Made by a program: the position numbers and the translations under genes
Shown here: piece by piece, positions 1 to 28,100 of the stretch
How positions within the stretch are numbered: position 1 is the stretch's first letter
How the letters are laid out: each line of letters begins with the position of its first letter
Source of the DNA: a virus
DNA length: 28,100 bases
Reading direction: 5' to 3' (one strand)
IMG/VR virus record: IMGVR_UViG_3300032278_000091
Location: 1 to 28,100 of that record
The notes under the pieces: model-generated
Seen by the model: only the letters and a program-made list of their open reading frames with translations
What the model was told of the DNA's origin: nothing
Database searches by the model: none

Positions 1-672
1 GTCTTTTATAAGACCCCACAGGCCATGTGGAGATTTTATGGTTATTATGGTGGTCTCAATACAGTTGGCGACTTAGCTAGCTATGGACAGTTTGCCGATG
101 ATTCCACCTTTGAGGTAATTCCGCCATGGCAAAACAAACTTCAAGCCATGGCTTTTGAAGACGCGATTTATACAAGAAACTCTCACTATTCATACGAGCT
201 TAAAAACAACCGCCTAAGACTTTATCCTCGACCTGTAATTGGCAGCCCTAGTACGTTTTGGGTTGAGTTTTTTGTACAAAGCGATGCTTGGGTAGAGGAA
301 GAGGAAAATAAAAACTCTGGTATTGATGGCATTAACAACATGAGCACTCTACCATTTGAAAACATTCCATTTGTTAATATTAATTCAATTGGTAAGCAGT
401 GGATCCGCCGCTTTGCCTTGGCTGTGTGCAAGGAGATGCTCGGCCAAACCCGCGGAAAATTTGCGACAATACCAATCCCGGGTGACTCAGTGACCTTGAA
501 CGCTTCCGATTTGCTTTCGCAGGCAAAAGAGGAACAAGAAAAACTGCGAGAAGAACTTAAGACAGTGCTTGACGAGCTTACGTATCAAAAACTTATGGAA
601 GGGGACGTCGCTCTAATTGAATCAACTAATAAAATACAGGAAAGAATCCCACTTCCAGTAATTGTTGGGTAA
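1..672 (+). CDS. gp13-like neck (head completion) protein, 5' partial
   Basis: The frame is open from base 1 (V-F-Y-K-T-P-Q-A before the first Met at base 25), so the gene almost certainly begins upstream of the window. The visible part is about 223 residues. The C-terminal third contains 'QWIRRFALAVCKEMLGQTRGKF' followed by an IPIPG-x-x-VTLN-type segment and an acidic helix. I recognise this arrangement from gp13-type neck proteins of T4-like marine phages. Its position just before a gp14-like and a gp15-like gene supports the call. In T4 these proteins close the filled head and form the docking site for the tail. The assignment is by remembered pattern and gene order, not by alignment; another neck or connector protein is possible. 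Confidence 0.55.
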   Translation, partial: VFYKTPQAMWRFYGYYGGLNTVGDLASYGQFADDSTFEVIPPWQNKLQAMAFEDAIYTRNSHYSYELKNNRLRLYPRPVIGSPSTFWVEFFVQSDAWVEEEENKNSGIDGINNMSTLPFENIPFVNINSIGKQWIRRFALAVCKEMLGQTRGKFATIPIPGDSVTLNASDLLSQAKEEQEKLREELKTVLDELTYQKLMEGDVALIESTNKIQERIPLPVIVG

Positions 673-675
673 AAA

Positions 676-1170
676 ATGGCAAAAGATGATAATAATTGGT
701 CACAACCTGCAGCTCCCCCACCTCCAATGTTCTTGGGGGAGAAAGAGCGCGACCTTGTTAAGCAAGTTAATGATGAACTGATTGAGACTGTCATCGGCCA
801 GCAGATATTGTATTTCCCGATTAGCATAGAACACACAAATTTTCATTCGCTTTATGGCGAGGCAATTGAAAAAACATATTTACCGCCAATAAGGGTTTAT
901 GCTCTTGTTGTGTGGGAGGGTTTTGAGACGACAACCACAAATTTTGGTATCGACAAACGCCCCTCAATTGTTATTCACTTTCACAAGCGCCGGTTAACAG
1001 AGGATCAGGACTTGTTTGTACGCGAAGGCGACTTTGTACAATATGGTCAGGATTATTATGAAATTGTGACCCTGAACGAGCCCAAGCGCCTATTTGGACA
1101 AGCGGATCATAAAATAGAAATAGAAGCAAAGTGTATTAAGGCACGCAAAGGTACTTTTAATGGCGAATAA
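676..1170 (+). CDS. gp14-like neck protein
   Basis: This 164-residue protein starts 3 bases after the preceding stop. After a Pro-rich N-terminus (PPPP near residue 16) it has a segment of the form E-x-D-L-x6-E-L-x4-G-x4-Y-F-P. That resembles the start of gp14 (virus neck protein family), where a similar stretch reads roughly DLYEDLIIEAL..G..VYYLPR. It is much shorter than T4 gp14 (256 residues), so it would be a minimal version. T4 gp14 joins gp13 in the neck, between the portal and the tail terminator. The next gene overlaps its last 11 bases, which suggests translational coupling. The call rests on the motif and the gene order gp13-gp14-gp15. Confidence 0.5.
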   Translation: MAKDDNNWSQPAAPPPPMFLGEKERDLVKQVNDELIETVIGQQILYFPISIEHTNFHSLYGEAIEKTYLPPIRVYALVVWEGFETTTTNFGIDKRPSIVIHFHKRRLTEDQDLFVREGDFVQYGQDYYEIVTLNEPKRLFGQADHKIEIEAKCIKARKGTFNGE

Positions 1171-2011
1171 AACAATAGAAATAATGCCGTCGACAATTGA
1201 GACCATAGACCGCGCAACTTTTACATGGCTGGATGAAAGATTAAACGTTTTTTGCACAACAAATGATGGATGGCGCAAAGTGCCAGTCTCTTGGGTCATA
1301 TCCGAGCGCGCACATAAGGCAAAAGCAGATAAAGATTTGCGAGATGATAGTGGCACACTAGTCTTGCCCATGATTTCTCTTGAGCGGGAAACAGTTGCAA
1401 AAGACCCGGCCCGAAAGGGCGCTTTCTGGGGACACGTTCCACCCAATAGCGATTACAGGAAGGGCTCAATTGTCATTGGTAGAAAAATAAATCAAGAAAA
1501 AACAACAAATTTCGCAAATGCGCACCAACTTGACAAGCGCAGCCAAGCTAACTTCCCGCACCGGGATTCGCTCGGGCGCCTGATACCAACTGAGAAAGTG
1601 GTATACCAGACTATGCACTGGCCAATGCCTGTTTATATTGACGTCACATACAACATTAGTGTTATGGCACAATACCAACAGCAGATGAATGAAATTGTAA
1701 CACCGTTTATCACGAAAACTGGCGGAATAAACTTCGTCACAGTGAGTCAGGACGGACATCGCTTCGAAGCTTTTATTCAGTCTGATTTTGCGCAAGAAGA
1801 TAATGTAAATTCAATGAGCACGGAAGAGCGCACCTACAAAACAAAAATCTCAGTTAAGGTTTTGGGGTATTTAATTGGAGAAGATAAAAACCAGGAAACG
1901 CCAAAAATAGTGATCAGAGAAAATGCGGTTGAAGTTAAAATGCCCAGAGAACGTGTGGTTTTGGGCGATATTCCAGAACACACTGGAAAAGATGGATTTT
2001 ATCGAGAATAA
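1160..2011 (+). CDS. gp15-like tail terminator / sheath stabiliser
   Basis: This protein has 283 residues, close to T4 gp15 (272). The central part reads 'PMPVYIDVTYNISVMAQYQQ', then 'MNEIVTPFI', then a G-H-R-x-E-A-F-I segment. It ends in an 'EERTYKTKISVKVLGYLIGE' segment. These are the hallmarks I associate with the T4 gp15/gp3 tail-completion family. gp15 caps the assembled tail tube and sheath and provides the surface that binds the neck. It overlaps the gp14-like gene by 11 bases and lies directly upstream of sheath and tube, as expected for its role. The ATG at 1160 is the natural start because it couples to the upstream stop. Confidence 0.7.
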   Translation: MANKTIEIMPSTIETIDRATFTWLDERLNVFCTTNDGWRKVPVSWVISERAHKAKADKDLRDDSGTLVLPMISLERETVAKDPARKGAFWGHVPPNSDYRKGSIVIGRKINQEKTTNFANAHQLDKRSQANFPHRDSLGRLIPTEKVVYQTMHWPMPVYIDVTYNISVMAQYQQQMNEIVTPFITKTGGINFVTVSQDGHRFEAFIQSDFAQEDNVNSMSTEERTYKTKISVKVLGYLIGEDKNQETPKIVIRENAVEVKMPRERVVLGDIPEHTGKDGFYRE

Positions 2012-2096
2012 TTGGTTTTTGGATTGGTAAGTTACTATTTATTAGAGAAAATGAATGCACACCATTCCTGAAATAATCGCTTGAAGGAGAAAAAGA

Positions 2097-4988
2097 ATGT
2101 CAGTTAAAAAGTTTAAGTTTGTATCCCCGGGAGTTTTCGTTAATGAGATTGATAATTCACAATTAACAGCTACCCCATCCGGAATCGGCCCGGTAGTTAT
2201 TGGCAGGTCAGAAAGAGGCCCCGCCCTTCGGCCAGTGCGAGTTGATTCTTTTTCAGATTTTATTAACACTTTTGGAAACCCAATTCCTGGCGGCCAAGGC
2301 GGCGATGTCTGGAGAGACGGAAATTATACCGCCCCAACATATGCCGCATATGCTGCTCAAGCATGGCTGCGAAATAATTCACCAATTAATTTTGTGCGCC
2401 TTCTCGGCGCAGAACACAGCGAAGCAACAACCGCAGGTCAAGCAGGGTGGAATTTGGGTACCCCAACTGTCGACCCGCTTTCAAACCATGGCGCCTTTGG
2501 GATTTTCATGTGCAATTCTGCGTCGGCAGCGACAGCGCTTACTGGCGCGTTGGCGGCAATTGTTTACGTATCCACTGGCAGCGTGAGACTGGAAGGCAAC
2601 CTCCGCAATACATCTGCCACAACCTCTTCTGCCGCGGCGCTCATTGCTGGCAATGAAAACGGCGATTTTACATTTGAGGCCACTGATGGCAGCGGCAACA
2701 CTGCGGATAAGTTTATGTTCAATCTTGACCGGTCCTCGGATAGGTACATCCGCAAAGTAGCAAACACAAACCCGACATTAACCAATAGCAATATTACTGA
2801 CAGCGACGCGTCAAAAACGTACTGGGTTGGTCAAACATATGAAAGAGCAGTCACAGATGCAGTAACTTCGACCGACCGATTTGCTTTCTTGTTGGCCTTG
2901 GAAAGCGGCTCAGCTAATGGCGCCGATTTTGGCATGGGCCTGCAAGCGCCAAAAACCGGCTGGTTTATTTCGCAAGATCTTGGCCAACCCGGCAATTTTA
3001 ATGTATATAACTCTCCGAAAAAACTATTTAAACTAGTCTGTATGAATACAGGCGAGTGGGAACAACGAAATCTCAAAGTTTCCATTCAAGATATTAAAGC
3101 CCCCCAAAATGATTATGATCCATATGGCACTTTCACGGTGGTCCTTAGAAAGATCGGCGATAAAGACGCAGCGGTGCAAGTTGTGGAACGATTTTCTCAG
3201 TGTAGCTTGAACCCCAATTCGCAAAATTATATTGGGCGTAAAATTGGTGATCGATATACAGCCTGGGATGAGACTGAAAAACGTTATAGACTATATGGCA
3301 ACTACCCCAACATGTCAAAGTTTATAAGGGTTGATATGGCACCCGAGGTCGCAGCTGGCACTGAAGCCGCAGCGGCACTTCCGTTTGGCGTTTACGGCCC
3401 ATTGCGATTTAAGGGCTTCTCTCTTCTGTCTGGCGCAGCTGGGCACCCGTGCGACTTTTTCGCCCTAGGAACCCACCAGTCGGGTGCAGCCACCGCCGAA
3501 GCAAACAGTTTTGTCGAGGAAGGAGATCTCCCTTGGACCCCAACTGCCGATAACAACCCGGTGGGCGGCATTGATTTTGGACCCTCTGGTTCCCACATCG
3601 TCTCCGCAGGACTCGGCGGTCTCACCGCATTCACTGGTGCCTTCCCGTTCCCGGCGATAGAACTTCGCTCTGGTAGCGCTGACACTAACTTGTCTAGCCC
3701 GAAAGACGCCTACTGGGGCGCCTCTGTACATAGAACTGCTACTTCAACTCGATTTGAAGAAAGTGTAGCAGAAATGTGCCGCGCTCTCCCGGGCAACTTG
3801 GATAGCCACACGGCGGACGTCTCGACAGAGCATATGTGGATTTTCACATTAGATAATTTGGTTGCGTCTGGAGGTTCGCTGCAGCAAGTGGTATATGTCT
3901 CCGGTTCGCGCACCTTGGAAGAATCGATTACGGCTACTAGCTCTTCATATAAAGCAGTCTTGGAACATGGTTATGATAAATTTACCACTGTTTTCGCTGG
4001 CGGTTTTGATGGTGTAGACATTACTGAAAAAGAGCCTTTTGGCAACCACGCTATCGGCTCAGGCGAGCGCACTAGCTATGAATATAATTCAATTAAGCGC
4101 TCCATTGATAGTCTTTCTGATCCGGAGGCGATTGAGTTTAACTTGGCCGCGATTCCGGGTTGTGTTAACACAGGGCTGACCAGTCATTTGATTAACACGT
4201 GCGAGTCGCGCGGCGACGCACTAGCAATTATTGATATCGAAAATGATTATACGCCTTCTACAGAATCGACCAACGATGAGGCCACTCGCGTGAAGACTGT
4301 ATCTCAGGCGGTAACTTCAATGCGCGACCGCGGCCTTAATTCCAGCTATGGCTGCGCATTCTATCCATGGGTACAGATTCGAGATACCATCCAAGGTACC
4401 CAATTGTGGGTACCGCCTTCAGTTGTGGCTCTCGGCGCAATGGCCAGTTCAGAAAGATCTTCGGAACTTTGGTTTGCTCCCGCGGGCTTTACTCGCGGCG
4501 GTTTAACTGGCGGAGCAGCAGGCATCCCAGTTATTGGCGTACGCCAGCAGCTAACTTCTAAAGAGAGAGACACACTTTATCAAGCAAATATTAATCCGAT
4601 TGCTTCTTTCCCGGCAGAGGGTATTGTTATTTTTGGCCAGAAAACGCTACAAGCTACGCCATCAGCTCTTGATCGAATTAACGTACGCAGATTGATGATT
4701 TATATTAAGAAAGAGATATCTAGAATGGCAGCAACAATATTGTTTGATCAAAACGTTTCTGCAACATGGGACCGATTTACCCAACAGGCCGGACCATTTT
4801 TAAGCTCAGTTCAGACGAGATTGGGATTGTCTGATTTTAAAATTATTTTGGACGAAACTACAACAACACCGGATTTAGTGGATAGAAATATTTTGTATGC
4901 TAAAATTTATTTGAAACCCGCGCGAGCCATTGAGTTTATTGCGCTTGATTTCGTAATTACGAATACTGGCGCAGCTTTTGAAGATTAA
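2097..4988 (+). CDS. Contractile tail sheath protein (gp18-like)
   Basis: This 963-residue protein opens with a typical sheath N-terminus: 'FVSPGVFVNEID' then 'GPVVIGRSERGP' and 'FSDFINTFGNP'. It closes with the C-terminal sheath domain: 'RRLMIYIKKEISRMAATILF' followed by W-D-R-F, then 'RNILYAKIYLKPARAIEFIA'. Sheath subunits form the contractile sleeve around the tail tube and contract to drive it through the envelope. T4 gp18 has 659 residues, so about 300 residues extra lie in the middle, probably as one or more surface-exposed insertion domains. A clear AAGGAG precedes the start. It is followed by the tube gene, the canonical order. Protein identity is secure; the nature of the insertion is unknown. 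Confidence 0.93.
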   Translation: MSVKKFKFVSPGVFVNEIDNSQLTATPSGIGPVVIGRSERGPALRPVRVDSFSDFINTFGNPIPGGQGGDVWRDGNYTAPTYAAYAAQAWLRNNSPINFVRLLGAEHSEATTAGQAGWNLGTPTVDPLSNHGAFGIFMCNSASAATALTGALAAIVYVSTGSVRLEGNLRNTSATTSSAAALIAGNENGDFTFEATDGSGNTADKFMFNLDRSSDRYIRKVANTNPTLTNSNITDSDASKTYWVGQTYERAVTDAVTSTDRFAFLLALESGSANGADFGMGLQAPKTGWFISQDLGQPGNFNVYNSPKKLFKLVCMNTGEWEQRNLKVSIQDIKAPQNDYDPYGTFTVVLRKIGDKDAAVQVVERFSQCSLNPNSQNYIGRKIGDRYTAWDETEKRYRLYGNYPNMSKFIRVDMAPEVAAGTEAAAALPFGVYGPLRFKGFSLLSGAAGHPCDFFALGTHQSGAATAEANSFVEEGDLPWTPTADNNPVGGIDFGPSGSHIVSAGLGGLTAFTGAFPFPAIELRSGSADTNLSSPKDAYWGASVHRTATSTRFEESVAEMCRALPGNLDSHTADVSTEHMWIFTLDNLVASGGSLQQVVYVSGSRTLEESITATSSSYKAVLEHGYDKFTTVFAGGFDGVDITEKEPFGNHAIGSGERTSYEYNSIKRSIDSLSDPEAIEFNLAAIPGCVNTGLTSHLINTCESRGDALAIIDIENDYTPSTESTNDEATRVKTVSQAVTSMRDRGLNSSYGCAFYPWVQIRDTIQGTQLWVPPSVVALGAMASSERSSELWFAPAGFTRGGLTGGAAGIPVIGVRQQLTSKERDTLYQANINPIASFPAEGIVIFGQKTLQATPSALDRINVRRLMIYIKKEISRMAATILFDQNVSATWDRFTQQAGPFLSSVQTRLGLSDFKIILDETTTTPDLVDRNILYAKIYLKPARAIEFIALDFVITNTGAAFED

Positions 4989-5037
4989 AGAAGAAAAATT
5001 GATTTATTAAACTAATTATAATTAGGAGGAAGAAATT

Positions 5038-5625
5038 ATGCCATATTGGGCACAGAGTATTATGGAGCCGAAGCGCCAGTATCGGTTTTTGTTGAGCGGA
5101 TTGGCCCAAGGCACGGTCCACGAATATCTTGTGAAAAAGGCCTCAAAGCCTCAATGGTCTATGGAAGATGCGGACCACACATTTTTAAATCACACTTTTA
5201 AATACCCGGGACGCGTTAAATGGGAAAATATCTCAGTTACAATCGTCGACCCGGGCGGCAGCAACGACGCTAGTAGAATCTTGTATAACGTTCTGCAGAA
5301 ATCCGGATATCCACTCCCCGGCGCAATCACGGGAGAAAAGGCAACCAAGACAGGTATGCAGTACAGCGAAGGCAGCGGAACCACGGTCTCTAAGGCTGGC
5401 GCGGTCAATGCCCTGGGCGCCCAGATATATATTAAACAATTAGGCCCAACTAGCGATAACCTAACCGACGCAGCGGTGATCGAAACATGGACATTGCATA
5501 ACCCGTTTATTAAATCTGTCAAGTATGGCGAACTATCATACGATTCGGAAGACATGATAGAGATCGAGCTTGAACTTCGTTACGACTGGGCAGTAATTGC
5601 CACTAATGAGGCACCAACGACCTAG
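5038..5625 (+). CDS. Tail tube protein (gp19-like)
   Basis: This 195-residue protein follows the sheath gene and is preceded by a strong AGGAGG. It carries the small beta-rich tube fold pattern: 'KRQYRFLLSGL' near the N-terminus, then a 'HTFKYPGRVKWENISVTIVD' strand pair, and a C-terminal 'SYDSEDMIEIELELRYDWAV' segment. This matches myovirus tube proteins; T4 gp19 has 163 residues. Its hexamers stack to form the rigid inner tube that carries DNA. The TATAAT at 5017-5022, just before the ribosome site, could be part of a strong phage promoter, but no partner -35 box is visible at normal spacing. Confidence 0.88.
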   Translation: MPYWAQSIMEPKRQYRFLLSGLAQGTVHEYLVKKASKPQWSMEDADHTFLNHTFKYPGRVKWENISVTIVDPGGSNDASRILYNVLQKSGYPLPGAITGEKATKTGMQYSEGSGTTVSKAGAVNALGAQIYIKQLGPTSDNLTDAAVIETWTLHNPFIKSVKYGELSYDSEDMIEIELELRYDWAVIATNEAPTT

Positions 5626-5649
5626 CACGAGCATAGTGTTAACAAGCGC

Positions 5650-5678
5650 TTAAAAACACCCCACTTATGTTGTATAAT
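5650..5678 (+). promoter_or_regulatory. Sigma-70-type promoter before baseplate-hub gene
   Basis: TTAAAA (5650-5655) is followed after 17 bases by a perfect TATAAT (5673-5678), 37 bases before the ATG at 5716. The -35 box matches four of six consensus positions. An AAGCGCTT palindrome (5645-5652) overlaps the -35 box and might be an operator. This is the best promoter candidate in the 90-base gap after the tube gene, and it would drive the hub/tape-measure operon. Confidence 0.6.
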
Positions 5679-5715
5679 AAACACAACACAAGCTTACTAC
5701 TTTCAATGAGGTACC

Positions 5716-6576
5716 ATGACAACTAGAAACAACACCGACCGTATCGGCGCCGCACAGGCAGCCGACCCGCCCCCTATTCCAACAATTAGAAAAGATGAAG
5801 AGACTCCATTTCATTTTGCAACCCCAACAGAATTTGTTGATTTGCCGTCTGGTGGCAGATACTACCCCGAAGGACACCCGCTGCACAATGTGGATACCTT
5901 AGAAATTCGCTATATGACTGCAAAAGATGAAGATATTTTATCTTCGCGAACTCTGATTAAGAAAGGGCTAGCCATTGACCGCTTTCTTGCTAATGTGATT
6001 ATTAATAAAAAGGTCACGCCAGAAATGCTGCTTATTGGTGACAAAAACGCGGTATTGGTTGCTGCACGAATTACAGGTTATGGCGCCAACTACGAAACAA
6101 AAGTTACATGTCCAGTTTGCGCGACACACAGTGATTTCTCATTTGACTTGAACGAGGCTGTCGTCAAAGACGGCACAGATCATGGACCCTTTAAGGTTGA
6201 AGAGGTAGGCAATGGCAAATTTGCTATTCCTTTGCCAAAGTCTGGCGTACGCGTAGAAACGCGCTTGATGGCAGGGTCCGATGAACGCAAACTTCTTGCC
6301 CTATCAGAGCAACGAAAGAGGAAAAAGGCGGAAGAGGCTCTTCTAACAGACCAACTGCGCCTGATAATTCTTTCAGTCGACGGTACAGAAGATCGACAAG
6401 TTATTAACAACTTTATCAGTAACATGCCAGCGATGGATTCGCGTTATATACGCGATGCCATGTCCCATGTCACTCCTAACGTTGATCTAACTCAAGACTT
6501 TTCGTGTACATCTTGCGGCTATGAGCAAGAAATGGAGGTTCCGTTTACGACGGACTTTTTTTGGCCTAGACGATAA
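5716..6576 (+). CDS. T4 gp26-like baseplate hub / tail assembly protein
   Basis: This 286-residue protein has the signature 'FVDLPSGGRYYPEGHPL', then 'YMTAKDEDILSSRTLIKKG' and 'GDKNAVLVAARITGYG'. I associate these with the T4 baseplate-protein family (PF12322, gp26-type hub subunits) of T4-like phages. Two CxxC knuckles, C-P-V-C near residue 135 and C-T-S-C near residue 265, could bind one zinc ion. It ends in 'TTDFFWPRR'. A GAGG ribosome site precedes the ATG. In T4, gp26 takes part in hub assembly. Here the gene sits before the tape measure, where tail assembly chaperones are normally encoded, and its last codons contain a run of seven T with a conserved-looking +1 frame beyond. It may therefore make a longer frameshift product. 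Confidence 0.72.
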   Translation: MTTRNNTDRIGAAQAADPPPIPTIRKDEETPFHFATPTEFVDLPSGGRYYPEGHPLHNVDTLEIRYMTAKDEDILSSRTLIKKGLAIDRFLANVIINKKVTPEMLLIGDKNAVLVAARITGYGANYETKVTCPVCATHSDFSFDLNEAVVKDGTDHGPFKVEEVGNGKFAIPLPKSGVRVETRLMAGSDERKLLALSEQRKRKKAEEALLTDQLRLIILSVDGTEDRQVINNFISNMPAMDSRYIRDAMSHVTPNVDLTQDFSCTSCGYEQEMEVPFTTDFFWPRR

Positions 6577-6751
6577 CTACATTGAGAGCGTATACGAGCA
6601 GTTCTTCATTCTAAAATATCATGGCGGCTGGAGTTTTTCAGAAGCTTATAATTTGCCGACCATGCTTAGACTGTGGTTTTTGAACCGTTTAACCCGACAG
6701 TTTGAGGAAGAGAAGGACGAAATGGACAAAGCGCGCCGCCGCTCTCGATAG
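6521..6751 (+). CDS. Probable frameshift extension of the hub/chaperone gene
   Basis: This frame overlaps the end of the previous gene by 56 bases. Its only ATG, at 6521, has no ribosome-binding site, and its first residues (MSKKWRFRLRR) look like a shadow of the upstream gene. Protein-like sequence begins exactly after the T run at 6556-6562: 'GLDDNYIESVYEQFFILKYH', then 'GGWSFSEAYNLPTMLRLWFL' and a charged helix. This suggests it is read by a +1 (or -2) shift, giving an approximately 344-residue fusion. Many tail phages make G/GT-type chaperone pairs by frameshift just before the tape measure gene. Other explanations are re-initiation, or a one-base error in the homopolymer that split a single gene. 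Confidence 0.6.
   Translation: MSKKWRFRLRRTFFGLDDNYIESVYEQFFILKYHGGWSFSEAYNLPTMLRLWFLNRLTRQFEEEKDEMDKARRRSR
6556..6562 (+). other. Candidate ribosomal slip site (T7 run)
   Basis: The zero frame reads GAC-TTT-TTT-TGG-CCT-AGA-CGA-TAA. tRNA-Phe on the second TTT can move one base forward and pair perfectly with TTT again, after which GGC-CTA-GAC-GAT continues the downstream frame. A -2 slip reaches the same frame with one extra Phe. The zero-frame stop lies 11 bases beyond the run. Confidence 0.5.
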
Positions 6752-6820
6752 TTAATAAAACACTTTTCTCTATTTTCCCCCACATAACTAATTACTATTG
6801 TACTAATAGGAGATATTTGT

Positions 6821-7162
6821 ATGCAAAATGTCACTGAAGAAAAAATGACTACCACCGTCATTGATTTGAACGCAGCAAAGGACAAAAAGCTAGAAGAGAG
6901 TTATTTAAACATGTTCGGCAACTTGGTAAAGGCTGTCATGAAGACGACTTTTGGCGGCCCTGCTACGTTTCCGCTAAAAGTTAAGGGCACGACTCAGCAA
7001 GTCGACGCATTCTCGAAAGCCCTCGCCGCGGAAAAAAGATATATGGAAGCCTATAGGACTTTTGGCCTAGATGATTCCAAGACTTATAGAAGCAAATACG
7101 CACTAGACAGCGCCATCGCCGGGTTCGAGCTTAGAACTGGCTTGAAGTGGCCTTTCAAATAG
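6821..7162 (+). CDS. Unrecognised small protein between hub/chaperone and tape measure
   Basis: This 113-residue protein has a good AGGAG nine bases before the ATG. A second Met (base 6845) is possible. The protein is mixed charged and largely helical by composition, with no signal peptide, membrane segment or Cys. Its middle 'TTQQVDAFSKALAAEKRYME' and C-terminal 'SAIAGFELRTGLKWPF' look like a small globular helical fold. I do not recognise the family. Position between the gp26-like gene and the tape measure suggests a tail-assembly or tape-measure-binding role, but that is inference from order only. Confidence 0.65.
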   Translation: MQNVTEEKMTTTVIDLNAAKDKKLEESYLNMFGNLVKAVMKTTFGGPATFPLKVKGTTQQVDAFSKALAAEKRYMEAYRTFGLDDSKTYRSKYALDSAIAGFELRTGLKWPFK

Positions 7163-7179
7163 GGGAGCATAATATATAA

Positions 7180-9987
7180 ATGGCCGACAAGGTTGACATG
7201 AAGCAAGAGATCAATGCGCTTGAGGAAGAGCACAACAGACTCGTTGAAACGCGCATAGCAAGAGCCAAGGAATATAATGCCCTTATTGGCGAGGAATATG
7301 ATCACTCGGCCGCAATTCTAGAAGCCCAGAAAGATCTAATCGCGCAGTATGAACAGCGCCTTCAGTTGATGACCATGGCCAAAGAAGACCGAATGGAACT
7401 AGTTGACGCTCTTGAGCGTGAGGCAGACATTCTCGAAGCACAGGTCGAAAGCGGCCTTAAGACAGCCGCTGCAGCGCAAGAGCGCTTAGAGGAAATACAA
7501 AAAATACAAGAAAGCCACTTACAGATATCGATGATGTCAGAAGAGGAGCTAGCAACCGAAAAAGAGATCACCAGCGCGCAAATCAAACGAATGAAAAATC
7601 TACAAAAAATTGAAGCGCTAACAAAAGATCTTGCTAAGCAAATAGCTGGCACTCTTAATTCGATGCTTGGCATAAGAGACGCGTCCAATGACATCCTTAC
7701 AAAAATGGGCAAACTTAAAGGGCTAGGCGGTAGTTGGGCCAAAACCATAGCCGCCGCGGCGAAAGAATTCTTTAGCGCAGAAAACAGAGTCAACATGTTC
7801 GCTTCTGCTGCCGACAAAATGAAGGAGAAAGCGTTTGCTCTAGGCGCCATGATGCTTAAGATGGTGAGTTCTTTGGACAAATCGCAAGTTGGTTTTCGGA
7901 CGGCCACCGGAGCGGGCAAGGAGTGGGATGATCGAATATTAAGCCAATGGAAAAATACAAAGCATCTTAATAACTCACTAGAAGATACGGTTAAAGCAAA
8001 TCAGAGCCTCTACGAGGGCCTTTCAGGGTTTGCGAACATGTCTGCAAAAGCGGGCGATGAGCTAGCTAATTTCACCAGCGGAATGGAGCGCGTCGGAGTG
8101 TCAACTGATGCAACAGCAGAACTTCTTCAGAACATGCAAACCTCGTTTGGCTATACAATCGAACAAGCTCAAGATGCGGAGGTAATGTTTTACGGCCTAG
8201 GCAAGGCCATTGGCGTATCAACAAAAAAGATGATAGCCGATTGGAATGCGAACGCAGGCGCCCTGACAAAATTTGGCAAGAAAGCAAAAGATATTTTCAT
8301 GAAAACTGCAGCGACTGCTCGTGGTTTAGGCATGGAAGTCAGCACTTTGTTAAAAATAACAGAAGGTTTCGATACGTTCGAAGGCGCCGCCGACAAAGTT
8401 GGTCAATTAAACGCAATGCTCGGTGGGCCTTACCTAAACTCCTTGGAAATGCTTGAAACAACAGACCCGACCGAACGCGTGAGAATGCTTGCGCGCGCCG
8501 TTGAACAAGGGGGCCAATCGTGGGCGACTATGGGCTACTATGGCAAGAAGGCAATTGCAGAAGCCGCGGGCATGTCCGTAGAAGAGGCTAGCAAAGTCTT
8601 TGGCGCCGGGGCAGCAGGCATCGACGCGTGGTCCGCAAAACAAGCAGAAGCCGCAAAAGAAGCCGAAAAATTGGCAGCAGAACAGAAAGCTAATAGTGAT
8701 ATGGGCAGACAGTGGATGAGAATCCTGAACGATTTATCCGCCGCGCTTATGCCACTGGTTGATACCTTCCGCGGCTTTGTTCAGACAATCTCCAATCTGG
8801 GTTTAACAAGCAAGCCAGTTATGTATACATTAATAGGTATATGGGGCGCCATGAAGCTATTACAATTCTGGGCAGCTATGGCAGCAGCAAAAACAACAGT
8901 TTTGAATCTTGTCACCGGCACTAGTCCTGCCGTCGACGTCCCAGCCGCGGCCGGTAAGGGCTTCCTGGCTAAAGCTACAGCGTTTCTTGGCGCGGCATCA
9001 GGCGCCGCCGTCGCCCCAATATTGGCTGTGGCCGCCGCTATTCTAGCAGGCGGCGTTGCCGTTGCAATAATTGTTTTAAGTCTTGCCGTTTTGGCTAGCT
9101 CGATGCAGGGCCTAGGGGCTAATGGCATCACGCTTATTGCTGTTATGGTTCTACTAGGGGTGGCATTTTGGGCCGGAGCGCCAGCAATTACAGCATTTGG
9201 CATTGCCGCTGGCGTCGCCGCCACCCCGATAGGCTTGGTTGCAGGCCCGCTGTTTTTAATTGCGCTAGGCGCCGCTCTTGTTGGCCTCGCGTTTGCAGCA
9301 ATTGGCTATGCAATCGCTGCGATAATCGATTCTATTGTTGGGCTTATTGCTCTATTGATTGAAAATCACGAAGTGGTGCTGAAAGTAGCCGGGGCCCTTT
9401 CTATTATGGCCCTCGCTGCAATTGGTTTAGCGCTAGCGGGCTTCTTTGCAGCTTTGGCCCTAGTGGCCATGGCTGGCGGTGTCTTTTTGCTAGGATTAGC
9501 TCTGAAGATAATATCAACAGAAGACCTGCAGGCCATGGGCAATATTTTTCTAGGGATAGGGAACATAACTTACGCTACGGTCGGCGCTGTCTATATGATG
9601 GTCGATGCGATCAAAGAAATGGCCGAAGCAGCAGACGATATCGAGTTTAATGATTCGAAGTTTGAGGCAATCAGAAAGACTGTCGACGCAATGGCATCGA
9701 CAAAGGGTTTGAACGCCAAAGTGCTAGCTGCAACAACACACACAATAAGGGCAATGTCCGATTTAACACGATCAAGCGCAGAGGCGCGAGTTGAGCCAAT
9801 GCAAATGGCGGTTAACCTGATCAAAGAGATTAAAGGTGGCGAAGGCGCCACCTCTGGCGCCGGTGCTGGCAGTACCAGTGCTGCAGGCGGCGGCCAAACT
9901 ATTGTAATTGAACTTAATGAGCGTGAATTAGGCCGAGCCGTGAATGCGGTATTAAGCAATAAATATAATTTAGCGAAATTAACCTAA
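7180..9987 (+). CDS. Tail tape measure protein
   Basis: This 935-residue protein has the classic tape-measure layout. Residues 1-150 are a charged coiled coil (repeated Leu/Ala with Glu, Lys, Arg). Residues 150-520 are helical and Ala-rich. Residues about 545-800 are strongly hydrophobic with many Gly/Ala/Ile/Val stretches. The C-terminus has a short Gly/Ala/Ser linker (near 890-905) and a final 'TIVIELNERELGRAVNAVLS' segment. Tape measure proteins set tail length and enter the tail lumen; the hydrophobic part may insert into the host membrane. At the usual 0.15 nm per residue this would give a tail of roughly 140 nm. T4 gp29 (590 residues) is the functional counterpart. A GGGGAG precedes the start. 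Confidence 0.88.
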   Translation: MADKVDMKQEINALEEEHNRLVETRIARAKEYNALIGEEYDHSAAILEAQKDLIAQYEQRLQLMTMAKEDRMELVDALEREADILEAQVESGLKTAAAAQERLEEIQKIQESHLQISMMSEEELATEKEITSAQIKRMKNLQKIEALTKDLAKQIAGTLNSMLGIRDASNDILTKMGKLKGLGGSWAKTIAAAAKEFFSAENRVNMFASAADKMKEKAFALGAMMLKMVSSLDKSQVGFRTATGAGKEWDDRILSQWKNTKHLNNSLEDTVKANQSLYEGLSGFANMSAKAGDELANFTSGMERVGVSTDATAELLQNMQTSFGYTIEQAQDAEVMFYGLGKAIGVSTKKMIADWNANAGALTKFGKKAKDIFMKTAATARGLGMEVSTLLKITEGFDTFEGAADKVGQLNAMLGGPYLNSLEMLETTDPTERVRMLARAVEQGGQSWATMGYYGKKAIAEAAGMSVEEASKVFGAGAAGIDAWSAKQAEAAKEAEKLAAEQKANSDMGRQWMRILNDLSAALMPLVDTFRGFVQTISNLGLTSKPVMYTLIGIWGAMKLLQFWAAMAAAKTTVLNLVTGTSPAVDVPAAAGKGFLAKATAFLGAASGAAVAPILAVAAAILAGGVAVAIIVLSLAVLASSMQGLGANGITLIAVMVLLGVAFWAGAPAITAFGIAAGVAATPIGLVAGPLFLIALGAALVGLAFAAIGYAIAAIIDSIVGLIALLIENHEVVLKVAGALSIMALAAIGLALAGFFAALALVAMAGGVFLLGLALKIISTEDLQAMGNIFLGIGNITYATVGAVYMMVDAIKEMAEAADDIEFNDSKFEAIRKTVDAMASTKGLNAKVLAATTHTIRAMSDLTRSSAEARVEPMQMAVNLIKEIKGGEGATSGAGAGSTSAAGGGQTIVIELNERELGRAVNAVLSNKYNLAKLT

Positions 9988-10004
9988 TGGGAGATTAAAG
10001 TATA

Positions 10005-10808
10005 ATGGCAGATGTTGTAGATGGCATAGTTTCAGAAGCAAAGGAGTCCGCGGGCACCGATGAAGCACTGACGTACGTAGACTCTGTTTCGGCGTACGCT
10101 CAAGCTAAGGGTCTTACGATCAACATAAAGCACGTGCCTTCTGGAAATGAAGTTGCGTTTCACGCGTTTTTAACAAGTTTTTCTGATGACTACAAAACAG
10201 ACTGGGAATCGACGTCGGTATACGGGAGAATGGATCCCATAGAAACGTTTAAATCAGTCCAAAGAGTGATAACAGTTGGCTGGAAGGTTGTTTCTCAAAG
10301 TGTGAAAGAGGCAGAGCAGAACTTAGCGAATTGTAGCAGGTTGATGACTTATATGTATCCCGCCTACGACGGCGAAGACGCGGTGTTGGAGGCGCCTCCT
10401 ATTTTGCAGATTAAATTTTCAAATCTTATTCAAGATACGAGCACCGGCGGCGGCCTATACGGCCGGGTGGATGGAGTTAAATACGCTCCGGTGTTTGATA
10501 CAGAGGGCTTTTTTGACATGGGCCCAAATCACCTATTGCCAAAAACAGTGCAGCTTGATTTGACTTTTCACGTTTTCCACACACACAATTTGGGATGGTC
10601 ACAGGGATCGTGGCGCGACGGCGCCTCCGGCTTTCCTTATTCGTCCAATACAAAAGCTGAAGGCGTCGGCAAAGGCGACTTACATGCAGTTGGGCAGATG
10701 GTCTATGGACAATCGGTAGTACAAACGGAAACCCCGGTATCTGGTCAGTCAGATATCGATCACCCGAATATAATTGATGAGGCCAAACAGAATCAGGTTT
10801 CAGAATGA
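10005..10808 (+). CDS. Baseplate tube-initiation/cap protein (gp48/gp54-like)
   Basis: This 267-residue protein lies directly after the tape measure. Its core reads 'FHAFLTSFSDDYKTDWESTS' then V-Y-G-R-M-D-P-I, then 'EAEQNLANCSRLMTYMYPAY', then 'APPILQIKFSNLI'. I recognise this pattern from baseplate/tube-initiator proteins of T4-like and jumbo phages, where a tube-like beta fold nucleates tube assembly on the hub. Which of the T4 pair (gp48 or gp54) it corresponds to cannot be decided from the sequence alone. The C-terminal about 60 residues are polar and probably flexible. The gene order tape measure, initiator, gp53-like, hub supports the role. Confidence 0.6.
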   Translation: MADVVDGIVSEAKESAGTDEALTYVDSVSAYAQAKGLTINIKHVPSGNEVAFHAFLTSFSDDYKTDWESTSVYGRMDPIETFKSVQRVITVGWKVVSQSVKEAEQNLANCSRLMTYMYPAYDGEDAVLEAPPILQIKFSNLIQDTSTGGGLYGRVDGVKYAPVFDTEGFFDMGPNHLLPKTVQLDLTFHVFHTHNLGWSQGSWRDGASGFPYSSNTKAEGVGKGDLHAVGQMVYGQSVVQTETPVSGQSDIDHPNIIDEAKQNQVSE

Positions 10809-10830
10809 AATACAAAAAGGAGAGTAAATA

Positions 10831-11172
10831 ATGCCGTTCTCTAGATACGATGAAAGAGCCGTACGGTTCAATGATGAAGAACTTTACAAGAAAACGTTTA
10901 AAAAGCGAGGGCTTAAGCACATATCACATTATACTACCCCCAACTTTCCTACGATGACAGCAGAGCAAGTTGGTAATTTATCGCTTATCGAGCACACTTG
11001 GAGGCTTGGCGACAAGTTTTATAAATTAGCCTATAAACATTATGGGCAGTCAAACATGTGGTGGGTTATTGCTTGGTTTAACAAGACACCAACAGAATCC
11101 CATGTTAAAAATGGTGATATAATACACATACCGGCGCCGTTGGATCGGGTGCTGTTTTATTTAGGTCTATAG
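10831..11172 (+). CDS. Baseplate wedge protein, gp53-like with LysM-type domain
   Basis: This 113-residue protein has a strong ribosome site (AAGGAGAG). The C-terminal half, 'HTWRLGDKFYKLAYKHYGQS' then N-M-W-W-V-I-A-W-F-N and 'GDIIHIPAPLDRVLFYLGL', is a LysM-like fold as found in T4 gp53 and in tail protein X of other myoviruses. In T4, gp53 locks adjacent wedges around the hub; LysM-type proteins here act as structural clamps rather than binding peptidoglycan. It is shorter than T4 gp53 (196 residues) and has only a short N-terminal arm before the LysM-like part. Confidence 0.72.
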   Translation: MPFSRYDERAVRFNDEELYKKTFKKRGLKHISHYTTPNFPTMTAEQVGNLSLIEHTWRLGDKFYKLAYKHYGQSNMWWVIAWFNKTPTESHVKNGDIIHIPAPLDRVLFYLGL

Positions 11173-11188
11173 GGGGCAGTTCGAACTA

Positions 11189-14100
11189 ATGGCCGATATT
11201 AAACCACCGCCGCCAAAAGAACCAGCTAACGCGGAGTTGCAGGCTGCCAAGGCACAACAGTTTGAAGAGCAGTGCTTTTTAACAGATCACATGTCAGTGA
11301 TAAAAAACACGCCAGCCGTTAAATCCGCTATGAATTCAAACGTTTATAAGGAACTGGCACGAGTTACAGGGGAGCCCGGGTCTATTCTGAATTCTTTGAC
11401 TAGGCGCGGCAAAGTAGAAGATTATTTGAAAATGACACCACTTGAAATAAGCTCAATGGTGCCGAATTTTAGACTTTTTAAAGCGCTGTATGACAGCCGC
11501 GGCAACAAGGTCGACGAGATTGAATTTGTGTTTCCCGACAACGTTGACCTCCAAACCATAGAAGCAATAGGTAAATCTGGTGTAGGTCGACCCAAGGCCG
11601 TTGGTCTTAAGAGCTTTAGCTATGAGCACGATTCATCGAATCCTGCAAATTTGAAAGTGCTTAAAGCGAAAATGACAATCCACTTTCAAAACATAGAAGC
11701 TCTTGTTGGCAAGGCGTTTACTTTCTCCCACAAGGGCGGCCGCAAGAAGTGCGAGAACGTCCAGTGGCTAGATCTAATCAGATATGGAAAGTCATGCAGC
11801 GGTGAAGAAATAAAAGATGCTAGCTCCCCACCAACGATAAAACAAATCAACACTGCATTGGAGCAAAAAGTTGTCAGCAGGACGGAGCCTTATCAGAATC
11901 TCTTCGATGCCAAGGCGACCAGCACGCACGGCGCCCCGGCCGTTCCCAAGAGTTGGACCGTTCAACACGAGCTAGATTTTCGAAAGAACATGAAAAAACA
12001 CCTGCCCGGGTTCACAAGAAATTCGAATTATTATAGAGTCAAGGTGCACCTTGGCTGGAAAACAAACGCTGGCGCTATGTCGCACAGTTCAAAGCCATCG
12101 GAAATGCTCGACTTGGTCAACTCGCTAGGTTATACGCTTTTTTTGGACATAAACCAACACAACATCAATTTTAAACAGGACGGCTCAATTGAACTTGAAA
12201 CTACATGGGTCGGCTCAATTGAGGGCGCCTTTATGAGCCCAACCATGGATATTTTCTGGATTGATGAGAAGACCATGACCAACCATATGAGAGAGGAAAG
12301 CCAAAAAGCTTTCAAAGCACTTGATCAAGAGCTTGATTCGGCCCGGAACAAGATGCACCGGGCAAACGCCCGCTTAAACCAGGAGAAGGCGACATCCCAC
12401 CCGTGGTTCGGCTGGACCTCTCAAAAGAACATCGATGCCGACGCAAAGGCGAAGGCCGCATTTGCCGACGCTAGCAATGCACGCAACAACGTCGAGACTT
12501 TTAAGGACGCATCTGCACAAGTTATGACTCTCCGCTATAAGATGTTTATAGAAGAGTTTTTTGAGCTACTAGCCGAAGGCGGCGGCCGCCTTTTTTATGT
12601 GGACGTTAGTCAAGAACAGATTGGAGTAACCCAGCAGGAATGGGCTAGCGGGGACAAGAGCAAGGCCATGGGGCGCGCCAACAAGGGCGACGCTGGAATA
12701 AAGCGCCAAAAGGCTTTGAAAATAGGGCGCGCCCGAATGGGCTCAGGGGCAGAAGAATTACAGGGCATTACACAAAACGCCGTGAATAAGGTTGGCGATG
12801 TAGGCACGGCGCGCAAAACAAAAGAAAGAAAAAAAGTCACAACCAACGCGGTAACTGGCTTCTCTGCCAAGAAGGGATCGAATAATGAAAAGGATCTCCG
12901 CGTGCACTTCTTTCTTTTTGGAGACCTTATAGAGACCGCACTTAAGACATTGACAAACCACGAAGCTCAATATTGGGCTGAAAATCAAAGTGGCGGAGGG
13001 ATGACAGTCGCCCTCGGACCTGTTCAGTGGCAAGACCCACGCGCTGAAGCGAAATCCCCGTTCAGTCACAACATAGCAGACGTTCCAATTTCTTTAAATT
13101 TGTTTATGCGATGGTGGATTGACACCGCTGTGGCGCCTATCAAGCCAAAGTGGCCACTGCGCCAGTTTCTCGCAGATGCGACGTCGCAACTTGTTTTAGC
13201 GGCGATGGGCCGCGATTGCGTAGCTACTGATGCCGCGGCAAAGACAATGAATGTGAAAATGTCGTCTCTCACCTTTCCAACGAAAGCCAAAAAGGCGGTG
13301 ATAGCACGTGGCAAGCGAACAAAGGCGTCCGACCTGCGCGGCAATCCTCCTGCGTCTAACTGGAAACCTTCGGAAGATCTAATGCAGGTGTTGTTTGTTT
13401 ATGCTGAGTCTAACAACCCCGGATTTTTGTATTCTGATGCGAAAGACGACGCGAAATTGGGGGTGTTACACTTGGGGCTAGGAAGAGACCACGGCCCAGT
13501 TAAAAAGTTTAATTTTAAGAGATCTAACCAAAGCGGCCTGAGAGAGGCAGTTATTGAGCGTGAAGGTGAAGCTTCTGACGGCGAATTGGCCAATCATTAT
13601 CGCTGCGCAGTCGACGTGATCGGCGCTCCTTTTTTCGTGCCCGGCCAACTAGTGCACATAAATCCAGATCTTATTGGATTTGGAAAGCAAACTGCCAAAG
13701 AACTAAATATGTCTGGTTATTATCAAGTTCATAAAGTTGAGGGAGTATTAGAAAGTGGCAAGTTTGACACGACTTTAGATGCAATCTGGGTAACGCACGG
13801 CAAAGACCCACTCGGAAGATCTAAAGCAGGCAAACCACCGGCTACTACCGTCATCGACCCAGCAACTGCCGGTGGTCCAAAAAGCGAACATCAGGTCTAC
13901 CAAACAAAAATGGAGAAAGCGAAAAAAGAGCATGATGATAAGATCACAAAGGACGCTAAAGCTAAGAAGGCCGCGGCAAAGGGCTACTGTGAAGAAGTCA
14001 CAGAGCAGTGCATGAGCGAAGCCAAAGCGGCCGCCGACCCCCTATCCGCCGGTTCCGCCGCTGGGCACCTTGCTGCGCAGAAGGATTATGCTAAACTACA

Positions 14101-14533
14101 GAAGTTGAAAGAAGCTCAACAAAAAGAGGAAGAAAAAAAGAAAGCGGCATATGAAGAAGCTCAAAAACAACATAAAAAAGACCTCGCCGCGACCTCCCCC
14201 GATCCAAAATCGCTAGAACAAGCCGCTCACAAAGCGGGCGTCAAGGCCGCGGCCAAGGTGGCGCCACCAAAGGATCCTCCTAAAGAGGAGCCAAAGTCCG
14301 ACGAGGCCCCGCCGTTCGAGCCCCCACACCCTTCGTATCCCGATAAACATAATTCGGCTAAATCGGCCGCGGGTTGCTTTACTGATTGGCCAATTAATTT
14401 CTACATAGGAGATAAAGCGACCAAGGCAGATTGTAAAAAGGAATGGGGCAAGGGCTGGTTCGTGAAAAAGAAGGTTAAAATTGGATCCACAACTGTAAAC
14501 CGCCAGTACTGGAGGACCGAAACGCCATGTTAA
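11189..14533 (+). CDS. Large hub-like baseplate structural protein
   Basis: This 1114-residue protein has several parts. Residues about 60-190 contain 'EDYLKMTPLEISSMVPNFRL' and 'AVGLKSFSYEHDSSNPANLK', a pattern I associate with large-phage virion proteins. A middle region includes coiled coil (about 365-420) and a structural domain. Residues about 800-880 hold 'FVPGQLVHINPDLIGFGK' and 'SGYYQVHKVEGVLESGKFDT', resembling the beta domain of gp27/D-type hub proteins. Residues about 895-1060 are a long Lys/Ala/Glu-rich helix and Pro-rich linker. A final module has three Cys. Position after the gp53-like gene fits a hub or a hub-spike carrier. The exact homologue is uncertain; no lysozyme or spike motif was recognised. 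Confidence 0.6.
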   Translation: MADIKPPPPKEPANAELQAAKAQQFEEQCFLTDHMSVIKNTPAVKSAMNSNVYKELARVTGEPGSILNSLTRRGKVEDYLKMTPLEISSMVPNFRLFKALYDSRGNKVDEIEFVFPDNVDLQTIEAIGKSGVGRPKAVGLKSFSYEHDSSNPANLKVLKAKMTIHFQNIEALVGKAFTFSHKGGRKKCENVQWLDLIRYGKSCSGEEIKDASSPPTIKQINTALEQKVVSRTEPYQNLFDAKATSTHGAPAVPKSWTVQHELDFRKNMKKHLPGFTRNSNYYRVKVHLGWKTNAGAMSHSSKPSEMLDLVNSLGYTLFLDINQHNINFKQDGSIELETTWVGSIEGAFMSPTMDIFWIDEKTMTNHMREESQKAFKALDQELDSARNKMHRANARLNQEKATSHPWFGWTSQKNIDADAKAKAAFADASNARNNVETFKDASAQVMTLRYKMFIEEFFELLAEGGGRLFYVDVSQEQIGVTQQEWASGDKSKAMGRANKGDAGIKRQKALKIGRARMGSGAEELQGITQNAVNKVGDVGTARKTKERKKVTTNAVTGFSAKKGSNNEKDLRVHFFLFGDLIETALKTLTNHEAQYWAENQSGGGMTVALGPVQWQDPRAEAKSPFSHNIADVPISLNLFMRWWIDTAVAPIKPKWPLRQFLADATSQLVLAAMGRDCVATDAAAKTMNVKMSSLTFPTKAKKAVIARGKRTKASDLRGNPPASNWKPSEDLMQVLFVYAESNNPGFLYSDAKDDAKLGVLHLGLGRDHGPVKKFNFKRSNQSGLREAVIEREGEASDGELANHYRCAVDVIGAPFFVPGQLVHINPDLIGFGKQTAKELNMSGYYQVHKVEGVLESGKFDTTLDAIWVTHGKDPLGRSKAGKPPATTVIDPATAGGPKSEHQVYQTKMEKAKKEHDDKITKDAKAKKAAAKGYCEEVTEQCMSEAKAAADPLSAGSAAGHLAAQKDYAKLQKLKEAQQKEEEKKKAAYEEAQKQHKKDLAATSPDPKSLEQAAHKAGVKAAAKVAPPKDPPKEEPKSDEAPPFEPPHPSYPDKHNSAKSAAGCFTDWPINFYIGDKATKADCKKEWGKGWFVKKKVKIGSTTVNRQYWRTETPC

Positions 14534-14569
14534 AAACGACTATTAGTCCAAAGCGGAGGGTAAATAATT

Positions 14570-15754
14570 ATGTTTGATTTCTTAAGCCTGCCCGGGAACA
14601 CTGAAAGTATATTTTTAGATTCTTTGCGCGCCCAGAACCACGGCCCACAGACATCATTTTCAAACGTCGTCGACTTTACTCAAGATGACCTCTTTTATTT
14701 TGGGCGCACTGACCCAGTGGGCAACGCTGTAATACTTTCAGAGGTTAATTTGAGTCAACTACAATCGCCTGGCTCGGATACACTTTTTGCGGTCGACTTT
14801 GTTGCAGACGCATTTAATGATTTTCGGAATTATTACAACGCCGAGGCTGCCTCGGCCGGGGCTTTGTCCACCGATACGCGCATTGGAATAATCAACCCGA
14901 AGTCAGCGTGGGAGTCCACTGACCAAGAGTATGATGGCTATATTGCTCAAATATATAATATTTTTGTTGGTGGGTATTTAAAAGATGGGAATAGAGAACA
15001 AAAGCTTCACACGTTTAAGGATTTCTTGGATCTTTTTTTTAAATATTTAGATTTTACTGCGGGAGCTACACCATTTTCATATACAGGTTATCTTTTATCT
15101 CGTGACGTTAGCCCGGCAATTAGTGGCCTTTTTATTAATACCCAAACCCAAACCGAGACCGATTTAGATCTGGTCTGGGACTGGTTCAACGACAATAATT
15201 TTTCTTTTTACGTCAACACCGCGCGGAAATTTGGATTTAACATAAACGCGCGCCAGCCATGGCAGCTTGTCGCCAGTCTAGGTTCGGAACCCATGCGCAA
15301 ATACATGAGCGCTTATGGTGTCAACCCGGATAATCTGTATGATGAATATTATCTTCCAACCTTTATGTTAGACGTTCCCAGTATTAAGCTTTATACAAGA
15401 GAGTTTTATGATACCTATCGATTGGCATATCCAGCAGTTACAAGCGTCAAAGGGACCGTGTGCGCGTACCAGAAAAACAGAATCGGCGAGTTGCCGATAC
15501 CTGAGATAGAGTCTCTGTACTCTGTTGACCAGCGAGAGATTATAACTGGGGAAGGTTACGCTACGAACTATGGGGCAATATTTTGGCTGATCGCGTATTT
15601 TAACCTGCGAGTAAAAGAGGCTCGCATCGATTGGTCAAAAAATACTCATTTTAAAATTCTAAAAAAAGCAATAAAATTTCAAAAAGGATTTGACTTTCGC
15701 ACAGCTTTGCGGTATATTAATGAACAGGTAAAGGCTAATACTCCGCGGATTTAA
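14570..15754 (+). CDS. Unrecognised protein, probably virion structural
   Basis: This 394-residue protein has a GGAGG ribosome site. It is aromatic-rich and acidic in its first half, with no signal peptide, membrane segment or enzyme motif that I can identify. The C-terminus contains 'NYGAIFWLIAYFNLRVKEAR' and a basic end 'FRTALRYINEQVKAN'. It is the last gene of the baseplate run and ends 4 bases before the polymerase gene. The context suggests a baseplate or wedge component, and the composition fits a virion protein, but no family assignment is possible by eye. Confidence 0.6.
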   Translation: MFDFLSLPGNTESIFLDSLRAQNHGPQTSFSNVVDFTQDDLFYFGRTDPVGNAVILSEVNLSQLQSPGSDTLFAVDFVADAFNDFRNYYNAEAASAGALSTDTRIGIINPKSAWESTDQEYDGYIAQIYNIFVGGYLKDGNREQKLHTFKDFLDLFFKYLDFTAGATPFSYTGYLLSRDVSPAISGLFINTQTQTETDLDLVWDWFNDNNFSFYVNTARKFGFNINARQPWQLVASLGSEPMRKYMSAYGVNPDNLYDEYYLPTFMLDVPSIKLYTREFYDTYRLAYPAVTSVKGTVCAYQKNRIGELPIPEIESLYSVDQREIITGEGYATNYGAIFWLIAYFNLRVKEARIDWSKNTHFKILKKAIKFQKGFDFRTALRYINEQVKANTPRI

Positions 15755-15758
15755 ATTA

Positions 15759-16952
15759 ATGCTTTTTCAAATATTAGACGAAAAAAGAAACTGCCCTCTT
15801 GTGTATCATAGCAATCGGCTAACTAACAAACCTTTGCCGAAGTCCAAAGAAGAACTAAGAACGTGGTCGTATGGAGATTTTCTCGGCGATAAGCCAGTTC
15901 AATATGCTCAATTTTATTGTGGGGGTCGGACAATTGATGAGGTTTGCCCGGATCTTATGTTGGATGAGTGGCAGGCGGTGCGTAAAAAGCTTAAAGCATT
16001 TTACCGTTCAGTGCGCGAAGCGAAGTTAAACTTAGATGAACATTGTTTTTACGATATGGTACCGGAACAATTTTTGTTAGATTATTGTGCGATCAAAAAT
16101 AAAATAACCCAATATATTTTTAATGTATACGAAAAGCCAGCAAATTATGATTTTCTTGTGAATCTTAAAAAGATCTCGTATGAAATAAGCAAGCGGAAAT
16201 TAGATTTAGACTTGAGTACTTTAACCCCTCGCATGCATGAGTATAGGGTTCGACAGTTTGCTAAGAAAGTAAAAAAATCAAACCCTCAAATACAATATAA
16301 TATATTTGGCAGCAAAACAGGTAGGCTAACAACTTTAAAAGGTTCCTTTCCAATCTTGACTATGGACAAGTCATTTCGAAAAATCATTAAACCAAAAAAC
16401 GATTGGTTTGTTGAGTTTGATTTTAATGCTGCTGAACTTCGAGTACTGCTGGGCCTTTTGGGAAAGGAACAGCCGCAAGAAGACATCCATACGTGGAATG
16501 CTAAGAATGTATATCATGATTCGGTGACAAGAGAGGAGGCAAAGAAAAGAATCTTTGCTTGGCTGTACAACCCCGAGTCACAAGACAAACTTTCCAGCAA
16601 ATCCTATGATAGAGGCTTGATATTGAAGTCTCACTGGGATGGGGGCAAAGTACACACCATTTACAACAGAACTATCGAAGCTGACGAATATCACGCTCTC
16701 AACTACACCATTCAATCAACTGCGGCAGACTTATTCTGTACTCAGATGCTTAAGGTCTGGGAAAAGATAAAAACTAGCAATTCTCACATCGCCTTCTGCA
16801 TTCATGATTCTTTAATTATTGATTTTTCTGAAAAAGATATGAATATTTTGTTAGACTTGAAAAGAACTTTTTCGGAGACAGACTTAGGAAATTTTATGGT
16901 TGGAGTCAAAGTGGGAAAAAGTTTCGGAGAAATGAAAGAGTTGCAGCTGTAA
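15759..16952 (+). CDS. Family A DNA polymerase, polymerase domain only
   Basis: This 397-residue protein carries the motifs of the Pol I polymerase domain: 'SKTGRL' (185-190); motif A 'FDFNAAELRVL' with the metal-binding Asp221 and Glu226; motif B in the O-helix with R258, K262, F266 and Y270 at the standard four-residue spacing; 'IQSTAAD' (318-324); and motif C 'HDS' (His349-Asp350). The usual Gly after the O-helix Tyr is Asn. There is no room for a 3'-5' or 5'-3' exonuclease domain; the first about 180 residues are thumb-like. It would extend primers in phage replication, with the 5' nuclease supplied by the separate gene at 22376. T4 uses a family B enzyme instead. Rhodothermus phage RM378 is reported, from memory, to have a similarly split family A polymerase. 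No ribosome site is evident, so it may depend on coupling to the preceding gene. Confidence 0.88.
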   Translation: MLFQILDEKRNCPLVYHSNRLTNKPLPKSKEELRTWSYGDFLGDKPVQYAQFYCGGRTIDEVCPDLMLDEWQAVRKKLKAFYRSVREAKLNLDEHCFYDMVPEQFLLDYCAIKNKITQYIFNVYEKPANYDFLVNLKKISYEISKRKLDLDLSTLTPRMHEYRVRQFAKKVKKSNPQIQYNIFGSKTGRLTTLKGSFPILTMDKSFRKIIKPKNDWFVEFDFNAAELRVLLGLLGKEQPQEDIHTWNAKNVYHDSVTREEAKKRIFAWLYNPESQDKLSSKSYDRGLILKSHWDGGKVHTIYNRTIEADEYHALNYTIQSTAADLFCTQMLKVWEKIKTSNSHIAFCIHDSLIIDFSEKDMNILLDLKRTFSETDLGNFMVGVKVGKSFGEMKELQL

Positions 16953-16964
16953 CTGGGAGAGAAG

Positions 16965-17816
16965 ATGAATGTCATAGGGGTCGGACAAGCTGGCTGCGCA
17001 ATTGCAGAAAAGTTTAAACAATATCCACAGTACAAAGTTTTTAAAATCGACACCGGTCTTAAGGGTAAGAACTGCTTTAACATGCCAAAGCAAAATCATC
17101 CGGAAAAGTACGAAGCAAAATGTCCCGTTGTCAAGGTGCGCACGTTCCTAAAGGGCGTACGCAAAAAAGTTTTATTTATCACAAGTTGCGGAAAAATTTC
17201 CGGGGCAAATTTGCGAGTTTTAGAGCACCTTAAAGCAAACCGGTGCAAGATTACAGTACTATACATAAAGCCGGAATTAGAGCTATTGAGCGAGCTACAA
17301 GCGCTCCAAGAGAGCGTCTCATGTGGCGTTCTTCAAGAATACGCACGTTCGGGCGTTTTTGAACGAATGTATATAATCTCAAACTCTTCAATGTCCAAAG
17401 TTATTGGTAACGTCCCGGTGCGAGAATATTATGAGAAAATTAATCAAGCAATCGCTTACACTTTTCACATGGTAAGTGTGTTTAAGAATACAAATTCAAT
17501 TATGGACACCTTTTCTGCGCAGATTCCTTCAACTCGCTTGTCGACACTTGGTATTGCCGACGCTGGCACCGGCGAAGAAAAAATGTTTTTTTCTCTTGAC
17601 AAAGCAAGAGATAAGAGGTATTATTATGCTGTACCTGAAGAGGTTTTGAATGAGGATGGCACGCTGTTGAACGAAATTAAAAATCAAGTAAAACAAAAAA
17701 TCATACCAGATGAGGCGAAAGCGATGTACGGCATTTACACCACTCAGTATAGCGGGTCTTTTGTTTTTTGTGAGGCTCATGCATCGATGGTGCAAAAAAA
17801 TGAAAAAATAATTTAA
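16965..17816 (+). CDS. Divergent tubulin/FtsZ-like protein
   Basis: This 283-residue protein starts with a nucleotide-binding loop, 'IGVGQAGCAIAEKF' (4-17), of the T1 type seen in FtsZ/TubZ. 'VFKIDTG' follows, as in FtsZ, where the next strand ends in INTD. Residues 69-82 (VLFITSCGKISGAN) occupy the place of the GGGTGTG tubulin signature loop but keep only part of it. 'NSIMDTF' (177-183) may be the catalytic T7 loop with Asp181. 'STLGIADAGTGEEKMFFSLDKA' (193-214) resembles the FtsZ G-x-A-x-G...A region. The C-terminus 'YGIYTTQYSGSFVFCEA' fits the tubulin C-terminal domain. Phage tubulins (PhuZ, TubZ) form filaments that position DNA. A polymer-forming role here is inference. It lies between the polymerase and gp32. 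Confidence 0.6.
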   Translation: MNVIGVGQAGCAIAEKFKQYPQYKVFKIDTGLKGKNCFNMPKQNHPEKYEAKCPVVKVRTFLKGVRKKVLFITSCGKISGANLRVLEHLKANRCKITVLYIKPELELLSELQALQESVSCGVLQEYARSGVFERMYIISNSSMSKVIGNVPVREYYEKINQAIAYTFHMVSVFKNTNSIMDTFSAQIPSTRLSTLGIADAGTGEEKMFFSLDKARDKRYYYAVPEEVLNEDGTLLNEIKNQVKQKIIPDEAKAMYGIYTTQYSGSFVFCEAHASMVQKNEKII

Positions 17817-17822
17817 AAAAGC

Positions 17823-17852
17823 TTGACAAGCTTGATAAAATTATGTTAAGAT
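17823..17852 (+). promoter_or_regulatory. Promoter of the gp32-like gene
   Basis: A perfect TTGACA (17823-17828) is followed after 18 bases by TAAGAT (17847-17852). The gap between the preceding stop and the ATG at 17911 is 94 bases, the longest in this module. The same 5' pattern occurs before hsp20 at 23341, with 16 of the first 20 bases identical. Confidence 0.75.
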
Positions 17853-17865
17853 ATAAACAGCAAAG

Positions 17866-17887
17866 TGGGATATTGGCCATTTTGACT
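17866..17887 (+). promoter_or_regulatory. Conserved leader element shared with hsp20
   Basis: The leader has the arrangement TGGGAT, two or three bases, TGGCC, two or three bases, TT(G/A)ACT, followed by AAGGAGAAAA. The hsp20 leader has the same blocks in the same order at 23393-23414. The two downstream genes are unrelated, so this shared transcribed leader is likely regulatory: an operator, RNA structure or protein-binding site. T4 gp32 represses its own translation through its leader, which makes an RNA role plausible. Confidence 0.5.
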
Positions 17888-17910
17888 ATAACAAGGAGAA
17901 AAATATTATC

Positions 17911-18690
17911 ATGACTTTAAATATTGAAAAAATTAAAGATCGACTAGGAAAACTTAAGAATAACGGCAAGGAAGGTAACAAGTTGTTTTGGCGACCAACA
18001 ATCGCTTCTGAAACTACACTGCGCATTGTGCCAACATCGTGCGGCGACCCATTTCGGGACTTTTACTTCCACTATAACGTTGGCAAAGACAATTCAGGCT
18101 TCCTCTGTCCAAAGAAGAATTTTGGCGATGACTGTCCAGTTTGTGAACTAGCGACAAAGCTTTTTCGCGAAGGTGATGAAGGCAGCATTCGGGAAGCAAA
18201 AACTCTCTTCACTCGTCAGCGTTTTTTCGCGCCTGTCCTGGTGCGCGGAGAAGAAGACGAAGGCGTCCGAGTTTGGGGTTTTGGCAAGACTGCATATGAA
18301 ACCCTCCTTAGACTTGTACTAAACCCTGAATATGGTGACATCACAGATGTTGAAGATGGTACGGATCTGGTTATTGCATATGATAAACCAGCTGGCGCTT
18401 CGTTCCCCCAAACGAAGATTACACCACGCCGCCGAAATTCGCCCTTGTGCGAAGATGTGGATCCTAAGCGCTGTGCTGAGTTGCTTGAGAACATTCCTGA
18501 CTTTGATGGACTGTTCGAGCGCAAATCAGCAGAGGATGTCGCTGCAATGTTAGATCAATATTTGCTGGAAGACGAACCGGAAGAGAACTCTTCTCAAGTT
18601 GAAAAATATTCTGCAAAAGAAAATTCGGAAACTAAAAGTTCGGAAACTAAAAGTGTTGATAAGGCATTCGAAGAATTGATGGGCGCCTAA
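17911..18690 (+). CDS. gp32-like single-stranded DNA-binding protein
   Basis: This 259-residue protein has the zinc-binding pattern of T4 gp32: His54, Cys66, Cys75 and Cys78 in 'HYNVG...GFLCPKKNFGDDCPVC'. Next comes an OB-fold-like part rich in aromatic and basic residues ('VRVWGFGKTAYETLLRLV'). The C-terminal tail is acidic and Ser-rich and ends in 'KAFEELMGA', as expected for the partner-binding tail of gp32. It coats ssDNA and recruits polymerase, UvsX and helicase. It has its own promoter and an AAGGAG ribosome site, and a strong hairpin after its stop. The tail contains a tandem duplication (18624-18653). It is slightly shorter than T4 gp32 (301 residues). Confidence 0.9.
   Translation: MTLNIEKIKDRLGKLKNNGKEGNKLFWRPTIASETTLRIVPTSCGDPFRDFYFHYNVGKDNSGFLCPKKNFGDDCPVCELATKLFREGDEGSIREAKTLFTRQRFFAPVLVRGEEDEGVRVWGFGKTAYETLLRLVLNPEYGDITDVEDGTDLVIAYDKPAGASFPQTKITPRRRNSPLCEDVDPKRCAELLENIPDFDGLFERKSAEDVAAMLDQYLLEDEPEENSSQVEKYSAKENSETKSSETKSVDKAFEELMGA
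18624..18653 (+). repeat. Two tandem 15-bp copies in the gp32 tail
   Basis: TTCGGAAACTAAAAG occurs twice head to tail (18624-18638 and 18639-18653), encoding a duplicated SETK-type pentapeptide (S-E-T-K-S) in the flexible linker before the acidic tip. The perfect identity suggests a recent slippage duplication. Confidence 0.9.
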
Positions 18691-18696
18691 CTTTTT

Positions 18697-18730
18697 GGGC
18701 GTGCGGTGTTTGCCGCACGCCCATTCTTTC
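18697..18730 (+). terminator. Hairpin after gp32-like gene
   Basis: GGGCGTGCGG (18697-18706) and CCGCACGCCC (18713-18722) form a perfect 10-bp GC-rich stem with a 6-base loop. ATTCTTTC follows, a weak U-tract. It lies 6 bases after the gp32 stop and 24 before the UvsX start. It probably attenuates or terminates gp32 transcription, or protects the abundant gp32 mRNA end, while allowing some read-through to UvsX. Confidence 0.75.
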
Positions 18731-18746
18731 ATAACAGGATAAAAAA

Positions 18747-19856
18747 ATGGCAAGAACTAGTAAACAGAAGACAGGAAAACTGTCTATCGCTGACATGCGC
18801 AGTATTATCAATAAGAAGGCTGGCATGAATGTTGCGCACAATTTAAATGAAGACAGCCCAACCGTTGTTAAGGATTGGATTCCAACCGGTTCTCGATGGC
18901 TTGACTCAATTGTGTGCCGCGGCAAACTCGCGGGCATCCCGATAGGGAAAATCACAGAAATTGCTGGACTGGAATCAACGGGCAAATCATACATGGCTGC
19001 GCAGGTTGCAGCAAGCGCTCAAAAAATGGGCATCGACGTTATCTACTTTGATTCAGAGTCCGCTATTGACCCGGGCTTTCTAGAAAAGGCGGGTTGTGAC
19101 GTTGATAAGGTACTATACGTTCAAGCACAATCGGTTGAGTTTGTGCTAGAGACCATTGAAGATTTGTTGTCAGCGAATGATAACAAAATGCTTTTCATTT
19201 GGGATTCTCTCGCTTTAACTCCCGCCGTTTCGGACGTTGAAGGGGACTTTAACCCTCTGTCTTCAATGGCAGTTAAAGCAAGAATCTTAGCAAAGGGTAT
19301 GTCTAAACTAACTGTGCCGATTGCAAATAGCCAATCAACGTTTTTGGTTTTGAATCAGCTTAAAACAAACATTACAAGATCCCCGTCCGAAACACTAACA
19401 ACGCCATATATGACCCCGGGCGGCAAGGCAATGATTTATGCTTATTCTTTGCGAATTTGGCTAACCGGCCGGAAAGCAAAAAGCTCATTCGTGTTGGATG
19501 ATAAAGGCTTTAGAATTGGTTCAGAAGTTAAAGTAAAGCTTGAAAAGAGCCGCTTTGGCACCCAAGGCCGCCAATGCAATTTTAAGATTCTCTGGGGAGG
19601 TGAAGTCGGTGTACAAGACGAAGAAAGTTGGCTGGATGCGATTAAAGGCTCGCAATCTCTATCTAACAGTGGCGCATGGTTTGCGCTTGATTATGGCGAT
19701 GGCACGTCCGACAAGTTTCAAACAGCGGGTTGGAAAAAGAAACTTGAAGAACCTAAATTTAGAAAACGAGTTTTAGACGTCATGGACGAAGAGGTCATCA
19801 TGAAGTTCGATAAACGAATTGGCAACGCCGAAGAGTTTTACGAGGAAGAAGAATGA
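18747..19856 (+). CDS. uvsX: UvsX/RecA-like recombinase
   Basis: This 369-residue protein (T4 UvsX has 391) has a RecA core. The Walker A motif is 'GLESTGKS' (74-81). The strand/Glu region 'IYFDSESAIDP' follows, and the Walker B-like 'MLFIWDSLA' lies near residue 150. The DNA-binding loop region is followed by 'FLVLNQLKTNI' and 'MTPGGKAMIYAYSLRIWLT', typical of RecA/UvsX. The C-terminus is acidic (EEFYEEEE), as in UvsX. It forms filaments on ssDNA with gp32 to drive strand exchange, recombination-dependent replication and repair. The next gene starts inside its stop codon (ATGA), so the two are translationally coupled. Confidence 0.92.
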   Translation: MARTSKQKTGKLSIADMRSIINKKAGMNVAHNLNEDSPTVVKDWIPTGSRWLDSIVCRGKLAGIPIGKITEIAGLESTGKSYMAAQVAASAQKMGIDVIYFDSESAIDPGFLEKAGCDVDKVLYVQAQSVEFVLETIEDLLSANDNKMLFIWDSLALTPAVSDVEGDFNPLSSMAVKARILAKGMSKLTVPIANSQSTFLVLNQLKTNITRSPSETLTTPYMTPGGKAMIYAYSLRIWLTGRKAKSSFVLDDKGFRIGSEVKVKLEKSRFGTQGRQCNFKILWGGEVGVQDEESWLDAIKGSQSLSNSGAWFALDYGDGTSDKFQTAGWKKKLEEPKFRKRVLDVMDEEVIMKFDKRIGNAEEFYEEEE

Positions 19857-20890
19857 ACAACGTTAACGTCATTAATATTAAAAGGAAATATAGAAAAACA
19901 ATGAAGCAAAAATATCTCAAAAATAAAAGTACAAGTCTGCCACCCGAAGTCAAAGTGTTGGGAATGGCTGATTTTTTAAAGCTGCCGCCTATCTATTGCC
20001 AAAGAAACACACTGGGTCGACTAAACCGGCAAAGTAAGGTGTTTGCGCAATCGCAAAATTTGCGGTCATTGCAGAACGTTCACGTTGTGCGATATATGAA
20101 AGACACTGCGCAACACAAAAAAGGTGTCGAGGTAATTGCGGACGGCAACACTCGACAGGAATATTGGCTAGCCGAAACAGCGTTAGGGAAGCCGATCCCG
20201 CCATGGGTTTTGGCAGTATACTATGAAGTTTGGTCGGATGCAGAGGCGCTAGCACTTTATAATACTTTTGATAACCCCGGCGCCGTAATGAACTCTGCAG
20301 ATAGAATTTATAGTGCATATAGAGCAGTCGGTGTTGCAGACAAGTTTAAATCCCATAAGATTCGTACGGGAACTGGCATCTCTAAATCGCTTCAATATGC
20401 AGCGCTGGGGCGCCCAAGTTACCCAAACTATAGTTCAAGAATTTCTGACTACACAAATATCATTGAAGATTATCAAGAAGAGCTTTTAGTGTTTGATGGG
20501 CTTCTTGCGCACCGCAAGGGCAAGCTCTCTAATCCACACGTTATTTGTAGCGCGCTGATGCTGCTTAAAAAGTACAAATCTAATCAGAAAAAGTACTCTA
20601 GACTGTTAGACGGCCTTAGAAAGTTGCAGCTGGAAGAGACAAGCGCCGGTTCTAAAGCCGAGGGCTATGATGGAATGACTTATTTAATGCTCAATCTGGC
20701 TAGCGCAGGCCAGCCAGACACTCTTTTTCCGCGCGGCCTTTCAACCACGCACCATGCTGATTGGGGCTTTCCAGCGCACCAGAATGCTATTTTGCTTTGT
20801 TTTGACCGGTGGCTTAATAACAGGACCATCTGTCGCAACCGTCTTCCAAAAAAACCGGTTTATGATTCTAAAAAGGGTTTTTGGGGCTAA
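19853..20890 (+). CDS. ParB/DGQHR-fold-like protein coupled to UvsX
   Basis: This 345-residue protein starts at the ATGA overlapping the UvsX stop. After a basic N-terminus it has 'LPPIYCQRNTLGR' (44-56), then 'NVHVVRYMKD' and 'VEVIADGNTRQEYWL' (92-106). The latter is the D-G-x-x-R segment of ParB/Srx-type nuclease or NTPase folds, here D97-G98-N-T-R101. 'LAVYYEVWSDAEALALYNTF' follows, which in ParB-like proteins completes the domain. The C-terminal half is helical and ends basic. Known ParB-fold phage proteins act in DNA binding, nicking or modification. Coupling to UvsX suggests a partner in recombination or DNA marking. Function is inferred; only the fold resemblance is visible. Confidence 0.5.
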   Translation: MNNVNVINIKRKYRKTMKQKYLKNKSTSLPPEVKVLGMADFLKLPPIYCQRNTLGRLNRQSKVFAQSQNLRSLQNVHVVRYMKDTAQHKKGVEVIADGNTRQEYWLAETALGKPIPPWVLAVYYEVWSDAEALALYNTFDNPGAVMNSADRIYSAYRAVGVADKFKSHKIRTGTGISKSLQYAALGRPSYPNYSSRISDYTNIIEDYQEELLVFDGLLAHRKGKLSNPHVICSALMLLKKYKSNQKKYSRLLDGLRKLQLEETSAGSKAEGYDGMTYLMLNLASAGQPDTLFPRGLSTTHHADWGFPAHQNAILLCFDRWLNNRTICRNRLPKKPVYDSKKGFWG

Positions 20891-20937
20891 TCTTGGCACC
20901 TTTATTGCAATAATATAGGACCAAAGGAGTTTTTACT

Positions 20938-21438
20938 ATGACTATTTGTATTTTATTTATTCTATCCAGCGGTTTTGGCTACGTAACGCCAAATTGCTAT
21001 TCTGACGGCGTATACGTAATGCCACTCGATGTTGTATATGTTTCACACATTCCAACATACTATGAAGGGGAATTGTTTTATTTCGCTCCGGAGGTCTATG
21101 TTAATTATTATCGACCATACTATCGTACGGTTTATTCTAATTACCGATATGTGCGTCGTCCAAATACGTACCGTCGTATTCCGAATTATCGATATCGACA
21201 CCACGCGAAGGCGCCTAGGTACCACCACTTTCGCGACCGACGCCATCCTCGGTCTGGCAATCGAGCACACAAGCACAGGTCAAATCGACACAAGCACAAG
21301 ATTAAGCCGACACGGCACCATAAGCGCCCCAAGGCAAAAAGGCCGACACGACGTCATAAGCGCCCCAAGATGAATTCTCGTCGCCCACAAAATAACAACA
21401 AGCAGCGCTCTCGTCGATCACCGCGACGTCGCAGGTAG
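20938..21438 (+). CDS. Exported, Tyr-rich then extremely Arg/His/Lys-rich protein
   Basis: This 166-residue protein has a clear AAAGGAG. It opens with a short hydrophobic signal-like stretch (ICILFILSSGFGYV). A Tyr-rich, fairly neutral part follows (about 20-75) and then a tail of about 90 residues made mostly of Arg, His, Lys and Pro with almost no acidic residues. It is protamine-like in composition. A 27-base imperfect repeat (21307-21369) builds part of the tail. If exported, the tail could bind LPS, peptidoglycan or nucleic acid in the envelope; if not, it could condense DNA or RNA. I recognise no family. Similar Tyr/Arg-rich secreted proteins occur in bacteria of the old delta-proteobacteria group, so host origin is possible. 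Confidence 0.6.
   Translation: MTICILFILSSGFGYVTPNCYSDGVYVMPLDVVYVSHIPTYYEGELFYFAPEVYVNYYRPYYRTVYSNYRYVRRPNTYRRIPNYRYRHHAKAPRYHHFRDRRHPRSGNRAHKHRSNRHKHKIKPTRHHKRPKAKRPTRRHKRPKMNSRRPQNNNKQRSRRSPRRRR
21307..21369 (+). repeat. Two 27-base imperfect direct repeats, period 36
   Basis: Copy one is 21307-21333 and copy two 21343-21369. Both begin CCGACACG and end CATAAGCGCCCCAAG, differing at three central bases. They encode the repeated (T)R-x-HKRPK units of the basic tail. Confidence 0.8.
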
Positions 21439-21447
21439 CCATTTAAA

Positions 21448-22389
21448 GTGCGCAAAACCCTAACCGTAACTGCAATTCTATTACTCTCGACGGTGTGCTA
21501 CGCGCGTACGAACGTTGAGTCGCGTACGCACATCGAACAGGGGGTATATAAGAAAACAGCCAATTTATGGAAGTGCATTTATAAAGCCTCAGTTGATCGC
21601 GGAGAAGCACCACCCGGCGTGAGTTATATTGGCCCATTGCCTGGAAACGGCGTTATAGACCACCAGCATAAGAACGGCTCAAGAAATAACATCATATTTG
21701 CCCCTTTAACGACGAGATTTAATGAGCCAATTGATTTGATTTTTTGGTATCATGGCCTAGGCGGCTTCGGTACCCGTGACTTCAAGCGTCGGCTATTATA
21801 TAATGCGAAAATCTTATCAGATGAGGGGAGAAATTTTATTTTAATTGTACCGGAAATGCCATGGTCGCAAAATACAAAAACCCCCCGCAGCCGTCAAGGT
21901 CGCGTTTTCCGAAAGCAGTCTTACGTTGTTAATTTTGTCTTGTCAGCCCTTCGAGTCATTGGTAGCTATCATGAGCCATCATATCTGCTTAGAACAAAAT
22001 GCACCTTATATAATGTGTGCGCACCGGCTGTGAACGACATTATATTAATAGGCCATAGCGCTGGCGGGTCGACTCTAAGCGCGCTATCTCGCTTTAAAGG
22101 AATGGACTGGTTGCGCCCGGCGCGAATCGTCTTTTCCGATGCGAGTTATGGTCGTTGGCTAGACAATACGTGGTCGCACTACAAGCGCCGTAATGGCACC
22201 TTGTTCGTCGTGTTAGCGCGCAAGTGGGATAAACCATACAAACAGCTGAAAAGGTTCTTAAAGAGCCGCTCAGTAGCGAAAAATAAATTTATAACCCTAA
22301 TAACTAACCGCTCTTTGCGCCATGGGGACATTGGAGACATGTCACTCTTGTACGCATATAGCTTAAAGAACCCTCATGAACAAAAATAA
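21448..22389 (+). CDS. Exported alpha/beta-hydrolase (esterase/depolymerase-like)
   Basis: This 313-residue protein starts with GTG, 9 bases after the previous stop. The N-terminus is a signal peptide (RKTLTVTAILLLSTVCYA, cleavage near residue 19). The oxyanion region 'WYHGLGGFG' (100-108) and the nucleophile elbow 'GHSAGG' (Ser204) are typical of alpha/beta hydrolases. Asp231 ('FSDASYG') and His292 ('LRHGDIGD') are suitable triad partners. The substrate is unknown; ester bonds in envelope lipids, acylated peptidoglycan or polysaccharide are candidates. With the preceding exported protein it forms a cassette inserted between replication genes. It overlaps the next gene by 14 bases. An esterase role in lysis or surface remodelling is inference. 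Confidence 0.75.
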   Translation: MRKTLTVTAILLLSTVCYARTNVESRTHIEQGVYKKTANLWKCIYKASVDRGEAPPGVSYIGPLPGNGVIDHQHKNGSRNNIIFAPLTTRFNEPIDLIFWYHGLGGFGTRDFKRRLLYNAKILSDEGRNFILIVPEMPWSQNTKTPRSRQGRVFRKQSYVVNFVLSALRVIGSYHEPSYLLRTKCTLYNVCAPAVNDIILIGHSAGGSTLSALSRFKGMDWLRPARIVFSDASYGRWLDNTWSHYKRRNGTLFVVLARKWDKPYKQLKRFLKSRSVAKNKFITLITNRSLRHGDIGDMSLLYAYSLKNPHEQK

Positions 22390-23344
22390 AAGACTTTTAA
22401 TTATCGATGCGCTAAATATGTATTTTAGAGCATATATTGTAAACCCCAGCTTATCGTTCAATGGCGATCCAATCGGTGGCTTGATGGGCTTTTTAAAGAT
22501 CCTGCAAAAACTCATTCGTGAAACGAAACCAGATGGAATTGTTATATGCTGGGATGGCGCCGGAGGATCTAAAAAAAGAAAATCGATCAACAAGAATTAT
22601 AAAGCTGGCCGTAAACCAATTCGCTTGAACCGCTCAATTCGTAATTTAAGCGAGCAAGAGGAGTTAAAGAATAAGGTTTGGCAACAGACAAGGCTGGTAG
22701 AGATGCTGAATGAGCTACCAATCATTCAACTTATGCTGGCCAGCGTCGAAGCAGATGATATCATCTCATGTGTTGCTAATCACAAGCTTTATGATTCTTG
22801 GCAAAAGGTGATTGTCTCTAGTGATAAGGACTTTTTTCAATTATGCGACGATACAACAGTGGTATTCCGACCAACTCAAAATGAAGTCTTGAACAAGCAC
22901 GCGATAGTGGAAAAGTTCGGAATTCACCCAACCAATTTCGCACTAGCCCGTGCGATAGTCGGAGACAAAAGCGACAATTTAGATGGCGTCCCGGGCGTGG
23001 GCATGCCAACAGTTGCAAAGAGGCTCCCCTTTCTAAAAGAAGAAAAAACTTTTACAATCGACGATGTTGTTGAATATTGCAAACAAGTCGAAAAGCCAGT
23101 TAATGCGTATTCAAATATTGTTGCCAACGTTGATGTTATCCACGAAAATTATAAATTAATGCAGCTCTATGTACCGTCAATTAGCGTACAGGGTCGACGT
23201 TTTATTAATGAGACCTTAAAGGATTTTAAACCTGAGTTTAATAAGACCGGCATACAAGCTATGATGATTGAAGATGGATTCGCAGTTTATAACTGGATGG
23301 AGATGTTTTCAATTTTTCGATCTTTTTGTTATAAAAGTACTTGA
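22376..23344 (+). CDS. FEN-1-like 5'-3' exonuclease (RNase H-type)
   Basis: This 322-residue protein has the metal-binding sites of 5' nucleases: Asp11 in 'LLIIDALN', 'CWDGAGG' (58-64), 'VEADDI' (124-129), 'SSDKDFF' (148-154) and 'GDKSDNLDGVPGVG' (196-209). The last is the helix-hairpin-helix DNA-binding motif. It is the stand-alone counterpart of the Pol I N-terminal domain and of T4 RNase H, removing RNA primers and flaps. The separate gene complements the exonuclease-free polymerase at 15759. Its start overlaps the hydrolase gene, and its last codons run into the hsp20 promoter (the stop lies within TTGACA). Confidence 0.9.
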   Translation: MNKNKRLLIIDALNMYFRAYIVNPSLSFNGDPIGGLMGFLKILQKLIRETKPDGIVICWDGAGGSKKRKSINKNYKAGRKPIRLNRSIRNLSEQEELKNKVWQQTRLVEMLNELPIIQLMLASVEADDIISCVANHKLYDSWQKVIVSSDKDFFQLCDDTTVVFRPTQNEVLNKHAIVEKFGIHPTNFALARAIVGDKSDNLDGVPGVGMPTVAKRLPFLKEEKTFTIDDVVEYCKQVEKPVNAYSNIVANVDVIHENYKLMQLYVPSISVQGRRFINETLKDFKPEFNKTGIQAMMIEDGFAVYNWMEMFSIFRSFCYKST

Positions 23345-23370
23345 CAAACGTGAGAAAACTGTTATATTAT
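23341..23370 (+). promoter_or_regulatory. Promoter of hsp20
   Basis: TTGACA (23341-23346) is followed by an AT-rich stretch offering TATATT at 16 bases (23363-23368) or TATTAT at 18 bases (23365-23370). The TTGACA overlaps the stop codon of the 5' nuclease gene. The first 20 bases match the gp32 promoter at 16 positions. Confidence 0.7.
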
Positions 23371-23392
23371 ATTATAGGCAGAGCATTGCCAT

Positions 23393-23414
23393 TGGGATGC
23401 TTGGCCCTTTAACT
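23393..23414 (+). promoter_or_regulatory. Conserved leader element shared with gp32-like gene
   Basis: It carries the blocks TGGGAT, TGGCC and TTAACT in the same order and nearly the same spacing as 17866-17887, followed by AAAAGGAGAAAA. A small GGCA/TGCC hairpin (23377-23390) lies just upstream and is not present in the gp32 leader. Confidence 0.5.
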
Positions 23415-23437
23415 TGCTTATAAAAGGAGAAAACACT

Positions 23438-23875
23438 ATGACTAGAGCAATTACACTACATCGACCCGGACTTTTGGGAGGACGCGTCTTTGACAACGTA
23501 TTCGACAATTTTTTTAATGATTCCTTCCCAAATCTATTGCGACAGACAACGCAGGGATATCCCGTAACAGACATTTTCCGGAATGAAAATGGAGATACGG
23601 TGATGCAACTCGCCTTGGCTGGCTTTACAAGAGACAATCTCTCAATTGAGGTTAAACCAGAAAAGCGAAGCCTTACTGTCCGAGCTAGCACAGGAGCAGA
23701 AACCGACGATGAATTGGATCGTCGCATTGCGCGCCGGAGCTTCGAGAAGACTTATGTAAACTACGATGATAACTTGGATCTTTCAAGTATTTCTGCGAGT
23801 TTCGAAAATGGACTTCTCACGGTCGTGGTACCAACTCGGCCAGAAGTTAAGCCCATTGCTGTCGAAATCAAATAG
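23438..23875 (+). CDS. hsp20: Small heat shock protein (Hsp20/alpha-crystallin)
   Basis: This 145-residue protein starts at the ATG at 23438, eight bases after AGGAG; an in-frame TTG at 23414 is not needed. The alpha-crystallin domain contains 'YPVTDIFRNENGDTVMQLAL', then A-G-F, then 'RRIARRSFEKTYV'. It has the hallmark 'ASFENGLLTVVVP' (A-x3-N-G-x-L) and a C-terminal I-A-V anchoring motif. Hsp20 proteins hold unfolding proteins in a soluble state; they are common in T4-like cyanophages, where they probably assist folding of virion or scaffold proteins. It has its own promoter and a likely terminator. Confidence 0.92.
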   Translation: MTRAITLHRPGLLGGRVFDNVFDNFFNDSFPNLLRQTTQGYPVTDIFRNENGDTVMQLALAGFTRDNLSIEVKPEKRSLTVRASTGAETDDELDRRIARRSFEKTYVNYDDNLDLSSISASFENGLLTVVVPTRPEVKPIAVEIK

Positions 23876-23937
23876 GCCCCTTGCCAATAAAATGTCCCTT
23901 ATAGCGTCGTCAAGGTGCAGCTTGACATATAAGGTGG

Positions 23938-23951
23938 GCTGCTTAAGCAGC
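23938..23951 (+). repeat. 14-bp perfect palindrome
   Basis: GCTGCTTAAGCAGC is a perfect inverted repeat between the hsp20 stop and the terminator-like hairpin. It could bind a dimeric regulator of the following small gene, or be a chance symmetrical site. Confidence 0.5.
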
Positions 23952-23952
23952 G

Positions 23953-23986
23953 GGCAAGTTGGCTGGGACTTGCCATTCTTATTCTC
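23953..23986 (+). terminator. Terminator after hsp20
   Basis: GGCAAGT (23953-23959) and ACTTGCC (23968-23974) make a perfect 7-bp stem with an 8-base loop, followed by the T-rich ATTCTTATTCTC. It lies about 80 bases after the hsp20 stop. Confidence 0.6.
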
Positions 23987-24009
23987 TACACTCTTCGCCG
24001 CCTTTGTGC

Positions 24010-24015
24010 TATAAT
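24010..24015 (+). promoter_or_regulatory. -10 box giving a probable leaderless mRNA
   Basis: A perfect TATAAT ends six bases before the ATG at 24022, so transcription would begin at or next to the start codon. The -35 region is weak (TCTACA at 23985-23990, 19-base spacer). No ribosome-binding site precedes the ATG. Confidence 0.45.
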
Positions 24016-24021
24016 CAGCGC

Positions 24022-24183
24022 ATGGAAGTTGGCGACTTAGTTCAACACGCTGCGTACGGCTGTGGTATTATACTAGACTTAAGTTTGCCTACTCCCTTAT
24101 TCCCATATCAGGTTGCAACGGTTTGCTTTACTAGTGGGCGAACAGAGGAAGTCGTAACGACGTTTTTATATAAAAAAGGTTGA
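24022..24183 (+). CDS. Small 'VGDLV' protein (KOW/CarD-like beta strand protein)
   Basis: This 53-residue protein begins MEVGDLVQHAAYGCGIILDL, the pattern of small SH3-like or CarD-N/KOW-type barrels (V-G-D-L-V...G-I-I-L), and then has a strand-rich rest. I chose the ATG at 24022 because homology-like sequence begins there. An upstream in-frame ATG at 23959 would run through the terminator-like hairpin. There is no ribosome site, consistent with leaderless translation. A second gene of the same style lies at 25838. Function unknown. Confidence 0.6.
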   Translation: MEVGDLVQHAAYGCGIILDLSLPTPLFPYQVATVCFTSGRTEEVVTTFLYKKG

Positions 24184-24209
24184 CATCTTTCAAAAGAACA
24201 TGCTATAAT
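24180..24209 (+). promoter_or_regulatory. Promoter of the tRNA genes
   Basis: TTGACA (24180-24185) and TATAAT (24204-24209) are both perfect consensus boxes with an 18-base spacer, 22 bases before the first tRNA. This is the strongest promoter in the window. Confidence 0.85.
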
Positions 24210-24231
24210 GGCTTCAGTTCTTTAAAAATAT

Positions 24232-24424
24232 ACCAGGGTAGCTCATCGGAAGAGCGCCGCCCAGTAGGAAACCAAAGATCCGCACACCAGACAAACACGG
24301 GGATGATCGACCCGCTGGTAAAGTAGTGGCTGACTGGGTAAAGAGGTGGAAACACTGCGAGGGTTTTGAGCAGTGGATCTATGTTACGAGGCGGAGGTAG
24401 GTGGTTCAATTCCAGCCCCTGGTA
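24232..24424 (+). tRNA. tRNA with a ~121-base insertion in the anticodon loop (possibly Val-UAC)
   Basis: Acceptor strands ACCAGGG (24232-24238) and CCCTGGT (24417-24423) pair perfectly. The D stem is GCTC/GAGC with a GG-containing loop. The anticodon stem is CCGCC (24257-24261) with GGCGG (24390-24394). A 5-base variable loop follows, then a T stem with one G-G mismatch and the loop TTCAATT. Discriminator A is followed by CTA, so CCA is not encoded. The anticodon loop is 128 bases long. Only removal of 24263-24383 gives a normal 7-base loop with T33, C-TTAC-GA, and anticodon UAC (Val). That splice and identity are inference. The rest of the molecule is a well-formed tRNA, so the gene looks functional if the insert is removed. 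Confidence 0.75.
24263..24383 (+). other. Structured intervening sequence within the tRNA gene
   Basis: The insert can form AGATCC (24276-24281) with GGATCT (24375-24380), ACCAG with CTGGT (24286-24290, 24315-24319), CGGG with CCCG, and CACTGC with GCAGTG (24353-24358, 24370-24375). ACTGGG (24333-24338) can pair with CCCAGT (24260-24265), which spans the proposed 5' junction and would make a pseudoknot. It ends in G, as group I introns do. However, the 5' exon does not end in U, the length is below known group I introns, and I see no standard core. It may be a degenerate or novel tRNA intron. Confidence 0.45.
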
Positions 24425-24433
24425 CTAAAATAA

Positions 24434-24510
24434 GCGCTTGTAGCTCAGTAGGTTAGAGCGCCACTCTTATAAGGTGGTAGCCCTTGGTTCAAGTCCAAGC
24501 AAGCGTACCA
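24434..24510 (+). tRNA. tRNA-Ile (anticodon UAU), CCA encoded
   Basis: Acceptor GCGCTTG pairs with CAAGCGT. The D arm is GCTC/GAGC. The anticodon stem is CCACT/GGTGG with loop CTTATAA (anticodon TAT, 24468-24470). The T arm is CTTGG-TTCAAGT-CCAAG, with discriminator A and encoded CCA (24508-24510). It reads AUA. Bacteria normally read AUA with a lysidine-modified CAU tRNA, so a UAU tRNA frees the phage from that modification. It lies 9 bases after the first tRNA and shares its promoter. Confidence 0.93.
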
Positions 24511-24527
24511 AGCAAAGGAGAAATGTG

Positions 24528-24707
24528 ATGAAGAAGATTGTTGTATTAATAGCCGGAATGATTTTTTGTGGTGGGTGCCACATTCCATATCCTTCTAGCG
24601 GCCGCAGGGTACTACAACCCTATGAAAGATACGAGGAAGTTTGCACCACGAAAGTAAATAAGAAAGGCGAAAAAGAAACTCGCTGCCGATGGGTTCGGTC
24701 AAGATGA
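24528..24707 (+). CDS. Small lipoprotein
   Basis: This 59-residue protein starts at the ATG at 24528, seven bases after AAAGGAG (24514-24520). The N-terminus 'MKKIVVLIAGMIFCGGC' is a lipoprotein signal with the acceptor Cys at residue 17; the F-C-G-G-C lipobox is slightly unusual. The mature part is short, with a Tyr/Arg-rich middle, one Cys pair in the C-terminal half and a basic end. It is the first of a run of lipoproteins, and its stop overlaps the next start (ATGA). Function unknown; anchoring in the outer membrane and a role in superinfection exclusion are possibilities. Confidence 0.7.
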   Translation: MKKIVVLIAGMIFCGGCHIPYPSSGRRVLQPYERYEEVCTTKVNKKGEKETRCRWVRSR

Positions 24708-25273
24708 AATGTTTAAATATGAGGCACCCCCTGCTTCTTTTTTCAATCTTTCTAGCGCTGGGGTGCTCGCAGCCAGATGATAGTCCGATTACGTGGACTG
24801 AGTGCGGCGGCAACATAGGAGACCACGCGTGCAATTTTTCTTTTATGGACCAAACAGGAAACGATTGGTCGCTATATAACCACCACGGCAGCATTATTGT
24901 GCTCGATTTTTCTGCGATGTGGTGTGACTATTGTAAGAAAGCCGCGGAAGTTGCGCAAGAGATTCAAAATACACATGAAAACGATGATGTCGTTTGGGTG
25001 ACAATTTTACTTCAAAATAATTACGGGCAACAGCCCACCTTGGAGAACCTTAACGAATGGGCATCTTCATTTGAAATGACGTCTTCCCCCGTTTTGTCAG
25101 GCGACGCTAGCATAATTGACCCCACCGCTCAAAAGGGTTATAACGTAACAACGTGGCCGGGCCTCGTCGTCATTGATAGAGATATGACAATCTCTCATGA
25201 GCTTAAGGGGTGGAACGAGATGCAAATTAAGTTTTGGTTAAAGCAACTTACAAAGAACAGAGAGGCGCGTTGA
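24704..25273 (+). CDS. Thioredoxin-like (TlpA/redoxin-type) lipoprotein
   Basis: This 189-residue protein starts at the ATGA overlapping the previous stop. The lipoprotein signal 'HPLLLFSIFLALGC' gives a lipidated Cys at residue 21. The mature part has a thioredoxin fold: 'SIIVLDFSAMWCDYCKKAAE' with the active site W-C-D-Y-C, then 'VVWVTILLQN', and a cis-Pro region 'VTTWPGLVVIDRD'. It should work in the periplasm as a thiol oxidoreductase, like TlpA/ResA/DsbE. The neighbours at 25292 and 26213 are Cys-rich lipoproteins and are obvious candidate substrates. A membrane-anchored thioredoxin is unusual in a phage. The domain call is firm; the physiological role is inference. Confidence 0.88.
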   Translation: MKCLNMRHPLLLFSIFLALGCSQPDDSPITWTECGGNIGDHACNFSFMDQTGNDWSLYNHHGSIIVLDFSAMWCDYCKKAAEVAQEIQNTHENDDVVWVTILLQNNYGQQPTLENLNEWASSFEMTSSPVLSGDASIIDPTAQKGYNVTTWPGLVVIDRDMTISHELKGWNEMQIKFWLKQLTKNREAR

Positions 25274-25291
25274 GAGTGAAAAGAGGAAAAG

Positions 25292-25558
25292 ATGAAAAAA
25301 TTAATTAGTTTACTAATTTTAATTGTAATGGTAGGGTGTGAAATTGGTGTAAGGCCTTGCTACCCAGTGGATGAACCGGTTAAGTTGTGTGCAGCTGTGC
25401 CGACACCACCGGATTGGGTTGAACCCTTTATTGCTGATTATTGTGATGAAGGATGTTGCTACAGGGTTAATTATATTAATGGCCAATCCTGCGAAAAAGC
25501 TTGGTGTTACGATTATTATTATTGTGAGTGGCAATACATGGGTGAGCTTTGTTACTAA
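25292..25558 (+). CDS. Cys-rich lipoprotein, GCC family
   Basis: This 88-residue protein has a lipoprotein signal (KKLISLLILIVMVGC, acceptor Cys16) and a GAGGAA ribosome site. The mature part has nine further Cys, including a 'DEGCCYRV' core and 'KAWCYDYYYCEW'. These most likely form disulphide bonds outside the cytoplasm. It resembles the protein at 26213 in spacing of Cys and in aromatic richness, so the two are paralogues. The next gene overlaps its last 10 bases. The function is not known. Similar small Cys-rich lipoproteins occur in Myxococcota-type bacteria, as far as I recall. Confidence 0.75.
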   Translation: MKKLISLLILIVMVGCEIGVRPCYPVDEPVKLCAAVPTPPDWVEPFIADYCDEGCCYRVNYINGQSCEKAWCYDYYYCEWQYMGELCY

Positions 25559-25851
25559 AGAGCGCCCAGCGGCACGCACAAGAAGAGAAGGCCGGTGAAA
25601 AGGCTTGGTTTTTATATGTTCTTCGATGCGCTGACGATACTTTCTATACTGGAACGACTACAGATATATCCCGGCGCGTTGATGAGCACAACACAAAGCA
25701 GTGCGGAGCTAAATATACTAAAACCAGACGACCGGTCAAACTAATTTTTTGGCTAGACTTTGAAAATCGCTCAAAAGCGCAAAAAGCTGAATATAAATTC
25801 AAAAAGCTCACGCGCGCCCAAAAGGAAAAAATAATCAGTGAAAGTCGGTGA
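25549..25851 (+). CDS. GIY-YIG nuclease-like protein (YhbQ/UPF0213 type)
   Basis: This frame has 100 residues. From residue about 20 it matches the short GIY-YIG family: 'WFLYVLRCADDTFYTGTTTD' (the Y-V-L...Y-T-G core), then 'ISRRVDEHN' with the catalytic Arg, and 'KAQKAEYKFKKLTRAQKEKI', typical of YhbQ. Such proteins are endonuclease domains linked to DNA repair. The only in-frame start is TTG at 25549, overlapping the lipoprotein stop and without a proper ribosome site, so the exact N-terminus is uncertain. It may be translated by coupling. It overlaps the next gene by 14 bases. It is a cytoplasmic protein placed among lipoproteins. Confidence 0.78.
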   Translation: MLLKSAQRHAQEEKAGEKAWFLYVLRCADDTFYTGTTTDISRRVDEHNTKQCGAKYTKTRRPVKLIFWLDFENRSKAQKAEYKFKKLTRAQKEKIISESR

Positions 25852-26053
25852 TCTAGTTGAGTGGAAAATGCAGTCAATTGCAGGCATGCTTAAGTGCGTT
25901 GGTTTCGTATCAGAAATCGGCGAACAAATCACAACTACCGGCCATGTCCAGCACTTTGTGAAGTTGCGCCTGCCGAATGAGACCTACAGAGAGACGACTT
26001 GGCTTAGTGCGCAAGATTGTTATATATTATCAAAAATTAAAAAAGGAGATTAA
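25838..26053 (+). CDS. Small 'VGDLV' protein, second copy
   Basis: This 71-residue protein starts with GTG, eleven bases after AAAGGA. The N-terminus MKVGDLVEWK and later 'VGFVSEIGEQIT' with 'HFVKLRLPNETYRETTWLSA' suggest a small beta barrel like that at 24022. It overlaps the GIY-YIG gene by 14 bases. Such proteins are common in T4-like marine phages but of unknown role. Cytoplasmic; no signal peptide. Confidence 0.65.
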   Translation: MKVGDLVEWKMQSIAGMLKCVGFVSEIGEQITTTGHVQHFVKLRLPNETYRETTWLSAQDCYILSKIKKGD

Positions 26054-26055
26054 TT

Positions 26056-26193
26056 ATGTTTTGGAGTGTTATATTACTTGTTAGTTGCGTGGGGCTTTAT
26101 GCCTACGGACTTTACAAACAGGAAATGCGATTGCAGGAAGTGGAAAAAAGTATTTCAGATTTAAATCAAAAAACTATTGACAAGCAGCCTTAA
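26056..26193 (+). CDS. Tiny membrane protein with short helical tail
   Basis: This 45-residue protein has a strong AAAAGGAG seven bases before the ATG. Residues 2-19 (FWSVILLVSCVGLYAYGL) form one membrane helix; the remaining about 26 residues are charged and heptad-like. The topology recalls very small membrane anchors or inner-membrane spanin fragments, but it is too short for a firm assignment. The promoter of the next gene overlaps its last codons. Confidence 0.6.
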   Translation: MFWSVILLVSCVGLYAYGLYKQEMRLQEVEKSISDLNQKTIDKQP

Positions 26194-26205
26194 AAGTGAT
26201 AGAGT
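26177..26205 (+). promoter_or_regulatory. Promoter of second Cys-rich lipoprotein
   Basis: TTGACA (26177-26182) is followed after 17 bases by TAGAGT (26200-26205), four of six consensus. The ATG at 26213 follows only seven bases later and has no clear ribosome site, so the transcript may be leaderless, as at 24010. Confidence 0.45.
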
Positions 26206-26212
26206 ATAAAGT

Positions 26213-26542
26213 ATGAAGAAATTAATTATATCATTATCTTTGTTTTTGCTTTGTGGCTGTGAAGTTATGGTGGGCCCCCACGGGTACCACTCCGCTCATG
26301 AACCTCCCGCGGAAACTGTTTATTATTCAGCCGGTGACGTCTGCGAATATGAGCCTGAACCATACACATTCGAGCCGTCTTATTGTTACAGTGATGGCTG
26401 CTGTGTTTGGGAGTTCGTTTCCTTTGAAAATGATTCTTATACTTATCTTTGCGAAGATATTTGGTGCGAATCATATGATTACCAAGGCTGTGGCGGCTGG
26501 GAGTTCGTTGAACAACCATACTGCTACGATCTTTATTACTAG
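26213..26542 (+). CDS. Cys-rich lipoprotein, GCC family, second member
   Basis: This 109-residue protein has a lipoprotein signal (KKLIISLSLFLLCGC, acceptor Cys16). The mature part is acidic and aromatic with nine further Cys: 'SYCYSDGCCVWEFVSF', 'CEDIWCESYDYQGCGGWEFV' and 'YCYDLYY'. The D-x-G-C-C core and the later C-x4-C spacing match the protein at 25292, so they are paralogues. The W-E-F-V motif occurs twice in this protein, hinting at an internal duplication. It probably sits in the outer membrane with several disulphides. Function unknown. Confidence 0.75.
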   Translation: MKKLIISLSLFLLCGCEVMVGPHGYHSAHEPPAETVYYSAGDVCEYEPEPYTFEPSYCYSDGCCVWEFVSFENDSYTYLCEDIWCESYDYQGCGGWEFVEQPYCYDLYY

Positions 26543-26551
26543 GAGCATGTC

Positions 26552-26713
26552 ATGAATCATCTTATTAGATTTTGCAAAGGCGTGTGCCTAGGCTATTGTA
26601 TTGTTGGTGGCTTGACCATCTGGCCGATGCTGGGCATGATTGGCCAGCTGGCAATCGGGTCTTCCGCAGCAGTGGTATTATATGATTATGTTAACAAGTT
26701 AAGCAACGGATAA
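26552..26713 (+). CDS. Small hydrophobic membrane protein (holin-like size)
   Basis: This 53-residue protein has AGGAG six bases before the ATG at 26552 (an ATG at 26547 leads to an immediate stop). Residues 11-31 and 29-47 are hydrophobic and Gly-rich, enough for one or two membrane helices, with a short polar end. Size and composition allow a holin or a small membrane modulator, but nothing specific shows this. It ends 4 bases before the helicase start. Confidence 0.6.
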   Translation: MNHLIRFCKGVCLGYCIVGGLTIWPMLGMIGQLAIGSSAAVVLYDYVNKLSNG

Positions 26714-26717
26714 TAAA

Positions 26718-28073
26718 TTGAATTTTTCAGAAGCTGAAAAATCAGATTTTTCACAATTTGGCAAGTCTTTTCAAGAAAATCTTTGCCAGTTAATTTTACA
26801 AGACCGGGCCTTCTCAGATCAAATGAGAGAGGTCATGGATGTTAATTTTCTGGAACTTGGATATCTTAGGGCGTTTGTTACTCTAGTTTTTGAATACCGA
26901 GAGGAATACAAAGTCCATCCGTCATTGAATATAATGACAACGCTTTTGAGGACACACCTAAACAATGAAAATGAACTAATTCAAAAACAGGTACGCGACT
27001 ATTACGTGCGCCTGATGAAAACGGAAGTTCAAGATGTCGAATTCATTAAGAAAACATCATTAGATTTTTGCAAAAAGCAAATTTTAAAAGAGGCGATTCT
27101 TAAATCTGTGCCATTGTTGCAGAAATCTTCTTTCGAAGACATTCAAGCGCTAATCAACAACGCGATGAAGTTAGGTATGGACAACGACGTCGGGTACGAC
27201 TACCTTAAGGACTTCGAGAAAAGATTTCTTATTACAACTAGAAACCCTAGAACCACCGGCTGGAAAGTTATTGATGATCTATGCAAGGGCGGCTTGGGGT
27301 CTGGTGAGCTAGGAGTTGTTATTGCGCCCACTGGCGCCGGTAAGACGCACGCGCTTGTACACTTGGGATCCCAAGCGGTTAAAGAGGGTAAGACGGTCAT
27401 ACACTATACTTTGGAGCTGGCTGATACAACCATTGCCTCTCGCTACGATAGTTGCATTACCGGTGTGCCGCTCAAAGATTTGCACATATTTAAAGAACAA
27501 ATTTATGAAACGGTCCACGACCTTGAAGGCGCGTTATTTGTTAAAGAGTACCCAACAAAATCTGCAAGACCTGATACGATTCGAGCGCACTTAGAGAAGA
27601 TGGCTTTACGCGGGATATCCCCAGATTTGTTAATTGTCGACTATGGTGATTTATTACGACCAAATACAAGAAATAGTGAGAAAAGACACGAATTGGAGTC
27701 TATATATGAAGAGCTTCGTTCAATTGCGCAAGAATATAAATGCCCTTGTTGGACGGCCTCTCAGACGAATCGCTCAGGTTTAAATGCAGACGTTATCACA
27801 ATGGAATCTATCTCGGAGGCTTTTTCAAAATGTTTTGTTGCCGACTTTATTTTTTCGCTCTCTAGAACAACGGAAGACAAGGCAGCGAACAAAGGGAAAA
27901 TATTTATTGCGAAAAATCGGCATGGGCCAGATGGGTTGATATATGAAATATTTATGGACACTAGTTGTGTAAAAATCGACGTTCTGCAGGAAACAACTGC
28001 CCCAACGGCGAAAGAGCAGGGGGAGAAAATTAAGAATATTTATAAAAACATGAAAAAAGAAAGGGGAAAATAA
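26718..28073 (+). CDS. Replicative DNA helicase, T4 gp41/DnaB-like
   Basis: This 451-residue protein (T4 gp41 has 475) has an N-terminal helical domain starting 'FGKSFQENLCQLILQDR', typical of gp41-type helicases. Walker A is 'APTGAGKT' (203-210). The H1a-region 'VIHYTLELADTTIASRYD', Walker B 'LLIVDYGDLL' and the 'ASQTNRSG' H3 motif follow, all of the DnaB/RecA-fold superfamily 4. It forms a hexamer that unwinds DNA at the fork. The start codon is TTG at 26718; an in-frame stop lies just upstream and no ATG exists until residue 36, while conserved sequence begins before that. The ribosome site is weak (GGA). Confidence 0.9.
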   Translation: MNFSEAEKSDFSQFGKSFQENLCQLILQDRAFSDQMREVMDVNFLELGYLRAFVTLVFEYREEYKVHPSLNIMTTLLRTHLNNENELIQKQVRDYYVRLMKTEVQDVEFIKKTSLDFCKKQILKEAILKSVPLLQKSSFEDIQALINNAMKLGMDNDVGYDYLKDFEKRFLITTRNPRTTGWKVIDDLCKGGLGSGELGVVIAPTGAGKTHALVHLGSQAVKEGKTVIHYTLELADTTIASRYDSCITGVPLKDLHIFKEQIYETVHDLEGALFVKEYPTKSARPDTIRAHLEKMALRGISPDLLIVDYGDLLRPNTRNSEKRHELESIYEELRSIAQEYKCPCWTASQTNRSGLNADVITMESISEAFSKCFVADFIFSLSRTTEDKAANKGKIFIAKNRHGPDGLIYEIFMDTSCVKIDVLQETTAPTAKEQGEKIKNIYKNMKKERGK

Positions 28074-28075
28074 CA

Positions 28076-28100
28076 ATGTTTGGAAAAGAAGAGGCGATGG
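28076..28100 (+). CDS. Start of next gene, cut by window end
   Basis: An ATG at 28076 is preceded by AGGGGAAAA and follows the helicase stop by two bases. Only MFGKEEAM is visible. A primase gene would be a natural neighbour of the helicase, but nothing in the eight residues supports that. Confidence 0.5.

Follow-up and report, generated by a model that had tools for sequence, protein, structure and literature searches.

The window analysed here, the whole stretch of viral DNA of 28,100 nucleotides, comprises an entire IMG/VR record (28.1 kb). A T4-type tail and baseplate region, with PHROG assignments to a baseplate hub, a baseplate wedge and a head-tail adaptor, is followed by a replication module. 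The sequence-only reading had placed a tubulin/FtsZ-like gene in this module, between a polymerase gene and an SSB gene, and both its exact position and its setting are confirmed (Table 1).

Table 1. Genes of the replication module and sequence features of the tubulin-fold gene; positions are those of the window, residues those of the 283-aa protein, and fractions give the number of family members that keep a residue.
Feature	Position	Strand	Remarks
Short family-A DNA polymerase (polA)	15759..16952	+	Pfam 7.6e-18; 12 bp upstream of the tubulin-fold gene; conserved neighbour
Tubulin/FtsZ-fold protein gene	16965..17816	+	283 aa, ATG start; model pLDDT 90.7, fold matches, profile homology
T1-type loop GVGQAGCA, residues 5–12	16977..17000	+	G5 127/128, G7 128/128, G10 117/128, C11 111/128
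Degenerate T4 loop TSCGKISGAN, residues 73–82	17181..17210	+	Aligned with FtsZ GGGTGSGAS
QEYARS, end of helix H5, residues 124–129	17334..17351	+	Q124 128/128, Y126 127/128, R128 128/128
N140, aligned with FtsZ N166 (guanine contact)	17382..17384	+	126/128; evidence from sequence only
N160 in H7, guanine-contact position	17442..17444	+	126/128; assigned by sequence alone
T7 region, residues 175–190	17487..17534	+	No conserved acidic residue; includes Asp181 (17505–17507)
Sigma-70-like promoter	17823..17852	+	TTGACA, 18 nt, TAAGAT, TG before; between the tubulin-fold gene and SSB; consensus match only
gp32-type SSB	17911..18690	+	Pfam 4.1e-14; conserved downstream neighbour
UvsX-type recombinase	18747..19856	+	Next conserved replication-module gene after SSB

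The family-A polymerase is only 397 aa long, and a separate 5′-3′ exonuclease-like gene is located at 22376–23344. A strong, terminator-like hairpin of 12 bp lies 3′ of the SSB gene, at 18696–18723. This hairpin and the sigma-70-like promoter that precedes SSB suggest that SSB forms a transcription unit of its own.

The open reading frame is a real gene under strong constraint. A single-protein scan of IMG/VR returned 21 relatives with 33–82% identity, and a profile scan found at least 562 relatives in viral contigs. A dN/dS ratio of 0.04 separates the window gene from the relative with 82% identity, and the other measurable pairs of the family give 0.05–0.14, values that indicate purifying selection. 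The relatives and the low ratios together rule out a chance or non-coding reading frame.

Existing annotation does not reach the family. The 283-aa protein has no significant match in Pfam, PHROGs or NCBIfam, and neither Pfam Tubulin nor TIGR00065 (ftsZ) scores above cut-off for the protein or anywhere in the window. A tblastn search of 50,697 GenBank phage records gave no match, likewise with two divergent family members as queries. The sole match among 84,980 species genomes of GTDB is a piece of phage DNA in the WOR-3 MAG CP070664.1. The family is thus carried by phages and has next to no annotation. No description of it was found in the open-access literature, subscription papers and preprints being outside the scope of the search. 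A host link through the WOR-3 MAG was rejected. The phage piece borders on a 100-N scaffold gap, which cuts through UvsX, and is therefore a stray contig. At this place in the public genome (L224:4212–4311), the cut UvsX, SSB, the tubulin-fold gene and polA are set between N gaps of the bacterial MAG "chromosome", a scaffolding error.

According to the AlphaFold2 model (21-sequence alignment; pTM 0.89), the 283-aa protein is a full-length tubulin/FtsZ fold. The model contains the two domains of the tubulin fold, with the central helix H7 at residues 152–174. The last strand (266–273) ends about ten residues before the C terminus, and no C-terminal linker or tail follows. The best 50 Foldseek matches in the PDB comprise FtsZ (E down to 2e-14, TM 0.65–0.73) and TubZ, and the top matches are all FtsZ with a TM of about 0.70. 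In the viral library, the best matches are a phage protein annotated as FtsZ (E 1.7e-12), two phage "cell division/tubulin" proteins and PhuZ (E 4.6e-6); the PhuZ of Noxifer is among the matches in this library. VIA-align gives Z scores of 25.2 for CetZ, 23.2 for TubZ, 22.6 for FtsZ and about 22 for tubulin, and the aligned ranges span residues 1–283. CetZ, an archaeal tubulin-like protein, can be superimposed with an rmsd of 2.9 over 259 residues, but it is a cellular protein with a longer chain and only 15% identity, and Z gaps of 2–3 between it and the others do not establish a nearer kinship. An identity as an NAD(P)-binding or other Rossmann protein was rejected, such folds appearing only far down the viral list with a TM of about 0.3. 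Another fold or an unrelated Rossmann family would have refuted the sequence-only reading; neither outcome occurred. A lone divergent member folded without an alignment reached a pLDDT of 45 and is uninformative.

Profile comparisons reveal a distant homology. The family aligns with FtsZ (24 sequences) in hhalign with p values of 2.6e-5 to 3.6e-5, T1, T4 and N140 being in register, and with PhuZ (11 sequences) with p values of 2.8e-5 to 4.9e-5. Five neighbouring phage protein families, serving as controls, gave p values of 0.1–0.7. FtsZ and PhuZ align with each other at 2e-10. Thus, the family is further from FtsZ and from PhuZ than those two are from each other. Single-sequence searches are marginal, with scores of 0.0073 for Pfam Tubulin (2 of 21 members) and 0.015 for NCBIfam ftsZ (3 of 21). 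A direct sequence search of the PDB yielded no usable match, FtsZ appearing in register at an E value of 5.6. The PhuZ profile PHROG 4733 matched none of the 21 members and five divergent ones, while its control, phiKZ gp39, scored 4.6e-118. The gene is supported as the founder of its own deep phage branch of the tubulin/FtsZ superfamily. Kinship is claimed at the level of the superfamily, not with FtsZ or tubulin proper.

Residue conservation was counted over 128 family members. The T1-type loop noticed in the sequence, GVGQAG, is present at residues 5–10, and D29 at the end of the second strand is kept in 108 members. The segment TSCGKISGAN, formerly taken to replace the T4 loop, does occupy residues 73–82. 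However, the loop is degenerate and not simply replaced, since it keeps one glycine, a serine or threonine and often a second glycine. The family consensus is [GS]-[CSAG]-G-x-[IV]-S-[GAS]-[AC], in which G76 is found in 102 members, S79 in 110 (threonine in 9) and G80 in 76. The signature T4 loop of the FtsZ family proper, GGGTG[ST]G, is not met, and the PhuZ of phiKZ departs from it too (GGASGS).

The two guanine-contact asparagines, N140 and N160, are missing in the same two sequences and never singly, as expected for residues that share a ligand. In these two loci (L020:5995–6846 and L179:3919–4785) the gene is still in place, and the L020 protein also lacks the T1 glycines. Both proteins are probably nucleotide-free pseudo-tubulins. 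As the gene is kept without either asparagine, some lineages may manage without nucleotide binding.

The T7 region differs from that of other superfamily members. Asp181, proposed earlier as part of a possible T7 loop, is present in the window protein, but it is not a family feature: the position is acidic in 31% of the 128 members, and the best column of T7 (about residues 174–190) is 61% acidic. In the controls, by contrast, the T7 acids are invariant, D210 and D213 being kept in 24 of 24 FtsZ sequences and D201 and D204 in 11 of 11 PhuZ sequences. The PhuZ control proteins are only 22–37% identical to that of phiKZ. For phage TubZ, a catalytic role of the T7 aspartate is established (PMC3678025). 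Most of the family has therefore probably lost canonical trans-activated hydrolysis or has it in altered form. The T7 residues were paired on the basis of sequence profiles and of the predicted secondary structure, and acids at other places in the protein could take the catalytic part. Some members, the window protein with D181 included, may hydrolyse, since 31–61% carry an acid at 181 or 177. The earlier proposal of a new branch of phage cytoskeletal GTPase holds as far as a new branch of the superfamily is concerned, on the strength of the fold and the profiles. The lack of conserved T7 acids makes "GTPase" doubtful and renders its alternative, an inactive polymer scaffold, compatible with the data, though no more than compatible.

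No counterpart of QEYARS, the most invariant motif of the family, is known from FtsZ or PhuZ. Beyond the nucleotide site, conservation is strongest at Q124, Y126, R128, H168, N171 and R191; N171 is asparagine in 120 of the 128 members and serine in the window protein. Judged from topology (the ends of H5 and H7 and the start of S7), these residues should be on the side opposite to the nucleotide, on the surface that would receive the next subunit.

In the loci that were fetched via the tubulin-fold gene, this gene is flanked in nearly every case by polA immediately upstream and by SSB downstream. A further 80 loci were fetched via UvsX to reduce bias, and the 76 new ones were analysed; the gene-chosen set includes some of the 80 records, so that the two sets are not fully independent. 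Wherever both polA and SSB are present in the UvsX-chosen loci, the tubulin-fold gene is located between them (43 of 43). It precedes SSB in 17 more, in which polA is cut off. The 15 UvsX-chosen loci that contain SSB and no tubulin-fold gene are short or truncated contigs without a detectable polA, most of them starting inside or just before SSB. polA and SSB are the only conserved immediate neighbours, and no small DNA-binding partner or TubR-like gene was found to adjoin the gene as a conserved feature. Gene order is weak evidence of function.

The phages concerned belong to a large, diverse and uncultured group of gp23-type myophages, in which the tubulin-fold gene is universal as far as checked. 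Four contigs carry the T4-type gp23 capsid gene, two of them long (190.6 and 184.2 kb). The chimallin profile of the nuclear shell, PHROG 4795, is absent from the 190.6- and 184.2-kb contigs and from eight shorter ones, all perhaps incomplete, and was found in the phiKZ control. The nearest cultured relatives by capsid (47–49%) are Flavobacterium phage immuto and Microcystis phage Mel-JY01. Their replication modules share the order of polA followed by SSB, recombinase, exonuclease and helicase, but a relative of the tubulin-fold protein is found nowhere in either genome, and unrelated small genes fill the slot. The idea that the two small genes between polA and SSB of immuto encode a split tubulin was rejected, as the sequences are unrelated and the immuto genome contains no family match. 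In some related phages without the tubulin-fold gene (L105:1346–1801, L107:5675–6064 and L106:7785–8174), the interval between polA and SSB holds a small conserved protein (HRKKESNTLYTINALN).

The closest phage precedent is PhuZ, the phage TubZ of Chimalliviridae (PHROG 4733; phiKZ gp39), which is likewise a phage-encoded tubulin fold and shows profile homology to the family (p 3e-5). In a 2025 survey of tailed phages, tubulin homologs set the nucleus-forming Chimalliviridae apart, and no more than a handful occurred in other phages (PMC11835377). PhuZ is a non-core, dispensable protein missing from 24% of chimalliviruses (PMC11724907), whereas the new gene is universal in its group as far as checked. 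The two differ further in that the T7 aspartates are conserved in PhuZ and not in the new family, in that the new chain lacks the C-terminal helix and acidic tail needed for polymerisation of PhuZ, and in that the new gene is fixed beside polA and SSB in phages with a T4-type gp23 capsid and no detected nuclear shell. FtsZ matches over the full chain, T1, T4 and N140 aligning in register, but at 12–16% identity; the degenerate T4, the absence of conserved T7 acids and the lack of the C-terminal linker and membrane-protein-binding tail set the new protein apart. TubZ of type III plasmid and prophage partition systems shares the fold (Z 23.2) and works on extrachromosomal DNA. Unlike TubZ, the new chain contains no C-terminal helix and tail, and no conserved TubR-like gene adjoins it.

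The reading that we favour, with as much doubt as confidence, is a scaffold of tubulin fold that binds GTP, probably forms filaments, has little or no canonical GTPase activity and works with phage DNA replication. The fold, the distant homology, the near-invariant T1 loop and guanine-contact asparagines, the lack of conserved T7 acids, the synteny and the purifying selection are computed results. Binding of GTP or GDP, polymerisation, hydrolysis rate, filament stability, localisation and the role in replication are all inferred, without experimental data. GTP, or GDP, would be bound in the usual pocket, and nucleotide-loaded subunits would stack head to tail via the usual longitudinal interface. 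The chemistry of this interface would be rewired, the T7 side presenting invariant Gln, Tyr, Arg and His residues in place of the catalytic Asp. The filaments are proposed to hydrolyse GTP slowly or never because the trans-acting acids are missing, and may form a fairly stable scaffold, not a dynamic spindle. Such a scaffold might gather or position phage DNA and replication proteins during infection, the genes of polA, SSB and UvsX lying in the same cluster. A bolder version, which we offer only tentatively and would sooner bet against, has the protein as a fixed part of the replication apparatus in a large set of myophages that are of ordinary size and form no phage nucleus, where a GTP-binding, non-hydrolysing filament or platform would organise polymerase, SSB and recombinase on replicating DNA.

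A dynamic cytoskeletal GTPase that moves or centres phage DNA in the manner of PhuZ or TubZ, with catalysis by Asp181 or other residues, would explain why the fold is that of TubZ and PhuZ and the nucleotide site is conserved. D181 lies near the position of the T7 acid, and an acid occurs at 177 or 181 in part of the family. Yet T7 acids that are invariant in FtsZ and in divergent PhuZ proteins are not kept in the family, and the chain ends after the last strand, without a PhuZ-like C-terminal helix and acidic tail. The absence of a conserved small DNA-binding partner next to the gene, and of a nuclear-shell gene from the longest contigs (phiKZ being the positive control), further makes this alternative unlikely.

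Polymerisation itself is questioned by a second alternative, in which the protein is a monomeric or dimeric replisome accessory that does not polymerise at all and whose tubulin fold serves only as a platform that senses nucleotide and binds polA or SSB. The immediate and invariant neighbourhood of the polA and SSB genes fits such a platform, as do the invariant surface motif QEYARS, unlike that of known tubulins, and the retention of the gene in two lineages that have lost the guanine contacts. We nevertheless regard it as quite improbable, because the well-studied superfamily members with a tubulin fold polymerise and the face that should be longitudinal, judging from topology, is strongly conserved.

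Phages are known to attack FtsZ (T7 Gp0.4, lambda Kil), FtsZ is among the closest folds, and a lack of the catalytic T7 acids in a subunit that binds nucleotide is what one would expect of a dominant-negative FtsZ, but a non-hydrolysing decoy that co-assembles with or caps host FtsZ to stop host cell division is equally hard to credit for a core gene that is fixed in the replication module of a diverse group and not a variable accessory, that is more distant from FtsZ than PhuZ is, unlike a mimic, and that is under strong purifying selection not typical of host-specific attack proteins.

Phage tubulins as such are known; what is new is a deep-branching family of the tubulin/FtsZ superfamily whose T4 and T7 are altered and which is a core component of a group of phages in which no nucleus was detected. 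The gene has diverged too far for current annotation to pick it up. Its presence throughout a large and diverse group of gp23-type myophages, as far as checked, in which nothing points to a phage nucleus, would take phage cytoskeletons far past the known case, and suggests that scaffolds of the tubulin type take part in phage replication well away from the phages that build a nucleus. The family also provides a natural test of what tubulin can do without the catalytic T7 acids.

The window contains several other genes of note downstream of the recombinase. Directly 3′ of UvsX, positions 19853–20890 encode a PHROG 2615 protein of unknown function with a ParB-like look (DGNTRQEYW), which is present in just one other of the loci. 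It is followed by a very basic, low-complexity protein of 166 aa (20938–21438) that is rich in Arg, Lys and His and histone-like in composition. An α/β-hydrolase-like protein with a GHSAGG motif and a signal-like N terminus is encoded at 21448–22389, inside the phage replication region. Further downstream, positions 24689–25273 encode a thioredoxin-type, lipoprotein-like protein (AMWCDYCKKA), possibly a host-redox gene.

What the first reader, a model, noticed from the sequence alone, without database searches (positions are those of the whole stretch)
24232..24424. tRNA gene with a ~121-base structured insertion in the anticodon loop
All tRNA stems are present and strong (7-bp acceptor, 4-bp D, 5-bp anticodon, T arm), but the anticodon loop is 128 bases. 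The insert folds into several helices. One 6-bp element (24333-24338) can pair across the proposed 5' junction, making a pseudoknot. It is shorter than known group I introns, lacks the usual U at the 5' exon end and shows no standard core. It could be a minimal or new self-splicing element, or an insertion that re-purposes the tRNA. The gene stands behind the strongest promoter in the window, so it is probably transcribed.
Basis: partly seen in the sequence, partly recalled or inferred. Interest (0 to 1): 0.75.

Follow-up and report, generated by a model that had tools for sequence, protein, structure and literature searches.

The report
Phage tRNA carrying a conserved RNA domain
A T4-like phage from a metagenome carries a valine-type tRNA gene whose anticodon loop is split by a 121-base structured RNA domain; relatives in at least nine other phage contigs show that the domain is a real, conserved RNA family that matches no catalogued RNA, and it looks more like a purpose-built tRNA-scaffolded RNA than like a known kind of intron.

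Summary
At 24232-24424 there is a complete tRNA cloverleaf with 121 nt (24263-24383) inserted in the anticodon loop. It is not an assembly artefact: another contig carries the 193 nt unchanged in diverged flanks, and seven further distinct homologues (eight distinct sequences, ten or more contigs) were found in IMG/VR, all at the same place in a valine-type tRNA. Base pairs covary in the acceptor, anticodon and T stems and in insert helices P_C and E. Nothing matches Rfam 15, annotated phages, plasmids, or (one pattern scan) GTDB genomes.

The group I idea fails: no core, no Rfam match, no conserved U at the 5' exon end, and the proposed pseudoknot occurs only in the window. Precise excision restores a canonical arm (CUUACGA, Val-UAC) in the window but would leave abnormal arms (14, 15 or 26 nt instead of 17) in the other seven distinct homologues, and two homologues have lost D-loop/T-loop contact bases. 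I favour an unspliced tRNA-scaffolded phage RNA (0.5). A new small intron class (0.27) is not excluded, because a Val anticodon (UAC or GAC) stays next to the insert in every member. There are no expression data.

The parts
24180..24209 (+). Promoter-like site TTGACA-18-TATAAT (12 of 12), about 22 nt upstream of the tRNA; also present at the same distance in L082 and L002
24232..24262 (+). 5' part of the tRNA: acceptor ACCAGGG 24232-24238, D arm 24241-24255, anticodon stem 5' strand CCGCC 24257-24261, C at position 32 (24262)
24263..24383 (+). Inserted conserved RNA domain, 121 nt, AGUAGGAAACC...GGAUCUAUG; 109-121 nt in the relatives
24264..24382 (+). Helix P0 closing the insert: GUA 24264-24266 with UAU 24380-24382 (G-U becomes G-C in L097); its last pair competes with P_A for U24380
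24276..24380 (+). Helix P_A: AGAUC 24276-24280 with GAUCU 24376-24380 (A-U or G-U at the third pair)
24280..24329 (+). Helix P_B: CCGC 24280-24283 with GUGG 24326-24329 (G-U here, A-U in relatives); shares C24280 with P_A
24286..24319 (+). Helix P_C: ACCAG 24286-24290 with CUGGU 24315-24319; compensatory changes CCGG/CCGG and ACGG/CCGU in relatives; encloses hairpin D (GGG/CCC around 24299-24313)
24353..24375 (+). Hairpin E: CACUGC 24353-24358 with GCAGUG 24370-24375; CAC/GUG is replaced by CGU/ACG in L216 (two adjacent compensatory pairs)
24384..24424 (+). 3' part of the tRNA: U33, UAC (valine anticodon) 24385-24387, G37 A38, anticodon stem 3' strand GGCGG 24390-24394, T arm 24400-24416, acceptor 3' strand 24417-24423, A73 24424; no encoded CCA
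24434..24510 (+). Neighbouring ordinary tRNA-Ile(UAU), 9 nt downstream

Best explanation
A chimeric phage non-coding RNA in which a tRNA body (acceptor, D and T arms, anticodon stem) is the scaffold for a conserved 109-121 nt folded domain that sits permanently in the anticodon loop. Proposed mechanism: the gene is transcribed from a sigma-70-type promoter or within a tRNA cluster; host tRNA-processing enzymes trim the ends and the tRNA body protects the RNA, giving a stable RNA of about 180-190 nt; the inserted domain (closing helices P0/P_A, arm P_B-P_C-D, hairpin E, and a conserved single-stranded joining segment of about 20 nt) is the functional part, most likely binding a protein, the ribosome or another RNA during infection. 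It probably arose once by insertion between positions 32 and 33 of a tRNA-Val, after which some lineages lost loop bases not needed for decoding. Shown here: the family, the shared site, the covarying helices, the abnormal arms after excision. Inferred: transcription, end processing, stability, absence of splicing. The molecular target is unknown.
For: Eight distinct homologues, all in the same tRNA site; scans of all IMG/VR contigs found none outside a tRNA, and a covariance-model search found one per contig in the contigs held. Covariation in acceptor, T and anticodon stems and in insert helices P_C and E. A fold with the tRNA cloverleaf enforced is within 2 kcal/mol of the minimum in all eight. 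After exact removal of the shared block the anticodon arm would have 17 nt only in the window; others 15 (L097, L132/L217, L216), 14 (L002, L092, L093) or 26 (L095). L216 lacks G18-G19 and C56, and L093 lacks G18-G19. No RNA ligase of three families in 9 of 10 contigs. tRNA scaffolds with RNAs in the anticodon arm are made stably in E. coli (PMC3753655).
Against: The three bases just 3' of the insert read as a valine anticodon (UAC or GAC) in every member (in L002 and L092 only if the last G of the insert is counted), which decoding would explain better than a scaffold does. The window itself gives a perfect tRNA-Val(UAC) when the insert is removed. The neighbouring phage tRNAs mostly read A-ending codons, a set that a Val-UAC tRNA would fit. 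No expression, processing or stability data. No target known.
Confidence: 0.5

Rival explanations
1. The insert is an intron of a new, very small class (109-121 nt) that removes itself or is removed with protein help, restoring a tRNA-Val.
For: Excision gives a canonical arm with U33 and anticodon UAC in the window and a 4-bp stem with a 7-nt loop in L097. A valine anticodon is kept 3' of the insert in all members. Insert and exon divergence are discordant in two pairs (L132-L002: insert 96%, exons 77% identical, Fisher p 0.0002; L095-window the other way, p 0.013, pairs chosen after looking), as horizontal transfer of an intron would give. G015 already has a normal tRNA-Val(UAC), so its GAC version would not be redundant. 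All inserts end in G.
Against: No single pair of splice sites gives 7-nt loops with U33 in all members; the L002, L093, L132 and L216 types would have 4- or 5-nt loops, L095 far more. No guide pairing with exons is conserved. Not found at any other site. Elbow bases lost in L216 and L093. Exon tree too weakly supported to establish transfer.
Confidence: 0.27
2. A group I intron, reduced to a minimal form.
For: Position in a tRNA anticodon loop and G at the 3' end, as in bacterial tRNA group I introns.
Against: No hit to any Rfam group I model even at E 10. No P3/P7 core that holds in all members. No conserved U at the 5' exon end: C, U or A. A review in 2014 knew phage group I introns only in protein genes (PMC3984707).
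Confidence: 0.03
3. A protein-spliced intron: cut by an endonuclease and joined by a phage or host RNA ligase.
For: T4-like phages can carry tRNA-repair enzymes; contig G013 has a T4 Rnl1-like ligase.
Against: No Rnl1, Rnl2-type or RtcB ligase in the other nine contigs searched, including a 190-kb one (contigs may be incomplete, and host enzymes are not tested). No bulge-helix-bulge arrangement seen at the junctions. Same loop-length problem as for any precise excision.
Confidence: 0.08
4. A degenerating tRNA pseudogene or chance insertion without function.
For: Abnormal anticodon arms and elbow loss in some members.
Against: Insert kept at 65-97% identity with compensatory changes among divergent phages; 193 nt unchanged in L082 while flanks diverge; perfect promoter upstream in three contigs.
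Confidence: 0.05
5. A decoy: the chimeric tRNA-like RNA keeps the valine anticodon region to bind or exhaust a host enzyme that attacks or charges tRNA-Val, for example an anticodon nuclease of a defence system (a special case of the scaffold reading).
For: Valine anticodon kept in a loop that may not decode; always one copy per contig, usually in tRNA clusters.
Against: No direct evidence; the strongest conservation lies inside the insert, not in the anticodon.
Confidence: 0.07

Closest known systems
tmRNA (transfer-messenger RNA)
   Same: A natural RNA whose tRNA-like body carries a long structured insertion on the anticodon side; stable, processed like a tRNA.
   Different: tmRNA lacks a D stem, is alanine-type and holds a tag-encoding frame; here D and anticodon stems are intact, the body is valine-type, the insert is about 110-121 nt, its length varies by non-multiples of 3, and the only Rfam tmRNA hit nearby was a weak one on an ordinary tRNA-Leu.
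Group I introns of bacterial tRNA genes (tRNA-Leu, tRNA-Ile, tRNA-Arg)
   Same: Insertion in a tRNA anticodon loop with the exons paired in the anticodon stem; last base G.
   Different: About half the size I recall for the smallest known ones (about 200 nt, from memory), no P3/P7 core, no U at the 5' exon end, no Rfam match, and exon loops that do not rejoin to 7 nt in most members.
Theta ribozymes (HDV-like) next to phage tRNAs (PMC10879173)
   Same: Structured RNA tied to tRNA genes of tailed phages found in metagenomes.
   Different: Theta ribozymes are associated with tRNAs as a 3'-trailer processing element, not inside the anticodon loop; no HDV-type match was found.
Phage T4 stable RNAs rnaC and rnaD (species 1 and 2)
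   Same: Small stable RNAs of unknown function in the tRNA cluster of a T4 phage; rnaC folds with a T arm and tRNA-like 3' end.
   Different: No sequence similarity to the insert: the covariance model does not match the T4 region.
Engineered tRNA scaffolds for recombinant RNA (PMC3753655)
   Same: Foreign RNA carried in place of the anticodon loop of a tRNA that protects it in E. coli.
   Different: Man-made; this one is natural and conserved.

Membership tests
tRNA gene (body) | Acceptor, D, anticodon and T stems of standard length, with covariation | tested here: met
   Acceptor and T-stem covariation; D stem invariant. One G-G mismatch in the window T stem and a short anticodon stem in L097.
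tRNA gene (body) | Conserved elbow bases (G18-G19 in the D loop, C56 in the T loop) | tested here: inconclusive
   Present in six of eight distinct members; G18-G19 absent in L093, G18-G19 and C56 absent in L216.
Functional decoding tRNA after precise excision | 17-nt anticodon arm with 7-nt loop and U33 | tested here: not met
   Met in the window and L082 (identical); L097 has a 15-nt arm (4 bp + 7); 14, 15 or 26 nt in the rest.
Group I intron | Conserved core (P3-P8, P7 G-binding site), covariance-model match | tested here: not met
   No match to Rfam at E 10; no core helices shared by all members.
Group I intron | U at the 3' end of the 5' exon, paired with a guide in the intron | tested here: not met
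   Exon ends C (window, L097), U (CCGUU types) or A (L095); no exon-guide pairing conserved in all members.
Group I intron | Terminal G of the intron | tested here: met
   Insert ends in G in all members; weak on its own.
Group I intron | Self-splicing with guanosine cofactor | not testable with these tools
   Needs in vitro transcription.
Archaeal/eukaryotic-type tRNA intron (bulge-helix-bulge) | Two 3-nt bulges separated by a 4-bp helix at the splice junctions | tested here: not met
   Read by eye from the sequence: junction is 1-2 nt on the 5' side and 5-7 nt on the 3' side next to P0.
tmRNA | tRNA-like domain without D stem, tag reading frame, covariance-model match | tested here: not met
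   D stem present; no tmRNA gene called by ARAGORN; no tmRNA match at the locus; insert length varies by 9, 10 and 12 nt.
HDV-like (theta) and other self-cleaving ribozymes | Covariance-model match in Rfam | tested here: not met
   None at E up to 10.

The most novel reading that the evidence does not exclude
A new class of small intron, about 110-120 nt, that interrupts phage tRNA-Val genes between positions 32 and 33 and is removed by its own RNA fold or with protein help, moving between phages independently of its exons.
Probability: 0.25. Interest if true: 0.92.

Novelty: categorically new. Interest (0 to 1): 0.72.

Why it matters
If unspliced, it would be a natural tRNA-scaffolded RNA: phages would have found the same trick that laboratories use to stabilise RNAs, and the domain would be a new RNA class with a testable partner. 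If spliced, it would be a new intron class about half the size of the smallest self-splicing introns known to me, in a gene type (phage tRNA) where a 2014 review knew no introns (PMC3984707). One short in vitro experiment separates the two. In either case tRNA finders run with default settings miss such genes.

Tried and rejected
Group I intron: Rfam scans at permissive thresholds and a search for helices shared by all members gave no core. A guide pairing of the insert's GGYGG with the 5' anticodon strand CCGCC/CCGUU: possible in most members, but broken in L097 and partly in L093, without clean covariation. A pseudoknot of the hairpin D loop (AUCG) with the joining segment (CGAU): 4-5 bp in five members, about 3 in the others, no covariation. 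HDV-like order of helices: attempted by hand because of the GGCGAU-GGGG resemblance; strand order does not fit. Coding: one frame is open in some members, but length differences of 9, 10 and 12 nt and the covariation argue against it. Pattern AAACACN{3,24}GTGGATCTATG returned 119 stretches, nearly all apparently a conserved gene of bacterial prophages; only L132 and L152 were homologues. L088, L089, L090, L094, L096, L218-L221, L268 and L269 are chance pattern hits. Homology to T4 rnaC/rnaD: none by covariance model. First covariance model R1 was made without structure and not used. Insert-exon tree conflict: suggestive in pairwise identities but not supported by the trees. Mean insert and exon identities are nearly equal (0.80 and 0.77), so conservation rate does not tell which part is the functional one.

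Full report
Setting. The window is a 28.1-kb virus record from a T4-like phage: tail sheath, gp32, UvsX and exonuclease homologues, a T4 baseplate protein and a DnaB-type helicase. The finding lies between an exonuclease gene and a tRNA-Ile(UAU) gene.

Checking the observation. Positions 24232-24424 form a complete cloverleaf with a 128-nt anticodon loop. Removing 121 nt (24263-24383, AGUAGG...CUAUG) leaves the loop C-UUACGA, that is U33 and anticodon UAC. The best nearly full-length match of the joined exons among annotated phages is a tRNA-Val (Caulobacter phages CcrColossus and CcrPW, 74% over 97%). Default ARAGORN and Rfam do not see the gene.

Not an artefact. One exact pattern from the insert found another contig, L082, in which all 193 nt are identical while the flanks differ by 4-13%. 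A locus found through the neighbouring exonuclease protein, L002, holds a diverged copy. Pattern scans of IMG/VR then gave L092, L093, L095, L097, L132 (with near-identical L152 and L217) and L216. That makes eight distinct sequences. Every true hit sits in the anticodon loop of a tRNA with a valine-type anticodon 3' of the insert. The scans were not limited to tRNAs, so the element seems not to live elsewhere. A covariance model of the insert finds one copy per contig and nothing in the T4 tRNA region. Scans of one genome per species of GTDB (one pattern) and of annotated phages and plasmids gave only chance hits to the insert.

Structure. Covariation across members supports the tRNA body: acceptor pair 4 is A-U, C-G or G-C; T-stem pairs vary among G-C, U-A and C-G; anticodon-stem pairs change from C-G to A-U and from G-C to C-G in L097. 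In the insert, hairpin E changes from CAC/GUG to CGU/ACG in L216, and its fourth pair is U-A or C-G; P_C is CCAG/CUGG, CCGG/CCGG or ACGG/CCGU; P_A and P_B vary on one side only. The 17-pair structure scored on the alignment has 95% of cells paired against 28-44% when slid by 1-3 columns, and its covariation score exceeds all 500 shuffles; the tool warns that relatedness inflates such counts. A fold with the cloverleaf enforced is within 2 kcal/mol of the free minimum in all eight. The segment between P_B and hairpin E (about CGAUNGGGUCUNAGGYGGAAA in the relatives) and the GGAARCC bulge are highly conserved and unpaired in this model, the usual sign of a binding or catalytic site (inference).

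Intron or not. If the shared block is removed exactly, the anticodon arm has 17 nt in the window (5 bp + 7), 15 in L097 (4 bp + 7), 15 in L132/L217 and L216 (CCGUU-UACGA-AGCGG), 14 in L093 and in L002/L092, and 26 in L095. No common shift of the two ends that I could find gives a 7-nt loop with U33 in all. L216 has lost G18-G19 and C56, and L093 lacks G18-G19, which argues against decoding in those two. This is why I rank an unspliced scaffold above an intron. Against that, a valine anticodon (UAC in the window, L097, L132 and L216; GAC in L093 and L095; AC preceded by the insert's last G in L002/L092) has been kept. The neighbouring tRNAs are mostly of the kind that reads A-ending codons, and in G015 the insert-bearing copy (GAC) would complement a normal tRNA-Val(UAC). 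Insert and exon identities also disagree for some pairs (L132-L002 insert 96%, exons 77%; L095-window insert 76%, exons 92%), which could mean movement of the insert between tRNAs; those pairs were chosen after looking, and the trees do not support it firmly.

Group I membership. Not met: no covariance match at E 10, no common core, no U at the exon end. The terminal G is the only shared point. The 2014 review of bacterial group I introns states that all phage introns then known were in protein genes (PMC3984707).

Expression. A perfect -35/-10 pair with an 18-nt spacer lies about 22 nt upstream of the tRNA in the window and in L082, and one with a 17-nt spacer in L002. Several other members follow other tRNAs, where cotranscription is likely (inference). 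No transcript data were available.

Breadth. UvsX-family matches were found in nine of the ten contigs searched, but the control genomes match the same family through RecA, so this is only compatible with, not proof of, a T4-like origin of all. RNA ligases of three families are absent except one Rnl1-like gene in the 284-kb contig; the contigs may be incomplete.

Verdict. A real, conserved RNA family without a catalogue entry, embedded in a phage tRNA. Best reading: a tRNA-scaffolded RNA (0.5). The rival of most interest, a new minimal intron class, keeps about 0.27. I chose 'categorically new' because the known kinds tested (group I intron, bulge-helix-bulge intron, tmRNA, known self-cleaving ribozymes) all fail a defining feature; if a reader counts tmRNA as the general kind 'tRNA-based chimeric RNA', it would be a new variant of that kind.

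Noticed in passing
L097 4304-4436 (minus strand) and L093 1642-1774 (plus strand): A second conserved stretch beside the insert-bearing tRNA in two otherwise different phages, 85% identical over 134 nt, apparently non-coding and rich in possible hairpins, without an Rfam match above threshold.
   Followed up: partly
L222 1409-1547 (phage T4 rnaC, minus strand): T4 species 1 RNA folds with a tRNA-like T arm and 3' end plus long extra arms: a possible older example of a tRNA-like stable phage RNA of unknown function.
   Followed up: partly
L095 2439-2455 (minus strand): This member has extra bases (CCGC and UAUAUAA) around the CCGUU strand just 5' of the insert, so the 5' side of the junction tolerates length change.
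   Followed up: partly
L254 99-174 (contig G015): An ordinary tRNA-Val(UAC) with encoded CCA in the same contig that carries the insert-bearing GAC version.
   Followed up: yes
window 24689-25273: Phage gene with an AhpC/TSA-thioredoxin-like domain just downstream of the tRNAs.
   Followed up: no
window 23380-23443: Weak sub-threshold ROSE_3 thermometer-like match (26 bits against a cut-off of 43).
   Followed up: no
G013 257721-258224 (minus strand): T4 Rnl1-like RNA ligase in the 284-kb contig that carries the L097 member; none found in the other nine contigs.
   Followed up: partly
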